In this document: positions 1-64,000 of the stretch, one piece after another
Layout of the letters: the number at the start of each line of letters is the position of its first letter
Numbering within the stretch: the stretch's first letter is position 1
NCBI GenBank assembly: GCA_001664505.1
Contig: CP011806.1
Span: 4,904,494-4,968,493, forward strand
Direction: 5' to 3'
DNA: 64,000 bases
DNA from: Acidobacteria bacterium Mor1
GTDB taxonomy: Bacteria > Acidobacteriota > Polarisedimenticolia > Polarisedimenticolales > Polarisedimenticolaceae
Translations under genes and position numbers: made by a program
The notes under the pieces: model-generated
The model's input: the letters and a program-made list of their open reading frames with translations, nothing else
The model's database searches: none
Told to the model about the DNA's origin: nothing

Positions 1-1913
1 GTGCCGGCGGTGTAGTCCCGCAGGAAGATCTCGGAGTTGCCGTCGGCGTTGGTGCCGAGCGGGTCGGCGCGGGAATCGAACACGATGCGGTTTCCGGCGG
101 CGTCGATGTCCGGTTCACGCCCTTCTCCCACGCTCACTGCCTCCTGGCCGGTGCCGTCGGTGCGCACTCGGTAGGCCACCCGGGTGCCGGTTTCCTCGGA
201 CTGATAGGTAACCCAGGTCCCGCTCTCGTCGATGCGCGCGAGCTTGTACTGGCTCACTCCGGAGTCGGTCATCTGGGTCAACCCGCTGCCGTCGGGGGCC
301 ACGCTGTAGAGCTCACAACCCGAGGTCGGCGGGAAGGAGAAGCCGTAACAGGCCTCGAATACCACCGTACTGCCGTCGTCGGAGATGATCGGGTGGTAGA
401 CGATGTTCTGCACGGTGGAGTCCGGGTTCAGCCGGCGCCGGTTCGAGCCGTCGGCATCGACGGCATAGACGTTGTAGATCGTGCCGTTGTCCAGTTCGTG
501 GTAGACCACGGTCTGGCCGTCGCCACTGATGTCCGGGACGCCGGCGGCCGGGAGCAGATTGACGTCGGCGTCGTCGGTCAGTTTGACCAGATCGCTGCCG
601 TCGGTCTGCTGGCGGTAGATGTCCTGGTTGCAGACGAAAACCATGCGGGTTCCGTCCGGCGTCAGCGCGGGCCCCTCGGCCAGCAGCGTGGAGCTACAGC
701 CGTTGCTGTCGGCGGGAAGGGTCGTCAACTGCACCGCCGGATTCCCCGCGGTATCGATGGCGTACAGTTCCCGCTCTTCGTCCGGGTTGTTCCCGCCGGG
801 CACCGAGAAGAACCGGTGGCGGAACGCAATTCGGCTGCCGTCTCCGGAGATCTCCGGAAAGTCGAGGTAGCCGCTGCTGGCATCGACCAGCGCCGTCTCG
901 CTGCTGCCGCCGATCCCGGCAGTCCACAGGTAGAGCAGGCCGCCGGGGTTCTGGGTCGCGTCGACCTTGGCGCTGAGGTAGGCCACCGTCGAACCGTCGT
1001 CGGTGATCGAGATCGCGCCCCGTTTGGGTTCGGCGTCGGACAGAACCTGGGAGATTGCACCGCCGCTCCAGTCGATGGCGAACAGTTGATCGACGTTGCC
1101 CGCGTTCCCGCCGGCGAAGTCCTCGCGGCTGAGGAAGATGACCGTGTCTCCATCGCCCGAGATTCGCGAGAGGTAGGAGTCGTAGCTCGCTGACGAGGTC
1201 AGCTGGCGCAGGTTGGTGCCGTCGGCTTCGATCGCGAAGACCTCGGCTCGGCCGTCTGCGTTGGTCGCGAGCGGGTCCTCGTCGCTGAAGTAGACGATCC
1301 GGTTGCCGTCGTCGCTGATATCCGGCGAGAAGGGTTCGATGCCCGACGCGGTCAGCTGACGCAGGTTGCTGCCGTCGGTGTCGACGACGAACAGCTGCAT
1401 GAGCCGGCCGGCGTTGGTGCCGAGCGGGTCGAAGTCCGCCTTGAACAGGACGCGATTGCCGGAGCCGGAGACGGTAATGCCCTCGATGGTCACGCCGGAG
1501 GGCAGGGGCGTCGACGTCAACTGGACCACGCCGCTGCCGTCACTCTGGGAAAAGAACAGTTCGGCGCTCTCGTCATGGTTTTGACCCGTTGGGTTGCCGT
1601 AGCTGGTGAACGCCACGCCGGTGCCGTCGCTGGTCACGGAGACGGCAATGAAGCCCTCGGGAATCATCAGGAACGGGCTGCCGCTCCCGGTGGCCGCGTC
1701 CCGAACCTCGACCTGGGGGCTGTGGTCCGGGTTGTTGCCGAACGGGTTCCCGGTGGTCACCTGGTAGACCGTCGATCCGTCGGCGGCGATGGAATGGGTC
1801 CACCGGCCCAACGCGCTGCGCTTGGTATCGGTGGTCTGACGCAGGACCTCGGCGGATACCGAGGTGATGCCGGCGCCGATCAACACGGCAGCGGCGAAAG
1901 CGATGCTTCGCAT
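1..1913 (-). CDS. Secreted TolB/PD40 beta-propeller protein (3' end outside window)
   Basis: The gene runs off the left edge; about 637 codons are visible. The ATG at 1913 follows a G-rich Shine-Dalgarno-like tract and opens a signal peptide of about 21 residues ending in TSVSA. The remainder is a series of repeats of roughly 50-60 residues with motifs such as TDGSNLRQLT and DPLGTNADG, each joined to an Asp-rich blade strand such as ISDDGNRIVYFS. This is the pattern of PD40/WD40-like TolB propeller repeats. No catalytic domain is visible in this part. The protein should be exported and probably binds protein or polysaccharide (inference). It is divergent from thiC, and its 5' leader contains an intrinsic terminator and paired segments described separately. 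Confidence 0.85.
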   Translation of the reverse strand, partial: MRSIAFAAAVLIGAGITSVSAEVLRQTTDTKRSALGRWTHSIAADGSTVYQVTTGNPFGNNPDHSPQVEVRDAATGSGSPFLMIPEGFIAVSVTSDGTGVAFTSYGNPTGQNHDESAELFFSQSDGSGVVQLTSTPLPSGVTIEGITVSGSGNRVLFKADFDPLGTNAGRLMQLFVVDTDGSNLRQLTASGIEPFSPDISDDGNRIVYFSDEDPLATNADGRAEVFAIEADGTNLRQLTSSASYDSYLSRISGDGDTVIFLSREDFAGGNAGNVDQLFAIDWSGGAISQVLSDAEPKRGAISITDDGSTVAYLSAKVDATQNPGGLLYLWTAGIGGSSETALVDASSGYLDFPEISGDGSRIAFRHRFFSVPGGNNPDEERELYAIDTAGNPAVQLTTLPADSNGCSSTLLAEGPALTPDGTRMVFVCNQDIYRQQTDGSDLVKLTDDADVNLLPAAGVPDISGDGQTVVYHELDNGTIYNVYAVDADGSNRRRLNPDSTVQNIVYHPIISDDGSTVVFEACYGFSFPPTSGCELYSVAPDGSGLTQMTDSGVSQYKLARIDESGTWVTYQSEETGTRVAYRVRTDGTGQEAVSVGEGREPDIDAAGNRIVFDSRADPLGTNADGNSEIFLRDYTAG

Positions 1914-2021
1914 GTGGCCCCCCTGGTGCGGCAAGTGCGGACGCTCTGGAGCGTCTCTCTTCCTCGTTATCGTACGTCGATCGGGAGGGACGTGGGCCGG
2001 CCGGGCCCAAAAAGTCGGCCC

Positions 2022-2054
2022 AAAAAAAACGCGCCGCCCGGGATGGGCGGCGCG
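2022..2054 (-). terminator. Intrinsic terminator upstream of the PD40 gene
   Basis: Read on the minus strand, a perfect 10-bp GC stem (2045-2054 with 2030-2039, loop 2040-2044) is followed by eight U (2029-2022). It lies about 110 bases upstream of the PD40 start codon and points the same way, so it either ends a small RNA or attenuates that gene. Confidence 0.8.
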
Positions 2055-2220
2055 CTGGGAGTGGGAGGAGGAGGGCGCTCAGTAGCTGCTTTCGCACCCC
2101 CTGGTAGTGCAGCCCCCGTGCCAAGGCCGGGCGCCCCAGGAGCTCGTTTCGGAACCGTCATGCCCGGAGGTGATCGGGCGGCCTAAACCACGACCCGGGG
2201 GAGCCTTAGCCCGGCAAGCG
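2055..2220 (-). ncRNA. Candidate structured RNA or attenuated leader upstream of the PD40 gene
   Basis: No convincing gene occupies 1914-2391. On the minus strand, paired segments precede a strong terminator: 2094-2101 with 2071-2078 (8 bp), 2157-2162 with 2189-2194 (6 bp), 2162-2166 with 2175-2179 (5 bp, sharing one base with the previous helix), 2113-2118 with 2196-2201 (6 bp) and 2126-2132 with 2209-2215 (7 bp). The last two cross, so they are alternatives or a pseudoknot. The first two contain G-U pairs that would be A-C mismatches in a plus-strand RNA, which favours minus-strand transcription. It could be a free small RNA ending at the terminator or an attenuator leader for the gene starting at 1913. 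The motifs of SRP RNA, tmRNA, RNase P RNA and common riboswitches were not found. Confidence 0.35.
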
Positions 2221-2391
2221 GCCAAAACCGCCTGATGTGGCGGAAATCGCGAAAGAGGGCCGATCGGCGGAAAGCCCGGAAAGCAGGCCGACACGGAGCG
2301 TCGTGGCGCCCGCCCTCCAGTGACACCCGGTGCTCCCCGTGGCTGCGCGAGATTTGGCATCCCGAGGCCGTTATGCGAGACTTGGCGCTCC

Positions 2392-2494
2392 ACGGGGAAT
2401 CTTGCGGGAGCTCGGGACGGCCGGGCTGAGAGGGCGGAGATGCCGCCGACCGCCGAACCTGATCCGGGTAATGCCGGCGCAGGGAAGCCTCCCG
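2392..2494 (+). promoter_or_regulatory. TPP riboswitch (THI element) in front of thiC
   Basis: The conserved thi-box pieces are present in order: GGGCTGAGAG at 2423-2432, then ACC at 2450-2452 and GAACCTGATCCGGGTAATGC leading into GGCGCAGGGAAG up to 2486. P3 can form from GCTCGG and CCGGGC just before CTGAGA, and P2 from GCGG and CCGC. The aptamer ends about 62 bases before the thiC start codon. Thiamin pyrophosphate binding should repress thiC. No clear U-run terminator is seen between aptamer and gene, so control may act on translation initiation (inference). Confidence 0.95.
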
Positions 2495-2546
2495 ATCCTC
2501 CGCAGTTGCGGCTCGCGCGTCCGCGATCCGACCCCCGTCGGGATGA

Positions 2547-4280
<1,734 letters not shown>

Positions 4281-4476
4281 GACCGCTCGGCGCTACGGCT
4301 GCCGCATCGAAGATTTTCCAGGACGGCGACGGAATGCGGTGCGGGTCCAGCAGCGCCTGGGTGCTGCTGTTCCGCTCGGTGTCTCGGCGAGGCATGCTTG
4401 TCGGGCGGGTGGGGCCTTGAACCGCAGTCCGGCCGGGTTCTCGTGACCCGGGTCCGCTCTGCGCGTGGAGGTGCCC

Positions 4477-4947
4477 ATGCTTCGACGCGAGCCCAAACGC
4501 CGCTTCATGCGCGGCCTGCCCGGGGCCGAGATTCCGACCTCGTCGATGGCCGACATCGCGTTCCTGCTGATCGTGTTCTTCCTGCTGACCTCGGTGTTCG
4601 CCACGACCAAGGGGCTCAGCTTCGAACTGCCCCCGCCGGACGACCCAGGCGACGACCCGGTGCCCGCGGTGTTGATCCATGTGTCGGCGCAGGAAACACG
4701 GGTCGACTGCAAGCCGATGACTCCGGAGGAGCTCGCGGGGTACCTGGAGCCCAAGCTGGCGCGCAATCCGGAGAAGCCGGTGATCCTCTACGTGGAGCCC
4801 GATGCGCCCTACCAGCGGATGATCGGCATCTACGATCTGTTCACCGAGATCGGGGCGACCCGGAACGTCCAGGTCCCGACCCAGGCGGACATCGATCAAT
4901 ACCGGGCGAGCTTCGGCGAGAACCCGTTGGCGAACCACTGCCCTTGA
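4477..4947 (+). CDS. ExbD/TolR-family membrane protein
   Basis: The 156-residue protein has a short cationic N-terminus, one membrane segment at about residues 24-46 preceded by TSSMADIAFLLIVFFLLT, and a periplasmic domain. The Asp at position 26 corresponds to the membrane Asp that carries protons in ExbD/TolR. ExbD works with ExbB and TonB in energy transfer to the outer membrane, but no partner gene lies in the window, so the specific role is unknown. A GTG at 4465 gives a longer frame, but the ATG at 4477 has GGAGGTG six bases upstream and is preferred. A 7-bp CAGCAGC hairpin without a U tract lies in the gap after thiC. Confidence 0.88.
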   Translation: MLRREPKRRFMRGLPGAEIPTSSMADIAFLLIVFFLLTSVFATTKGLSFELPPPDDPGDDPVPAVLIHVSAQETRVDCKPMTPEELAGYLEPKLARNPEKPVILYVEPDAPYQRMIGIYDLFTEIGATRNVQVPTQADIDQYRASFGENPLANHCP

Positions 4948-5062
4948 CGGGGAGCCACTTGTTTGTTGCGTCGGAATTCCGCTGGGGAATCAGGGGCTCG
5001 CCGGCTGACGCTGTGAACAGCGTTAATCTTCAAATTCCGCGACTTTTTGTCGAGGAAAGCTG

Positions 5063-5091
5063 CTGGCCCGCCCGCGGGATCTTCGTATAAT
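5063..5091 (+). promoter_or_regulatory. Sigma-70-type promoter of the candidate RNA
   Basis: A perfect TATAAT -10 box at 5086-5091 has a CTGGCC -35-like hexamer (3 of 6 matches) 17 bases upstream at 5063-5068. Transcription would begin near 5098. Perfect -10 boxes are rare in this GC-rich window. The preceding stretch 4948-5062 shows nothing recognisable. Confidence 0.6.
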
Positions 5092-5097
5092 CAGGGC

Positions 5098-5302
5098 ACC
5101 TTGGTGGCCGGATGCTGCGGTGTTCGGCTGCCGGGGTGGAATGGAACGGACTGCAAGGTAGCGGCCGGGAAGGAGCGTACGGTTACGGCCCGTACGCCGC
5201 AAACCGGGGGCCGCACATCCCCCGGAGCGCAGCCTCCCCGGCGCGTTGCCAAACTGGTTTGGGCTGCAGGCCCCCCCCACCCGCGGGGGGGCCCTTTTTT
5301 TT
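5098..5302 (+). ncRNA. Candidate structured RNA of about 205 nt with own promoter and terminator
   Basis: Between the TATAAT promoter and a strong terminator the plus strand can form a closing helix 5130-5136 with 5236-5242 (7 bp), a hairpin 5175-5182 with 5190-5197 (8 bp), a hairpin 5204-5210 with 5219-5225 (7 bp), and a small hairpin 5249-5253 with 5258-5262. An alternative rod fold uses 5161-5166 with 5209-5214 and 5151-5154 with 5229-5232. Size, promoter, terminator and the rod fold would fit a 6S-like RNA; alternatively it is a riboswitch-like leader of the hydrolase gene at 5491. I recognise no known family from the primary sequence. An open frame runs across it, but its translation looks non-natural. 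Confidence 0.45.
5269..5302 (+). terminator. Strong intrinsic terminator
   Basis: A 9-bp stem of GGCCCCCCC (5269-5277) and its complement (5285-5293) is followed by C and eight T (5295-5302). It ends the candidate RNA and separates it from the hydrolase gene. The following 188 bases to the start codon show no further clear element apart from the ribosome binding site. Confidence 0.85.
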
Positions 5303-5490
5303 GCGCCCAACTCCTTCTTACCCCGACCGACCTGTTTCGTCATTTCCGCGAAGAAATTCTGTCGCTCCGTGTAAGCACCAGGGAGGTTCGACAACGAACC
5401 CGGTGCCGGCAGGGGATGGAACCGATTCGCGGATTCGCCCGTCAACTGTTCGGCAGCAAGTCCGATCGCACGAAATCAAGGAGGCAGGGG

Positions 5491-7617
5491 ATGCAGAAGG
5501 TACGTGGGGGTCGATTCCGGGTCGTGGTGCTCTGGTCGGTAGTGGCGCTGCTCGGCCTGACGGTGGGCAACACGTCCGCTGCCCAGCAACTCGAGGGGCA
5601 CTGGGAGGGTGCCATCGAACTACCGGGCACCGAGCTCGAGATCAACCTGGACTTCAAGAAGGCTGCCGACGGCAGCCTCGACGGCGATATCAGCATCCCG
5701 ATTCAACAGATCCGCGACCGCGCCCTGGTCGATATCTCGCTGGACGGAGCCGAGGCGGTCTTCCGTATCGAGGGCATCCCCGGCGACCCGACGTTCAAGG
5801 GCACCATCGCCGATGACGGCCAGACGATGAGCGGAACCATGTCCCAGGGGGGCGGGTCCTTCCCCTTCAGCGTGACCTTCGGCGAGGCGATTGCCGACAA
5901 GGCCCGGGCCGCGCTGGAAAACTTCGGCGAAGTGGTCGAGCGGGCGCTCAAGGAATTCAAGACCCCCGGCCTGGGTCTGGCGATCGTCGCCGACGGCGAG
6001 GTGGTGCTGGCCGAAGGCTACGGCTTCCGCGACTTCGAAGAGCGCAAGCCCGCCGATGGCGACACGCTGTTTGCCATCGGTTCGTGCAGCAAGGCGTTCA
6101 CCACCTTCCTGCTGGGCACCCTCGTCGACGAGGGCAAGCTGGATTGGGATGAGCCGGTGATCAAGTACCTGCCCGACTTCCGGATGAAGAACGATCACAG
6201 CACCCGCAACATGACCGTGCGGGATCTGGTCAGCCACAAGTCCGGTCTGCCCCGGCACGATCTGGTGTGGTACGGAAGCGACGCCAGTCGCCGGGAACTC
6301 TACGAGCGGATTCAGCATCTGGAGCCCTTCGCCGATCTGCGCGAGAGGTACCACTACCAGAACCTGATGTTCATGGTCGCCGGCTACCTGGCCGAGCAGA
6401 TCGAGGGCAAGAGCTGGGAGCAGCTGACCCGTGAACGGATCCTCGATCCCCTGGGCATGAAGCGCTCCAACTTCTCGGTCGACGATCTTCCCGGCGACGC
6501 CAACAGCGCCCTGGCCCACGGCCTCGACGACGACAAGGTCGAAGCCATTCCCTATCGCAACATCGACACCGTCGGCCCGGCGGGCTCGATCAACTCCAGC
6601 CCGGCCGAGATGGCCCGCTGGCTTCAGGTGCAGCTCGGTGGCGGCGAGATCGATGGGACGCGGGTCCTGCAGGAATCGACTCTGCGCGAGATGCATACGC
6701 CGACCACCGTGATCGGCGGCTACCCGACCGACGGAAAGAACCTGCTGACGACCTACGGGCTCGGCTGGATGATGAACGCCTACCGTGGCCACTACCGGGT
6801 TTCCCACGGAGGGGGGATCGATGGATTCAGCGCCATGGTGACGGTGTTGCCGCTGGAAGGCTACGGCATCGTGGCTCTCTCCAACCGCGGCGGTACCCCG
6901 GCTTCGGAGCTGGTGACCCGACACGCCATGGACCTGCTCCTGGGGCTCGAGCCGGAGGATTGGATCGGCGACGCGGCGAAGCAGCAGGCCGAGGTCGAGA
7001 AGGTCGCCGAGGAGATCGAGGACAGCGACGAATCGCTGCGGGTCGAGGGCACGTCGCCGAGCCATCCCCTGGAAGCCTACGTCGGTGAGTACGAGCACGC
7101 CGGCTACGGCATCTTCTCCGTCGAACTCGGCGACGACGGCGGTCTCACTGCGACCTACAACGGGTTGGTCACCCAGCTCGAGCACTGGCACTACGACGTG
7201 TTCAACGGCCTCGAAGGTGAAGGTGCGACCCTCGAAGACACCAAGTTCCTCTTCCGCAGCGGCGTCCGCGGTGAGATCGAGGATCTGGTCGTCGCCCTGG
7301 ACGCGGCGGTGGACCCGACGGTGTTCGGCAAGAACGCCGATGCTCGTCTGTTCGATCCGGAGTTTCTCTCGACCCTGACCGGGCGCTACAAGCTCGCAAC
7401 CCAGGTCGTGGAGATCTCCCTGCAGGGGAACGTGCTGGTCGCGACGCTACCCGGACAGCCGGTCTACGAGCTGGTCCCCGCCCAGGGGCTGGAGTTCGAG
7501 CTCAAGGGGATGACCGGGTTCAGCTGTCAGTTCAAGGAGAACGCCGAGGGCAAGGTCGACGGGCTGCAGTTCAACCAGCCCAACGGCGTGTTCACCGCCG
7601 AGCGAATCGAAGACTGA
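5491..7617 (+). CDS. Secreted class-C beta-lactamase-family serine hydrolase with DUF3471-like C-terminus
   Basis: The 708-residue protein starts at the ATG behind AAGGAGG and has a signal peptide ending near NTSAAQ. Residues about 35-130 form a lipocalin-like beta domain (LEGHWEGAIELPG). The serine hydrolase domain follows, with SxxK as SCSK, YxN as YQN and the HGG motif in SHGGGIDGFSA. A DUF3471-like beta domain (EAYVGEYEHAGYG) closes the protein. The family includes esterases, D-aminopeptidases and penicillin-binding-like proteins, so the substrate cannot be told. Longer frames starting upstream run through the terminator at 5269-5302 and are rejected. Confidence 0.92.
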   Translation: MQKVRGGRFRVVVLWSVVALLGLTVGNTSAAQQLEGHWEGAIELPGTELEINLDFKKAADGSLDGDISIPIQQIRDRALVDISLDGAEAVFRIEGIPGDPTFKGTIADDGQTMSGTMSQGGGSFPFSVTFGEAIADKARAALENFGEVVERALKEFKTPGLGLAIVADGEVVLAEGYGFRDFEERKPADGDTLFAIGSCSKAFTTFLLGTLVDEGKLDWDEPVIKYLPDFRMKNDHSTRNMTVRDLVSHKSGLPRHDLVWYGSDASRRELYERIQHLEPFADLRERYHYQNLMFMVAGYLAEQIEGKSWEQLTRERILDPLGMKRSNFSVDDLPGDANSALAHGLDDDKVEAIPYRNIDTVGPAGSINSSPAEMARWLQVQLGGGEIDGTRVLQESTLREMHTPTTVIGGYPTDGKNLLTTYGLGWMMNAYRGHYRVSHGGGIDGFSAMVTVLPLEGYGIVALSNRGGTPASELVTRHAMDLLLGLEPEDWIGDAAKQQAEVEKVAEEIEDSDESLRVEGTSPSHPLEAYVGEYEHAGYGIFSVELGDDGGLTATYNGLVTQLEHWHYDVFNGLEGEGATLEDTKFLFRSGVRGEIEDLVVALDAAVDPTVFGKNADARLFDPEFLSTLTGRYKLATQVVEISLQGNVLVATLPGQPVYELVPAQGLEFELKGMTGFSCQFKENAEGKVDGLQFNQPNGVFTAERIED

Positions 7618-7629
7618 TCCAGGGAACGA

Positions 7630-7663
7630 ATCGGGGGGCGGCACCTGGGGCCGCCACCCCGAT
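7630..7663 (+). terminator. Hairpin after the serine hydrolase gene
   Basis: Segments 7630-7642 and 7650-7663 pair almost perfectly (13 bp with one bulged A) around a short loop, 12 bases after the stop codon. There is no U tract, so it is a probable transcript-end structure rather than a canonical terminator. Confidence 0.5.
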
Positions 7664-7705
7664 CGCGCTTCGGTAAGCCATGGAGTGACCTGCACTTGCA
7701 GCCCC

Positions 7706-7735
7706 TTGGCAGCGGGTTGTGCCGCCGTCTAGACT
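7706..7735 (+). promoter_or_regulatory. Promoter of the AttEFGH-like operon
   Basis: TTGGCA at 7706-7711 (5 of 6 matches to the -35 consensus) and TAGACT at 7730-7735 (4 of 6) are 18 bases apart. The predicted transcription start near 7742 is only about 4 bases before the ATG at 7746, so the transcript would be essentially leaderless. This fits the absence of a Shine-Dalgarno sequence there. Confidence 0.45.
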
Positions 7736-7745
7736 GCATGGACCG

Positions 7746-8621
7746 ATGTTCCCCCGGCTTTTCCCAACGATCCTGCTCCTCCTGGCGACCGCCGTCGCCT
7801 CGGCGGCCGAGCCCGCCGAGGTGCTGATCACCCGCCAGCTGGCCTCGGACTTCGAGATCGGGGTCGGGGACGTCATCGAGTTGGCGCCGAACCACGAGGC
7901 GCCGCCGGCGAAGTACAGGGTGGTCGGCGTCTACGAGCCGGTGCCGGATCCGATGAAGCTGGCCCAGAAGCGCTACGAGGTGCGCATGCACCTGCCGGAC
8001 CTGATCGACCTGAAGAAGGATCCGGGCGAGCCGGCCAAGCAGGAGCGGGTCACGGCAATCAACGTGGCGCTGGCCGCAGACGGCGACCGACCGTTCAACG
8101 ACGCGAACGACGCACGCTCCGGGTATTCGGTTTTCGCCGATTCGGTCCAGACCCGCATGCCCAATCTGGTGGTGCTTCCCACCACCGCAGGGGACGACGG
8201 CACCAACCCCTTCGCCGTCCTCGACCGCTTTCATCTCGCCATCGCCATCGTGACCGTGATCGGCGCCACGGCGTTCTTGCTGGCGCTGATGGTGATGCGG
8301 GCCGAGGAGCGGCGGGAAACCGTCGGCGTGCTTCGATTGATCGGCCTGAGCAGGGGGAGGATCCTCGCCGGCGTGCTGGTCGAAGGCTGCATGATCGCCG
8401 GCGCCGGCGCGCTCTTCGGCGTGGTCTTCGCGCTGATAACCCAGGGGCTGGTGAATCTGTTCTTCCAGTGGCACTACGAAACCGCGCTGGTGTTCGTGCG
8501 GGTCACCCCGGAAATCGCCCTCAAGTGTGTCGCGCTCTCGGTACCCCTCGGCGTGCTCGCCGGTTTCGTCGCCTCCTGGTCGCTCCTGCGCCGGGATGTC
8601 GTGGAGCTCCTTCGCCGATGA
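7746..8621 (+). CDS. FtsX/MacB-type ABC permease, first subunit (AttF/AttG-like)
   Basis: The protein of about 291 residues has an N-terminal signal-anchor, an extracytoplasmic domain to about residue 155, then three membrane segments forming an FtsX domain (FHLAIAIVTVIGATAFLLAL; ETVGVLRLIGLSRG; C-terminal helix before LLRRDVVELLRR). It is shorter than a usual MacB permease because the periplasmic domain is reduced. Its stop codon overlaps the next start (ATGA), so it is translationally coupled to the second permease and the ATPase. The set resembles the AttEFGH export system; the substrate is unknown. An in-frame ATG at 7719 is possible but lies upstream of the predicted transcription start. 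Confidence 0.85.
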   Translation: MFPRLFPTILLLLATAVASAAEPAEVLITRQLASDFEIGVGDVIELAPNHEAPPAKYRVVGVYEPVPDPMKLAQKRYEVRMHLPDLIDLKKDPGEPAKQERVTAINVALAADGDRPFNDANDARSGYSVFADSVQTRMPNLVVLPTTAGDDGTNPFAVLDRFHLAIAIVTVIGATAFLLALMVMRAEERRETVGVLRLIGLSRGRILAGVLVEGCMIAGAGALFGVVFALITQGLVNLFFQWHYETALVFVRVTPEIALKCVALSVPLGVLAGFVASWSLLRRDVVELLRR

Positions 8622-9865
8622 GCCCCGCGAAGCTGGCCTGGCGCAGCCTTACCCGGCAACCCGCCCGGGCGGTTCTCGGCGTCGCCGGGGTGGTCGCCGT
8701 CGGCGCGCTGTTGTTCGACATGCTGCTGCTCAGCCGGGGGCTCGTGCTCTCCTTCGAGGACTTTCTCGACGATCTCGGCTTCGACGTCCGGGTGACCGCG
8801 ACCACGGCGCTACCGGGGAACGGGCCGAAGCTGCAGGACGTCGCCGGTGTCGCCGCAGATCTCCGGGAGCTTCCCGAGATCGCCAACGTTTCGCCGATCC
8901 GGCTCGGTTGGGTGCAGGTGCGCGGTGAAACGACCGAACGCATGCGCCGGGAAGCGGGTATCGATCCCGAAGCCGCGCCGCAGTACCTCGACTACGACGG
9001 CGTCACCTTCGTCGGGACCTACACCGACGGCCGTCGCAGTTGGTCCGTCGTCGAAGGAGACCCCCTGCCGGCGACCGCCGAGCGCCCGACGGTGGTGATC
9101 AATCGCAACCTGGCGGACCTGCTGGAACTGGGCCCCGGGGACACCCTGTCCGCCCGCGGCAAGCAGCAGGCGCGAAACGCGCTGCCCCTACGGGAGTTCT
9201 ACATCGCCGGTATTGCCGACTTCCCGTTCAACGCCCGGGACAGCCTCACGGTCGCCACCCATCTCGACACCTTCTTCGAGACCTACGGCACCGTCGACGA
9301 GGACAGCGCCGACTTCCTGATGGTCGAATCCGCCGCGGATGCCAGCTCCGAAGCCGCAGTTGCTGCGATCGAGCGGGCTCGCCCGGATATCGTCGCGATC
9401 TCCAACGCGTACCTGGTGCAGCGCTTCCAGGGCACCGAGTTCTCCTACTTTCGGCAGGTCTCCTTCGTGCTGACCACGATCACGCTGTTCTTCGCCTTCC
9501 TGCTGGTGACGACCCTGCTGTCGGTTTCGGTCAACCAGCGGTTCGGCGAGATCGCCGGATTGCGGGCCATCGGATTCTCCCGGGGCCGGGTGATCCTGGA
9601 CCTGCTCTTCGAGTCGTTCCTGCTGATCGCCATGGGCGGGGTGTTGGCCCTGCCGGTGGGCTGGTTGACCGCCCAGTGGCTCGACTCGATCCTGCGCCAG
9701 ATGCCGGGGTTGCCGTTGGGGCTCCATTTCTTCGTGTTCGAGCCTCGGGCGGTGGTGATCTACACGGTGCTGCTGACCCTGACCGGCATCCTGGCCGCGG
9801 TGTATCCGGTTTTCCTGGCGGCGCGCCTCCCGATCGCCGCGACCCTGCGGGACGAGGTGCTGTAG
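8618..9865 (+). CDS. FtsX/MacB-type ABC permease, second subunit
   Basis: The 415-residue protein begins MSPAKLAWRSLTRQPAR, has a first membrane helix at about residues 18-42, a periplasmic domain of about 220 residues, and three C-terminal helices with the FtsX signature EIAGLRAIGFSRGR. This is the MacB topology with four helices. It overlaps the upstream permease by 4 bases and the downstream ATPase by 1 base. Together with the shorter permease it would form a heterodimeric transporter of the type that moves lipids, lipoproteins or small molecules from the outer face of the inner membrane (family knowledge; substrate not inferable). Confidence 0.9.
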   Translation: MSPAKLAWRSLTRQPARAVLGVAGVVAVGALLFDMLLLSRGLVLSFEDFLDDLGFDVRVTATTALPGNGPKLQDVAGVAADLRELPEIANVSPIRLGWVQVRGETTERMRREAGIDPEAAPQYLDYDGVTFVGTYTDGRRSWSVVEGDPLPATAERPTVVINRNLADLLELGPGDTLSARGKQQARNALPLREFYIAGIADFPFNARDSLTVATHLDTFFETYGTVDEDSADFLMVESAADASSEAAVAAIERARPDIVAISNAYLVQRFQGTEFSYFRQVSFVLTTITLFFAFLLVTTLLSVSVNQRFGEIAGLRAIGFSRGRVILDLLFESFLLIAMGGVLALPVGWLTAQWLDSILRQMPGLPLGLHFFVFEPRAVVIYTVLLTLTGILAAVYPVFLAARLPIAATLRDEVL

Positions 9866-10548
9866 TGAGTGAGTGGATCGTCGAAGCCCGGGACCTGCGC
9901 AAGGTCTTTCCCATGCCTGCCGGCGATGTGGTCGCCCTGGATGGAGTGTCGCTTCAGTTGAGCCCGGGCGACTACTGTTCGATCCAGGGCCCCTCGGGCT
10001 GCGGCAAGTCGACCCTGCTGCACCTGCTGGGCTGCGTCGAGACTCCCAGTGCCGGCAGCCTGGCCATTGCCGGTAGCGACGTGGCGGCCCTCGGTGATCG
10101 CGAGCGGAGCCGGATCCGCCTGACCCGTCTCGGCTTCGTGTTTCAGCGGTTCTTCCTGCTGCCGATGCTGACCGCCTTCGAGAATGTCGAGTTGCCGCAG
10201 AGCGAGGCGGGCGTGGTACGCGAGCAGCGCCGGGAACGAACCCGCGAGCTGCTGGAGTACGTCGGGCTCGGCGCGCGCATGGACCACCGCCCCTCGCAGC
10301 TCTCCGGCGGCGAGATGCAGCGGGTCGCCATCGCCCGGGCGTTAGCCAACAAGCCCTCGCTGCTGCTGGCCGATGAGCCCACCGGGGAACTGGACGAAAG
10401 CACCGGCAACGCCATCGCCGACCTGCTCGATCAGGTCAACGCCGACGGTACGGCCATGGTGGTGGTGACCCACAATCCGACCCTCGCCGAGAGAGCCGGC
10501 CGTCATCTGATGATGCGCAACGGCAAGCTCGAGGAGGCCGCCCGGTGA
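9865..10548 (+). CDS. MacB/LolD-type ABC transporter ATPase (AttE-like)
   Basis: The 227-residue protein has a complete nucleotide-binding domain: Walker [11 protein letters not shown]-loop in [10 protein letters not shown], signature LSGGEMQ, Walker [13 protein letters not shown] and switch His in VVVTHN. The start is a GTG whose first base is the last base of the upstream stop codon, so translation is probably coupled. It powers the two permeases encoded just upstream. The sequence belongs to the LolD/MacB branch that partners FtsX-type permeases. Confidence 0.95.
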
Positions 10549-11969
10549 GCGTCCGCTTCGCCGCCCGGAGTTTTCTCGCCCGCCCGGTGCGCAGCGCCGT
10601 GCTGGCTTTCGGCTTCGGCTTCGGCATCGCGGTGATGGCCGCCCTGCTAGGGGTGGGGGAGGTGATCCTCGACCAGGCCTCGGCGCCGGAGCTTCAGGGT
10701 GGTGGGGATGTGGTCATCGCCGGATCCGGTGCCGGTGTGGACGACGCCCGCTACGTGATCTCCACGGTGCTCGGGGATCCGCAGGTCGCCGGACAGATGA
10801 AGGGCTTCTCGCCGACCCGTACCACCGAGGTGTATCTGGTCCGGGAAGGGCGGCGGCAGCCGCTGGTCGCTCGAGGGGGCGTACCCAGTCTCGAACGGTC
10901 GATCGGCGATCCGGAGACCGCCGAGATCGACGCCTGGCAGGACGCACCCGGGGACGCGGCCTGGGCGGAGCCCGACCCGGCTTCGGTGCTGCGTTCGTTG
11001 GATCGCTTCCATCCGATTCCCGAGACCGATCGCTGGGGCCATTCGTGGGCCGAGTGGCTCTACTTCAACGGCAAGCGCGAGGAAGACCGTTTCTACCTGT
11101 CCTTCCTCTTCGGCCCGCGAAACGAGGCCGGCCTGCGGGAGTCCCTGGCGCGACTGCAGCTCGAGGTGCCCGGAGGTTTCGTCAACTACGTCTCCTTCGA
11201 TGCGGTCGACGAGGCGGAGCTCCTGCGCAACGCACCCGATGTGCAGATCGGCGACAGCTCGGTGCGGCTCGACGGCCTGACCTATCGCATCGAGTTGTCG
11301 ATGTACCGGGAGGACCGTGTGCGGGATGCCGAGGGGGTTCCTGCCGGGGCGCCGGATCTGACCGGGGAGATCGCCATCGGGGCGGTGCCGGGGCGTTCGG
11401 TGCCGCCGCTGGAACTCAATGGAGCCGGGAACTGGGTCTCCGGATACGTCGTGCCGGTCATGTCGGGCAGCCTCGCCGGCAGCCTCGAGGTCGAGGGGCG
11501 TTCCCTGTCCTTCGACGGCGGTACCGGGTATCACGACCACAACTGGGGTTTCTGGGAAGATGTCACCTGGCAGTGGGGGCAGGTTGCCGACGGCGATCTC
11601 TCCATCGTCTACGGCCGGGTGTTTCCTCCGGTCGCGGCCGCCGATCCGACCCGCCTGCCGGGCTTCCTCGGAGTCTTCGGCCCGGAAGGTCCGATCGCAG
11701 TCTCGACTCAACTACGAATCGACGAGACCGACGCCGGCGACGGAACCCCCGCCCGGATCGAGATCACGGCGAGGGGGCAGAGCATCGATCTGTCCCTCTC
11801 TCTCGACGTGATCGGTCGCGAGCGCTCGCCGCAGCGGCGGACTCCGGGAGGATCCCGGCGGGAGTTCATCCAGATGCGCGCACGCTTCGATGTGCGGGGC
11901 AGCGTGGCCGACCGCGAACTGGAGTTCGAGACCGTGGGCTCGGCGGAGACCTTCCGCGAGTTAGAATAG
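10545..11969 (+). CDS. AttH/CrtC-like lipocalin-fold protein with N-terminal membrane anchor
   Basis: The 474-residue protein starts at a GTG overlapping the ATPase stop by 4 bases. Residues about 15-40 form a membrane helix in a segment (ARSFLARPVRSAVLAFGFG) that resembles the N-terminus of a MacB permease. The rest matches the AttH/hydroxyneurosporene-hydratase-like double lipocalin fold, with the hallmark GTGYHDHNWGFWEDVTWQWG and an earlier WGHSWAEWLYFNG. In AttEFGH systems the AttH component accompanies the ABC subunits; its biochemical role is not established. The N-terminal part looks like a permease remnant fused to the lipocalin domain, which is unusual. Confidence 0.82.
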   Translation: MSVRFAARSFLARPVRSAVLAFGFGFGIAVMAALLGVGEVILDQASAPELQGGGDVVIAGSGAGVDDARYVISTVLGDPQVAGQMKGFSPTRTTEVYLVREGRRQPLVARGGVPSLERSIGDPETAEIDAWQDAPGDAAWAEPDPASVLRSLDRFHPIPETDRWGHSWAEWLYFNGKREEDRFYLSFLFGPRNEAGLRESLARLQLEVPGGFVNYVSFDAVDEAELLRNAPDVQIGDSSVRLDGLTYRIELSMYREDRVRDAEGVPAGAPDLTGEIAIGAVPGRSVPPLELNGAGNWVSGYVVPVMSGSLAGSLEVEGRSLSFDGGTGYHDHNWGFWEDVTWQWGQVADGDLSIVYGRVFPPVAAADPTRLPGFLGVFGPEGPIAVSTQLRIDETDAGDGTPARIEITARGQSIDLSLSLDVIGRERSPQRRTPGGSRREFIQMRARFDVRGSVADRELEFETVGSAETFRELE

Positions 11970-11973
11970 GTCC

Positions 11974-12666
11974 ATGGACATCCGGGTCGGGACCAGCGGA
12001 TTCAGCTACAAGGAATGGAAAGGGGTCTTCTACCCGGAGAAGATCAAGCCTGCCGAGATGCTCGGCTTCTACGCCGAGCACTTCGGAAGCGTCGAGATCA
12101 ACAACACCTTCTACCGCATGCCCAACGTCAAGCTGCTGGAGGGCTGGGCGGCCCAGGTGCCCGAATCCTTCCGCTTCGTGCTGAAGGTCCCCCGGCGCAT
12201 CACCCACAGCAAGAAGCTGGCCGATGCCGGCGACGAGATGAAGTACCTGCTGGAGACTGCGGGGGTGCTCGGCGAGCGGCTGGGGCCGATGCTGTTTCAG
12301 CTGCCCCCGTTCTTCAAGAAGGACATCGAGCGTTTGCGGGATTTCCTCGCGACGCTTCCCGCCGACTTTCTCGCGGCCTTCGAGTTTCGCAACGCGAGCT
12401 GGTTCGACGACGAGACCTACGAGACGCTACGGGAGCACAATCAGGCGCTGGTGCTGGCGGATACCGACAAGGGTGAACCGCCGATGGTGGCCACCGCCGA
12501 CTGGGGGTATCTCCGGTTGCGGCGGGTGCACTACGACGACGAGTCGGTCGCGGCCTGGGTCGAACGGGTCCAGGCCATGCCCTGGGAGCACGCCGGTGTG
12601 TTCTTCAAGCACGAGGACAAGGGGACCGGCCCGACCTTCGGTCGGCAGTTTCTCGCTCGACTGTAG
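11974..12666 (+). CDS. DUF72 family protein
   Basis: The 230-residue protein starts with MDIRVGTSGFSYKEWKGVFY, the family opening, and keeps VEINNTFYRMP, the FRFVLKVPRRITH block, GPMLFQLPP and AFEFRNASWFDDE. DUF72 (YecE-like) proteins have a TIM-barrel-like fold and no settled biochemical function. It starts 4 bases after the AttH-like stop and is probably in the same transcript, although functional linkage is uncertain. It faces the BLUF gene convergently with about 20 bases between stop codons. Confidence 0.93.
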   Translation: MDIRVGTSGFSYKEWKGVFYPEKIKPAEMLGFYAEHFGSVEINNTFYRMPNVKLLEGWAAQVPESFRFVLKVPRRITHSKKLADAGDEMKYLLETAGVLGERLGPMLFQLPPFFKKDIERLRDFLATLPADFLAAFEFRNASWFDDETYETLREHNQALVLADTDKGEPPMVATADWGYLRLRRVHYDDESVAAWVERVQAMPWEHAGVFFKHEDKGTGPTFGRQFLARL

Positions 12667-12687
12667 CCGAAGTCCCTCGGCCGCTGG

Positions 12688-13086
12688 TCACTCGCCCCGG
12701 GCGAGGTCCACGAGCAGGTCGAGCAGCTTGACCGGATCGCTGGTGGCGTCCTCGCCGAGTTCCGCCGAGGCGATCTCGTCGACCCGCTGGGCGGCATGTG
12801 CGAAACCCATCGACCAGTGGCCGAACAGCCGGGTCTCGGTCTCGGTCTCCGACAGGATCTCCATGTCGGTATGTCGAGGGTCCTGCTCGATGCGCTCGAG
12901 CAGGGGGCGCACGGTCTCCGGCCGGCCTTCGAGCACCTGCAGGAAGCGCTCGTCATCCAGCAGGATGAAGCCCGTGACCGCCCGCCGGCCATTGCGCTCG
13001 GCGGCGTCGGTGACGATCTCCAGTTTCTCGGCGTAGCCGGTGTCTTCCGACGGTTTGCTGCAGTAGAGAACGCGAATCAGGTCCAT
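12688..13086 (-). CDS. Stand-alone BLUF-domain blue-light photoreceptor
   Basis: The 132-residue protein is little more than one BLUF domain, which binds FAD and senses blue light. The residues known to shape the photocycle are present: Tyr8 (VLYCS), Asn32 before AVTG, Gln50 in FLQVLEG, and Trp91 and Met93 in GHWSMGF. No output domain is fused; the C-terminal 35 residues probably form the cap helices, so signalling should go through protein contact. The ATG at 13086 has GAGGAG upstream. A longer frame extending to 13380 is rejected because its N-terminal part is unlike BLUF proteins. The gene is divergent from the secreted protein at 13240 with a 153-base gap. Confidence 0.93.
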   Translation of the reverse strand: MDLIRVLYCSKPSEDTGYAEKLEIVTDAAERNGRRAVTGFILLDDERFLQVLEGRPETVRPLLERIEQDPRHTDMEILSETETETRLFGHWSMGFAHAAQRVDEIASAELGEDATSDPVKLLDLLVDLARGE

Positions 13087-13239
13087 TTTGACTCCTCGCA
13101 GGACGTATCGGCCGATCGCCCCGAACCTTGAAGGCCCCGCGTCGGATTCCCCGCGCCGATCCCCGGACCCGCTGTGCCGGAGGCAAAACCCGTCTAGGAT
13201 GGATGGAAGGCGGGCTTCGACCCTGATCGGAGGTGTTTC

Positions 13240-14094
13240 TTGAGAGCGCGAACGGCTGGTCCCGCTGCCCTGGGCGGTCTGTTGGCCTTGCTGCTCGCGG
13301 CCCCGGCTCTGGCTTCCGCGGCGGCCGTCGCCGAGCGGGTCGACCGGGACGTGGCAGCAGGGAGGCCGGTGGTCGTTCACGCCATCGTCGCGCTCTGCGA
13401 CAACGAGAATCAGGGCATCGTTCCCGTTCCGGAGCAGCTAGGCAACGGCCTCGACCCCGCTTCAAACCTCTACTGGGGAGCGCTCTACGGACTGCGGACC
13501 CACATGAAGAAGGCCGGTTGGACGCGCACCCCGGTCGACCCGCCCGAGGGGGGCGACGTGCTGGAGCGCATCGTGCTCTCGCGCACCCTGACCCGGAAGG
13601 GCAAAGCGGTCGACGTGCATATCGTCGCCGATGCCTGGCGGGGAGACCGGATGGAGCAGGCGCTCGGGGCCTACCTGGCGATCTCGTCCGGCCGGGATTC
13701 CGAGGTGGTACAGCTTCCTCGAGGCGAACAGCGGCTGGACCTCCACGCGGGCGGGGACGCGCACCTGCTGGTCTGGGTCGGGCACAACGGTTTGATGGAC
13801 CACACGATTCGACGGGTTGCCCGGTATCCGCAGGCGAAACCCCGCGCCGGGATGGTTCTGGCGTGCCTGAGCAAGGAGTACTTCACCGAGCACTTCCGCG
13901 ACGTCGGGGTTCATCCGGTGTTGCTGACCACCGGCCTGATGGCGCCCGAGGCCTACACCCTCGACGCTGCGATTCGCGGGTGGGTGGAGTCGGGAGATAC
14001 AGAGCGGGTTCTCGATCAGGCGGGAGCGGCCTATCACGCGTACCAGAAGTGCGGAGAGCGAGCGGCTCGCCGGCTGTTCTGGGGCGTACCCTAG
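13240..14094 (+). CDS. Secreted protein of unknown function
   Basis: The likely start is TTG at 13240, six bases after GGAGGTG. It yields 284 residues with a signal peptide (RTAGPAALGGLLALLLAAPA). The mature part contains VVVHAIVALCDNENQGIVPV, LYWGALYGLRTHMKK and DHTIRRVARYPQAKP. I recall similar anonymous proteins with the DN.NQGI and NLYWGALYG motifs in other bacteria, but no function. Cys residues in ALCDN, LACLS and QKCGE may matter. The position before the selenoprotein candidate suggests, without proving, a shared transcript. Confidence 0.75.
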   Translation: MRARTAGPAALGGLLALLLAAPALASAAAVAERVDRDVAAGRPVVVHAIVALCDNENQGIVPVPEQLGNGLDPASNLYWGALYGLRTHMKKAGWTRTPVDPPEGGDVLERIVLSRTLTRKGKAVDVHIVADAWRGDRMEQALGAYLAISSGRDSEVVQLPRGEQRLDLHAGGDAHLLVWVGHNGLMDHTIRRVARYPQAKPRAGMVLACLSKEYFTEHFRDVGVHPVLLTTGLMAPEAYTLDAAIRGWVESGDTERVLDQAGAAYHAYQKCGERAARRLFWGVP

Positions 14095-14203
14095 CAGAGG
14101 CCACAGGAATCCGGCAGGCTTCAGGCTTGTCTTCGGCGGCCGCTCACCGGTAAGTTCAAGGGGCATGGCCGTGGGTTGCCGTGGCCCTTCTCGGTGTCGG
14201 TCG

Positions 14204-14617
14204 ATGACGGTTCCGTTTCACAACCTTACCGGTGGCTCGGAGGCGGAAATCGCCTCGCTGCGGGATAGCGTCCTACGCTGCCGGGATCTCGCCGAGGTGA
14301 TGGCCTGGGCCGGCGAACGGCCGGGCTATCGAGGCCGGGAGACCTTCGTGAACCAGGACGAATTCACCCACGACGGGGTCTTTCCCGTCGAGGGGGGACG
14401 GTACGTCGTGTTCGGGCTAACCTGACTGGGCGCGGTGACGGCGGTCGCCGTCTGGGATCGTCAGCCGTCCGCTGCGGAACTGCTGGATCATCGCCTCGAG
14501 CATGGCTGGCAACCCACGCCGTCGAACCTGGTGGACGGTGCCCGGGTGCTCGGCTACGCGCGCTGCATCGCCGAGGGGGACTCGGCGGCTGAACCGGAGA
14601 GTGAATCAGATGCGTGA
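14204..14617 (+). CDS. Candidate selenoprotein: small protein with in-frame TGA (possible Sec)
   Basis: One reading frame of 138 codons is interrupted only by TGA at 14423-14425. The part before it (73 codons) contains FHNLTGGSEAEI, FVNQDEFTHD and ends EGGRYVVFGLT; the part after it continues in the same frame with LGAVTAVAVWDRQPSAAELL and LVDGARVLGYARC. Both halves look like coherent protein, and the residue before TGA is Thr in a small, probably conserved strand. A hairpin with a GGTC loop follows the TGA at the distance used by bacterial SECIS elements. Alternatives are a nonsense mutation or two separate small genes, the second starting at GTG 14435. A start at 14165 would add 13 unnatural-looking residues. 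Function unknown. Confidence 0.55.
14422..14464 (+). promoter_or_regulatory. SECIS-like hairpin after the in-frame TGA
   Basis: GACGGC (14437-14442) pairs perfectly with GCCGTC (14447-14452) around the tetraloop GGTC (14443-14446). A base helix CTGAC (14422-14426), which contains the TGA, pairs with GTCAG (14460-14464). The loop begins 17 bases after the TGA. In the E. coli fdhF element the apical loop is also GGUC and begins about 18 bases after UGA. The bulged U seen in the E. coli upper stem is not evident here. Confidence 0.45.
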
Positions 14618-15374
14618 ATCTTCCGGAGTGCCCTTCGTGAGCAGCCACCCCGCCGGCCGCCGGCTCTACCGTGTCGCTGCCTGGGGGTTGGCGGCCTGTT
14701 TCGCGACCTCGAGCCTGGCCGCGAACCTCCAGGTGTTCGGTTCCCTGCGCGGCATGTTCCATCAGGATGCCGTCGGCCCCCAGGTGGTTCTGTCCGAGCA
14801 TCTGCCCGACAGCCGGCTGTTCGGCGTGGGCGCCCTTTCCGGGCTACGGGGTGAGATCACCATCGTCGGCGGCAGGCTTCATCTTGCCCACGCCGACGGG
14901 GAGTCGGTGCGCCACGCGGTGGTCAGCCGCAGTGACGAGTCGGCGGCATTGCTGGTGATGTCCGCCGTGGAGCGTTGGGTTCCGGTCACCATCGACGCCG
15001 CGATTCCCTTTGAGAAGCTCGATGCGGAGATCGAACGCCTGGCCCGGGAGGCGGGCATCGAGGCCGCGGCCTTCGTGGTCTACGCCGAGGGGGACCTGGA
15101 GAACCTCGACTGGCACGTGATCGACGGGGCGAAGCTGGAAGGTGGCGGTGGCTCCCACGAGGACCACATGAGGGCCGCCATCCGCCGGAAGGCCCGCAGG
15201 ACCCGGGGCAAGTTGGTCGGTTTCTTCTCGAAGAAACACCAGGGAGTGTTCACCCACAGGGGAGCGAACACCCATTTTCACGTGGTGGTCGACGAACCGC
15301 TGACCAGCGGCCACGTCGACGGGGTGACGATTCCCGCCGGGACGACCCTGCGCTTCAGCGCCGACGGAACGTAG
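14610..15374 (+). CDS. Secreted acetolactate-decarboxylase-like protein
   Basis: The ATG at 14610, behind a GGAGAG, overlaps the upstream gene by 8 bases. A twin-Arg-poor signal peptide (VAAWGLAACFATSSLAA) is followed by LQVFGSLRGMFHQD, then FGVGALSGLRGEITIVGGRL, which matches the acetolactate decarboxylase (BudA/AlsD) fold. The zinc-ligand region is retained as THFHVVVDEPLTSGHVDG, with two His spaced as HxH and a third in GHV. BudA enzymes are normally cytoplasmic and make acetoin; an exported form with a basic insert (RRKARRTRGKLVGFFSKKH) suggests a different substrate. Length is 254 residues, normal for the family. Confidence 0.75.
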   Translation: MRESSGVPFVSSHPAGRRLYRVAAWGLAACFATSSLAANLQVFGSLRGMFHQDAVGPQVVLSEHLPDSRLFGVGALSGLRGEITIVGGRLHLAHADGESVRHAVVSRSDESAALLVMSAVERWVPVTIDAAIPFEKLDAEIERLAREAGIEAAAFVVYAEGDLENLDWHVIDGAKLEGGGGSHEDHMRAAIRRKARRTRGKLVGFFSKKHQGVFTHRGANTHFHVVVDEPLTSGHVDGVTIPAGTTLRFSADGT

Positions 15375-15383
15375 CGCCGCGGC

Positions 15384-18300
15384 CTACGGGCACTGGGGCC
15401 CTGCGTCCAGTTCGGCGCGGCCGTAGGGCTGGCTCTCGCAATCGTTGCGGAACAGGTGGTAGTAGCCGAAGTCCGCCGGAGGCGTCGGCACCGCCAGATT
15501 CACGCTCTCGTTGTCCTCGAAGTTGCCCAGACAGGTCGAACGCGAGAAATCGCCGTCGCTGCGAAGCTCCGACAGCAGCCCGAACACCGCCTCGACGCAG
15601 CCGTTGGGCGCCGTTTCCGAGAAGAAGATGAAATCGTTGGAGAACAGCCCGTCCGGGTTCTGAACCTGCAGCATGTGCATCCCGGTGGTGTCCGGAAGGG
15701 ACGCCAGCCGCACCTCGATGGTCTCGCCGTCACAGCTCGGCAGTGTGCCGCCGGTTTCGCAGGCGATGGTGCCCGGGACGTGGACGCCGTCGACGACGAG
15801 CCGGGCATCGGGGTCCACGTGCCTGCCGCTCATCAACATCGTCGTCGCGCCGCCGGAGAGCGACGGGAAGACCTGTTGGCCCGACTGGGCGTGAAGCGCC
15901 GAGAGCGTCCAGAGTGCCGGCTGCAGCCGGGTCGGCAGGGCGCCCTTGCCCGGGCGGCCGATGAAGGTTCCGACGAAGGTGCCCGCCGTCGCCTGGGCGA
16001 TCAGATCCGCCCGGGTGTAGCTGGTCGCGCCGGTCTGGCGGTCGACGTAGGTGCCTTCCTTCAACACGTCGAAGGGGTCCCGGTACTGGAGCTCGACGGG
16101 AGTCGCGTTGGCTCCGTCGAGGAATGCACCTTCGGCTTCCAGCACGATTCCGCCGAAGCCGGCCGAGCGTTCCAACGCGTCGAGCAGGTCGGCGGTTTCC
16201 GGCAGCGCGGCGGTGGAGCTGTTGAGCGTGAAAGTGCGAGCCATCGAGCCGGAATGACCGGTGCTGCCTTCCTCGACCATTTGCCAGATCTCGTCGGTGG
16301 TTCCGGCGATGCCCCACATGGTGCGCTCGACGAAGCCGTGGGTCTGGATGTCGGTCTCGAGCACGTTCTGGATGTCGAGGATGTTCAGCCGGCCCTGGGG
16401 CAGCAGCAGCCAGCGGTCGTAGGCCCCCCGCCAGGTCGGCGCATCCATGCCGGTGCCGAAGGTGCCGGTGCTGACCCAGAAGGGCATCCGGTGGCAGTTG
16501 CCGCAGTCCGGCGATTCGTCGACATGGAAGGTCTCGAATCCGGTCAACGCCTGGGCGCTCAGCTCGTTGTCGTAGGCCCGGTCCCTGGCCGGCGGGTAGG
16601 GTACGCTGAGGATGAATTCCGACAGCGCATCCCGCTCGGCGCCGGTCAAGAGGCCGTCCAGCCCCTCGTCGTTCTGCGGACAGTTGCCTTGCTCGCACAT
16701 GGTCGATGCCATGGCGCCGTCGACCAGATTGCGGGCGCAGGTCAGCGGGTCGGCCGCGTCGCAGTTGGGCGGCACGTCGCCGAAGACCGCGGCGGTGTTG
16801 TTGCCGCCGTAGGGGTCGCCGGGAATCCCGTCCCAGTGGTAGGGCTCGGTCTCCCGCAGGCCGCGAATCGGCATGGTGGAACGGGCGACGATCTGATCGC
16901 AGCCCGGGCCGCTGGGGCGTGGGAAGGTGTTGCACTTCGGCGTGTCGAGGACCCACAGCAGTTGGTCGGTGTGTCCGTCGGGGTGGCAGCTTCCGCAGGA
17001 GAAGGTGCCGGTGCTCGAGGCGTCGGCATCGTTGAACAGCCGCCGGCCCAGCTTGAGGGTCGGGTCGGTCGGGTCGTCCAGCTGGATCGTCGTCACGACG
17101 GCCGGGCTGGAAGGGCTCGAGAGATCGACCCGGGACACGCTGTTGGCCACGGCGTTGAACACCCAGCCGACCGAGGGCGCGCCGTTGATGTCGGACTCGA
17201 CGGCGACACCCCGCGGGACCGAGTCGACCGTGACCCGTCCGAGCACCGCGCCGCTGGCGGCGTCGACGGTGAACATCTTGTGGGAGCTCGCGGCGGTCAG
17301 CACCAGCGTGGAGTCGTCGTCGCTGATGTCGATCCCGAACGGGGTCGCCAGCGCCATCCCCGGGGCCGGATCGGTCGGCGGCAGCGGCTCCAGATCGAAG
17401 AACGACGGCGTGCCGCAGGGGCCTGCGGGGCAGCCGTCGACCACGGTGATCTGGTTGAGAAAGGCCCGGTTCTCCAGTTCGTCCAGGCCGTGGCCGGCGG
17501 TGCCGGTCAGGCCGTTGGCGTCGTTCCGCGCATCGGTTTGCGAGACGAAGATCTTGCCCTGGGAGTCGATGACCATGCTGTAGAGCAGGGTTCCGAGGGT
17601 GTCGACGGTCTCGACCAGTTGATCGTTGGTGGTGTCGAACACGTACATGTCCCGGTCGGGAACGTCCGGTTCCTTGATCAGGTTCGAGACGTAGCCCTCG
17701 GACAGCACGTCGTTCTCTTCGAGCACGTTGGCCACGGCGTTGAAGGTGCAGAGCGGGTCGAGTCCGGGGACGACGCAGCCCGAGAGCTGGGTCTTGTTGT
17801 TGGACTCGAAGGGCAGCACGTAAAGCCGGTTGCCGTGGACCGCCAGCGCCCGCGGATCCTGGGCGGTGATCTGCAGATGGCCGGTGACCGCCCGGCCGGC
17901 CACGTCGATGATCGCGACCTGATCCAGCGAGGAAAGGGCGACGTAGGCCTTGGTGTTGTCGGCGAAGGCGATTCCCGACGGTTCGTCGAACAGGGTCCGG
18001 CGGGTCAGCGGATCGAGATCCTGGATCGTGGCGATCACCTGATGGTGGGTCGCGCTGGCGGCGTTGGTATCGATCACGCTGATCGAGTCGGAGACATGGT
18101 TCGAGACCCACAGCTCCAATCCGTCGGGGCGGAAGGCCAGGGTGACCGGGTCGATGCCGACCGGGATGCGCTCCACCACCTGATTGCTGCTCACGTCGAT
18201 CACGTCGACGGTGCCCTCGGGCGTGTTGGTCACGTAGACGCTGGAGCCCGCGATGAGGATCGGCTGGAAGTGCGGGCTGAGGAACGCGGTATGCCCGGTC

Positions 18301-18386
18301 TCCGGCGAAGAGACGGTCCAACCGAGCGATGGAACGGCCAGGGCCGCGCATACGAAGGCCCAGGCGGCGAGGCGGTGGACACCCAT
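15384..18386 (-). CDS. Secreted YVTN beta-propeller / di-heme cytochrome c fusion
   Basis: The 1000-residue protein has a signal peptide (about 1-22). Residues about 45-440 form a YVTN-type propeller (SSVYVTNTPEGTVDVIDVSS; LELWVSNHVSDSISVIDT). The second half resembles cytochrome c peroxidase/MauG relatives, with the entry LGRRLFNDADASSTGTFSCG and two heme motifs: C464-C467-H468 and C628-C631-H632. The C-terminus (about 830-1000) has an IPT-like strand region and ends in the Cys-containing tail YGRAELDAGPQCP. It should be periplasmic or surface-exposed and may do redox chemistry on an organic substrate. An AT-rich TATAAA lies upstream at 18435-18440. Confidence 0.9.
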   Translation of the reverse strand: MGVHRLAAWAFVCAALAVPSLGWTVSSPETGHTAFLSPHFQPILIAGSSVYVTNTPEGTVDVIDVSSNQVVERIPVGIDPVTLAFRPDGLELWVSNHVSDSISVIDTNAASATHHQVIATIQDLDPLTRRTLFDEPSGIAFADNTKAYVALSSLDQVAIIDVAGRAVTGHLQITAQDPRALAVHGNRLYVLPFESNNKTQLSGCVVPGLDPLCTFNAVANVLEENDVLSEGYVSNLIKEPDVPDRDMYVFDTTNDQLVETVDTLGTLLYSMVIDSQGKIFVSQTDARNDANGLTGTAGHGLDELENRAFLNQITVVDGCPAGPCGTPSFFDLEPLPPTDPAPGMALATPFGIDISDDDSTLVLTAASSHKMFTVDAASGAVLGRVTVDSVPRGVAVESDINGAPSVGWVFNAVANSVSRVDLSSPSSPAVVTTIQLDDPTDPTLKLGRRLFNDADASSTGTFSCGSCHPDGHTDQLLWVLDTPKCNTFPRPSGPGCDQIVARSTMPIRGLRETEPYHWDGIPGDPYGGNNTAAVFGDVPPNCDAADPLTCARNLVDGAMASTMCEQGNCPQNDEGLDGLLTGAERDALSEFILSVPYPPARDRAYDNELSAQALTGFETFHVDESPDCGNCHRMPFWVSTGTFGTGMDAPTWRGAYDRWLLLPQGRLNILDIQNVLETDIQTHGFVERTMWGIAGTTDEIWQMVEEGSTGHSGSMARTFTLNSSTAALPETADLLDALERSAGFGGIVLEAEGAFLDGANATPVELQYRDPFDVLKEGTYVDRQTGATSYTRADLIAQATAGTFVGTFIGRPGKGALPTRLQPALWTLSALHAQSGQQVFPSLSGGATTMLMSGRHVDPDARLVVDGVHVPGTIACETGGTLPSCDGETIEVRLASLPDTTGMHMLQVQNPDGLFSNDFIFFSETAPNGCVEAVFGLLSELRSDGDFSRSTCLGNFEDNESVNLAVPTPPADFGYYHLFRNDCESQPYGRAELDAGPQCP

Positions 18387-18575
18387 GTTTCCCCCCTAGC
18401 AATCAAGGTGTCTGGTGCGCGTTTCGGAGCCCTATTTATACGTCAAAAGCGACCAGAGCAGGCCCGAAGGGGGCGTCGGAGCCGTGATTCCGGCGATCGA
18501 CGACACGCCCGTGTTCGCATCGTTTTCGCTTTCGGCCTCAGGCGGGAACCCGTCGGAGCAGGAACCAGGCCGTCG

Positions 18576-19607
18576 CTAGCGGCTGGCCCCGGCGTTGCCC
18601 AGCATCTCGGCGATGTCGTCGGCATCCCAGCGTTCCGCCCTTCGCATCGGGGTCCAGCCCTCGTCGCTGGCGAGGCCGGGGTCGGCGCCCGCCTCGAGCA
18701 GGCAGGCCACAACGTCGCCGTGCTTCGGCGCCGAGGGGTCCATCAGGGCGTAGTGCAGGGCGGTCTGACCCCGGGGGTCCTTGAGATCGACGGAGGCACC
18801 CCGTTCCAGCAGGAATCGCACGACCTCCAGGCGTCCGCTTCGCGCCGCGGCCATCAGTCCGGTCGGGCCGACCTTCATGAAGCGCCAGTCCACGTCGAGG
18901 CCGGCATCCAGCATCTGCCGGGCGACCTCCAGATCGCCGCTGCCGCAGACGCTGTCGAAGGAGCGGCTGACGACACCTCCCTCGGGGTAGATCTCGGCGT
19001 CGATGCCCCTGGCGTGGCCCGAGTCGTCCCGCTCGGTCTGCACGAACTGCTTCTCTGCCTTCAGCTCCCGCCGGCGCTCGGCCCGGGCACGCCGGGATGC
19101 TTCGCCGGCGTTCTGCCAGAAGGCGTGATCGCCAGGGAACGCCTCGGGGTTCCGCAGGTAGCGGGCCAGATCGGAGCGGCCTTTTTCCTCGGCGGCATCG
19201 AATGCGGTTCGTCCCTCGTCGCAGTCGGCAATCGAGGGATCGGCGCCGGCCTCGAGCAGCATGCGGACGATGTCCTTGAACCCGAAATAGGCGGCGGCGG
19301 AGAGGGCGGTCATGCCCTCCTCGTCCCGTCCGTCAGGGTCGGCGCCGGCCTCGAGAAGGCGCTTTACGACCCGCGCAAAGCCGTAGGAGGTCGCCGCGAT
19401 GATCGGCGACTGGAACAGGCAGCCGTCGGGCGCGGCCCCGGCCTTCAGCAACACCTCGATCACCCCGGCGTGACCACGCTCGCAGGCGAACTCCAGCGGT
19501 GTGGCCTGGCGCTCGTCGAAATCACGGTCGTTGACGTCGGCACCGTCAGCAATTGCGCGCTTGACGACCGCCGGGTCTTCCAGTTCGATCGCATCGTAGA
19601 GATCCAT
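18576..19607 (-). CDS. Ankyrin-repeat protein
   Basis: The 343-residue protein has no signal peptide and should be cytoplasmic. Ankyrin repeats occur at about 1-165 (ATPLEFACERGHAGVIEVLL, MTALSAAAYFGFKDIVRMLL) and again at about 220-343 (GPTGLMAAARSGRLEVVRFL, QTALHYALMD). They are separated by a basic, probably helical linker (RRARAERRRELKAEKQFV). Such repeats mediate protein binding; no enzymatic domain is present. The gene has GGAGG-like sequence before the ATG at 19607. It lies between the YVTN/heme gene and trkH, all on the same strand, but the gaps suggest separate control. Confidence 0.92.
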   Translation of the reverse strand: MDLYDAIELEDPAVVKRAIADGADVNDRDFDERQATPLEFACERGHAGVIEVLLKAGAAPDGCLFQSPIIAATSYGFARVVKRLLEAGADPDGRDEEGMTALSAAAYFGFKDIVRMLLEAGADPSIADCDEGRTAFDAAEEKGRSDLARYLRNPEAFPGDHAFWQNAGEASRRARAERRRELKAEKQFVQTERDDSGHARGIDAEIYPEGGVVSRSFDSVCGSGDLEVARQMLDAGLDVDWRFMKVGPTGLMAAARSGRLEVVRFLLERGASVDLKDPRGQTALHYALMDPSAPKHGDVVACLLEAGADPGLASDEGWTPMRRAERWDADDIAEMLGNAGASR

Positions 19608-19661
19608 CTCGAGCCTCCTACCCGAAAGATGGGTTCCCGGTAGTCGATGCTCAAGGGGCGG

Positions 19662-21164
19662 CTACCCGGCGAGCCTGCGGCGGGCCCTGGAGAAGCCGGG
19701 CCGGCCCCGGCGGCGCCCCGCAGGGGGGCTGCGGACCAGGTAGAGCGACACCAGTACCGCGTACAGCTCCAGGCGGCCGACGATCATCAGTGAGATCAGG
19801 ATCAGCTTGCTGACGACCGGTAGTCCGCTCATGGTGTGGGTCGGGCCGACCCGGGCCAGCCCCGGGCCGACGTTGGCCAGGGAGGTCACCGCCGCAGAGA
19901 GCGCGCTGATCGGATCCAGTCCGGTCATGGTCAACGCCAGGGTTCCCACGGCGAAGAAACCGACGAACAGCAGGACGAACGTCTGAATCTGGTCAGCGAT
20001 CTCTCCCTCTACCGGTTGCCCGCTGACTCGCACCGGGAATACACCGTGGGGCCGGATGCTGCGCACGATGTCGGCACGGAAGCGCTTGAGTACCACCAGG
20101 ACGCGCACCACCTTCATCGATCCGCTGGTTGAACCGGCGCAGCCGCCGACGAACATCAGCATCAACAGGATCGCCCGGGAGAAGTCCGGCCAGCGGTCGA
20201 AGTCCGCCGTGGCGAACCCGGTGGTGGTCATCAGGCTCGCCACCTGAAACGCCGCGTCCCGTAGGGTCGAACCGAGGCTGTCGATAGTCGTGTGCAGCAG
20301 CAGGTCCGCCAGGACCAGCGTCGTGGCCGCCCCGAGCAACAGCAGGTAGAAGCGGAACTCCGAATCCCTCAGCATGCGGCCGGGACGGCCCCGAAGCAGG
20401 TGGACATGCAGGGCGAAGTTGACCCCGGCCAGCACCATGAACCCGGTTACGACCCACTGCACGCCGCCGCCGAACTCGGCCAGGCTGCCGTTGCGGGTCG
20501 AGAATCCGCCGGTAGCCACCGTGGTCATCGCGTGGTTGACCGCCTCGAAGGGGCTCAGCCCGCAGAGCAGCAGCGCCGCCAGCGCCAGCCCGGTCAGCAG
20601 GAAGTAGGCGCCCCAGAGCAGCTTGGCGCTGCGGGCGATGCGCGGGGTCAGCTTTTCCGACGAGGGGCCCGGCGTCTCGGCGTCCATCAGCTGCATCCCG
20701 CCCACCGCCAGTTTCGGCAGGAGGGCGATACCGAGCACGATGATCCCCATGCCGCCGAACCACTGGGTCAGCGAGCGCCACAGGATCAGCGCGTCTGATT
20801 CGGCCTCGATGTCGTCGATCACCGATGCGCCGGTAGTGGTGAAGCCGGAGACCGACTCGAACAATCCGTCGACGATGAAGGCGGGACCCTTGATCAACAC
20901 GTAGGGGAGCGTGCCGACCACGCACGCGGCAAGCCAGGTCAGCGCGACGAGCAGGAATGCCTCCCGGCGTTCGAAACCCAGGACGCGGGTGCGGCTGATG
21001 CGGCCGAGCAGGATGCCGGCGCTTGCTGCGATCGCCGAGGAGATCAGAAAGGCGCGGGTTTCGCCGCTCCCTTCGAGCCGGGATAGTGCCGCCGGCGGCA
21101 GCAAGGCCAGGGAGAGCGCGAAGAGCAGTCGCGCCAGTAGATAGAAGACGCCTCGATAGTTCAT
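19662..21164 (-). CDS. trkH: TrkH-family potassium uptake channel
   Basis: The 500-residue membrane protein carries the four pore loops of the TrkH/KtrB family: SGFTTTGASV, TTVATGGFSTRNGS, SLMTTTGFATADFD and TSLANVGPGLARVG, each with the selectivity-filter Gly. Conserved LTQWFGGMGIIVLGIALLP and FVGGCAGSTSGSMKVVRVLV are also present. The C-terminus ends in a basic tail (RRRGRPGFSRARRR). The likely start is the ATG at 21164 (MNYRGVFYLLARLL); an upstream extension to 21272 is rejected. TrkH needs a gating TrkA/KtrA subunit, which is not encoded here. Confidence 0.95.
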   Translation of the reverse strand: MNYRGVFYLLARLLFALSLALLPPAALSRLEGSGETRAFLISSAIAASAGILLGRISRTRVLGFERREAFLLVALTWLAACVVGTLPYVLIKGPAFIVDGLFESVSGFTTTGASVIDDIEAESDALILWRSLTQWFGGMGIIVLGIALLPKLAVGGMQLMDAETPGPSSEKLTPRIARSAKLLWGAYFLLTGLALAALLLCGLSPFEAVNHAMTTVATGGFSTRNGSLAEFGGGVQWVVTGFMVLAGVNFALHVHLLRGRPGRMLRDSEFRFYLLLLGAATTLVLADLLLHTTIDSLGSTLRDAAFQVASLMTTTGFATADFDRWPDFSRAILLMLMFVGGCAGSTSGSMKVVRVLVVLKRFRADIVRSIRPHGVFPVRVSGQPVEGEIADQIQTFVLLFVGFFAVGTLALTMTGLDPISALSAAVTSLANVGPGLARVGPTHTMSGLPVVSKLILISLMIVGRLELYAVLVSLYLVRSPPAGRRRGRPGFSRARRRLAG

Positions 21165-21324
21165 GAGCCCGTTCCCTCGTTCGAGAAACGACGAGGTGGC
21201 GGCCGCCCTTGCCGGGCGGCACACGCCACACGATCGGGCAGGGCAAAGCGAGCCCGTGCCCGGGCCGGTCATCGACCGGTGCTGCGTGGACGTTCCGGGC
21301 GCGCCTGATGTGCGCGCCGCGAGG

Positions 21325-21639
21325 CTAGGCGGGAGGTGCCCTCAGGCCATGGGGCAGGGTGCCGTGCAGGCTGCTGAGCCGGGTCGCATGAACAGGGTGC
21401 CGGCAGCCGCCGGGGCCGAAGCCCTGAGTCGCCGGCGGATCTTCGAGGACCCCATCCTGGGTCTGGGCCTTGCCGCGTTGGCGTTCCTCGACCTCCGGGT
21501 CCGAGGCCCGCTCATCCAGTTCGATCGGCCCCGAGCCATGGAGCGGCGCCTCGGCCGGGCCGGCCTCGGCGGCCAGCGGCCAGGAGGCCAGGGTCAAGGC
21601 CAGCAGCGCGGTCCACAGCGCTTGTTGCCAACGACTCAT
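21325..21639 (-). CDS. Small putative exported protein
   Basis: The 104-residue frame has a good signal peptide (MSRWQQALWTALLALTLA, cleavage after AAEA) and an acidic middle region (ELDERASDPEVEERQRGKAQ). The C-terminal third is compositionally odd and has no recognisable domain. No strong Shine-Dalgarno precedes the ATG; a TTG three codons upstream is an alternative. It could be a real small secreted protein or a partly decayed gene. Confidence 0.45.
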   Translation of the reverse strand: MSRWQQALWTALLALTLASWPLAAEAGPAEAPLHGSGPIELDERASDPEVEERQRGKAQTQDGVLEDPPATQGFGPGGCRHPVHATRLSSLHGTLPHGLRAPPA

Positions 21640-21718
21640 CACGGGCAAAGGTACTCCAATCGATCCGGAGCGTCGATAACAGAGTCACGCCGCTTCGAGC
21701 CGGATTCGGCTCGTTCGG

Positions 21719-22330
21719 TTACCGGGTGCGGGTCCAGCAGGAAAGGAAGCTCTCGGGCCAAAAACGAGAAGGCACCGGAAAGTTGTAGTGGGGTGCTGAG
21801 GGGCTGATCAACAGTGGGAAGAAGCTGCCGCTCAGCACCCGATTCGGGATATGCCGGCGAGTGATGAACGTGGTGGATTCGACCAGCGGATAACCGCCGG
21901 ATAGGGATTCCGGGACTCTCATGTCGAAGGAGCGGGCCAGTTCGTCGGTCACGCTATCGGCGATCTCCCTCAACTCTCGCTTTGCGGGCGTGGTGTCCTT
22001 CAAACTGTAGATCTCGCTTGCGGCCCGTCCAAGAACGTCGAGAGGGACGTGAGTCTCCGGATCGGGGCAGAACACAACGGCAGCCGGGCAGTTCTCGTCA
22101 CCGGGTTCGAAGAGCAGGGCGTTTGCCTGAATCAGGTGCGCCAGTACGACGTGGCCATGCCGTAGAACACGCCCGCTGTTCTTGAACATCGGCCACAGTC
22201 CCTCGTCTCGGTCGACCCAGGAGGGGCGGCGCACCGGCAGGTAGAGCAGACGGTCGAGAAGGGAAAACGAGCGTTCGCCGGGAGCGCCCAGCATCTTCCT
22301 GCACTCGAGGATGTCTTCGCGGCCAATCAT
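21719..22330 (-). CDS. Conserved-looking protein of unknown function
   Basis: The 203-residue protein begins MIGREDILECRKMLGAPGER and has no signal peptide or membrane segment. It contains VLAHLIQANALLFEPGDENC, VFCPDPETHVPLDVLGRAAS and HIPNRVLSGSFFPLLIS. The Pro/Trp-rich C-terminus suggests a compact globular fold. I do not recognise the family. It is divergent from the membrane protein at 22432 with a gap of about 100 bases that should hold both promoters. Confidence 0.7.
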   Translation of the reverse strand: MIGREDILECRKMLGAPGERSFSLLDRLLYLPVRRPSWVDRDEGLWPMFKNSGRVLRHGHVVLAHLIQANALLFEPGDENCPAAVVFCPDPETHVPLDVLGRAASEIYSLKDTTPAKRELREIADSVTDELARSFDMRVPESLSGGYPLVESTTFITRRHIPNRVLSGSFFPLLISPSAPHYNFPVPSRFWPESFLSCWTRTR

Positions 22331-22431
22331 CAGTTCCGGCGCCTTTCTCTGCGGTTTCCGCGGATTCAAGCACATCCGGGCTGCTGCTGGTAAAATTTTT
22401 GACGGGCCGGCGAGCCGCCGCGGAGTCGTGC

Positions 22432-23025
22432 ATGAGCAACGTAAAGAACGTGCTGAGGCAGAAGGGGATTCTCGAGAATCGCCGGGTCGCCCTGTGCGAC
22501 GACCACGTACAGCTCACCATCGAGAGCCGTACCGAGCAGCGCACCGTCGACATTCCCTACGGCGATATCGGCCCCAAGGTCTCGTTTCGCAGCGAGAAAC
22601 TGCAGCCGAACTACGGGATGCACGTGATCACCCGCAATCTGGCCGTGGTCTTCCTGTTCGCCTCACTGTTCGGGGCCTACGACGGTTGGCGTTGGTTCGG
22701 GGTGATGCTCGCCTCGTCGGCGATCTTCTTCGTCTTTCACACGGTGACTGCTCGCCGCTTCCTGGTGATCGAGACCGACAAGGAAGAAGAGCTGGCGCTG
22801 TTCCGCGAGAAGCCCTCCAGCGAGGAGGTCGACGACTTCGTCGAGGCTCTCTTCGATCGCCGCAACGGTTTCCTCAAGGACCGGTTCCACGAGGAACGGT
22901 TCAACGAGAACATCGACCGGCGCGCGTGGCTGCAATGGCTCCGTCGCCGCAAGGTGTTTTCCGAGGTCGAGTACGAGGCCGAGCTCGTCGGTCTCGAGGC
23001 TCCCGTCGACGGCGAACTCAACTAG
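22432..23025 (+). CDS. Membrane protein of unknown function with two helices
   Basis: The 197-residue protein (start MSNVKNVLRQKG) has a soluble N-terminal beta region of about 65 residues (HVQLTIESRTEQRTVDIPYG), two closely spaced membrane helices (NLAVVFLFASLFGAYDG and FGVMLASSAIFFVFHTVTA) and a charged cytoplasmic C-terminus rich in Arg and Glu. This looks like a small PH-like/DUF membrane protein, but I cannot name the family. A TAAAAT at 22391-22396 may be its -10 element, although no good -35 is visible. Confidence 0.75.
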   Translation: MSNVKNVLRQKGILENRRVALCDDHVQLTIESRTEQRTVDIPYGDIGPKVSFRSEKLQPNYGMHVITRNLAVVFLFASLFGAYDGWRWFGVMLASSAIFFVFHTVTARRFLVIETDKEEELALFREKPSSEEVDDFVEALFDRRNGFLKDRFHEERFNENIDRRAWLQWLRRRKVFSEVEYEAELVGLEAPVDGELN

Positions 23026-23083
23026 CCGCTAACCCCCAGGCAGTTCCGGCGTTATGGACCTCCTGACCTGAAGGGAGAACTCC

Positions 23084-23872
23084 ATGCGTTCGATGCTGCT
23101 CCTGTTGTTCGGGGTATGCCTGTGCGGCTGCTCCGAGGGGGCGTCCGGTCCCGGCGATGCGGCCGAACTCGACCGTATTCTCGAACTTCACGCCGAGGCC
23201 CGCGGCGGCAAGCTGGCGATCGAATCGATACGGGCGCTCCGCCTCGAGGTGGAAATCGAGGAGCCGACCTTCTCGGTCCACGGGACCTACGTCGCGACCC
23301 GGGACGGCTACATGCGGGTGGACATTTACGACGGAGACAGCCTGGTCTTCGTCGAGGCCCTCGGCCCAGCGGGCGGCTGGCAGTGGAACGCCGGAGGGGA
23401 CGTACGCCCCCTGAGCTCCGAGGGAGAGGCGGCGCTTCGGCGCGGGTTGCTGGGCAATCTCTACGGTCTCCACGAGTGGCCGGCCCACGACGTGTCGCTG
23501 ACGTTGGTCCCGGCGCAGAGCGGCCCCGCGACCGACTACTGGGTGGTCGATGCGGTGGAAGCGAGCGGGTTCACCCGCCGGCTGCGCATCGACAAGCAGA
23601 GCCACCTGGTGGTGCGTTCCTCCGAGGTGTCGGCGCTGCATCCGGACATGGACGCCACGCCCATCGCCCAGTACACCGAGCGCGGCGATTGGGAGCTCCA
23701 TCGAGGGGTCCTGCTGCCTCGCTTCACCAGGAGGGTCGATCGCGCCACCGGTGAGACGGTACAGACCGCGCGGGCGCGCCGAATCGAGCTCCTTTCCGCC
23801 GCCGAGACCGCCCCGGGCTGGGCTCGCCCCGCCTATTTCGAGCCCCGGAAGCCCACCCCCGCTGCCCCGTAG
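23084..23872 (+). CDS. Lipoprotein with LolA-like fold
   Basis: The 262-residue protein has a lipobox ending LCGC (Cys15), so it should be lipid-anchored. The ATG follows AAGGGAGAACTCC. The mature part begins with the pattern LDRILELHAEARGGKLAIES and beta strands (TYVATRDGYMRVDIYDG, GGWQWNAGGDVRPL), as in LolA/LppX-like outer-membrane lipoprotein-sorting folds. A similar protein is encoded at 59475-60263. The function is probably binding of a lipid or lipoprotein, but this is inference from fold-like features only. Confidence 0.8.
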   Translation: MRSMLLLLFGVCLCGCSEGASGPGDAAELDRILELHAEARGGKLAIESIRALRLEVEIEEPTFSVHGTYVATRDGYMRVDIYDGDSLVFVEALGPAGGWQWNAGGDVRPLSSEGEAALRRGLLGNLYGLHEWPAHDVSLTLVPAQSGPATDYWVVDAVEASGFTRRLRIDKQSHLVVRSSEVSALHPDMDATPIAQYTERGDWELHRGVLLPRFTRRVDRATGETVQTARARRIELLSAAETAPGWARPAYFEPRKPTPAAP

Positions 23873-24012
23873 ATCGCCCGTCCGCAGATTCGGGGTTGTC
23901 GGTGATGCTGCATCGGTTCGCAGCCTTGCGACCGGAGACTTCTCGGGGTAAGTAGCATCGGAGTACGCCGATCCGGTTCGGCTGCCGGCCCAACGACTCT
24001 CGGGGGAGATCC

Positions 24013-27000
24013 ATGCTACGTCCGGTCCACCGCCTCGCGGCGACCCTCGCCTGCGCGTTCCTGCTGTTGCCCGCGGGCAGCGGCTTTCGTGCATCGGCGG
24101 CCTCGGAACGCCTCGAAATCGAAGCGGCGATCAAACAGGCCGTGTTCCAGAGCCGCAACTTCAAGGCCACGGTGCATCGAGTCGAGCCCCTGCTGGCACG
24201 CTACCGCACCCTGGGGCAGACCGGCGAGCGCGAGATCGACGGCATCGAGGCCAGGTACCAGCGCTGGAAGTGGTACTGGCAAGACCGTGTGATGCCCGAC
24301 GGCAGCTATCCCGACCTCAACGCGATCTACGGTCCGCTGATGCAGGCCCGTTCCGGGCTGCGTAGGAGCACGGCGGGTTCGTTACCCCAGGTGGACTGGG
24401 TCAACGTGACCCAAACCAGCGCCGTCGGCGGCTACGACGGCATGGGCCGCACCACCGATATCGCATTTCACCCGACCGATCCGGACATCTTCTTCGTCTC
24501 GGCGCCTCGCGGAGGTGTATGGAAGACCGTCGACGGCGGCGCCAGCTACGCGCCGATCTCCGACAGCCTGCCCTTCGTCAGCGTGAGCAATCTGGCGGTG
24601 GACCCGTCCGCCCCGGACACCATCTACGCGGTGTTGGGGGATCACGTCTGGTACGGACCCCAGAGTGCCGGGATCTACAAGACCACCGACGGGGGCGCGA
24701 GCTGGAACCCGACCTCGCTGACCTTCGACTACACCGCAGCGATTCGAGTCTACGACCTGCTGATCGATCCCGCGGCGCCGGGCACCCTGCTCGCCGCCAC
24801 CAGTGCCGGTGTCTATCGCACTACCGACGGCTTCGCGAGCCACACCCAGGTGTTCAATACCGACACCCGCGACCTGGAGTACCGGCCGGGTAGCTCGAGC
24901 ACGGTCTATCTGGCGGCCTACGGTTTCGCCGCCAGCGACGTGTGGAAGTCCGAGGACGGCGGCGCTACCTGGACCAAGAAGAGCAACATCAATCCGTTCC
25001 TGCCGGCGGAGCTGAGCATCGCGACCACCGCGGCGGATCCGGACATGTTGGCGATCAACAGCGGCGGCCAGTTCTACATGTCCGGCGACTCCGGCGAGAG
25101 CTACACCGGAGGCGTCGCCATCGGGTCCGGCGGCCCGATCATGATTTCCCAGACCGACGCCGACCGGATCTACAGCGGCTTCGTCAGCATCTTCCGTTCG
25201 ATCGACGGGGGCGGGACGTGGGCCCAGGCGACCAACTGGTACTTCGACGGTGTCTTCCCCGAAGTGCACGCCGACCAGCGCAACGTGGCGACGAATCCGC
25301 TGAAGCCGGATTCGATCTACTGGTGCAATGACGGCGGGATCTACGAGCTGGACGAGGCGGCCGGCACCTGGACGGAGTGGTCCGACGGTCTGATCATCAT
25401 GCAGTACTACCGGATCGCCAACTCCCAATCGAACCCGACGGTGCTGATCGGCGGTACCCAGGACAACGGCGGCCGCATCCGGCGCGGGAGCGGCAACTGG
25501 GGTTCCACCAATGGCGGCGACGGTATGGAGGTCGCCATCGACCCGACCGACGAACGGGTGATCTACACCACCTACATCAACGGGCAGATCTACCGGTCGC
25601 TGGACGGCTGGCTCAACGACACCTACGACGACATCAGTGCCAACATACCGGGCAGCCCTTCGGGGGAGTGGATCACCCCATACGAGATCAGCCCGGCGGA
25701 CAACCGTACGTTGGTCGCGGCCTACGACCGGGTCTGGCGTACCACCGACCGGGGTGAGAGCTGGACCGCGGTCAGCGGGGAGCTCGCCGGTGGGGACAAT
25801 CTGGACCACCTGGCGATCGCTCCGGGAGATGAATCCACGATGTACGTGGCGGAGACCGGATCGACCGGCGACGCCTACGGCACCGGCACCGTAGCCCGGC
25901 TCTACCGCACCACCAGTCTGGGAGGTAGCTGGGATCAGGTGCAGACCCCGACCACGACCAACCGGGTCTCGGGCCTCGATGTCAGCCACGAGGACTCCAC
26001 GGTGCTCTACGCCACCGCCGGCGGGCATCTGGCCGGGGACAAGGTCTTCGTCAGCGTCGACGGCGGGGACAGCTGGAAGAACATCTCGGGGGGCTTGCCC
26101 AACGTGGCCTTTGCCGACGTGCGCACCGCGCCGGATTCATCCAACGGCGTCTACGTGGCCGGCGATGCCGGCGTGTTCTACCGGGACGACTCCATGGTGG
26201 ACTGGGAGGAGTACGGCGCGTCTCTTCCGATGATCTCGGTGGTGGATATCGACTTCCAGGAGTCGGCGGGACTGATTCGCATCGGTACACACGGCCGGGG
26301 GATCTACGAGGCGCCGCTGCATCGATTGCCTGCCTCAGACTATTGCGCGCCCCAGCACACCGCCGGTTCCTTCGGCTCGATCATCGAGCTGTGGCTCGAC
26401 GGCCTGCTGTTCGCCAGCGGAGCGCCGACCTCGGTGGTGGTCGAGGGCTACTCGAACTTCTCCAATCAGGAGGCGACTCTGGTCGAGGGACAGTCCTACG
26501 ACCTGCAGGTCGTCGCCGATCAGAGTCACGCGGATTCCCGGGTGACCGCCTGGATCGACTGGAATCTCGACGGCAGCTTCGACGCCGGCGAGCTGGTCCT
26601 CGACGCAACGGGCGCGGGGCCCTGGAGTGTTCCGGTGACCCTGCCGGCCGGTTTCGTCGAGGGGGATGCGACCCTGCGGGTTCGGCTCCAGCGAGGGTCG
26701 GTCAGCCCCGACCCCTGCGCCGCCGCGGGCCTCGCCGGCGGAGAGACCGAAGACTACCGGGTTCAACTGTTGGCCGACGGCGACCTGGACGGAACTCCCG
26801 ACGTGTCCGACTGTGCTCCGGGAGTCAACAGCGTCAGCGATCCCGCCGGCGACGTCGGGTCGACGCTCTCTTTCCCGGATGCCGAGACCCTGGCCTGGCA
26901 GCGCACCCCCGACACCAATGTGTACAACGTCTACGGCGGCACCCGTAGCGCCGGCAGCGAATTCGTGTTGAACCACACCTGTCTGGAGCCCGAGGTGCCG

Positions 27001-27264
27001 GCGACGTCGCTGGTGTTGTCGGGCACTCCTGCGGCCGGTGACCTGGAGTATTTCCTGGTGGCGGCGACCAACCGCTGCGCGCCGGGTGAGGGGCCGCTCG
27101 GCCTGTCCAGCTCCGGTGATCCGCGGGCCGGCGGTACCTGCCCGTCGCCGGGGAATGACGGCGACAGCGACGGGGTCCTCGATATCGACGACAACTGCCC
27201 GGCCGCGGCCAACGCCGATCAGGCGGACGCCGACCTCGACGGCATCGGAGACGCCTGCGAGTAG
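24013..27264 (+). CDS. Secreted BNR/sortilin-type propeller protein with GEVED, Fn3-like and TSP3 C-terminus
   Basis: The 1083-residue exported protein has a signal peptide ending near ASAAS and a helical segment to about residue 115. A long BNR/VPS10-like propeller follows, marked by repeated KTTDGGASWNP and KSEDGGATWTK blades to about residue 770. A GEVED domain (VTAWIDWNLDGSFDAGELV) is next, then an Fn3-like module (YNVYGGTRSA to GGTCP) and a calcium-binding thrombospondin type-3 repeat (DSDGVLDIDDNCP). The architecture is typical of secreted adhesins or glycan-binding proteins. The start ATG follows GGGGGAG. It is convergent with the TPR gene at 27283. Confidence 0.92.
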   Translation: MLRPVHRLAATLACAFLLLPAGSGFRASAASERLEIEAAIKQAVFQSRNFKATVHRVEPLLARYRTLGQTGEREIDGIEARYQRWKWYWQDRVMPDGSYPDLNAIYGPLMQARSGLRRSTAGSLPQVDWVNVTQTSAVGGYDGMGRTTDIAFHPTDPDIFFVSAPRGGVWKTVDGGASYAPISDSLPFVSVSNLAVDPSAPDTIYAVLGDHVWYGPQSAGIYKTTDGGASWNPTSLTFDYTAAIRVYDLLIDPAAPGTLLAATSAGVYRTTDGFASHTQVFNTDTRDLEYRPGSSSTVYLAAYGFAASDVWKSEDGGATWTKKSNINPFLPAELSIATTAADPDMLAINSGGQFYMSGDSGESYTGGVAIGSGGPIMISQTDADRIYSGFVSIFRSIDGGGTWAQATNWYFDGVFPEVHADQRNVATNPLKPDSIYWCNDGGIYELDEAAGTWTEWSDGLIIMQYYRIANSQSNPTVLIGGTQDNGGRIRRGSGNWGSTNGGDGMEVAIDPTDERVIYTTYINGQIYRSLDGWLNDTYDDISANIPGSPSGEWITPYEISPADNRTLVAAYDRVWRTTDRGESWTAVSGELAGGDNLDHLAIAPGDESTMYVAETGSTGDAYGTGTVARLYRTTSLGGSWDQVQTPTTTNRVSGLDVSHEDSTVLYATAGGHLAGDKVFVSVDGGDSWKNISGGLPNVAFADVRTAPDSSNGVYVAGDAGVFYRDDSMVDWEEYGASLPMISVVDIDFQESAGLIRIGTHGRGIYEAPLHRLPASDYCAPQHTAGSFGSIIELWLDGLLFASGAPTSVVVEGYSNFSNQEATLVEGQSYDLQVVADQSHADSRVTAWIDWNLDGSFDAGELVLDATGAGPWSVPVTLPAGFVEGDATLRVRLQRGSVSPDPCAAAGLAGGETEDYRVQLLADGDLDGTPDVSDCAPGVNSVSDPAGDVGSTLSFPDAETLAWQRTPDTNVYNVYGGTRSAGSEFVLNHTCLEPEVPATSLVLSGTPAAGDLEYFLVAATNRCAPGEGPLGLSSSGDPRAGGTCPSPGNDGDSDGVLDIDDNCPAAANADQADADLDGIGDACE

Positions 27265-27282
27265 CCCGGGCCGGGCCGGCGA

Positions 27283-28497
27283 TCAGAGCAGGTCGAGCAG
27301 CGCCTTGGCGTCGGCCGCTTCGGGCGTGTCCGGCGCCAGCTCGAGGGTGGTTTCCAGGTGCCGCCTGGCTGCGGTGGGGTCGCTCGCGGCGAGGACCACG
27401 CCCATCAGGTAGTGGGCAGGGGCGTGGTTCGGCCGCACCGCGAGGATCCGTTCCAGCGGAGCCCGGGCGCGGTCCTGTTTCTCGTTGTCGATATCCAACT
27501 TGGCACGACGGAACAACACCTGTACGGCGTCGTCCTCGTTCTTGGGGAAGTAGGCGTCCCAGGCCTGGAGCCGGCCTTCATCACCCAGCGCGTCGAGCAC
27601 CAGGTAGCGCACCCGCAATGCCCGGGCGTCCCCCGGTTCCAGCTCCAGCGCCCGGTTGGCGGCGGTGACGGCCTCGTCGAGTTCACCGGTTCCGTAGAGG
27701 GAGGAGGCCAGGGCGGCGTGGGCCCGGCCCCAGTCCGGCCGCGACTCGACCGCACGGCGGAACGCCTCGGCCGCCGCGGCATAGTCGCCGTTCTGCGAAG
27801 CGGTGGCGCCCTCGTTGAAGGCGTCGGTGCCGGGGGCCTTGGCTCCGCCGACCGGTACGCCCAGCTCGGCGGCCAACGCTTCCGCCTTGTCCATCACGCC
27901 GGCGTTGCGGTAGGCGGTCAATGCCAACTCCTTGCCCTCCTTGTCGTCGGGCATCAGTTCGCGGTAGCTCTCGATCGCCTGCACCGCGCCGGCAGCGTCG
28001 TCGAGATCCACGCGGACGCCGGCGAGGGCGAGGTAGGCGGGCGCCAGGGTCGTGTCGATCGACGCGGCTTCGGCATACTGTCTTGCCGCGGCCTCGAGAT
28101 CGCCGCCGCGGTGAGCTTCGGCGCCGGCGTTGTAGGTGTCGACGGCGCGGCGCCGCCGGTCGCTGGCCTCGTCGATCAGTTTGATGTCGACCTGGAGGTT
28201 GTCCCCCTCCTTGAGGCTCATCGGGTTCTTGAGCACCGCATACCCATCGGCGCCGACCCGCAGGGTGATGTCACCGGGATCGAGGGTCAGCCGGAAGGTC
28301 CCCTTGCGCCCGGTCTCGGCGGTATTGATCACCTTCCCCGAGGCGTCGACCACTTCCACGGTGGCCCGCAGCAGTTCTCCCTCGGGGTTCTTCACGGCAC
28401 CGCGGACCGTCGCCTTGCCGGCAAAGGCGGCCGGTGCGATGAAGAGCATCGCAAGGAGCAAGAACAGGACCGTCGAGATTCGAACGTCGCGCCGCAT
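27283..28497 (-). CDS. Exported TPR protein with carboxypeptidase-regulatory-like domain
   Basis: The 404-residue protein starts at the ATG at 28497 behind GAGGT and has a signal peptide ending PAAFAG. Residues about 28-110 form a carboxypeptidase-regulatory-like beta sandwich (ATVRGAVKNPEGELLRATVEV). The rest is a TPR array (GAEAHRGGDLEAAARQYAEA, GATASQNGDYAAAAEAFRRA, ASSLYGTGELDEAVTAANRA). It should act in the periplasm as a scaffold. A longer frame reaching 28758 overlaps the divergent gene and lacks natural sequence, so it is rejected. Confidence 0.9.
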   Translation of the reverse strand: MRRDVRISTVLFLLLAMLFIAPAAFAGKATVRGAVKNPEGELLRATVEVVDASGKVINTAETGRKGTFRLTLDPGDITLRVGADGYAVLKNPMSLKEGDNLQVDIKLIDEASDRRRRAVDTYNAGAEAHRGGDLEAAARQYAEAASIDTTLAPAYLALAGVRVDLDDAAGAVQAIESYRELMPDDKEGKELALTAYRNAGVMDKAEALAAELGVPVGGAKAPGTDAFNEGATASQNGDYAAAAEAFRRAVESRPDWGRAHAALASSLYGTGELDEAVTAANRALELEPGDARALRVRYLVLDALGDEGRLQAWDAYFPKNEDDAVQVLFRRAKLDIDNEKQDRARAPLERILAVRPNHAPAHYLMGVVLAASDPTAARRHLETTLELAPDTPEAADAKALLDLL

Positions 28498-28539
28498 GGA
28501 TACCTCGAAATGGGGGCTCGGATGACCCGTCCATGTTAG

Positions 28540-28572
28540 CCGTGGGGCCTCCGCTCGGCCAAATCCCCACGG
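28540..28572. repeat. Inverted repeat in the divergent gap 28498-28585
   Basis: CCGTGGGG (28540-28547) and CCCCACGG (28565-28572) form a perfect 8-bp dyad with 17 bases between arms. It sits between the divergent TPR and secreted-protein genes and could be an operator or a hairpin at a 5' end. Confidence 0.3.
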
Positions 28573-28585
28573 TCCGGGGGCTGGT

Positions 28586-29371
28586 ATGATCCCCGCGATG
28601 CTGCACTTTTTGCGAGGCATTTCCGCGGAGCATGCCGGCGTGGCAGTGCTCCTGGCGCTGCTCACGGCGCCGGCTGCGGCCGACGACGGCGCGTCCCCCT
28701 GGTGCCGCCTAGACCTGAGAGGGGAAGAGGGGCCTCGGGCATCTCCTTCCTGTACCACCGGGGTCTTCCAGGAACGGTTGGGATTCGGTCAGGCCGATCG
28801 TTTTGCCGACTCCGACGGCGACGGTTGGCCGGAGGTGGTGCTCGAACTGGATCTCGATCCGGCCAAGGGCTTCAGCTGCGCGGTCTTTCGGGTGCACTAC
28901 GCCGAGAGTCCGCAGGGATTCACCGTCAACATCGGCGACTCCTCGACCAATGACGGCTACGGGGGAGACGCCGGCAGTAGCCCGAAGCACAGTGCGGAGA
29001 TGCAGGTCAACACCCAGGCCAACGGAACCCGGCTGTCGGTGTTCTCTTCTCTCGGTCCACCACCGGATCACTACGCTCGCACCTTCCTTCCCGATCTGGC
29101 GGGGCACTTTCTCGAACTCGAGGTCTGCCACCAGTTCCTGGGGTATGCCATCGACGGGGACTGGGAGTCTCCCGGTGCCACACGAATGAAGTCCATTGCC
29201 GGCCAGCGGCTGTTCTTCATCGCGCCGGCGGGCCAGGCAGGGGAGGGTGCCGGCGGGGATCCCTGGATTCACGCCGCGTTCAACCGGGTGATCCATCGCC
29301 GCACCGGAGCGCCGTCGGGTGAACGCACCGGCAAGGGCGTTTCGAAGGTCGAGCTCCGACTGACGCGTTAG
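28586..29371 (+). CDS. Secreted protein of unknown function
   Basis: The 261-residue protein has a signal peptide (GVAVLLALLTAPAAAD). The mature region contains RFADSDGDGWPEVVLELDLD, an Asp-rich loop that could bind calcium, then beta-rich sequence with FTVNIGDSSTNDGYGGDAGS and four Cys residues (WCRLD, SCTTG, FSCAV, EVCHQ). Nothing catalytic is recognised. An ATG at 28598 is an alternative start. The stop codon overlaps the convergent kinase stop codon. Confidence 0.75.
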   Translation: MIPAMLHFLRGISAEHAGVAVLLALLTAPAAADDGASPWCRLDLRGEEGPRASPSCTTGVFQERLGFGQADRFADSDGDGWPEVVLELDLDPAKGFSCAVFRVHYAESPQGFTVNIGDSSTNDGYGGDAGSSPKHSAEMQVNTQANGTRLSVFSSLGPPPDHYARTFLPDLAGHFLELEVCHQFLGYAIDGDWESPGATRMKSIAGQRLFFIAPAGQAGEGAGGDPWIHAAFNRVIHRRTGAPSGERTGKGVSKVELRLTR

Positions 29372-32130
29372 TCGCTGCCGCCGTCTTGCTCCGGGTCGAG
29401 AATCCAGATCGTCTCATTGCTTCCGACGATGGTCTGGTACAGCCCGCTGCCGTCCCGGTCGGCCGCCAGATAGCCGGTGAACTCATGGCAGGAAGCCTCG
29501 AGGATCATCTCGACCCTGCGCGATTCCAGGTTCAGACGCATCAGGCGGTCCCGGTCGACGTAGACCAGGTGTTCGCCGATCCACACCGGGCTGCGGCCGC
29601 CGTCGGTCCAGCGGCGATACTGCTGCGTGGCCACGTCGTAGGTCACGATCCCGCCGGCCTCCCCGGCGATGACGTTCCCGTCCGCGCTCCAGGACCAGGG
29701 GCGGAAAGGGACTCCGTCGAAGGGCTCCAACGGATCGGTCTGTCCCGAGCCCAGGCGGGCGATGTATCCGCCGCCCCCCTCCAGGCTGTACGCCAGCGCG
29801 TCGCCGTCCGGCGACCAGACCGGAACCACCGCGTCGCCATCGGGTGTATCGGTGATCCGGGTGCGTTCATTGCCGGTCAGCCCTACGGTCCAGATTTCCA
29901 TCGAGCCGCTACGGTCGGAACTGTAGGCGAGGGACCGGCCGTCAGGAGAGAAACGCACCCCGCGTCGATGCTGGGGCCGGCGGGTCGCCTCGACGATGCG
30001 CCGCGTGCTGTCGACTCCGGAAGTGCGGCGCTCCCGCAGCATGATGATCTCCTCGGCGCTCTCGATGATCGCCACCTCAGCCTTGTCCGGAGCGGGGTGC
30101 GGATCCCGGGCCACGACCCCGCCGGTAAGGGCGATCGGCGCTTGATCCGTCGGGCGCGCCGTGTCGGGGGCGACGGCAATGCGCCGGGCAACCTCGACCC
30201 TGAACGGATACAGAAGCGCGATGCGGTCGGCACCGGCTGCGCCGGCGAGTACCGCGCCGGGCGCCAGTAACCCGTGGGTGACCTGAGTGGCCGACGACTG
30301 CGGTGCGCCGCCGTCGGGAGCGAGCAGGACCTTCCACAGATCGTCACTGCCGCCGCGCCGGCTGACGAAGTAGAGCGACCGGCCGTCAGCGGCCCATGCA
30401 GGAGGTGGTTCGGCATAGGCATCGTCGGTGACCTGTCGAGGCGTGCCTCCGTCGCGAGAAACCGTGTAGATGTCGGGTTGGCCGCGCTCGGCCCGGGAGA
30501 GAAACGCGATGCGGTCTCCCGAGGGGGACCAGCGCGGAGAGCGCGCCTCGGTGGGCACGAGCAAGGTGAGCCGCCCGCTTTCGATCTCCAGGGTGAAGAT
30601 CCGATTGCGGTCGTTCTCCCGGACTTCCACCGCCAGCTCCCGGCCGTCGGGGGACCAGGAGAACTCGATGGGAGTCAGCGTTGCGACGGCCCGGGTAGAC
30701 CCCGTGGCCGGGTCGAGCACCCGCAAGGCTCCCTCGTGCCGGTAGGCGATCCGCCCGTCGGGGCCGATGACCGGAAAGGCCTCGGCCCCCAGCGGCGTGT
30801 CCAGCACGCGCCGGGGTTCTCCCTCGGGTAGCGATTGGGTCCAGAGCGCCCAGCGATCTCCGTCCGGCTTCAGAAACGCCAGGGTCTTCCCGTCCGGGGA
30901 GAGGCTGGGCGCTCCCTTGCGCCCCGGGCCGGTCGGTGCGCGCCAGCTTTCGCCGGCGGTCAAACGGAAGGGGGGGCGGACCTCGCTCGCCGGGCCTTCT
31001 TTGCCGGCGAACCACCACGCTGCGACGGCGAGGGTCGCGGCTCCGGCTGCCAGCGCCAGCCACATTCCGGCGCGCCCCTGCCGCTCCGGCGTGGTGGGTC
31101 GCCCGGCCGGTTCCCCGGCGCCGGCTTGCTCCAGTGCGTCGGCGAAAGCCGCCGCCGACGAGAAGCGACGCTCCCGGTTTCGCTCCATGGCCCGGTCGCA
31201 GACCGCGGCCACCGGCTCCGGCAATCCCGGGTGCCGGCTCCGCAGGGTCGGAGGCGCCTCGGTCAGCAGCCGTCCGAGGATCGCCGCGGGAGAGCGTTCC
31301 GCATACGGAGGGACGCCGGCGAGCATGTGATAGAGCACCGAGCCTAGGCCGTAGACATCGCTACGCGCATCGACGGCGGCGCCCCGCGCCTGTTCAGGCG
31401 CCATGTAGGCGGGGGTGCCCAGCCCCATCAACGACATCGAGGAGGGCTCGTTGTCCGCCTCGTGGACCAGGCCGAAGTCGGTGATGCGTGCGCGGCCCTG
31501 TTCGTCGAGCAGGATGTTTCCCGGCTTGACGTCCCGGTGCACCAGGCCGGATTGGTGCGCGTGGTCCAGAGCCAGGGCGATTTCCCGGGTGATGTCGACG
31601 GCGGTCTCGACGGGTAGGGGGCCCTGCCGCAGCCGGTCGGCGAGGGATTCGCCGCGCACCAGTTCCATCGCGAAGTAGAGCACTCCCTCGCTGCGTCCGC
31701 TGGAATAGACCGGGACGATGCCGGGGTGCCGGAGCCGCGCCACCGTCCGTGCTTCGCGGAGAAAGCGCGCGGTCAGCCGGTCGTCGAGGGCCGCTCCAGC
31801 CGGGAGGACCTTCACGGCGACCCTCCGGTTCAGCGAAGGTTGCTCCGCTTCGTAGACGATCCCCATACCGCCGCGGCCGATCTCACGGAGCAGCGTGAAC
31901 TCCCCCAGATTGCGAGCCTCGAGGGGGTCGTCCTGAGGGGCTACCTCCTTGCCCGCCAGGAGCCGCGCGGTGTCCCGGTCGAGATCGCCGCTGTCGGCAA
32001 GCAGATCGCCCAGGCTGCGGTTCGTCGCATCCCGGGAGTGCTCGACGATGCGTTGCTCCAGCAGCTCGCGGGTGATCAGCCGGCGTTCCAGCAAGAAATC
32101 GGCGAGCAGCTTCTCTTCGCGGTCGAGCAT
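29368..32130 (-). CDS. Membrane Ser/Thr protein kinase with PD40 propeller sensor
   Basis: The 920-residue protein has an N-terminal helical region (1-60, RLITRELLEQRIVEH), a PknB-type kinase domain at about 77-340 with GRGGMGIVYEA, catalytic Lys107, HRD at 198-200 and DFG at 218-220, a membrane helix near 350-375 (WLALAAGAATLAVAAWWFAG), and an extracytoplasmic PD40/TolB propeller of about 530 residues (SPDGKTLAFLKPDG, VWSPDGDALAYS). All kinase residues appear intact. The gene starts 6 bases after the sigma-54 activator stop, so the two are probably one operon. The kinase may phosphorylate the activator or its N-terminal region (inference). Confidence 0.95.
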   Translation of the reverse strand: MLDREEKLLADFLLERRLITRELLEQRIVEHSRDATNRSLGDLLADSGDLDRDTARLLAGKEVAPQDDPLEARNLGEFTLLREIGRGGMGIVYEAEQPSLNRRVAVKVLPAGAALDDRLTARFLREARTVARLRHPGIVPVYSSGRSEGVLYFAMELVRGESLADRLRQGPLPVETAVDITREIALALDHAHQSGLVHRDVKPGNILLDEQGRARITDFGLVHEADNEPSSMSLMGLGTPAYMAPEQARGAAVDARSDVYGLGSVLYHMLAGVPPYAERSPAAILGRLLTEAPPTLRSRHPGLPEPVAAVCDRAMERNRERRFSSAAAFADALEQAGAGEPAGRPTTPERQGRAGMWLALAAGAATLAVAAWWFAGKEGPASEVRPPFRLTAGESWRAPTGPGRKGAPSLSPDGKTLAFLKPDGDRWALWTQSLPEGEPRRVLDTPLGAEAFPVIGPDGRIAYRHEGALRVLDPATGSTRAVATLTPIEFSWSPDGRELAVEVRENDRNRIFTLEIESGRLTLLVPTEARSPRWSPSGDRIAFLSRAERGQPDIYTVSRDGGTPRQVTDDAYAEPPPAWAADGRSLYFVSRRGGSDDLWKVLLAPDGGAPQSSATQVTHGLLAPGAVLAGAAGADRIALLYPFRVEVARRIAVAPDTARPTDQAPIALTGGVVARDPHPAPDKAEVAIIESAEEIIMLRERRTSGVDSTRRIVEATRRPQHRRGVRFSPDGRSLAYSSDRSGSMEIWTVGLTGNERTRITDTPDGDAVVPVWSPDGDALAYSLEGGGGYIARLGSGQTDPLEPFDGVPFRPWSWSADGNVIAGEAGGIVTYDVATQQYRRWTDGGRSPVWIGEHLVYVDRDRLMRLNLESRRVEMILEASCHEFTGYLAADRDGSGLYQTIVGSNETIWILDPEQDGGSD

Positions 32131-32136
32131 CGCAGG

Positions 32137-34107
32137 CTACCGCGTCTTCAACTTGGCGTAGAGAGTCGCCCGGGTGATGCCCAGAATGCGAGCGGCCTGG
32201 GCCTTGTTGCCCTTGGCCACCTTGAGCGCCCGGCGGATCGCCTCCCCCTCGGCCTCCCGCAGGGTGCCGGCCGTACGTTCCTGCCGGGTCTGACCGAGAG
32301 TAGAGGGGAGGTCCTGAGCGCGAATCTTCGAACGCCCGCCGGCGATGGCTCGCCGCAGGATGTTCTGTAGCTCACGCACGTTGCCGGGCCAGTCGTGGGC
32401 CATCAACGCAGCCAGCGCCTCTCTCGAGAAGGACGGGATCGCCGCTTCGCCGGCAAGCCGGGGCAGCAGGCGTTCCACCAGCAGCGGGATGTCGTCGACC
32501 CGCTCCCGCAGGGGCGGGAGGTGCAGCGGCAGGACGTTGAGCCGGTAGTAGAGGTCCTGCCGGAACTCTCGGCGCCGGATCTGTTCTTCGAGGTCTCGGT
32601 GGGTCGCCACGATGACCCGCACCGACAGTTGGATCGGCCGTCGTCCGCCGACCCGCCGGAACTCACCCGATTGCAGCACGCGCAACAGGTCCGCCTGCAT
32701 GCGCAGGCTCATGTCACCGACCTCGTCGAGGAACAGCGTGCCCTCGTGGGCCAGTTCCAGCAGGCCCGGCCGGGCACGATCTGCGCCGGTGAACGCCCCG
32801 CGTTCGTAGCCGAACAGTTCACTCTCGAGCAGGGTGTCGGAGAACGCCGCGCAGTTGAGCGCCACGAACTCCCGTTCGGCTCTCGGTCCCCGTTCATGAA
32901 TCAGGCGGGCGACCAGGTCCTTGCCGGTGCCGGTCTCGCCGGTGAGCACCACCGGTTCTTCGGTGGGGACGATCAGGTCGAGTTGGCGGTAGATCTGCTG
33001 GATCGCCGCGGAGCGCCCCACGAACTCCTGGTAGTCCGCCCGGGGCTCCTCGATGTCGCGCTGGCGCCGCAGGGTTTCCCGTGCGGTTTCCAGCTCCCGG
33101 TTCCGGGTGTGGTGTCGTTCCGCGTTGAGCAGCGCCGCCGCGGTCTGCCCGGCCAGCAGCTCCAGCAGGAGTCCGCGAGCCTCCCGATCGCCTGGATCGG
33201 TCTCCGTGCCGTCGAGGTACAGCACACCCAGCACGTCATCACCCTGGACGATAGGTGCGCAGATCACGGTGCGCGCGCCGATGGCCTGCAGGCTCCGGGT
33301 CGCGGGGTGATGGGTCGGCAGGTCCGCGACCGAGAGTTCCTCGACCCGGTTGGTGCGTTGCACCTCGCGGATCAGCGCCCGGCTGACCTCCAGGTCCGGT
33401 TGGTCGATGGCGGCGTGATCGACATGGCGGGACGTAATGAACTCCAGCGCCGTTCCGCGCACGCGGATCACGAATCCGCGCTCCGCTGCGGCGAGGGTCA
33501 CCGCCTCGTCGAGCACGAGACGCAACACGTCGTCGGGGTCGTCGGCGGCTCCGATCTGTTTTCCCAGATCGATCAGGCGCAGAAGCGCCGTCTGGTCCGG
33601 CAGCCGGGTGGCGGCGGCCTCCGGGGATGGCGCGCTGCGGCGACGGCCGGTTACCCGTTCGACCTCGAGGGAGATCAGCCGCGCCAGGGCGGGGGACTCA
33701 CGTTGCGCGGCCGGAGCTTTCTTGGTGAAGCGGTCGAGGGTCGTCCCGAGGAGTTCGGCAGCGGTTTCATGACGGCCCCGCTGGCGCTCGATCCGGGCGA
33801 GAGCAAGCAAGGCCCGCCAGGCCTCGGGCCCATCCGCCGCAGCGACCTCCCGCAGGATGCTCCGTGCGTCTCGCTGCTCGTCGTCGTCGCCGGCGAGCAG
33901 GATGCGCGCCCTGCAGAGCTTCAGGCCGGCGCGATCGTCGCCGTCCTCGATTCCGGCACGGCCCAGCACGTCTCCCAGGAGCTCGGAGGCCAGTTCGGTG
34001 GCGTCCTGGATCGCATGGGTCGCCAGTTCCTCGAACAGGATGTTCTCGGCCCGGTCCGCCGACGCGCGCAGGCTTCCGCCGGCTCCGGACCCGCCGTCTC
34101 GCCGCAT
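32137..34107 (-). CDS. Sigma-54-dependent transcription activator with GAF domain
   Basis: The 656-residue protein has an N-terminal helical region (about 1-160), a GAF domain (about 165-330, AERGFVIRVRGTALEFITS, GVLYLDGTETDPGDREA), an AAA+ domain with Walker A GETGTGKD, the sigma-54 contact loop GAFTGAD, Walker B GTLFLDEVGD and arginine-finger region, and a Fis-type helix-turn-helix at the C-terminus (NKAQAARILGITRATLYAKL). It should activate RNA polymerase with sigma-54. Its gene is divergent from the triple-repeat protein, which has a -24/-12 promoter, so that gene is the likely direct target. The kinase gene follows immediately. Confidence 0.96.
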   Translation of the reverse strand: MRRDGGSGAGGSLRASADRAENILFEELATHAIQDATELASELLGDVLGRAGIEDGDDRAGLKLCRARILLAGDDDEQRDARSILREVAAADGPEAWRALLALARIERQRGRHETAAELLGTTLDRFTKKAPAAQRESPALARLISLEVERVTGRRRSAPSPEAAATRLPDQTALLRLIDLGKQIGAADDPDDVLRLVLDEAVTLAAAERGFVIRVRGTALEFITSRHVDHAAIDQPDLEVSRALIREVQRTNRVEELSVADLPTHHPATRSLQAIGARTVICAPIVQGDDVLGVLYLDGTETDPGDREARGLLLELLAGQTAAALLNAERHHTRNRELETARETLRRQRDIEEPRADYQEFVGRSAAIQQIYRQLDLIVPTEEPVVLTGETGTGKDLVARLIHERGPRAEREFVALNCAAFSDTLLESELFGYERGAFTGADRARPGLLELAHEGTLFLDEVGDMSLRMQADLLRVLQSGEFRRVGGRRPIQLSVRVIVATHRDLEEQIRRREFRQDLYYRLNVLPLHLPPLRERVDDIPLLVERLLPRLAGEAAIPSFSREALAALMAHDWPGNVRELQNILRRAIAGGRSKIRAQDLPSTLGQTRQERTAGTLREAEGEAIRRALKVAKGNKAQAARILGITRATLYAKLKTR

Positions 34108-34131
34108 GGGGCGCCCCCTCGACAGAGCGTT

Positions 34132-34166
34132 CGTTCTTTGAACGGTGTCTGATTATTGAACGGTTC
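34132..34166. promoter_or_regulatory. Candidate upstream activator sites for the sigma-54 activator
   Basis: CGTTCTTTGAACG (34132-34144) is a perfect dyad with 5-bp arms, and GAACGGTTC (34158-34166) is a second dyad; both contain TTGAACGGT. They lie roughly 100-130 bases upstream of the -24 element, the usual distance for enhancer-like binding, and also next to the activator gene start, which would allow autoregulation. Confidence 0.5.
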
Positions 34167-34264
34167 GGCGGGCGGGGTCAATCGATCCGCGAGCGTTGGT
34201 GTCGATCGCCTTTCTCTCTTGTTTTCAACGCTTTGAGCGGCCAACTTCGGGCCCGCAGACTCCC

Positions 34265-34279
34265 TGGCACCCCCCTTGC
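34265..34279 (+). promoter_or_regulatory. Sigma-54 (-24/-12) promoter
   Basis: TGGCAC-N5-TTGC at 34265-34279 matches the RpoN consensus, with exactly 10 bases between the -24 GG (34266-34267) and the -12 GC (34278-34279). It lies about 57 bases before the start codon of the triple-repeat protein and points toward it. Confidence 0.75.
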
Positions 34280-34336
34280 CCTTCAGGTCCCGTCGTGACG
34301 GCCGCGGCGACCGCTGGCCGCGACGGGAGGATGAAC

Positions 34337-36283
34337 GTGAGAAAGCTGATTCATGGCGCATGTTTCGTGTTGCTCTGCCTGGCCGGTGTGCCGGGCATCT
34401 CGGCCCAGACCCAGATCGATTGGACCGGAGTCGCGGGGAACGGCAGCTACTCCGGGACCACCGCCGGCGTCGGTTGGAGCCTGACGGTCTCGAGCGCCGA
34501 CTCGGTCCAGGCGGACAGCGCCGATCCAAGGCTGCTACGCGGCCGGGTCGGCAACCCAAACGGCTCGGCGATCTACGAGATCGAGTTCGACCGGCCGGTT
34601 CACGTGGTGTTCTGGAATGACGCCTCCGGGACCGTCGGGGGGCTCGCCGGGCTCTCGGGCAGCCAGGAGCAAGTCGATCTGGTCGCCGCCAGCGGCGACT
34701 ACAGCTACGTCGACAACTCGATCAACATCGCGGCGCCGCCCAACGCGGCGGCCAAGCCGGTCTTCGGTCAGACCGGTTCGGACCTGACGGCGAGCGCGGT
34801 GGCGGGCGTCGACCACGCCTACTACCTGGCGCGTTCGATCGGCGCCAAGACCCGCCTGACCTGGCGCCATTCCAATGTCACCCCGAAACTGGAAGCCTGG
34901 CGCGTGGCGATCGCGCCGACCATCGACTGGACCGGTGTGGTCGCCAACGGGACATACACCGGAACCGTCGACGGCGTCGGCTGGACCCTGACGGTTTCCG
35001 GCGCCGACTCGGTGCAGGCGGACAGCGCCGACCCGACCATGCTGCGCGGCGTCGTCGGAGACACCAGCCAGACCGCGACCTACGAACTGGTGTTCGATCA
35101 TCCGGTCAGCATCGTCTGGGCCAACGCGACCAACGCCACCGTCGGAGGCCTGGCGGGTATCGGCACCAGCGACGAACAGGTCGAGATCGTCGGAGGGTCC
35201 GGCAGCTACACCCTGGGGAGCAACGCGCCCAACGTGGCCGCTGCGCCCAACGCTACGTTGCCGCCGGTGTTGTCGAATCCGGGAAACAATTTGAGGGCAT
35301 CCAGCGCTCCGGGGCAGGATCACGCCTACTACAAGGCGCAGTCGATCACGCCCCAGGTGGCCCTGCGCTGGACCCACAGCAACACCGTGCGCAAGGCGGA
35401 GCTGTGGCGCATGTGCATTTCAGCCTGCCGCCGGATCGAATGGGGCAACATCGCAGGGGACGGCGCCTACAACGGGACCCAGGACAACTTCTCGTGGACC
35501 CTAAACATCCAGAACGCCGATTCGGCCTCGGTCAGCCCGAGCGAGCCGGCGGTACTGCGTGGCCGCATCGGCGACCCGAACCCCAGCGCGACCTACAACA
35601 TGACGATCAGTCCCGCCGCCGATCTGGTCTGGTACAACGTCCACAGCGGGACCCTGGGCGGCCTCGCCGGTGCCGGGATCAGCAACGAGGGTGTCTCGCT
35701 CACCGGCGGCGCACCGAACTACTCGCTTCTCGACAACGCCTCGAACATCGTCAACCCGCCGGCCAGTGCGGCGTCGCCGCTCCTGAGCCAGATCGGAAAC
35801 AACCTGCACGCCGACGCCAGCCCCAACGTCGATCACGCCTACTACCTGGCGCGGTCGACCTCTCCGCAGACCTCGCTGGACTGGGTGCACACCAACAACA
35901 CGGCGAAGCTCGAAGGGTGGAGCGTATGTCCCTCCTGCCCGGCGCGGAGCGGCACGCCGTCGCTCTTCGTCGACCGGGTCGATGGTGAGGTCCTGGTGCG
36001 CTGGCTGCCGGTAGCGGGCGCCTCCTCCTACGACCTGGTCTACGGCTCGCTGACCGAACTGCGGGGCAGCGGCGGAGATTTCGAGCTGGCGACCCTGGAC
36101 TGCGTCGCCGAGAAGACCCAGCTCGAGAGCCCCGTCACCCTCAAGCCGCCGCCGGGAGAGACCTACTGGTACCTGGCCCGAGCGGTGTTCTGTCAGGGGG
36201 TCGGGACCTTCGATTCCACCGGCTTCCGCCAGCAGGGGCCGCGTGATCCGGGGATCGGCTTCTCGGGGAACGACTGTCCGTAG
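34337..36283 (+). CDS. Secreted triple-repeat protein with Fn3-like C-terminal module
   Basis: A signal peptide (KLIHGACFVLLCLAGVPG) leads into three tandem domains of about 165-170 residues, each opening with ID/EW-G and containing LLRG.VG, GGLAG and DHAYY.A.S. A C-terminal Fn3-like region with four Cys follows (SYDLVYGSL to GNDCP). I do not know a named family for the repeats. GTG at 34337 is preferred because GGGAGG ends at 34330, which gives no spacing for the ATG at 34331 but 6 bases for the GTG. Expression probably depends on sigma-54 and the activator encoded divergently. The product should be at or beyond the outer membrane. Confidence 0.88.
   Translation: MRKLIHGACFVLLCLAGVPGISAQTQIDWTGVAGNGSYSGTTAGVGWSLTVSSADSVQADSADPRLLRGRVGNPNGSAIYEIEFDRPVHVVFWNDASGTVGGLAGLSGSQEQVDLVAASGDYSYVDNSINIAAPPNAAAKPVFGQTGSDLTASAVAGVDHAYYLARSIGAKTRLTWRHSNVTPKLEAWRVAIAPTIDWTGVVANGTYTGTVDGVGWTLTVSGADSVQADSADPTMLRGVVGDTSQTATYELVFDHPVSIVWANATNATVGGLAGIGTSDEQVEIVGGSGSYTLGSNAPNVAAAPNATLPPVLSNPGNNLRASSAPGQDHAYYKAQSITPQVALRWTHSNTVRKAELWRMCISACRRIEWGNIAGDGAYNGTQDNFSWTLNIQNADSASVSPSEPAVLRGRIGDPNPSATYNMTISPAADLVWYNVHSGTLGGLAGAGISNEGVSLTGGAPNYSLLDNASNIVNPPASAASPLLSQIGNNLHADASPNVDHAYYLARSTSPQTSLDWVHTNNTAKLEGWSVCPSCPARSGTPSLFVDRVDGEVLVRWLPVAGASSYDLVYGSLTELRGSGGDFELATLDCVAEKTQLESPVTLKPPPGETYWYLARAVFCQGVGTFDSTGFRQQGPRDPGIGFSGNDCP
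34415..35929 (+). repeat. Three tandem coding repeats of about 500 bp
   Basis: Repeat units begin near 34415, 34922 and 35435 and encode about 169, 171 and 165 residues. Units 1 and 2 are the closest (DSVQADSADP is shared exactly); unit 3 is more divergent and carries an insertion with CISACRR before it. Confidence 0.85.
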
Positions 36284-36297
36284 CAGAGCGACGGAGT

Positions 36298-36323
36298 CCC
36301 GGGCCTCCGCATGGGGGCCCGGG
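36298..36323. terminator. Bidirectional hairpin between convergent genes
   Basis: CCCGGGCC (36298-36305) pairs with GGCCCGGG (36316-36323), and outer arms near 36287 and 36330 (GCGACG with CGTCGC) extend the stem. It lies between the stops at 36283 and 36335. There is no U tract. Confidence 0.55.
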
Positions 36324-36334
36324 GCCCTTCGTCG

Positions 36335-37624
36335 CTACTCCGCCCTGGCCTTGATGTCGTAGACGTACAGGTTCTCCTGCTCCCGCAGGTAGAGCTTGCC
36401 GTCGGCGATCACCGGGTGGGGCCAGCTGAACTGCTTGACCTCGGGAATTGTGAAGCTTCCCCGTTCCTTGTAGCCCTCGGGGGTGGCCTCGATCAGCACC
36501 ACCAGGCCGTTCTCGTAGCGGAAGTACAGCCGGTCGTCGGCAAATGCGATCGCCGCCGAGCGATTGCCCTTGTTGCGGGCGGGGCCCCAGAGCACCTTGC
36601 CGCTCTGCATGTCGACGGCGATGGGAAAACCCTTGTTGTGGCCGGTGCCGGTGTAGACCACACCCTTGTGCAGCACCAGGCCGCCATGGTGGTTCTGCAG
36701 CGTGTCCGCCTCGAGCCAGTACACCTCGCGCGCCTGGAGCTGCTTGCCGTCCTTCTTGCTGATGTGCAGCAGCGCCGAGCCGGTACCGTAGCCGGTGGAG
36801 ACGAAGACGTGGTCTCCGTCGATCAGCGGCGTCGAGATGTTGGCCACGTCGTTGGCCACCTTGTTGTAGGACCAGAGCTGCTTGCCGGTCTTGGCGTCGA
36901 CGCCCAGCACCCCGCGGCCGACGAGCTGGACGTATTGTTTGACTCCCGCGGCGTTGGAGACGACCACCGAGGAGTAGCCGGCGCCGTCGCGGCCTTTGTC
37001 TCCCGGAATCGATCCGGCGGGAGTACGCCAGACTTCTTTCCCGTTCTTGGCGTTGAGCGCCACGAGCAGGGCTTCCTTGCCGCCGGGCGTGACGATCACC
37101 TTGCCGTCATCGACCAGCGGCGACTCGGAATACTTCCAGTCGACCTTGCCCATGGCTTTCATCAGCGCGCCGCCGAACTCTTCGATCAGGTTGCGTTTCC
37201 ACTTGACCGAACCGTCCTTGGCGGAAAGGCAGTAGACCTCGGATTCGGTGGAGACCAGGTAGACGTGGCCGTCGACGACCGTCGGGGTTGAACGCGACCC
37301 GATGAACTGATCTTCGTGGATCGGGCCGATCCGGGTCTTCCACAGGATCTTGCCGCCGGGTTGCTGAACCGCGATGGCGTGCTGGCCGTCGCTCAGATCG
37401 CCGACGGTGTAGACCCGGTCGCCGACCACGGCGACGCTGGAGTATCCGGCGCCGAGACCCGCCGCCGACCAGGCCAGCTTCGGTCCACCCTCGGGCCAGT
37501 TCTGAAGCAGGTCCGTATCCGGGGCCTTTCCATCCCGGTTCGGGCCCCGCCACTGAGGCCAGTCGGCGGCAAGGACGGGAGCGAGCAGCAGCAGGGCGGC
37601 CAGACAGGGCAGGATTCGACGCAT
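36335..37624 (-). CDS. Secreted PQQ-type beta-propeller (outer-membrane-assembly-like) protein
   Basis: The 429-residue protein has a signal peptide ending APVLA and opens DWPQWRGPNRDGKAP, a hallmark of PQQ-like propeller proteins in Planctomycetes and Acidobacteria. Blades have the pattern GGKILWKTRIG, KDGSVKWKRNL, KNGKEVWRTPAG and SGKVLWGPARN. No cofactor-binding residues typical of PQQ alcohol dehydrogenases or heme motif are seen, so it is probably a binding or scaffold protein. The ATG follows GGAGGTACCC. It runs convergent with the triple-repeat gene. Confidence 0.92.
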   Translation of the reverse strand: MRRILPCLAALLLLAPVLAADWPQWRGPNRDGKAPDTDLLQNWPEGGPKLAWSAAGLGAGYSSVAVVGDRVYTVGDLSDGQHAIAVQQPGGKILWKTRIGPIHEDQFIGSRSTPTVVDGHVYLVSTESEVYCLSAKDGSVKWKRNLIEEFGGALMKAMGKVDWKYSESPLVDDGKVIVTPGGKEALLVALNAKNGKEVWRTPAGSIPGDKGRDGAGYSSVVVSNAAGVKQYVQLVGRGVLGVDAKTGKQLWSYNKVANDVANISTPLIDGDHVFVSTGYGTGSALLHISKKDGKQLQAREVYWLEADTLQNHHGGLVLHKGVVYTGTGHNKGFPIAVDMQSGKVLWGPARNKGNRSAAIAFADDRLYFRYENGLVVLIEATPEGYKERGSFTIPEVKQFSWPHPVIADGKLYLREQENLYVYDIKARAE

Positions 37625-37684
37625 GGGTACCTCCGTAGACCCTACAGGTTAAGCCCGGCCTATCGGGGCGGTTGTAAACGTTGG

Positions 37685-37709
37685 TAAAAGCAGCGGCGCG
37701 GGGGCGCCG
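37685..37709 (-). terminator. Weak intrinsic terminator after the beta-helix gene
   Basis: On the minus strand a 6-bp stem CGGCGC (37704-37709) with GCGCCG (37694-37699) is followed by CTGCTTTT. It lies 9 bases after the stop codon of the gene ending at 37718. Confidence 0.55.
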
Positions 37710-37717
37710 TAGGAGTT

Positions 37718-39175
37718 TCAGTTCGATTCGAGACAGTCCCGTTCTGCGGGCCGTTCGACGGGCCGGCTGTCGAAGCCGAGGCTGCCCTCGACAACGCCCA
37801 CCGCGGTGACCAGGTAGAAGAAACCGTCACCGGGCAGCGGCTCATCCGCGTCGCTCAGACCCAGGGGAATGCCGCAGAAGAAACGTGCGCCGGGAACCGT
37901 CTGGGGATCCTGGGTGTAGGTGCCTGTCTGAAGCAGCGTCTCGAGGTCCCCCCGGTAGACGTTGTAGGTGATGCCTTCTCCCGCGGCCGGATCCCAGCTG
38001 AGCGTGTCTCCGTCGAGGCCTAGCCGTGTGATGCCGGTGCTCTCCCGGGCGCCGATATCGGCGCGGGCCGTTCCGTCGAGGTCTCCGTCGAGGCTCCGGG
38101 GAAATCCGGCTACGTCGAGGAGGACCCCGGGGCCTGGATTGGCGACGTCGGACTCGATCAACGGCGAGGAGCTACGCGGGGCAAAAGTCGTCTCGTCATC
38201 GAACAGCGGGTCGACCTCCGAGACCCCGTCGCCGGGCAGCGCCGAGCCGCCGGGGGAGTTGGCGAAGGAGACGTTGCCGGCGTAAGTCAGGTTGTTGTTG
38301 GTCGGCGTCCAGAAATCCGCCTCGTAGCTGAACGACGAGTTGCGGAAGAACACGTTGTTGGCCAGGGTGCCGCCTCCGTCGAACACACCCATGCCGCCGC
38401 CGTAGTCGCCGAAGTTGTCGATGAAGCTGTTGTGGACGATCTCAGCGTCTCCGAAGGTCAGATAGATCCCGCCGCCGAAGACTCCGCTATTGTCGAGAAT
38501 CAAGTTGGTGGTGATCGTGGCGCCGCGGGACTGGACCAAGTAGATCCCGCCGCCGCTGTTGGCGTGGTTGTCGCGGATGATGTTGGCCGAGATCGTCGGA
38601 GCCGGATCGGGGTCACCAACGACGCCTGACACGTAGATGCCGCCGCCGTAGATGAAAGACGGGTTCGGCTGGGGGATCCCGTTGTCGCGGATGATGTTGC
38701 GGGTAATGACCGGGCTGCCGCCCAGCACCGCAATCCCTCCTCCTCCGCCATTGCTTTTCCGGCCGTTCTGCAGGGTCAGATTCGATAGCTCCGTATCGGA
38801 GCCGACTCGCGTCAGGGTCACCACCGTGTCGAGCTGACCCCCGTCGACGATGGCGCAGTTTCGATCCACGCCTCGCACGGACACGCCGCTACGCATGACG
38901 AGGTTCTCCTGGTAGAGGCCGCACTGGACCAGCACGTCATCCTGCCCGGGAACGGCAGCGTCGATCGCCGCCTGGATGTCCGTGAAGTCGGCGTCTCCCT
39001 CCGGGGAAACGGTGAGGGTTGCCGCGAGGGCAGCGGCGCCGCCGAGCAGCAATAGACTGCCGATCGCTGAGGTTCTTGCGATCGACCTGGTCTTGCCCAA
39101 GGCTCGCCTGGGACCCGCGGCTCCGAGTTCGGCCTTCGCCGCGCATCGACCGGCGTCCCTGAGGGTTGAGAGCAT
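37718..39175 (-). CDS. Secreted right-handed parallel beta-helix protein with Fn3-like tail
   Basis: The 485-residue protein has a signal peptide preceded by a basic region (SIARTSAIGSLLLLGGAAAL). It contains FTDIQAAIDAAVPGQDDVLV and a beta-helix with repeated Asn-rich coils such as GGGIYLVQSRGATITTNLIL and GGGIYLTFGDAEIVHNSFI, the pattern of pectate-lyase/parallel beta-helix repeats. The end (ITYNVYRGDLETLL to ERDCLESN) is the same Fn3-like module found in two other secreted proteins here. Substrate unknown; likely polysaccharide-binding. The ATG at 39175 is preferred because an upstream extension is not natural sequence. Confidence 0.9.
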   Translation of the reverse strand: MLSTLRDAGRCAAKAELGAAGPRRALGKTRSIARTSAIGSLLLLGGAAALAATLTVSPEGDADFTDIQAAIDAAVPGQDDVLVQCGLYQENLVMRSGVSVRGVDRNCAIVDGGQLDTVVTLTRVGSDTELSNLTLQNGRKSNGGGGGIAVLGGSPVITRNIIRDNGIPQPNPSFIYGGGIYVSGVVGDPDPAPTISANIIRDNHANSGGGIYLVQSRGATITTNLILDNSGVFGGGIYLTFGDAEIVHNSFIDNFGDYGGGMGVFDGGGTLANNVFFRNSSFSYEADFWTPTNNNLTYAGNVSFANSPGGSALPGDGVSEVDPLFDDETTFAPRSSSPLIESDVANPGPGVLLDVAGFPRSLDGDLDGTARADIGARESTGITRLGLDGDTLSWDPAAGEGITYNVYRGDLETLLQTGTYTQDPQTVPGARFFCGIPLGLSDADEPLPGDGFFYLVTAVGVVEGSLGFDSRPVERPAERDCLESN

Positions 39176-39378
39176 ACGAACCTCGTCGCCGGGGGGAAGC
39201 GTTGCGACGAGTCTCCCGTGGGGGGCGGCCGGGGTCAACTGAAAACTGTCGGGCTCGCCCGAGCCCCGCCTTCCGGAGAGGGTTACTTATCGAGAAAAAT
39301 GAAGGCATGTGTCGATTTCGAGCAGGGAGCCCGTCTACCTCATGAGCGGAGGCGGTTCCTCCGAGAAACGGAGACGAA

Positions 39379-39888
39379 ATGAAGCAGGTACTCGGAATTG
39401 CGACTCTCTTGACGCTGGTGGTGCTGCCGTCCCTTGCCTTCCAGCCGGTAGCGGTGGCCGCCGAGCTTCCCTCGGGCCAAGAGGTCACTATCGAGGACTT
39501 CGCCTGGCTGGCCGGCGCCTGGATCGGCGAGGGCTTCGGCGGCACGCTGGAAGAGGTCTGGACCCCGCCGCGAGCGGGAATGATGATGGGCTCCTTCCGC
39601 CACATCATGGACGGCAAGGTACAGTTCATGGAGATCGTGACCCTCTCGGAGTACGACGGTGAGATCCAGATGCGGGTCAAGCACTTCAACTCGGATCTGG
39701 TGGCCTGGGAAGAAAAGGCGGACTTCGTCACCTTCCGGCTCGAGTCCCTGACCGAGGAGCGGGCCAAGTTCGACGGCCTGACGATTCATCGCCGCGACGC
39801 GAACAAGATCCAGATCGACGTGAACATTCGCAGCGGCGACACGGTCAACACGGCGGAGCTGTTCTTCCAGCGCTACAAACTGCCATAG
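39379..39888 (+). CDS. Exported DUF6265-like protein
   Basis: The 169-residue protein has a signal peptide ending VAVAA. The mature part contains DFAWLAGAWIGEGFGGTLEE and a following W and MMMGSFRHIMDGKVQFMEI, as in DUF6265-like beta-barrel proteins of unknown function. The ATG follows GAAACGGAGACGAA. It precedes the metalloprotease lipoprotein gene by 10 bases and is probably co-transcribed with it. The upstream 200 bases hold only a short GGGCTCGCCCGAGCCC hairpin. Confidence 0.85.
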   Translation: MKQVLGIATLLTLVVLPSLAFQPVAVAAELPSGQEVTIEDFAWLAGAWIGEGFGGTLEEVWTPPRAGMMMGSFRHIMDGKVQFMEIVTLSEYDGEIQMRVKHFNSDLVAWEEKADFVTFRLESLTEERAKFDGLTIHRRDANKIQIDVNIRSGDTVNTAELFFQRYKLP

Positions 39889-39898
39889 GGAGTGAGCG

Positions 39899-41248
39899 AT
39901 GGTGACAAGGTCACAGGTGGCGGGGCGGCCGGGGCCGAGGGTGCGTAGAACGCTCGTGCTGGTCGCTCTGCTGCTGCTGGCGGGTTGTTCCCGGCAGCCC
40001 GGGGACACGCCGGTGGTTTCCTCGGACGTGGGGCTCTTCTGGGAAGCCTACGATGCAGTGCGCAGTACGGAGGATCCGGATCAACGCCTGCGCATCATCC
40101 GCGAACGCTACATCGAGGCGGGCTCTCCCGGGCTCGACGGCATCGTGCGCGCCCGGGGGTACACCGCGCAGGAGTACTTGAAGGCGATCGATTCCTACCC
40201 GGCCTTCTGGGACGCTGTGCGCCCCCACACGACGGAGGTCGACCGGGTCGTGCCGGACATCCTGGCGGGCATCGAAGAGCTGCGGGAGATCTACCCCGGG
40301 CTCACACCCGCCCGAATCTACTTCACGATCGGAGCCCTTCGGACCAACGGAACGATCCTTGACGGCAACCTGCTGATCGGCGCCGAGCTGGCGTTCTCGA
40401 CGCCGGAGACTCCTGCGAAGGAGTTGGAGCAGGATCTCCCCCATCTCGCGTCTTTCTTTGCGACCAACCCCAAGCGGTTGGTCGGATCGTTGGTCCTTCA
40501 CGAATACGTACACACGCAGCAGGGTGGGTCCGGCGGCTACGACCTGCTGTCCCAGGCGCTCTACGAAGGGGTCGCCGAGTACGTCGCGACGGCGGGGCTC
40601 GGTCGAGAGAGCGGGGTCGAGGCCATTGCGTTCGGCAAGGCTCACGACGCCGAGCTCAAGGCGCATTTCGCCGGCGAGATGTTCCTGCCCTGGTACGACG
40701 GTTGGATCTGGAATTCTCCCGACAACCGCTACGGCGTGCGCGATCTCGGCTACTACATGGGCTACGCCGTTGCCGAGGCCTATGTGGCCGGTGCCGCGGA
40801 GCCGCGGTCTGCGATCGAACGCCTCATCCAGTTGGACTACGGAGACCCCGAGGAGGTCGAGGCCGTCGTCGAGCAGTCCGGCTACTTCGACCGGCCGCTG
40901 GCCGAGCTACGGGCCGAGTACGACAAGACTCGTCCGCGAATACTGGGGAGGGCCATCGTCAAGAGTCGAAACGCGACCGAGGCCGACCCCTGGACTTTCG
41001 ATCTGACGGTCCGTTTCACCGAGGAGATGGACACTCGCTACGCATCCGCACATCCGGGCCCGTTGGGTCGAGATCACTTCCCCGAGGTTCGCGGGGTGAG
41101 TTGGTCGGAAGACCGGCGTTCGGTGACCTACGAGATCCGGCTCGAGCGGGGTCTTTCCTATCAGATGGACATCCGGTCCGGCTATCGCAGCGCCCGCGGC
41201 TATCCGCCGGTGGGGCGCCTGCTCGATTTTGGCCCGGTCATTCCCTGA
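39899..41248 (+). CDS. Lipoprotein zinc metalloprotease (DUF2268-like)
   Basis: The 449-residue protein has a lipobox LLAGC (Cys30). A gluzincin-type motif HEYVH is at residues 201-205 in LVLHEYVHTQQ, with a downstream Glu in YEGVAEYVA, the arrangement of DUF2268-like predicted peptidases. The C-terminal about 100 residues are a beta domain (DLTVRFTEEMDTRYASAHP). It is probably a periplasmic or outer-membrane-anchored peptidase; the substrate is unknown. GTG or ATG choice is not an issue: the ATG at 39899 has GAGTGAGCG upstream. It shares a transcript with the DUF6265-like gene. Confidence 0.85.
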   Translation: MVTRSQVAGRPGPRVRRTLVLVALLLLAGCSRQPGDTPVVSSDVGLFWEAYDAVRSTEDPDQRLRIIRERYIEAGSPGLDGIVRARGYTAQEYLKAIDSYPAFWDAVRPHTTEVDRVVPDILAGIEELREIYPGLTPARIYFTIGALRTNGTILDGNLLIGAELAFSTPETPAKELEQDLPHLASFFATNPKRLVGSLVLHEYVHTQQGGSGGYDLLSQALYEGVAEYVATAGLGRESGVEAIAFGKAHDAELKAHFAGEMFLPWYDGWIWNSPDNRYGVRDLGYYMGYAVAEAYVAGAAEPRSAIERLIQLDYGDPEEVEAVVEQSGYFDRPLAELRAEYDKTRPRILGRAIVKSRNATEADPWTFDLTVRFTEEMDTRYASAHPGPLGRDHFPEVRGVSWSEDRRSVTYEIRLERGLSYQMDIRSGYRSARGYPPVGRLLDFGPVIP

Positions 41249-41256
41249 GCAGCAGA

Positions 41257-41283
41257 GCCGGGGAGAGTAGGCCTCTCCCCGGC
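41257..41283. terminator. Bidirectional terminator hairpin
   Basis: A perfect 11-bp stem, GCCGGGGAGAG (41257-41267) with CTCTCCCCGGC (41273-41283), loop 5 bases, separates the convergent genes ending at 41248 and 41294. No long U tract follows on either strand. Confidence 0.7.
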
Positions 41284-41293
41284 ATCATCGTCG

Positions 41294-43909
41294 TCAGCGC
41301 TTCCGGTAGCTGAACAACCCGTCACTCTTGCGGAACTTGAGCACGTCCCGGCTGCCGTCGCTCTTGCGCACGACGAGCTTCCAGTTGGTCGGTTGAGATT
41401 GGAACCGATGCTTGGATGCGCCGGCTCCTGAACCCGAGGAGATGAACAGGCTGAGGTGCTCCACGACCTGCCCCATGTTGTCGGTGCTGACCACCACGTG
41501 GGTATCCGGTTCCGTCATCGCCTGCAGGAAGCTGCACGAATCGGCGCAGTCGCAGGCTGGAATCGACCAGGTCGAGCTGTTGATCGAGACCGTCTGGGGC
41601 AGCAGGATCTCCTGGCGCAGCGTGGTGGCTCCGCTGGTGTAGTCGACCAGACCGTTCAGCTCGTCGTGGATCGCCGAGCCCGGCGTGTGGAAGTTCCAAT
41701 CGACGTCATTCGGCGTCTCGATGCGGTCGTAGACCACGAAGTATTCGTCGGTGAACACGATCTGGCGTTCGAACTTCGAGACAGCCGCGTCGGCGTCGTA
41801 GAGGAAGCCGCTCTCGGCGACGATGTGCTTGTACTCGGCGTTGGTGAAGTCGGAGACCAGCTGGCCGGGCTGGGCGGCCTGGAACGACGCCCAGGCTGCG
41901 TCGACGTCCACGGGGTCACAGTTGTTCGCCGCGGCGCGATCGCTTTCCGGCTGGCGCAGGCACTCGGGGTGATGCTGCCCGTAGCTTCCGCTGGCGTCTC
42001 TGAGGGTGATCGTGTTGTGCCACTCGGTGCATTCGAAACCGGCCTCGGCTGCGGTCAGTCCGCAGAGTTTCCTCGGTTCCAGGCAGTTCTTGGCCGGGTA
42101 GTCCTGGAGGAGCACGTCGCCGTTGTCGTAGTAGACGAAACTCCCGGCGTCGGCGTGGTCATGGCCGTTGTTCATGCCGCGGCCCGCGGCGGGGTCGGCC
42201 AAACCGCCGGCGTTGGCGCCGCCGGGCCAGCCGGACTTGAAGGCCAGGTAGTGATCGCCTGCCGGTTCCGGGCCTTCGCAGCCGCTGCCGCCGTCGGTCC
42301 AGCGGTTGCGCAGGGTGACGACGCCAAGGTCGGAGAACTCCGCCTCGGTGTCCAGACAGCGCAAGGAGTCCGCCGGCACGGAGGTGTCGTAGTCGATGAC
42401 CACCAGCGGATCGGCCTGGAACGGCGCCAGGATCGACGGCTCTCCCGACGAGGGCAGCACGATCTCCTCCAGCAGCCGTTGGGCCTGGGGGTTCTGGTGT
42501 TCGCTACCGGCGGCGGCGAGTAGAGCGGTGACGCCGGGAATGAAGGCCCGGGTGATGTTGGGGAAGATGTCGCCGTAGCGGAAGGTCCCGACCAGGTCCG
42601 GCAGGGTCGTGTGGGCCAGGAAGGTCGGCCCTTCCAGGTGGAACGGGGTCGTCGGGTAGGGATCGCCATCCTGCTGCTGGATCAGGACCGAGAGCGGTAC
42701 CGCGGCTTCGGCCATGACGTGGTAGTAGGGAATGCCCTCGTGCCAGCTACCGTCGGGAGGCATCAGGTACTCGCCGGAACCGTCGCCGGAGAGGTCCTGG
42801 GTCTGCTGGGCGTACTCGCTCTTGGCGAAGTCGATCCAGGCCTGGGCGCGAGGATCCTCGCGGCGAATAGCGTAACCCGCGGTGGCCACCGCCGACAACG
42901 CCTGCTGGTTGTGGTTTTGCCAGGGCCGGTTCCAGTACCAGGGCCGGTTCGACGGGATCGGGTCGCTCAGCCGGGCGAACTCGCCGCTGTTGGACGATCC
43001 GTCGCACTGGGGCGTCGCGTCGGTGCCGTCCCCCATCTCCTTGCGCAGCTTCCAGCGGATCTCGCCCAGGCGGTTCAGGCTCGGATCCGCATCGTCCAGG
43101 GCCTTGAGTTCGTCGAACAGCCAGTCGTAGGCGGTGGCCATGCCTCGGGCCAGGGCGTTGCGGGTCAGGTTGCAGTTGGCTCCGTCGAGCCAGTCGCCGT
43201 AGTCCCAGAGCATGGCGTCCAGGTACTCGAGGGCTCGATCGAGGTAGCGGCTGCGGTTGGGGTAGGCTCCCTCGTTTCCTTCCGCCATGCGGTAGGCGAA
43301 GGCCAGTTGCCGGAGTCGGCGACCGTAGGCGTTCGGCGTGCTGTCGTTCGGGAAATCCGTCGCGCTCACCGGGGCGTACTCGGTGTTGGCCGGATCGGAG
43401 AGCACATCGGCCCTTTCTACGATCAGCGCGAACAACGCTCCCGGGACGGTGTTCGGGTCGGCGATCTTCGCTTGCAGCTCAGGCACTTCGTCGGCGGTGA
43501 AGAACAGCATCGGATGGTCGCAGTAGCCCGGCTGTTCGGTCTGATGTCCTCCCGGGCAGGGGTCGCAGCCGTCGGCGATCCCGTCACCGTCGTAGTCGGC
43601 AAAATCATCTCCGGGACAGGCATCGCAGGCATCGGGAACACCGTCCCCATCGCCGTCATCCCGATCGTACCCGCCGGGGCAGACGTCGCAGCCGTCGGGC
43701 ACCGAATCCAGGTCGCTGTCGAGGTTGTCGTTGTGGCCGGGGCAGCGGTCGCACTCGTCGTCCACTCCGTCGCCATCACTGTCCTGGCCGAAGGGATCGG
43801 GCAGGCACCCAGTCGGAACGTCTGCAGCGAAGGCCAGCAGGGGGAAGGCGGCGAGTATCGTGAGGGCCAGGAGTCTGAAAACGGGGGAGGGGCGTCGATC
43901 GTGGCGCAT
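41294..43909 (-). CDS. Secreted TSP3-repeat / heparinase II/III-like polysaccharide lyase
   Basis: The 871-residue protein starts at the ATG at 43909 (behind GGAGAAC) with a signal peptide ending LLAFA. Residues about 25-120 are thrombospondin type-3 repeats (DSDGDGVDDECDRCPG and relatives), which bind calcium. A helical toroid follows (about 150-500, YRMAEGNEGAYPNRSRYLDRA, WYWNRPWQNHNQQALSA), then a beta-sandwich with GMNNGHDHADAGSFVYYDNG, the His-rich motif of heparinase II/III-like lyases. It should cleave a uronate-containing polysaccharide outside the cell; specificity is unknown. An upstream extension to 44170 is rejected. Confidence 0.88.
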   Translation of the reverse strand: MRHDRRPSPVFRLLALTILAAFPLLAFAADVPTGCLPDPFGQDSDGDGVDDECDRCPGHNDNLDSDLDSVPDGCDVCPGGYDRDDGDGDGVPDACDACPGDDFADYDGDGIADGCDPCPGGHQTEQPGYCDHPMLFFTADEVPELQAKIADPNTVPGALFALIVERADVLSDPANTEYAPVSATDFPNDSTPNAYGRRLRQLAFAYRMAEGNEGAYPNRSRYLDRALEYLDAMLWDYGDWLDGANCNLTRNALARGMATAYDWLFDELKALDDADPSLNRLGEIRWKLRKEMGDGTDATPQCDGSSNSGEFARLSDPIPSNRPWYWNRPWQNHNQQALSAVATAGYAIRREDPRAQAWIDFAKSEYAQQTQDLSGDGSGEYLMPPDGSWHEGIPYYHVMAEAAVPLSVLIQQQDGDPYPTTPFHLEGPTFLAHTTLPDLVGTFRYGDIFPNITRAFIPGVTALLAAAGSEHQNPQAQRLLEEIVLPSSGEPSILAPFQADPLVVIDYDTSVPADSLRCLDTEAEFSDLGVVTLRNRWTDGGSGCEGPEPAGDHYLAFKSGWPGGANAGGLADPAAGRGMNNGHDHADAGSFVYYDNGDVLLQDYPAKNCLEPRKLCGLTAAEAGFECTEWHNTITLRDASGSYGQHHPECLRQPESDRAAANNCDPVDVDAAWASFQAAQPGQLVSDFTNAEYKHIVAESGFLYDADAAVSKFERQIVFTDEYFVVYDRIETPNDVDWNFHTPGSAIHDELNGLVDYTSGATTLRQEILLPQTVSINSSTWSIPACDCADSCSFLQAMTEPDTHVVVSTDNMGQVVEHLSLFISSGSGAGASKHRFQSQPTNWKLVVRKSDGSRDVLKFRKSDGLFSYRKR

Positions 43910-43973
43910 GGGTGTTCTCCGCGTGCTCGCTTGGCCGCACCAGAGCGACCGAGCGGGTTCGTCTCGTAGGTCG

Positions 43974-44078
43974 ATGCGACGAAACGGCGGGAACCGGTCG
44001 GTCTCGGCCGTGCGGCGGAGGCATTGCCGACAGCTACCCGACAGCACATGCGACAAAACCTCGGGAATCGGTCGGTCT
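43974..44078. repeat. 31-bp imperfect direct repeat in the divergent gap 43910-44162
   Basis: The segments 43974-44004 and 44048-44078 are 27 of 31 identical and 74 bases apart, sharing ATGCGAC and GGGAA(C/T)CGGTCGGTCT. They lie between the lyase gene and the ECF sigma gene. They could be binding sites, sigma-factor promoters (GGGAA-type -35) or a decayed duplication. Confidence 0.55.
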
Positions 44079-44162
44079 TTCTTTGCTGCACCGCCTAAGC
44101 CCAGTTTTCGCTGGGAGTTACGGCAAAGTCGCGGTAGGTTTTCGAGTGGGAAGGGTGGGATC

Positions 44163-44732
44163 TTGAACACGCCGATTACGCAGATCCTGGAGCATTGCGA
44201 CGGAGACCCCGAGGCCCTGCAACAGCGCCTGTTGCCGGTGGTCTATGAATCGCTGCGCCGCATGGCCCGGCGCCAGCTCGCCCGGGAACGGCGGGCCAGC
44301 CTGCAGCCGACGGCTCTGGTCCACGAGGCCTACCTGCGGCTCTTCCGCGATGACCGGGCGTTCGAGAACCGGCGTCACTTCTACGGTGCCGCGGCGGAAT
44401 CCATGCGCCGCATCCTGGTCGAACAGGCCCGGCGCCGGGAGCGGGTGCGGCACGGGGGCCACCTGGTGCGCGCCTCGCTGGACCCCGACGGCCTGTCGTC
44501 GAGAAACGACACCACCACGATTCAGCTGGACGATGTGCTCGATCGCTTCGAGGCTCGCTCCCCGCGGCCGGGGATGGTGGTAAAGCTGCGCTACTTCCTC
44601 GGCCTGTCCATCGAGGAAACCGCGTCGTTGATGCAGCTGTCGCCGACGACGGTCAAGGCGGATTGGAGCTTTGCCCGGGCCTGGCTGCATCGTGAGCTGC
44701 GCGGACGACCCCGCCGGGACGTCCGGGGCTGA
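44163..44732 (+). CDS. ECF RNA polymerase sigma factor (TIGR02999-type)
   Basis: The 189-residue protein has region 2 (LRRMARRQLARERRASLQPT, LVHEAYLRLFRD) and region 4 (VVKLRYFLGLSIEETASLMQ, SPTTVKADWSFARAWL), characteristic of the acidobacterial/planctomycetal ECF group. The best start is TTG at 44163, after GGGAAGGGTGGG; no ATG or GTG is suitably placed. The kinase/FGE gene starts 2 bases after its stop, so both are one operon. Such sigma factors are commonly paired with kinases in these phyla, and phosphorylation may control them (inference). No anti-sigma gene is present. Confidence 0.92.
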   Translation: MNTPITQILEHCDGDPEALQQRLLPVVYESLRRMARRQLARERRASLQPTALVHEAYLRLFRDDRAFENRRHFYGAAAESMRRILVEQARRRERVRHGGHLVRASLDPDGLSSRNDTTTIQLDDVLDRFEARSPRPGMVVKLRYFLGLSIEETASLMQLSPTTVKADWSFARAWLHRELRGRPRRDVRG

Positions 44733-44734
44733 CG

Positions 44735-47269
44735 GTGGCGACCCCTCGCCCCGACATCCAGGATCTGTTTCACCGGGCCCGCCGGCTCCCTGAGGATCAG
44801 CGCGAGCGCTTCGTCAACGAGCGCTGTAACGGACATACGGCAGAGCGCCGGGAGGTGCTCACGCTGCTGCGCCACGCCGACGCGCCGGATTCGTTTCTGG
44901 ACTCGCCCGCCGTCGTCGAGACCGGTCACGAAGCATGCGCCGTGTTGCCCGAGGGCACCCGGGTCGGCCGCTACCGCATCGTGCGCCACCTGGGAGACGG
45001 CGGCATGGGGGAGGTCTACCTGGCTGATCAGGATGAGCCGGTGCGAAGGCGGGTCGCTCTCAAGCTGATCAAGCCCGGCATGGACTCCCGGCAAATCGTC
45101 GGCCGTTTCGGGCGGGAACGACAGGTCCTGGCGCTGATGAACCATGCCGGCATCGCTCAGGTGTTCGATGCGGGGACGACCGATCGCGGCCGCGCGTTCT
45201 TCGCCATGGAGTATGTCGACGGCCGGCCGTTGGTCGAGGCCTGCGACCTGAGCCGGAGTTCGGTGGAGCAGCGGCTTCAACGGTTCATCCAGGCCTGCGA
45301 GGCGGTCCAGCACGCCCATCAGAAGGGCGTGATCCATCGCGATCTCAAGCCATCGAACATTCTCCTTGGAGACGCTCCGGACTCCGCCCCCAAGGTGATC
45401 GACTTCGGGATCGCCAAGGCGAGCGACCCTGCCATGGATGGCGAGGTTCGCTACACCCGTACCGGCATGCTGATGGGCACACCCGACTACATGAGTCCCG
45501 AGCAGGCCGAGCCGGGCTCTCAGGTAGACACCCGCAGCGACATCTATTCCCTGGGGGTGATCCTTCACGAACTCCTGGTCGGTACGTTGCCGAGAAAGCG
45601 CAACCCGTTGCCGTCGCCGCCGAGCACGGTGGCGACGCGGGAGCGCAACGCCGAGCGGGCGCAGCAGCGGGGTACGAGCGCAGAGCATCTCGCGCGGCGG
45701 CTCCACGGAGATCTCGACGCCATCGTTCTGCGCGCCATCGACCCGGATCCGGAGCGACGCTATTCCTCGGCGTCGGAGCTGGCGGCGGATATTCGCCGGC
45801 ATCTCCACCGGGAACCGGTCAGTGCCCGGCCACCCAGCCTGACCTATCGGCTGGCTCGGTTGGTCCAGCGCTACAAGGGATTGTCGGCGTTGACCCTGGC
45901 GCTGCTCGTCGCGCTGATCGGCGGCCTGGGCATCAGCGCCTATCTGAGCGGCATCGTCCGCGAGCAGCGGGACTCGATCTATCGATTGTCCGACAAGGCG
46001 GTGCTCGAGCGAGTGATTCGCGAGGCCGAGACGCTGTGGCCACCCCATGACGATCGGATTCCGGCGATCGAAGCCTGGCTCGAGGGGGATGTCCGGCGGC
46101 TGATCGAGCGCATCCCGTTGCACGAATCCTCCCTGGCGGCTCTGACCGCGCGGGCGCAGCAGGAGAACGACACCGAGGCGGAGTTCTTCATCGGGGAAAC
46201 CCGCGACCTTGTGCAGCGGCTCGAGGCACTCCAGGGCCCGGAGGGCTTGATCTCCCGTGTTCGCCGGCGGCTCGAGTTCGCGCGGACCATTCGACGGCGG
46301 AGTCTGGAGGAGCCGGCAGCGGCCTGGCAGGCTGCCGTCGAGGCGATCGCCCGATCGCCGAAATACGATGGGCTGCGCATCCGGCCGCAGCTCGGCCTGC
46401 TGCCCCTCGGCGTAGACCCCGAGAGCGGACTGCACGAGTTCGTGCATCTGCAAAGTGGTTCCGCCCCGCAGCGTGATTCTCGAGGGCGCCTGATGCTGAC
46501 CGAGGATACCGGGTTGGTGCTGGTCCTGTTGCCGCCGGCCCGGGTCACCCTGGGCTCTCGCCGTCCGGTGGCAGGCGAGAGCGCGGCGACTCCCCACGTG
46601 GACCCTCTGGCGCGGGCCAAGGAGGGGCCGGTCCACGTAGTGGCCATCGAACAGCCGTTCTTCCTCTCGAAGTACGAGATGACTCAGGGACAGTGGCTGC
46701 GCATCAACCATGAGAACCCGAGCGACCGTCCGGCGGGTCAAGCTGTCGGGGATGGGCCGGTGCATACGTTGCTGCATCCCGTGGAGCGCGTAGACCTTCC
46801 GTCGGCCGAGCGAACCGTGCGACGGATGGGGCTGAGCCTTCCCACCGAGGCGCAGTGGGAGTACGCCGCGCGGGCAGGCACCGTCACGCCGTTCTGGACC
46901 GGAGCCGACCGATTCTCCCTGGAAGGGGCGGAGAATCTCGGGGACCTCTCCCACAATCGCCGAATCGACGTCAACCTGGACGAGATTGCCCCCTGGGACG
47001 ACGGCTATCCGGACACCTCGCCGGTGGGGCGGTTCCGGGCCAACCCCCTCGGCTTTCACGATGTCCAGGGGAACGTCTGGGAGTGGTGCAGCGGTCTGCA
47101 TTCCGGGTTCCGCAGCGATCCCGACCTACTGCGGTCCGACGGGCGGATCGGCGTGTTCCGCGGTGGGAGCTGCAAACGCTCCCACACGCGAATGTCCCGC
47201 CGGGTCACCTTGAACGAGGACAACGCCTACGACGTCGGGCTGAGGCCTGCAGGTGTCCTGAAGCCCTGA
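44735..47269 (+). CDS. Ser/Thr protein kinase fused to FGE-sulfatase-like domain
   Basis: The 844-residue protein starts at GTG 44735. The kinase domain (about 80-370) has GDGGMGEVYLA, Lys110, HRD at 201-203 and DFG at 223-225. A membrane helix near 385-408 (LSALTLALLVALIGGLGISA) and a coiled region follow. The C-terminal about 230 residues are an FGE/SUMF-like fold (YEMTQGQWLRIN, LPTEAQWEYAARAG, FHDVQGNVWEWCSG, FRGGSCKRSHTRM). The two Cys residues of the catalytic FGE site (CxxxxC pattern) are not recognisable, so the domain is probably a ligand-binding sensor outside the membrane. It is an operon partner of the ECF sigma factor. Confidence 0.93.
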   Translation: MATPRPDIQDLFHRARRLPEDQRERFVNERCNGHTAERREVLTLLRHADAPDSFLDSPAVVETGHEACAVLPEGTRVGRYRIVRHLGDGGMGEVYLADQDEPVRRRVALKLIKPGMDSRQIVGRFGRERQVLALMNHAGIAQVFDAGTTDRGRAFFAMEYVDGRPLVEACDLSRSSVEQRLQRFIQACEAVQHAHQKGVIHRDLKPSNILLGDAPDSAPKVIDFGIAKASDPAMDGEVRYTRTGMLMGTPDYMSPEQAEPGSQVDTRSDIYSLGVILHELLVGTLPRKRNPLPSPPSTVATRERNAERAQQRGTSAEHLARRLHGDLDAIVLRAIDPDPERRYSSASELAADIRRHLHREPVSARPPSLTYRLARLVQRYKGLSALTLALLVALIGGLGISAYLSGIVREQRDSIYRLSDKAVLERVIREAETLWPPHDDRIPAIEAWLEGDVRRLIERIPLHESSLAALTARAQQENDTEAEFFIGETRDLVQRLEALQGPEGLISRVRRRLEFARTIRRRSLEEPAAAWQAAVEAIARSPKYDGLRIRPQLGLLPLGVDPESGLHEFVHLQSGSAPQRDSRGRLMLTEDTGLVLVLLPPARVTLGSRRPVAGESAATPHVDPLARAKEGPVHVVAIEQPFFLSKYEMTQGQWLRINHENPSDRPAGQAVGDGPVHTLLHPVERVDLPSAERTVRRMGLSLPTEAQWEYAARAGTVTPFWTGADRFSLEGAENLGDLSHNRRIDVNLDEIAPWDDGYPDTSPVGRFRANPLGFHDVQGNVWEWCSGLHSGFRSDPDLLRSDGRIGVFRGGSCKRSHTRMSRRVTLNEDNAYDVGLRPAGVLKP

Positions 47270-47380
47270 CCCGGGCGGGTGGGATCGAGTACAGGTACGC
47301 CCATTTATTCGAGCGCTGCGTCCCGTAGTGCAGCGCACCACAGCGGGTACCCTGGGTCTCCCGAAGTCGCTGGAGTACCC

Positions 47381-47731
47381 ATGCAAGATGCCGCGCAGAT
47401 CAAGGAACGTGTGTTCGAACTGGGCCCCGAGGTCCGCTACATCGCCGTCTACCGGAACGGGGAGCTGGAACTGTTCCAGCGGGAAAGCCTCGCCGGCGCC
47501 TCCACGTCGGAAAGCGACAAGTACGAGGAGCTGCTGGTCAACCCGACGTTGCTGACCCTGGCCGGCCAGCGAGGAAACATCGATTGCGGCGGCCTCGATT
47601 TTCTCATCATCGGCTACGGCAACTTCTATCAGCTGGTGCTGGAGGTCCCCGAGGGGCACGTCTCGGTAGCGGTCGAGAGAAGCGCCGACCCGATTCCCTT
47701 CGTCGAGCGCATCCGGGCGGTGCTGGACTGA
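47381..47731 (+). CDS. Small soluble protein, possibly Roadblock/LC7-like
   Basis: The 116-residue protein (start MQDAAQIKERVFELG behind GGAG) contains VRYIAVYRNGELELFQRESL, NIDCGGLDFLIIGYGNFYQL and VSVAVERSADPIPFVERIRA. The alternating strand/helix order and length resemble Roadblock/LC7 proteins that regulate small GTPases, but no GTPase gene is nearby, so the call is tentative. It is convergent with the acyl-CoA synthetase gene. Confidence 0.7.
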   Translation: MQDAAQIKERVFELGPEVRYIAVYRNGELELFQRESLAGASTSESDKYEELLVNPTLLTLAGQRGNIDCGGLDFLIIGYGNFYQLVLEVPEGHVSVAVERSADPIPFVERIRAVLD

Positions 47732-47732
47732 C

Positions 47733-47752
47733 CCCGGCCGAGGGCGGCCGGG
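47733..47752. terminator. Bidirectional hairpin between convergent genes
   Basis: CCCGGCCG (47733-47740) pairs perfectly with CGGCCGGG (47745-47752) around AGGG, in the 25-base gap between stop codons at 47731 and 47757. No U tract is present. Confidence 0.55.
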
Positions 47753-47756
47753 TCGC

Positions 47757-49298
47757 CTAGCCGCGCTCGCGCAGGACCCGGCGCAGGATCTTGCCCGAGG
47801 CCGCCTTGGGGATCTCGTCGACGAATTCGAGCAGGCGCAGCTGCTTGTAGTGCGCGACCCGTTCGGCGACGAAAGCCATGATGTCCTCGGCGCTCGCCTG
47901 CGCATCCGGCTTCAACACCACGAAGCCCTTGGGTAGTTCACCGCACTCGGCGTCGCAGATACCGATCACGGCGGCATCGGCCACGGCGGGATGGGTGACC
48001 AGCAGCGCCTCGAGTTCGGCGGGGGGCACCTGGAACGCCTTGTACTTGATCAGTTCCTTCAACCGGTCGACGATGCGGAAGTGGCCGTCGTCGTCGACTC
48101 GGGCCACATCGCCGGTACGTAGCCAGCCGTCCTCGACGATGGTTTCGGCGGTGGCCTCGGGGTTATTCAGGTAGCCCAGCATGACCTGGGGACCGCGAAT
48201 CCAGATTTCGCCGTCGGCTTCGTTGCCCAGGCTCTCACCGCTACAGGGATCGACGATCCGGGCCTCGGTGTTAGCCAGCAGAAATCCGATGGTGCCCAGT
48301 TTCACCTGACCCTTGAGCGAGAAGTGGGTGACCGGCGAGAGCTCGGTCATGCCGAACCCCTGCAGCACCTCGCAGTCGAGCCGCTCGCTGACCTCTCCGG
48401 CCAGGCCGCCTCCCAATGGCGCGGCGCCGGAGATCATCACCTCGAGCGCCGAAAGGTCGAACTTGTCGACCAAAGGGTGCTTGGCCAGCGCCAGCACTAC
48501 CGGCGGAACCACGAAGGCCCGGGGGCTGCGGTGATCCTGGGTCAGCCGGAGGAACAACTCCAGATCGAAGCGAGGCATGGTCAACGCCTTGCCCCCCTGC
48601 CACAGGGCGCCGTTCATCAGCACCTGCATGCCGTAGATGTGAAAGAAGGGCAGGAAGGAGACGACGTTCTCTCCCTCGGCGATGGGCAGCACGTCGCCGA
48701 CCTGCAGCAGGTTGGCGATCAGGTTGCGGTGGCTGAGCATCACCCCCTTGGACAGGCCGGTGGTGCCCGAGGAGTAGGGGAGCGCCACCACGTCGTCGGG
48801 AGCGACCGCGGCGTGTTCAGCCATCGGTGCGCCGAACAGCTCCGTAAGCTGTGGCGCGTCGCCGGGGTCGATGGTGAAGACCTCTTCCACGGCGGTGCCC
48901 TCGGCGGCCTTCCGGGCTACTTCGAGGAACGGTGAGACCGTGACCAGGAGCTTCGCGCCGGCGTCTTCGAGTTGGTGGCGCACCTCGTCGGCGGTGTAGG
49001 TCGGGTTCACGGTAGTGATCACCCCGCCCATCCAGGCGGTGCCGTGGAACACCACCGCGTACTCCGGAATGTTGGGGGCCATGATGGCGAGGACATCCCC
49101 CTTGCCGAATCCCCGGGCGGCGAGGCCCCCGGCCAGAGCCTTGATCGCACCGGCCAGCTCGCCGTAGGTGATCGTGCGGCCGGAGGGGCCGTCGACCAGG
49201 GCGGGTTCCGACGCGAGCCGTTCTGCGTGCTGCAGCACGAAGGGAGTCAGCGGACCCGCGGGAATCTCGAGGTCGGCGTGAGGGCTCTTGAAGATCAT
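47757..49298 (-). CDS. Acyl-CoA synthetase of the 4-coumarate-CoA ligase type
   Basis: The 513-residue adenylate-forming enzyme carries the AMP-binding signature YSSGTTGLSKGVMLSHRN, the motif GFGMTE, GEIWIRGPQVMLGYLN, GWLRTGD, DRLKELIKYKAFQVPPAELE and the C-terminal catalytic Lys in PKAASGKILRR. It activates a carboxylic acid, probably medium/long-chain or aromatic, to its CoA thioester. The start MIFKSPHADLEIP at 49298 follows GGAG; a longer frame to 49403 would run into the BlaI operator region. It is divergent from the blaI-like gene. Confidence 0.93.
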   Translation of the reverse strand: MIFKSPHADLEIPAGPLTPFVLQHAERLASEPALVDGPSGRTITYGELAGAIKALAGGLAARGFGKGDVLAIMAPNIPEYAVVFHGTAWMGGVITTVNPTYTADEVRHQLEDAGAKLLVTVSPFLEVARKAAEGTAVEEVFTIDPGDAPQLTELFGAPMAEHAAVAPDDVVALPYSSGTTGLSKGVMLSHRNLIANLLQVGDVLPIAEGENVVSFLPFFHIYGMQVLMNGALWQGGKALTMPRFDLELFLRLTQDHRSPRAFVVPPVVLALAKHPLVDKFDLSALEVMISGAAPLGGGLAGEVSERLDCEVLQGFGMTELSPVTHFSLKGQVKLGTIGFLLANTEARIVDPCSGESLGNEADGEIWIRGPQVMLGYLNNPEATAETIVEDGWLRTGDVARVDDDGHFRIVDRLKELIKYKAFQVPPAELEALLVTHPAVADAAVIGICDAECGELPKGFVVLKPDAQASAEDIMAFVAERVAHYKQLRLLEFVDEIPKAASGKILRRVLRERG

Positions 49299-49406
49299 GG
49301 CGGCTCCATCCGGTCGCGGGCCTATTGCAACCGGCGGGATTCTCCGGTCGCGGTCGCTCAGTCTAGTGGGGACGCTCGGTGGAGGGAACCCTGTCCGGCT
49401 CAAAAC

Positions 49407-49464
49407 CTAATTCATTAGTTGACCCGCGGCCGGTTCGGGGTTAGGCTATGCCTAATTCCTTAGG
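49407..49464 (+). promoter_or_regulatory. Promoter and operator dyads of the BlaI-type operon
   Basis: TTGACC (49419-49424) and TAGGCT (49442-49447) are 17 bases apart and form a plausible promoter. Three dyads overlap or flank it: CTAATTCATTAG (49407-49418), TTAGGCTATGCCTAA (49441-49455) and CCTAATTCCTTAGG (49451-49464). The shared CTAATTC-TTAG half-sites look like operators for the repressor encoded just downstream. They also lie about 110-165 bases upstream of the divergent acyl-CoA synthetase. Confidence 0.65.
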
Positions 49465-49471
49465 AGTTGGC

Positions 49472-49870
49472 GTGGCACGAACGACATCGAAGACGTTGAC
49501 CGAAGCGGAACAGCGGGTGATGGAGGTCCTGTGGGATCTGCCGGAAGCGTCGGTTCGCGACGTCGTGGACAGGCTGAGCGAGGAACGCCCACTGGCGTAC
49601 AACACCGTGCAAACCGTCCTGGGCATCCTCTACCGCAAGAACTACGTCGAGTTCCGCAGGGAGGGGCGAGCCCACATCTACCGGGCGGTGGTCTCCCGTC
49701 CCGAGGCGCAGCGGGAAGCATTCGACAATCTAGTCACCCGTTTTTTCGGCGGCTCCAAGAACGCCTTTGCCCGGTACCTCGTTGAAGAGGGGCAGGTCGA
49801 TGCAAGGGAGCTGAGCCGGCTCAAGGGCCTGGCCCGGAAGTCGCGCCGCAAACGGGAGCCGCGAACGTGA
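49472..49870 (+). CDS. BlaI/MecI-family repressor
   Basis: The 132-residue protein has the BlaI-type winged helix: TLTEAEQRVMEVLWDLPEAS, VRDVVDRLSEERPLAYNTVQ, TVLGILYRKNYVEFRREGRA. The C-terminal helix (FDNLVTRFFGGSKNAFARYL) is the dimerisation and cleavage region in this family. GTG at 49472, five bases after AGGAG, is preferred over the ATG at 49448 because the latter overlaps the operator dyad. The gene overlaps the M56 peptidase gene by 4 bases. In BlaI/BlaR1 systems the repressor is cut after receptor activation. Confidence 0.95.
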   Translation: MARTTSKTLTEAEQRVMEVLWDLPEASVRDVVDRLSEERPLAYNTVQTVLGILYRKNYVEFRREGRAHIYRAVVSRPEAQREAFDNLVTRFFGGSKNAFARYLVEEGQVDARELSRLKGLARKSRRKREPRT

Positions 49871-51294
49871 ACTACGCCGCCATCCCCGCGCTCGTGTTCG
49901 GCGCGCTCTGGCAGTCGGCCGCGATCGCTATCGTCGCCGTCCTGATGTTGCGGGGGCTTCGCATCCAGAACCCCTCGACACGCTCGACCTTGCTGTTCCT
50001 GGCCTTCCTCGCCGCAGCGATCGTCCCGCTGTGGGCCCTGATTCCGCTCGCCGATGCAACGGAACCTGTGGCTGCGCCCTTCGATGCGGGGTTCGCCGGC
50101 AGGGTTCCCTCCGGCGAAGCGCCGGAACGGGGCACCGCGGCGCCGACCGGTTTGCCGCAGTCCTTTTCTTTCTCCGGCGCCGGCCGTTTGCTGGCAATGA
50201 TCTGGACCGTGGGAACCCTCCTCGGGGCAACACGCCTGATCGGCGATTGGATGGCCATCCGCCGCTTGCGTCGAGCCGGCCGCTCCCTGGGTCGATCCGG
50301 CGACCTCGAGGTGCTGGCCGTCCCCTCGCTTCCGGGGCCGATGGCGGCCGGCATCCTGCGCAAGGTCATCCTGCTGCCCGAAGCCTGGGTCCACGAGGAA
50401 GGCTCGGCCGAGTTCGGCTGGGCGATGGCCCACGAGCGTGCTCACCACCTCCGCCGCGACCTGCTCGCCCACGCGGTCGAGGCGGTGCTGCTTTGCGCCT
50501 TCTGGTGGAACCCGGTACTGCACCGGCTTCGCAAGGAGATCGAGGCCCAGCGAGAGATGGCCTGTGACGATCAAGCGGTGCTCGAGTGCCGGGATCCCCA
50601 GGGCTACGCCTCGGCGTTGATTACCTGCGCCGAGTTCGCTCTGGCCGCCCGGAGCGCACGTACTCGGCCCATGGCGCTCGGCGCCGCTTCCGCCGGATCC
50701 CAACTGGCTCGGCGGGTCGAACGTCTGCTGGACGGCGGCTATCGCATCCACCGTGGCAGGGCGCGGGGACCCGCGGCCGCCGCCCTCTCGGGCATTGCCG
50801 CCGCATGCCTGGTCTCCGCCGCGGCGGCGCCGCCGATCGAGGTTCTCGACCCGACCCGCGAAACCGTCGATGGCGTCGCGGAACAGCGGAACCGAGCGTC
50901 ATCGGGGCGCGATCTCGTGCGGGCCGCCGTCGTGGGAGATCTGGCGGAAGCGCGGAGGCTTCTGTCCCGGGGCGCGGACATCGATGCGGTGCTCGAACTC
51001 GACGGCACCCCGCTGATCGCCGCGGTCAATCAGGGGAACCGGGTGTCGGCGCGCTGGTTGATCTCCCAGGGCGCCGATGTCGATGCCTACGCCCTCTACG
51101 ACGAAACGGCTCTGATATCTGCGGTGCGCCGGGGAGACCTCCCGATGGTCCGCCTCTTGCTCGACGCCGGAGCCGACCCCGACCTCGCCGCAGCGACGCA
51201 GCACGGTTACTACCGGACGCCCATGGGCGAGGCCGGGCGCCTGCGCCGCGATGACATCGCGGATCTCCTGATCCGCTACGGCGCGCGGCCATAG
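49867..51294 (+). CDS. M56 (BlaR1-type) membrane peptidase with C-terminal ankyrin repeats
   Basis: The 475-residue protein starts at GTG 49867 (GTGA overlap). Three N-terminal membrane segments (about 5-30, 40-62, 103-128) surround a cytoplasmic zinc-peptidase region with HERAH at residues 189-193 and EIEAQREMACDDQAVLE, both standard in BlaR1. A further hydrophobic segment (about 303-322) follows, and instead of a penicillin-binding sensor the C-terminal about 120 residues are ankyrin repeats (GTPLIAAVNQGNRVSARWLI, ETALISAVRRGDLPMVRLLL). The sensed signal is therefore probably a protein partner. It should control the BlaI-type repressor by proteolysis. Confidence 0.92.
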   Translation: MNYAAIPALVFGALWQSAAIAIVAVLMLRGLRIQNPSTRSTLLFLAFLAAAIVPLWALIPLADATEPVAAPFDAGFAGRVPSGEAPERGTAAPTGLPQSFSFSGAGRLLAMIWTVGTLLGATRLIGDWMAIRRLRRAGRSLGRSGDLEVLAVPSLPGPMAAGILRKVILLPEAWVHEEGSAEFGWAMAHERAHHLRRDLLAHAVEAVLLCAFWWNPVLHRLRKEIEAQREMACDDQAVLECRDPQGYASALITCAEFALAARSARTRPMALGAASAGSQLARRVERLLDGGYRIHRGRARGPAAAALSGIAAACLVSAAAAPPIEVLDPTRETVDGVAEQRNRASSGRDLVRAAVVGDLAEARRLLSRGADIDAVLELDGTPLIAAVNQGNRVSARWLISQGADVDAYALYDETALISAVRRGDLPMVRLLLDAGADPDLAAATQHGYYRTPMGEAGRLRRDDIADLLIRYGARP

Positions 51295-51332
51295 CGCGTC
51301 GCCGCCGGCAGTTCCGGAACTGGAGGACCCCT

Positions 51333-53021
51333 ATGAGCGAGTTCATGCGAATCCCGTTGTTCGTCCTGTTGCTGGCGGCGTTGTTTGCCCCTGCGGTCCA
51401 GGGCCGGGCGCTCACCGACGAACAGTGGCGTGAGGACATCGACGCCGCGGTCGCCCACATCCTGGAGAATCATCCCCGGCCCTTCGCCACCGGCTCCCGC
51501 GAGACCTTCGAGTCGCTCCATGCCGCCCTGCTCAGGGATGTGCCCGGACTCGCGGACCGGGATGTGGCGCTGCGCCTCGCGGCGCTGGTCGCCGTCATCG
51601 AGGATGGGCACACGCGCCTGGCGCTGCCCCGGGGATTGCCGCGTCTGGCACACAACCCGGCGCACCACCGTGACGATCCCGCCCATCCGGCGCTGCTCTT
51701 CGGAAGCCTGCCTTTTCGCTTCTACCGTTTCGAGGAGGGGCTGTACATCGTCGAGACCATCGCCGGGTACGAACCCTACCTGGGTGCCCGGGTCCTGGCT
51801 TTCGGCTCCAGCGATGTCGATGCGGCTCTCGCTGCCGTGGAGCCGATCCTCTACGCCGAGAACGAGCATGGCGCGAGGTTGCTGGCCGCGGACCGGTTGT
51901 CCCTGCCCGACGTCCTGATGCACTTCGGGCTCGTGGAGGACAGCGGACCGGTTTCCCTGGTCCTGCAGCGGCCTGGACAAGAACCCGAGACGTTGCGGGT
52001 TCCGCCCTACGAAGACGCCGAGAACCCGGAGCCGGTCGGACCCCGATATGACGAGGTGCCCTTCGCCCGGCAGTACCCGGATCGCAAGCGCTGGCACGCC
52101 CAGGTGCCGGGCAAGAAAGCCTGGTACGTCCAACTCGACGAGATCGAGATGTTCCCCGACACACCGACTGCCGACTTCTTCGCCGAGGCGCTGGACCAGG
52201 CCCGGCGTCACCGCGCGGACAGGTTGCTCCTCGATCTGCGCTCCAACACCGGTGGCTCCGGGTCGTTCAACGCCGCCATCGTCAACGCCCTGGCTCGCAG
52301 CGAGTACAACGCCTACGGCAGGCTGTTCGTGTTGACCGGCCGTGAGACCTTCTCCGCCGCCAGCATGTTGATGGTGGCGCTGGAGGAGTACGTCAACGCG
52401 ATCTTCGTGGGGGAACCCTCCGGCGCGCGGCCCACGACCTACGGCGACCCGCGCCGGCTCCGGCTTCCCCACAGCGGGTTGACCCTGCGCACCTCGACAC
52501 TGGTCTGGCCGTCATCCTTCGCCGGAGACTTTCGCGAGTTCATCGAAACCCATGTCGATGCGCCTCCCACCGCCGCGGACTTCTTCGCCGGCCGGGATCC
52601 GGCCATCGAGGCGGTGTTGGCCTACGAGCCGCCCCGGGGGCCGGTGGCGCAAATGGTGGAGCTGTTCGAGAAGGACAAGCTGCAATCGGGCCTGATCCGC
52701 TTCTTCACCTGGCTGCGGAGCCCGGTCGATGGATCCCACGCCGGTGCCGTCGATGATCTGATCGTTCAGGGGCACCGCTATCTCGACGACGGCCAGCAGA
52801 CCAAGGGGCGATTCATGATGTCGATGGCGCGCGACTACTACCCGGCGAACGCGGCGGCCAGGGTCGGACTGGGCCGGGCGATGGAACTCGGTGGAGACGC
52901 CGAGAGCGCCAGGGAGCGCTACCGCGAAGCCCTGGAGCTGGCCCCGGACTTCGAGCCCGCCCGCAAGGCGTTGGCGCGGCTGGACGCCGGCGACGAGCCG
53001 GAGGCTGATGTCCGCCGTTGA
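51333..53021 (+). CDS. Exported S41-like peptidase-fold protein with TPR tail
   Basis: The 562-residue protein has a signal peptide (RIPLFVLLLAALFAPAVQGR). It shows the S41 (tail-specific protease-like) core: KKAWYVQLDEIEMFPD, LLLDLRSNTGGSGSFNAAIV and ETFSAASMLMVALEEY with a nucleophile-like Ser at 341, followed by FVGEPSGARPTTYGD. No PDZ domain is obvious. The C-terminal about 90 residues include one or two TPR-like helices (GRAMELGGDAESARERYREA). It starts 38 bases after the M56 gene and is the likely third gene of the BlaI-controlled operon. Confidence 0.88.
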   Translation: MSEFMRIPLFVLLLAALFAPAVQGRALTDEQWREDIDAAVAHILENHPRPFATGSRETFESLHAALLRDVPGLADRDVALRLAALVAVIEDGHTRLALPRGLPRLAHNPAHHRDDPAHPALLFGSLPFRFYRFEEGLYIVETIAGYEPYLGARVLAFGSSDVDAALAAVEPILYAENEHGARLLAADRLSLPDVLMHFGLVEDSGPVSLVLQRPGQEPETLRVPPYEDAENPEPVGPRYDEVPFARQYPDRKRWHAQVPGKKAWYVQLDEIEMFPDTPTADFFAEALDQARRHRADRLLLDLRSNTGGSGSFNAAIVNALARSEYNAYGRLFVLTGRETFSAASMLMVALEEYVNAIFVGEPSGARPTTYGDPRRLRLPHSGLTLRTSTLVWPSSFAGDFREFIETHVDAPPTAADFFAGRDPAIEAVLAYEPPRGPVAQMVELFEKDKLQSGLIRFFTWLRSPVDGSHAGAVDDLIVQGHRYLDDGQQTKGRFMMSMARDYYPANAAARVGLGRAMELGGDAESARERYREALELAPDFEPARKALARLDAGDEPEADVRR

Positions 53022-53042
53022 ACTCCGGTTGGGCGATCCGGG

Positions 53043-53744
53043 TCAGGGGAGCGGCGCGCGAAGCTCGGCGACGAGTTTCAGAGCGCGGGACACCAGCGGG
53101 CGCATGGGAGGCAAACGGCTGACGCGAACCAGCCGCACCACCAGATCCCCGGTCTGCTCGATCAGACGATAGGTCCGGGCGCAGTCCCTGGAGTCGTCGT
53201 GGATCCAGTAGAGGATGATCCCCATCTGGTAGGTCCAGAGAAGTTCCGGGAGTTCCTGCGCCAGCTTGCCGGTCACCTTGGTCGACGAACCCTCGACCAC
53301 ACGGGTGAGCAGCTCGATCGATTCCAGGCGGACCGGGGCGGACTCGTGGCTGAAGGGACTCAGCGGGCTCTTGGGGTCCGCTGCGGTCTTGAACAGCTGT
53401 CCGGCGAAGTGATGGTAGGGCTGGCTGGTTTCGATCTTGGCGGCCAGCACGCCGATCAGCCGGTTCTTGAGGTCGGTTTCGCTCTCCAACAACGGATCGC
53501 ACGCCGCCAGATGGTCCTGGTGGCTCCGCGCGTAGTAGGCATGGATCAGGTGGTCCTTGGAGGCGAAGTAGTAGTACGTGTTCCCCAGGGATACGCCGGC
53601 CTCGTTGGCGATGGCGCGCATGGTGGTTGCGTCGTAGCCGCGCTCACGGAACATCGCCAGGGCGCACTCCAGAATGCGGCCCCGAGTCTGCTCCCCCTTG
53701 CGCGTCTTCGTCGATCCTTCCGTTGCGGTCATCGGAATCATCAT
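53043..53744 (-). CDS. TetR-family transcription regulator
   Basis: The 233-residue protein has a TetR helix-turn-helix at about 20-65 (GRILECALAMFRERGYDATT, MRAIANEAGVSLGNTYYYFA) and an all-helical ligand domain (ETDLKNRLIGVLAAKIETSQ). ATG at 53744 has TGGAG nine bases upstream; another ATG at 53732 is possible. It overlaps the end of the upstream membrane-protein gene by about 100 bases, an unusually long overlap. Two matched palindromes upstream of that gene are the likely operators, implying autoregulation of the pair. Confidence 0.93.
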   Translation of the reverse strand: MMIPMTATEGSTKTRKGEQTRGRILECALAMFRERGYDATTMRAIANEAGVSLGNTYYYFASKDHLIHAYYARSHQDHLAACDPLLESETDLKNRLIGVLAAKIETSQPYHHFAGQLFKTAADPKSPLSPFSHESAPVRLESIELLTRVVEGSSTKVTGKLAQELPELLWTYQMGIILYWIHDDSRDCARTYRLIEQTGDLVVRLVRVSRLPPMRPLVSRALKLVAELRAPLP

Positions 53745-54741
53745 ACCCGGGTGCTCCAGCGGCTGCCTCGGACTCGCGCTGAACCTGCTCCAGGACCCGT
53801 TGATGAATCTCCCCGATGATCGGGTCGGACCACATTCCCCAGTAGAGTTGCGGGCCCATTCTGAGCTCATACCAGGTCGTGCCGGTGAGCCGGGTGCGGC
53901 CACCCGGCAACCCGGTCAGCAGGAACTGGCCGCGCTTGCTCTGCATTCCTTCCATCAGGTGCTCGGCGTGGACTTTCTTGTACGGGCTCCACTCATGCAT
54001 GGTCGGTGGCTGTTGAGTGACGTCGAAGGCGAGTCTCCGCGGCGGCTCCCAGACGGTGATCGGTTCGATGAAGGGTCCGGTGGAGAACTCGCAGTAACGC
54101 ACCGCGCCGACCCCCGTCCCGTCCAGCCGGGCGCGCAAGGGGTGGGCGATCCCGATGTGAAACAGCCAGCGCTCGGGGGGCGGCAGTTCACCGAAGGCGA
54201 TCACCGATTGCCAGACCACCTCCGGAGGGGCATCGATTTCGATCGACGTGGCCACCTCACGCAGGTGCCAGTTCTGTTCACGGGGTGCACTGCCCAGGAT
54301 CAGGGGCAACAGCACGATCAAGGTCAGCGAGACTCCGCGGCTGATTCGAGCGTCGCTGATCGCATGACCGAGCCCGGCCCCGAAGACCGCGAGGCCGCCG
54401 GTCAGCGGCACGGCCATGAGCAGGCAGACGACGCCCTCCCAGGCGAAGGCCAACAGGACGATGCCCACGTTCGCCTGGGTCCAGAAGGCGCACCAGAGCG
54501 ACGACTTGAAGCGAAAGAGCTGCCGGTAGTTGAGCACCAGGGTCGAAGAGAGGGCCATGGCGAAGGGAGTGCCGAGAAAAAGCGCCCAACCGTAGTTGGT
54601 GTTCAGCTTCACCAGGAATCCGAACAGCAACAACCCGATCAGCGTGCCCACCAGGGAGCAAAGCCAGATGTTGGCCGGCGGTGCCGGAGGTCGGTGATCG
54701 GGACCGGTGTTCATCAAGCCCGCAGGGGAGTAGTCCGGCAT
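53644..54741 (-). CDS. Membrane protein fused to SRPBCC (START-like) domain
   Basis: The 365-residue protein starts MPDYSPAGLMNTGPDH, has about four membrane helices at residues 25-165 (WLCSLVGTLIGLLLFGFLVK, ALFLGTPFAMALSSTLVLNY, WTQANVGIVLLAFAWEGVVC), then a soluble SRPBCC domain at about 185-330 (VATSIEIDAPPEVVWQSVIA, GPFIEPITVWEPPRRLAFDV). SRPBCC domains bind hydrophobic ligands. The C-terminal tail (GYDDSDDRNGRIDEDAQGG) overlaps the tetR start. The TetR partner may sense the same type of ligand (inference). Expression is from a promoter flanked by two operators. Confidence 0.87.
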   Translation of the reverse strand: MPDYSPAGLMNTGPDHRPPAPPANIWLCSLVGTLIGLLLFGFLVKLNTNYGWALFLGTPFAMALSSTLVLNYRQLFRFKSSLWCAFWTQANVGIVLLAFAWEGVVCLLMAVPLTGGLAVFGAGLGHAISDARISRGVSLTLIVLLPLILGSAPREQNWHLREVATSIEIDAPPEVVWQSVIAFGELPPPERWLFHIGIAHPLRARLDGTGVGAVRYCEFSTGPFIEPITVWEPPRRLAFDVTQQPPTMHEWSPYKKVHAEHLMEGMQSKRGQFLLTGLPGGRTRLTGTTWYELRMGPQLYWGMWSDPIIGEIHQRVLEQVQRESEAAAGAPGYDDSDDRNGRIDEDAQGGADSGPHSGVRPGDVP

Positions 54742-54751
54742 GGGAAGCCTC

Positions 54752-54827
54752 TTTTTGAACGTGTTCAAAAAGAGTATCGGGCGAGCGAGGGCCGGCGTCA
54801 ATCATTTTTTGAACGCGTTCAGAAAAA
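54752..54827 (-). promoter_or_regulatory. Promoter with two palindromic TetR operators
   Basis: On the minus strand TTGACG (54801-54796) and GATACT (54778-54773) form a promoter with a 17-base spacer. TTTTTGAACGTGTTCAAAAA (54752-54771), a perfect 20-bp palindrome with 9-bp arms, covers the start site; TTTTTGAACGCGTTCA (54806-54821, extended to 54827) lies just upstream of the -35. Both share GAACG-GTTC cores, as expected for TetR dimers. Occupation of both would block the membrane/SRPBCC gene and tetR. Confidence 0.8.
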
Positions 54828-54838
54828 GCCCTAAGGCG

Positions 54839-57379
54839 CTAGTTTTCCCGCAGAACCTCGACGGGTCGCCGCCCCAAGGCGCGCAGGCTGGCTCCGATGC
54901 CCGCAGCCACCGCGAGCACCACGGTTCCAATCACGGCGACCCAGGGAGCGGGGGTGGCCCAGGTCCAGGGGACGTTCATCCAGTAGACCAGGATCGCCCA
55001 GGAGAGCAGCGTGCCGCCGAGGGCGCCGATCGCTCCCGCGACCAGCCCGATCAGGCCGTACTCCACGGTGTAGACCGAGACGACTCCCGAGCGGGTCATG
55101 CCGATCGCCTTGAGCAGCGCCACCTCACGGCCGCGCCGGATGGTCCCGGCGCTGACCACACCGCCGAGAATCAGGATCCCCGCGATCACGGTGAAGGCGC
55201 CGAGCAGCTGCACACCCAGGCCGGCCTGGCCCAACACCTCGACGATGCGGTCCAGCACCTGGCGCACCTGGATCACGGTGACGTTGGGGAAGTCGGCGGC
55301 GAGCACGTCCTGCATCTTCTGCTCGTTGCCGTCGGGGAAGCGGGCGGTGGCGACCAGGAACTGGGGCGCCTCTTCCAGCACCCCCGGTTCCACCAGCAGG
55401 AAGAAGTTGACGGCGAAGGATTCCCAGTCGACCTCGCGGATGCTGGTCACGTGCAGGGTGATCGGCACACCCTGGACGTCGAAGACCAACACCGATCCGA
55501 CGTCGGCCCCCATGTCCTCGGCGAACTCCCGTTCGACGCTGACCTCAGGAAGGCTCTCGTCGGAGAACCACTTGCCCCGCAGGATCTCGTTGCTCTCGGG
55601 AAGGTCGGCCTGGTAGGTCAACCGCTGTTCCCGGGTCAGTACCCAGCGGTTGCGGGGTTCGTCTTTGGGGATCTGTTCCACCAGGGACTCGACGCCGACA
55701 CCGTCGACCGAGACCAGCCGGGAGTTGACCATCGGCACCGAGGTGATGTCCAGGGCGCCGTTGTCGTTCAGTAGCCCCTCGACGCCGTCCCACTGCGAGG
55801 GTTGGATATCGACCATGAACGCCGTCGGCGCGTCGTCGGGCAGGTCGGCGTTGAGCTGGCCGCCGAGCCTCGTTTCGATCAGGTACATGGTCAGCACCAC
55901 GACGACGCCCAGCCCCAGGGCGACAATGGCGCCGAGGGTGCCCGCACCGGGGCGGGCCAACGCCGCCAGGCCGTGCCGCAGCCAGACCTTCGAAAAACTC
56001 CGGGGTGCTCCGGCGACCAGCCGGGCCGTGAGCCAGGCCCCGAGCGCCAGAACCACGCCGCTGGCCAGCAGACCGCCGGTGAATTGCGCCGCGAGCAGCC
56101 AGGACCCTGACTGCAGCAGTGCCGTGACGAACAGCCCCGCCAGCAGCACTCCGCCCACGCCGTAGCGCAGGGCCGGGCTCACCGGCAGCGGGGCCGCGTC
56201 CCGGCGAAAGACGAAGGCCGGGGGCACCCGCCGCACGGTCAGGAGCGGCGGCAGGCTGAAGAGCAACGCCACGCCGACCCCGAGCAGCACGCCGCGCAGG
56301 ATGGCGAAGGGCTGCCAGACCTCGATCACGTAGGTCGGGAAGACGCGGGTCAGGAATGCCGGGGCCAGGGACTGCAGGCCCACGGCGACCACCGCGCCGA
56401 TGACGCTCCCGGCCAATCCGAGCAGCACCGTCTGTCCCAGGTAGAGCGCCAGGATCTCGCGAGGGCGCAGACCGAGGCACTTGAGAATCGCGATCGAGTC
56501 CATCCGGCTCTGAAGCCAGGCCCGAACGGTCTGGCCCACGCCGAGCCCGCCGACGAGCAGCGACAACAGCGCGACCAGGGAGAGGAACCGTTCGGCCCGC
56601 TCCAGTCCGCGGCGCAGTCCCGGCTGAGCCTCGGCGTAGGTCTCGACCTTCATGTACTCGACGTCGGGTAGCTGCAGCCGGACCTGCCTTGCGGCAGCGC
56701 GTACACCGTCGGCGTCGGTGCCGGGGAGGCGCACCAGCGCCCGGTACTTGATGCGGCTGCCGGTGGCCTCGAGGCCGGTGCGATCGACGCCGGCTTGAGA
56801 CAGGAACACCCGCGGTGCCACCGAGGTGAAGGAGATGTTGACCTTGTCCGGTTCGGAAAGCACCGCCCCGGCGATGACGAAGGACTCGCCCCCGACCCGC
56901 AGGGCATCGCCGATGGCCAGGCCCATCGGCTCCAGCATTCCCTGGGCGACCACGACGCTCCGCGCGTCAAGCAGGTCGTGGAGCACTCCCGCCGGTTCCA
57001 GTTCCAGCTCGCCGTAGAAGGGGTAGGGGGGCGCGACCACCTTGAGTTCGGCCAGGCGGGACTTGCCCGGCTGGGATCCGCCGTCGGCGGCGACGACGCT
57101 GACGAACTCCTTGAGGTCGACCCGTTCGGTCGCTGGGCCGAGGTCCGCGAGGATCCCGTCCAGCTCGGCGGGCAGCGGGCGGCGGCTCTCCACCGCCAGG
57201 TCCGCCGCCAGGAGCTCCCGGGCCTTGGAGCGCAGTCCCCGTTCCATTCCGTCGGAGAGCCCGGCCACGGCGATCACCGCCGCCACCCCCACCGCCAGGC
57301 AGAGGACGAAGAACACCAGACGCCCCGCCGAACCGCGCAGCTCCCGTGTCAGGTACCGCAGGTAGAGGCTCCCGTTCAC
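54839..57379 (-). CDS. ybbP: FtsX-type ABC permease, YbbP-like
   Basis: The 846-residue protein starts at GTG 57379 and overlaps the ATPase gene by 4 bases. It has an N-terminal helix ([20 protein letters not shown]), a large periplasmic domain, two FtsX modules ([39 protein letters not shown]) and C-terminal helices, the ten-helix layout of YbbP. YbbP works with YbbA and the thioesterase TesA is encoded next to them in E. coli and many bacteria; the same arrangement is present here. The transport role is thought to involve lipid or membrane protein handling but is not settled. Confidence 0.92.
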
Positions 57380-58074
57380 GTGAGCACTTCCTCCCGGGCG
57401 GCGTCTCGATCCAGCCGTCCGTCCCGCAGCCGGATCTGCCGGCCGGCCAGGGCGCCGACCTGCTCGTCGTGGGTCACCAGCACCATGGTGGTGCCGTGTT
57501 CGCGGCGCAGTTCGGCGAGGCGCTCCAGCACGAGCTTGCCGGTGTTGGAATCCAGGTTGCCGGTCGGTTCGTCGGCCAGCAGAATGGAGGGCTCCGGGCC
57601 GAAGGCCCGGGCCAGCGCCACCCGCTGTTGTTCACCTCCCGAAAGCTGGGAAGGATAGTGATGACCCCGATCCGAAAGCTCCACCATCTCGAGCAACCGG
57701 TCAGCCCGGGCGCCGGCATCCTTGCGCCCGTTGAGCTCCAGGGGCAGCAGGATGTTCTCCCGCGCCGTCAGGTTGCCCAGCAGCTGGAACGACTGGAACA
57801 CGAAGCCGATCTTGCGCCGGCGGATCAGCGCCAGGGCGTCCTCGGACAGCGCCTGGATCGGTTCCCCGTCGAGCAGGACCTCTCCCTCGGTGGGGCGGTC
57901 CAGGCCGGCCATCAGCGCCAGCAGGGTGGACTTGCCGCTGCCCGAGGGCCCCAGCACGGCGACGAACTCGCCGGCGTCGATGGTCAGGTCGATCCCGTCG
58001 AGGATCGTCAGGTCCCGGCCGCCGGAGGGCAGCCGGCGGGTCAGGCGGCGCAGTTCGATCGCGGGTGGTTTCAT
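57376..58074 (-). CDS. ybbA: ABC transporter ATPase, YbbA/LolD type
   Basis: The 232-residue protein has Walker [11 protein letters not shown]-loop [10 protein letters not shown], signature LSGGEQQ, Walker [12 protein letters not shown] and switch VTHDEQV. The start ATG at 58074 is only 12 bases from the divergent tesA-like start. It pairs with the downstream YbbP-like permease, with a 4-base overlap. Together they form a YbbAP-type complex in the inner membrane. Confidence 0.95.
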
Positions 58075-58086
58075 GGTTCGATTCTA

Positions 58087-58776
58087 GTGGCGCTGCTGTT
58101 CCTTTGCATGGCGTGTGGAGGGGCGGGAAGCGACGCCCCGGGCAACGGCGGAGCCGGCTCCGGTGGGGCCGCTGCGGATCCGGCCGATCCGGTGGCGGGT
58201 TCGGCAAGTGACGGTGACGGGCCGGTGCGGATCGTGTTTCTCGGCGACAGCCTGACCGCCGGTTTCGGCCTGGAGCAGGAGCAGGCATTCCCGGCCAGGG
58301 TCGCCGAGCGTCTCGAGGCCGCCGGCCACGAGGTGACCGTGATCAACGCCGGCACCAGCGGCGACACCACCGCCGGCGGTGCCGACCGGATCGACTGGCT
58401 GCTGCGTCAGTCGCCGGACATCGTGGTCCTGGCCCTGGGCGGCAACGACGGGCTGCGAGGCCTGGATCTGGAGATGACCGAGCGCAACCTGCGCCGGATC
58501 GTCGAGCGGAGCCAGGCGGCCGAGGCCCAGGTGCTGATGGCGGGCATGATGATGCCGCCGAACTACGGCCCGGACTACACCGAGCGGTTCCGGGCGTTGT
58601 TCCCGCGGGTCGCCGGCGATCTGGAGGTCCCGTTGATTCCGTTCTTGCTGGAGGGGGTCGGCGGGGTGCCCGAGCTGAACATGCCCGACGGCATCCACCC
58701 CACCGCCGAAGGGCACCGGAAGCTGGCCGACAACGTCATGCCCTACCTGGAACCCCTGGTCCGCGATCTGCGCTGA
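58087..58776 (+). CDS. tesA: GDSL lysophospholipase/arylesterase, TesA-like
   Basis: The 229-residue protein has the SGNH hydrolase blocks FLGDSLTAGFG (Ser), NAGTSGDTTAGG (Gly), LALGGNDGLRG (Asn) and DGIHPTAEGH (Asp, His). It is a TesA-type esterase/lysophospholipase acting in the periplasm. The N-terminus MALLFLCMACGG is short but hydrophobic with a Cys, so it may be a lipoprotein, although the lipobox is not canonical; a Gly/Ala/Asp-rich linker precedes the enzyme domain. GTG at 58087 is the only good start in frame. The gene is divergent from ybbA, the standard neighbour. Confidence 0.93.
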   Translation: MALLFLCMACGGAGSDAPGNGGAGSGGAAADPADPVAGSASDGDGPVRIVFLGDSLTAGFGLEQEQAFPARVAERLEAAGHEVTVINAGTSGDTTAGGADRIDWLLRQSPDIVVLALGGNDGLRGLDLEMTERNLRRIVERSQAAEAQVLMAGMMMPPNYGPDYTERFRALFPRVAGDLEVPLIPFLLEGVGGVPELNMPDGIHPTAEGHRKLADNVMPYLEPLVRDLR

Positions 58777-58842
58777 CGAATCCGTTATCGGGATTGCGAG
58801 GCTGAACTTGCTTTCCCGTGGGCCGGGTTCGACCTTCTTCGC

Positions 58843-59394
58843 ATGCGCTCAAGGATTCTCGGCGGCGTGGCCGCTCTGCTGATGTTCGGTTGTCTGACCC
58901 AGTCCTTCGCCGCTCGGGGCGAGGTGGTGCGGTTCACCGACGGCCGTTACCTGGTAGTCGAGGCTCATCGGATCGAGTCGGGCTACGCCCAGCTCAAGGT
59001 CGGCGACGAGAGCTACCTGACCGTGCCGCTGCGCAAGCTGCACACCATCCAACGGGATGACCGGGTGGTCTTTCGCCGGACCCTCGAGCGAGAGCGCAGC
59101 GAAGCACCGATGAGTCCTGCCGAGCGGAAGACGGCACGGCTGGCCGAAGCGATCAAGGCAGAGCGGTCGGCCCTGGCCGAAGGTTCGACACGCCGGGCCC
59201 AGGTCGCTGCTGCCGCCGACGAATGGAGCCGCCGCTTCCCCTACGAACGGGCGCTTACCATGCGGCCCTCGATGCCGGTCCGTCACGTGGTCGACACCGT
59301 GGCGGAATCCTCCGCGATGCAGCCTCGGCAACTCGCCGAGCGGGTCTGGGTCGGCAGCCTGACCTGGCGTCCTGCTCTGCCGCCGGTGCGCTGA
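58843..59394 (+). CDS. Exported protein of unknown function
   Basis: The 183-residue protein has a signal peptide (ILGGVAALLMFGCLTQSFA). Its N-terminal beta region (VVRFTDGRYLVVEAHRIESG, YLTVPLRKLHTIQ) is similar to small domains in front of lytic transglycosylases in related bacteria, but no catalytic domain follows. The rest is Arg- and Ala-rich and helical (ERKTARLAEAIKAERSALAE). The C-terminus is RPALPPVR. A role in the cell wall is possible but not shown. Confidence 0.72.
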   Translation: MRSRILGGVAALLMFGCLTQSFAARGEVVRFTDGRYLVVEAHRIESGYAQLKVGDESYLTVPLRKLHTIQRDDRVVFRRTLERERSEAPMSPAERKTARLAEAIKAERSALAEGSTRRAQVAAAADEWSRRFPYERALTMRPSMPVRHVVDTVAESSAMQPRQLAERVWVGSLTWRPALPPVR

Positions 59395-59474
59395 AAGTTC
59401 GGGCGGCTGCGCCGCCTTGCCCGCCGGAAACCTCGAGGGTATCGTCGCCGGTAGTTCCGGTCCTCGAGGGAGTC

Positions 59475-60263
59475 ATGAACCACTATCGCCTCGTAGCAAC
59501 GCTTGTGGTCGCCTGCCTGGGCGCTTCCGGCGGTGTGTTCGCCGGAGAAGTCGCGGCCGATGGCGATGCCGCCTCCCTGCCCGACCCGGCGACCCTGGTG
59601 GAGCGGGCGCTGGAGGCCGGCGGCGGCCGTGAACGGCTGGAGCGTACCCGGTCGCTCGAACTCAAGCTCGACTTCTCGATCCCTGAGCTGCGCCACTTCG
59701 GTGCCGGCGAGATGTACTACCGCGCGCCCGCCGATTTCTACGGCAAGTCGGTGATTCCCCGCTACGGCGTCTTCGAGCAGGGATCCGACGGAGTGCGCGC
59801 CTGGACCAACGATCCGTCTCGTTCACCGAGCTGGCTCGAGGGGCTCGAGCTCGAGCGGGCCCTCCTGGAAACCCGGGTGCATTTCGTGTTGTCCCTCGAG
59901 GAGCTCTACGAGTGGAGCAGGACCGTCGGCAAGAAGGAGGTCGAGGGTGAGCTCACCTACGAGGTGCTCGGAGTCTCCGAGCAGGGGAACACCACCTCGT
60001 TCTTCTTCAGCACCGAGACCGGCCTGCTGCGCATGTTGCAGAGCCGCTTCAAGAGCGACATCGGCGAGATCACCCTGCACACGATCTTCGACGACTACCG
60101 GGATGTCGACGGCATGTTATGGCCCAACAAGACCCGGGTTCGCGGCGAGTGGCTGGGGAGGATGGCCCCCGAGCAGGTGTTGACGGTCAAGCGCATCCGC
60201 GAGAACGTCGAGATACCGGACAAGAAGTTCCGCGTGCCCAAGAAGCTGCAGGAAACGAAGTAG
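59475..60263 (+). CDS. Exported LolA-like outer-membrane lipoprotein-sorting protein
   Basis: The 262-residue protein has a signal peptide (LVATLVVACLGASGGVFAGE) and the sequence LVERALEAGGGRERLERTRS followed by LELKLDFSIPELRHFGAGEM and TFDDYRDVDGM-type strands (TIFDDYRDVDGMLWPNKTRV). This resembles the LolA/LppX fold, as does the lipoprotein at 23084. The Lys/Arg-rich C-terminus (IPDKKFRVPKKLQETK) is characteristic of such proteins. The start ATG follows GAGGGAGTC. It is convergent with the gene at 60282. Confidence 0.82.
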   Translation: MNHYRLVATLVVACLGASGGVFAGEVAADGDAASLPDPATLVERALEAGGGRERLERTRSLELKLDFSIPELRHFGAGEMYYRAPADFYGKSVIPRYGVFEQGSDGVRAWTNDPSRSPSWLEGLELERALLETRVHFVLSLEELYEWSRTVGKKEVEGELTYEVLGVSEQGNTTSFFFSTETGLLRMLQSRFKSDIGEITLHTIFDDYRDVDGMLWPNKTRVRGEWLGRMAPEQVLTVKRIRENVEIPDKKFRVPKKLQETK

Positions 60264-60279
60264 CCGGTCTCGCGCCGGC
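60263..60279. terminator. Small bidirectional hairpin
   Basis: GCCGG (60263-60267, including the stop codon) pairs with CCGGC (60275-60279) between the convergent genes ending at 60263 and 60282. It is short and has no U tract. Confidence 0.35.
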
Positions 60280-60281
60280 AA

Positions 60282-61082
60282 CTAGAAGCCGAAGTGGCCG
60301 CCGAAGGTATAGCGGTCGTTTTCCGGTTCGAGGCGGCAGCCGATACGGAAGTTGCGGCCGATCCGGGTGTCGGCGAAGTCCAGCCGGACGTCTCCGTCGA
60401 GGGTGACCCGAACCCGCAGGTTGCCGTAGGGCAGCCGCTGCTTGATCCCGAGCTCGGGGCGCAGGCTGCCGATCTCGACCCGGAAACGGGTGCGGCCGGG
60501 ATCCTTGGTGGCTTCCTTGCGGGCCATGCGGTCTTCCACCCGGGTCACGACCCGGTCCAGGGTCGCTTCCCGGATCAGCATCTCCTGCAGCGCCTTCTCG
60601 CAGCCGCGCTGGAGCCCACGCTGAGATTGCCGGTGGAGTTCCTCGTAGTAGACGTGGTCGAACAGCGACGCGGTGGTCGGCGCCCCGAGATCCACCGCCG
60701 CCGGATGGTGCAGGTAGCGATCGACGGTGGGCAGCAGTTCCTGGTCGATGAAACGACGGGATCCGCCTGCCGGCGCCGCCCGGAAGCTCTCGATACTCCG
60801 CAGCTGCGGGGTGGTGTCGAGGCTGGCGAAGGCCGGGCGAGGAGCCGCCAACGTGCCGAACCCCGAACCCAAGAGGGGAGTGCCCGTGGGAAGGGTGGCC
60901 AGCTCCGCCGGCGTAACGCGGAGGCGTTCACTGGTCGCGGTGGGAGTCGGTTCCGGCAGGGGGATGGCCGTCTCCGTCGGCGCCTGAGCCAGGCAGGGCA
61001 ACAACGCGGCGAGGGCCGCACACCCGGCCACCGCGCGTCCAACGCGCCGCCGAATGTCTGTTGTTGCAGGCCTTTGGGCCAT
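60282..61082 (-). CDS. Exported protein of unknown function, possible outer-membrane barrel segment
   Basis: The 266-residue protein begins MAQRPATTDIRRRVGRAVAG behind AGGAGG and has a signal sequence (VAGCAALAALLPCLAQAPTE). A Pro/Thr-rich linker (PLPEPTPTATSERLRVTPAE) is followed by a helical region (VYYEELHRQSQRGLQRGCEK) and beta-rich C-terminus that ends in aromatic residues (YTFGGHFGF), as in outer-membrane strands. I do not recognise the family. It is divergent from the M48 peptidase gene across a 265-base gap with no clear element except weak promoter-like TTGTCG. Confidence 0.72.
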   Translation of the reverse strand: MAQRPATTDIRRRVGRAVAGCAALAALLPCLAQAPTETAIPLPEPTPTATSERLRVTPAELATLPTGTPLLGSGFGTLAAPRPAFASLDTTPQLRSIESFRAAPAGGSRRFIDQELLPTVDRYLHHPAAVDLGAPTTASLFDHVYYEELHRQSQRGLQRGCEKALQEMLIREATLDRVVTRVEDRMARKEATKDPGRTRFRVEIGSLRPELGIKQRLPYGNLRVRVTLDGDVRLDFADTRIGRNFRIGCRLEPENDRYTFGGHFGF

Positions 61083-61347
61083 CTCGCGCCCTCCTATCCC
61101 TTCTCGTTTACCGTGGGCACGGCCCCGCGACAAGGCGGTTTCAGACGATGCTGCGGCGAAAGGGCCGCATTTCGTCTTGTTTTTCGTGACTTTCCAGCCG
61201 CACCGAGGCTCCAATCCCTTGTCCCCGGTGCGTTCCGCCGGGCCGGGTGAGCGGTTTTGTCCTCGTGTTAGGCTGACTTTCCCAGGCCCACGACCTGTTT
61301 AGCGAGACCGCGAAGCATCCGCCTTCGCCGTCGAGGAGGTTTCGGTC

Positions 61348-62799
61348 ATGACCCGTCGCGTCCATCCTCGCGTCGCCCTGTTGGCGGTGGCGCTGTCCAG
61401 CCTCTTGTTCATGACGTGCTCGATGAACGCCGCCACCGGCAAGCGTCAGTTCATCCTGATCAGCGAAGCCCAGGAAGTTCAGATCGGCCGGGATAACGAC
61501 AAGGCGATCGTGGCCCAGATGGGGCTCTACGAAGATCCGGAGCTACAGAAATACGTCTCGGATCTCGGCCTGGAGCTGGCCGCGCTCTCCGAGCGTCCGA
61601 ACCTGCCCTGGACCTTCCGGGTGGTCGACGACCCGGTGGTCAACGCCTTTGCCTTGCCCGGCGGGTTCATCTACATCACCCGCGGGATCCTGGCCCACTT
61701 CGATAGCGAGGCGGAGCTCGTGGCGGTACTCGGTCACGAGATCGGCCACGTCACCGGCCGCCACGGCGCCAAGCAGATGAGCAAGGCCCAGCTGGCCCAG
61801 ATCGGACTCGGTGTCGCCACCATCGCCGCCCCGGAGCAGGCCCAGCGTTACGGCGCTCTGGCCAACACCGGGGTCGGCCTGCTGTTCCTGCGCTTCGGCC
61901 GGGACGATGAGCGCCAGGCCGACGACCTGGGCTTTCGCTACCTCGATCGTGCCCAGTACGACCCTCGACCCATGGCCAAGGTGTTCCAGACCCTCGGCGC
62001 CGTCAGCGCCGCCGCCGGGGCCAGTCAAACCCCCGCCTGGATGTCGACCCATCCGGCTCCCGCCGACCGCGAAGCCTGGGTCGGCCGCCGTATCGCGGGC
62101 ATGGCGCCGGGCAGCCTCGACAACCGCAAGGTCAACCGGGAGCCGTTCCTGCGTCAGGTCGACGGCATGGTCTTCGGCTCCGATCCGCGCCAAGGGTTCT
62201 TCCAGGGCAATGCCTTCATCCACCCCGAGATGAAGTTCCGCCTCGATTTCCCGTCGGGCTGGAAGTACCAGAACCAGCGTGCGGCGGTGCTGGCGGTCAG
62301 CGAGGCTCAGGACGCGATTCTGCAGCTGACTCTTTCCGATGCGACGACCCCGCAAGAGGCCCTGGACAAGTTCCGGCAGACCCAGGGGGTGACCTTCGGC
62401 AACGCCTGGCAGCCGGCCGGATCCGCCAGCCGTGGGGTCGGTTTCTCGGTCGCGTCGCAGCAGTCGAACCTGCGCGGCCTGGCCGGCTTCGTCCAGCACG
62501 ACGGCAAGGTGTTCCAGCTGATCGGCTACAGCGCCGACGCCAAGTGGTCCGGTTACGACAGCCCGATGCGGAGCGCCATGGGTAGCTTCAGCCGGTTGAC
62601 CGACCGCAAGCTGCTCAACGTGCAGCCGCAGCGCATCAAGCTGGTCAAGCCGAGCCGGGCGATGAGCCTCGAAGAGCTGGCGCGGGCCTACGGGTCGCCG
62701 GCGGACGCCAAGACCCTGGGCTTGCTCAACCGGGTCAACCCGAACGAGCGGACGGTGCCGAACCGCACCTACAAGGTGGTCGTCGGCGAGTCGCTGTAG
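61348..62799 (+). CDS. M48-family metallopeptidase with LysM-like C-terminus
   Basis: The 483-residue protein begins with a signal or lipoprotein peptide (LLAVALSSLLFMTC, Cys24). The zinc motif HEIGH is at residues 130-134 in VLGHEIGHVTGRHG, and the third ligand Glu is in GRDDERQADDLGF, the M48B/BepA-type layout. A second domain (about 280-420) and a LysM-like end (AMSLEELARAYGSPADAKTL, NRTYKVVVGESL) follow. It is probably a periplasmic or outer-membrane quality-control peptidase. The ATG has GAGGAGG upstream. It is convergent with the gene at 62803. Confidence 0.94.
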   Translation: MTRRVHPRVALLAVALSSLLFMTCSMNAATGKRQFILISEAQEVQIGRDNDKAIVAQMGLYEDPELQKYVSDLGLELAALSERPNLPWTFRVVDDPVVNAFALPGGFIYITRGILAHFDSEAELVAVLGHEIGHVTGRHGAKQMSKAQLAQIGLGVATIAAPEQAQRYGALANTGVGLLFLRFGRDDERQADDLGFRYLDRAQYDPRPMAKVFQTLGAVSAAAGASQTPAWMSTHPAPADREAWVGRRIAGMAPGSLDNRKVNREPFLRQVDGMVFGSDPRQGFFQGNAFIHPEMKFRLDFPSGWKYQNQRAAVLAVSEAQDAILQLTLSDATTPQEALDKFRQTQGVTFGNAWQPAGSASRGVGFSVASQQSNLRGLAGFVQHDGKVFQLIGYSADAKWSGYDSPMRSAMGSFSRLTDRKLLNVQPQRIKLVKPSRAMSLEELARAYGSPADAKTLGLLNRVNPNERTVPNRTYKVVVGESL

Positions 62800-62802
62800 C
62801 GG

Positions 62803-63216
62803 CTAGTTCATATCCGAGGGAGCCTGCAGGGCGCGGGCCTTGGCCAGCAGCAGTTCCGGGGTCGCGCCCATCGCCTTGGCGGTCTCCGGATCCTCGAGCC
62901 CTTCGCCCAGGTCCATGCCCAGAGTGTCGATCAGCCCCTGGTAGTCATCGGGCAGCCGTTCGAGCAGGTCGTTGTGCTCGGCGGTCAGCAGGCAAAAGAA
63001 CGCGTCGACGGTGAACAGGTTGTCCTCGGTCTCACCGTCGGCCGAGCCGATGTGCTCGATCAGGGTTACCAGGGATTCCCGCAGTAAGGTCAGGTTCGGT
63101 GCCGGGCGGACGAACAGATCGAAGAACTGGCGCAGCAGGGTCTGGAGCGCCGGGGTGGCGCCGGGCCGGCTGGCCTCTTCCCACCAGGCCTCGAAGGGTT
63201 TGGGTGCCGATTGCAT
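62803..63216 (-). CDS. Small protein of unknown function
   Basis: The 137-residue protein has no signal peptide. It is mostly helical: LQTLLRQFFDLFVRPAPNLT, LLRESLVTLIEHIGSADGET, LFTVDAFFCLLTAEHNDLLE and a C-terminal LLLAKARALQAPS. Its length and composition suggest a compact all-alpha protein; I do not recognise it. It lies just 3 bases from the M48 stop (convergent) and is followed at a distance of about 50 bases by plsC upstream on the same strand. Confidence 0.75.
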   Translation of the reverse strand: MQSAPKPFEAWWEEASRPGATPALQTLLRQFFDLFVRPAPNLTLLRESLVTLIEHIGSADGETEDNLFTVDAFFCLLTAEHNDLLERLPDDYQGLIDTLGMDLGEGLEDPETAKAMGATPELLLAKARALQAPSDMN

Positions 63217-63265
63217 GGCTCCATTCTAGAGCGTTGCCGCGGCGCTGTCCTTCGCGGAGCCCGGG

Positions 63266-63898
63266 TCACTCCCAGACGGGGAGATTGCCCTCGTCGGCGA
63301 GCTGCTCCATGGACCGGTTGAGCTCCGCCATGAACCGGTCCCGGTCGTCGGAGCCGTGGATCGGTTCGCCGACGAACACGTCGCAGAAGAAGGGCACCAG
63401 CAGCGCCTCACCTCGGGGCAGCGCCTTGCCCAGCCCGTGAAGGAACACCGGCGTTACCGGGATCTCCGGGTGGGCCGCCGCCAGATGTGAGATGCCCCGC
63501 TTGAGTTCGGCCATGGATTCGGGCTCACCCCGGGTGCCCTCGGGGAACAGCACCACGATGTCCCCGGCCGCCAGGGCGCGGTGGGCTCCCTCGAGCAGCT
63601 TCTCCCGGGGGGTGCCCCCCTTTCGATCGACGGGCAGGATGCCGATCATGTTGCGGGAGAACCAGGCCATCAGACGGTTGGACAGGAAATAGTCGGCGGC
63701 GGCGACCGGCCGGATCCGGCGCAGCAGGCGCAGGGGGAACAGAGTCATCAACACCAGAGTGTCGAGATGGCTGTTGTGGTTGGCCACCACGATCGCCGGG
63801 CCGCTGCTCGGCAGCCGCTCCCGGTGACGCACGTTGAGGCCCAGCAGGACCAGCACCACCGGCCGGACGATCAACAGAAAGAAGGCGATCTTCCACAC
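63266..63898 (-). CDS. plsC: 1-acyl-sn-glycerol-3-phosphate acyltransferase, PlsC-like
   Basis: The 210-residue protein has the acyltransferase motifs HxxxxD as HNSHLD in VVANHNSHLDT, the second block GILPVDRKGGTP, FPEGTRGEP and a Pro-containing fourth block (VTPVFLHGLGKALPRGE). An N-terminal membrane helix (WKIAFFLLIVRPVVLVLLGL) anchors it to the inner membrane, where it should make phosphatidic acid or a related lipid. GTG at 63898 has AGGAG upstream. A partial gene ends 19 bases before it on the same strand. Confidence 0.92.
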   Translation of the reverse strand: MWKIAFFLLIVRPVVLVLLGLNVRHRERLPSSGPAIVVANHNSHLDTLVLMTLFPLRLLRRIRPVAAADYFLSNRLMAWFSRNMIGILPVDRKGGTPREKLLEGAHRALAAGDIVVLFPEGTRGEPESMAELKRGISHLAAAHPEIPVTPVFLHGLGKALPRGEALLVPFFCDVFVGEPIHGSDDRDRFMAELNRSMEQLADEGNLPVWE

Positions 63899-63917
63899 GG
63901 TGCCGCTGGTGCTCCTC

Positions 63918-64000
63918 TACATGCCGGCTAGCGCAGCAAGCGCCGATTCGGCGCCGCCGTCCTGCCGCTCACCGGTGAGTTGGCGATCGGTCGGGCCGCA
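63918..64000 (-). CDS. C-terminal end of a gene entering from the right edge
   Basis: The minus strand is open from the right edge to a TAG at 63920-63918, giving a tail of about 26 residues ending SALAALAGM. It would stop 19 bases before plsC and could be an operon partner. The piece is too short for any identification. Confidence 0.35.

Follow-up and report, generated by a model that had tools for sequence, protein, structure and literature searches.

The UGA codon at positions 14423-14425 of the window, which is the whole stretch of 64,000 nucleotides analysed here from Acidobacteria bacterium Mor1, is in all probability read as selenocysteine (Sec). The decoding is classical, and the protein family to which the product belongs is undescribed. 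The assignment rests on the UGA itself, the coding sequence on both sides of it, a covarying SECIS hairpin, the Sec machinery of the genome and the exchange of Sec with cysteine. The preliminary description of this DNA had proposed a selenoprotein with Sec at this codon, and the proposal is supported by the homologues, the SECIS covariation and the Sec machinery. The features of the locus are as follows.

14204..14617, plus strand: selenoprotein coding sequence, 137 residues including Sec74, terminal TGA at 14615-14617 (start placed by the alignment of member N-termini)
14423..14425, plus strand: in-frame TGA, probable Sec74 codon (TGA in 43 of 44 aligned homologues and TGT in one; Sec machinery in the genome)
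14437..14452, plus strand: bacterial SECIS hairpin (covariation, synonymous-codon test and the model rules of PMC13188914)
14564..14566, plus strand: Cys121 codon, a possible Sec partner (conservation by alignment)
14422..14464, plus strand: "base helix" of CTGAC (14422-14426) and GTCAG (14460-14464), present here, unconserved and probably due to chance
14610..15374, plus strand: downstream alpha-acetolactate-decarboxylase-like gene (PF03306, E 3e-10); from its ATG on, 8 nt are shared with the end of the selenoprotein gene

A conserved coding frame on both sides of the TGA

The frame 14204-14617 reads MTVPFHNL...YVVFGLT-TGA-LGAVTAVAVWDRQPS...VLGYARC...SDA-stop and contains one internal in-frame TGA; the frame and the flanking peptides YVVFGLT and LGAVTAVAVWDRQPS were re-read as originally described. 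The ATG at 14204 is favoured over that at 14165 because several members begin at the corresponding place.

In the phylum of the organism, a protein search gives true matches in 12 further genomes, so that the gene is found in 13 of 396 genomes overall. The 12 further genomes carry TGA at the same codon in 11 cases and TGT in one (genome G064, locus L018), which reads YLVYETT-C-LGTVTAIAIWDHRPTADELL and is the sole orthologous Cys form found. The gene is also present, with TGA, in a public metagenome-assembled genome titled Polyangia bacterium, and a profile search of the phylum of that genome, which we take to be Myxococcota, matched 32 of 379 genomes, every one with TGA. Two other matches of the homology search are spurious: L002 (Neomegalonema) is a 22-residue match within another protein, and G061/L024 is a frame without the pattern of the family. 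No relative was found in the plasmids and viral contigs searched. In the genome with the Cys form, selA and selB lie above the cut-offs and the tRNA-Sec matches are weak (51 bits, at contig ends); perhaps this lineage is losing the use of Sec, or the assembly is incomplete.

An alignment of 44 alignable members from the two bacterial phyla (A3) shows just two codons at the Sec column, TGA in 43 members and TGT in one, and the homologues carry conserved sequence beyond the first stop rather than ending there; the opposite of either result was named in the preliminary description as a refutation. At least 42 genes in other bacteria share the UGA, the protein on either side and the RNA hairpin. 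Among the 43 TGA members, an in-frame stop within 43 codons after the TGA occurs in none, against 35 and 21 of the 43 in the other two frames. The mismatch rates at the first, second and third codon positions are 0.35, 0.33 and 0.61 after the TGA and 0.32, 0.36 and 0.57 before it; on both sides, the rate at third positions is thus nearly double that at first and second positions. The invariant residues D52, E53, T73, Sec74, P88, L94, R97, G101, W102 and G117 also lie on either side. The YLVFDTT...LGAVTAV pattern mentioned in the preliminary description does exist: it is seen as YLVFDTT-TGA-LGGLMAV in L001 and as YDTT-TGA-LGAVTAV in several members.

A plain listing of open reading frames closes the first frame at 14425, as would be expected of a pseudogene or of two separate short frames with a true stop at 14423. 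The comparison already refutes this explanation, to which we assign practically no weight, in that the TGA occupies the same codon in 43 members of two phyla, both sides are constrained, and no in-frame TAA or TAG stands in its place.

A covarying hairpin downstream of the TGA

The segments GACGGC (14437-14442), GGTC (14443-14446) and GCCGTC (14447-14452) form a perfect 6-bp stem whose loop begins 17 nt after the TGA, and the sequence, loop and spacing are exactly those first described. The published rules for bacterial SECIS elements call for a loop of 3-9 nt whose first two bases are G, a stem of 4-16 bp, a distance of 16-37 nt from the UGA to the loop and an energy of -7.5 kcal/mol or lower (PMC13188914). 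The hairpin satisfies them with a 4-nt GGUC loop, 6 bp, 17 nt and -10.8 kcal/mol. Taken alone, the window sequence is weak evidence, the fold of this GC-rich segment being not above chance (z = 0.06 against dinucleotide shuffles), and it is only through comparison with homologues that the hairpin exceeds chance by far.

Covariation was scored in a gap-free alignment of the 43 TGA members, with registers slid by 1-3 positions for comparison. In the 6-bp stem, 89.3% of cells pair, and the covariation score is 0.344, compared with 0.119 +/- 0.020 in shuffles (0/500). Cells changed on both sides number 28, compared with 8.7 +/- 1.9 in shuffles (0/500), far above the slid registers. The outermost pair, columns 15 and 30, joins two third codon positions and switches jointly between G-C and C-G (Fisher p 4e-9), with G-C in 23 members, C-G in 13 and U-G in four. 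Column 15 changes approximately 14 times on the tree, and nearly always four of four independent pairs on supported branches agree; because the supported pairs are so few, the tree-aware sign test for these columns is unable to reach 0.05.

Individual members illustrate the constraint. L050 leaves the protein sequence TAVAV unchanged and writes it as CACCGC-GGTC-GCGGTG, and in L043, L048 and L047 both encoded residues are altered (M..I, K..F and A..A, respectively) with the stem pairs kept. Nearly all members have GGTC as the loop and three have AGTT, the first and last bases of the loop changing together. When codons are recoded at random among synonyms, the observed stability reaches p<0.05 in 23 of the 43 TGA members (mean z -1.6). 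The Cys member has no such hairpin (synonymous-codon z +0.14), and the hairpin is weak or differently formed in L022 and L036. A search of Rfam gave no match above its cut-offs. The constraint on the hairpin is strong enough that encoded amino acids change pairwise, which makes this a clear example of a protein sequence shaped by RNA structure.

The base helix CTGAC/GTCAG, which had been proposed to enclose the TGA, did not hold up: its five pairs form in 18, 31, 26, 15 and 4 of 42 distinct sequences, and its occurrence in the window sequence is probably a matter of chance.

Selenocysteine machinery and its co-occurrence with the gene

All four genes for which a check of the genome had been suggested are found above curated cut-offs: selA (C1:1427034-1428410, 516 bits), selB (C1:1342028-1343863, 330 bits), tRNA-Sec, selC (C1:1275848-1275941, 72.7 bits) and selD (TIGR00476, L102; C1:2910488-2911429, minus strand). 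In selD, an in-frame TGA falls within SCAG-U-ASKMG, at the site where SelD is known to carry Sec, which indicates that SelD is itself a selenoprotein here and that Sec is used in the organism. The gene under study likewise has an in-frame TGA; the family and function of SelD are known, however, and the two proteins have no sequence relation.

Nearly all of the 30 genomes tested in the phylum of the organism have the Sec machinery, with or without the gene, and co-occurrence is therefore informative in the second phylum only. There the Sec trait is patchy: selA lies above the cut-off in 30 of the 32 genomes with the TGA gene and in 14 of 26 with neither that gene nor a distant Cys family described below. 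Among genomes with the Cys family, selA is found in 2 of 22 (one of the 22, G371, being from the phylum of the organism), and the difference between TGA-gene and Cys-family genomes is significant (Fisher p 1.5e-10).

Programmed read-through independent of Sec, in which a near-cognate tRNA suppresses the UGA in a favourable context (UGA CU) to give a short and a long product, would likewise produce conserved downstream coding, and CT does follow the TGA in 35 of the 43 TGA members. However, the bases after the UGA vary (AAC or AAT in seven members and TTA in one), Cys is the only replacement at the UGA position, and the TGA gene tracks selA. Read-through also leaves unexplained a covarying hairpin with the loop and spacing of a bacterial SECIS, and we regard it as extremely improbable.

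With Sec insertion, SelB carrying Sec-tRNA would bind the hairpin at 14437-14452, the ribosome would decode the UGA as Sec, and the product would be a protein of 137 residues with Sec at position 74.

A distant family with cysteine

Seven weak, stop-free matches (L058-L064) belong to a separate family that is itself undescribed (alignment A2, which also holds L116). This family has the motif TNCNGGVKEV within the pattern QGEFHHDVV...TNCNGGVKEV...DARSEL...RQ.GGGW and contains no Sec. Profile-profile comparison of alignments A1 and A2 (probability 96, E 5e-9, residues 23-98) aligns Sec74 to an invariant Cys of A2, and E, D, G, P and R positions are in common. The families differ in that A2 has Cys and another C-terminal half, with conserved DARSEL..E.R.RQ.GGGW, and occurs mostly in genomes that lack selA; it is found in 22 to 23 of the 379 genomes of the second phylum. 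No genome of that phylum was seen with both families, an observation that alone is not significant (P 0.14). The A2 match in G565 flagged as containing one TGA is a normal Cys gene. Three A2 members were scanned, with no Pfam or NCBIfam model found.

Predicted structure and gene neighbourhood

Searches of the selenoprotein family against Pfam, NCBIfam, PHROGs and the PDB gave no match above chance. In NCBIfam, the window protein has no model, and scans of 14 members gave none above chance; a Pfam match to SOK/DIX (E 0.008) is below the cut-off, occurs in one member only and was rejected. Two AlphaFold2 models were obtained, the better of which is predicted with confidence (pLDDT 93, pTM 0.85) and has the order beta-alpha-alpha-beta4-alpha-beta2. 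Sec74, modelled as Cys, is predicted to lie in a turn between strands 66-73 and 77-84. Foldseek with the predicted models gave no match under E 0.07 in the PDB, and a structure search of the viral library gave none. The best VIA-align match is OsmE (Z 6.3) for the first model and one with Z 4.8 for the second; no solved structure stands out, and these matches are not counted as relatives. No thioredoxin-like chain is among the matches listed, for which the best Z is 4.8 (pLDDT 93 model).

The selenoprotein gene lies in a neighbourhood that is not conserved beyond close relatives: across 38 loci, no recurring neighbour of any kind was seen, metal resistance genes included. Just upstream in the window is the gene for an exported-looking protein of 284 residues without a Pfam match (13240-14094, plus strand), and a short blue-light sensor protein of the BLUF type is encoded at 12688-13107 on the minus strand (PF04940, E 6e-26). 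A single tRNA gene, tRNA-Gln(ctg), was found in the window, at 35725-35799 on the minus strand.

The overlap with the acetolactate-decarboxylase-like gene had been taken as a hint of a shared task. The 8-nt overlap, with probable translational coupling, is what would be expected if the two proteins acted in a common pathway, but the overlap is found only in this genome among the loci read, and no homologue of the neighbour stands within the few kilobases read beside the family gene at the 37 other loci. Additionally, the neighbour looks exported by its N-terminus and the selenoprotein does not. A common pathway is thus very unlikely.

Proposed function and relation to known selenoproteins

The nature of Sec, together with residues E53, D57 and R97 that are common to the Cys family, suggests a small redox enzyme whose attacking nucleophile is Sec, placed in the inter-strand turn; we give this function roughly even chances. 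Glu53, Asp57 and Arg97 would be the candidates to polarise Sec, and the selenenyl intermediate may be resolved by an outside thiol or, in members that have it, by the Cys close to the C-terminus. Cys121 is present in 13 of the 14 members of the first alignment and in less than 90% of the 44-member set. The likeliest form of such an enzyme is a thiol-dependent peroxidase or reductase.

The main rival is a selenoprotein in which Sec is a ligand of a metal, metalloid or electrophile, as in a sensor or sequestering protein, and not a redox catalyst. Neither UxxC nor CxxU, the motifs of thioredoxin-fold redox selenoproteins, was seen in the family (the window protein reads GLTULGAV, and four members have CTU), and the C-terminal Cys is not universal, both of which suit a ligand; metal-binding roles are noted for several selenoproteins (PMC13188914). 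The lack of any recurring neighbour, metal resistance included, speaks against it, however, and the invariant acidic and Arg residues common to the Cys family are no less compatible with an active site, so that we consider a ligand role unlikely, though deserving of some weight.

The decoding resembles that of genes of the E. coli fdhF type, with an in-frame UGA, a short stem, a GGUC loop 17 nt downstream and SelA, SelB, tRNA-Sec and SelD, whereas neither the formate dehydrogenase models nor those of the other named selenoprotein families match the protein. A 2026 review counts 119 prokaryotic selenoprotein families (PMC13188914), including the new deep-Sep families (PMC12013277). The gene is of the same kind as these and recognised in the same way, but model searches, as far as they reach, place the family outside the 119, and none of the deep-Sep names (PMC12013277) suggests it. 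A text search for the family motif found nothing in the papers within its scope, which extended to neither subscription papers nor preprints. More tentatively than the redox function itself, the family may constitute a new selenoenzyme class of environmental bacteria from at least two phyla, nearly Sec-obligate (43/44), with a small alpha/beta fold that no solved structure clearly resembles, an active site made up of Sec74, Glu53 and Arg97, and an undescribed chemistry.

For the bacterial selenoproteome, the result adds a whole family whose genes are truncated at the UGA by standard ORF calling. Members of this family retain Sec with hardly an exception, and genomes that lack the Sec machinery tend toward the distant Cys family, which provides a natural experiment on the use of selenium.
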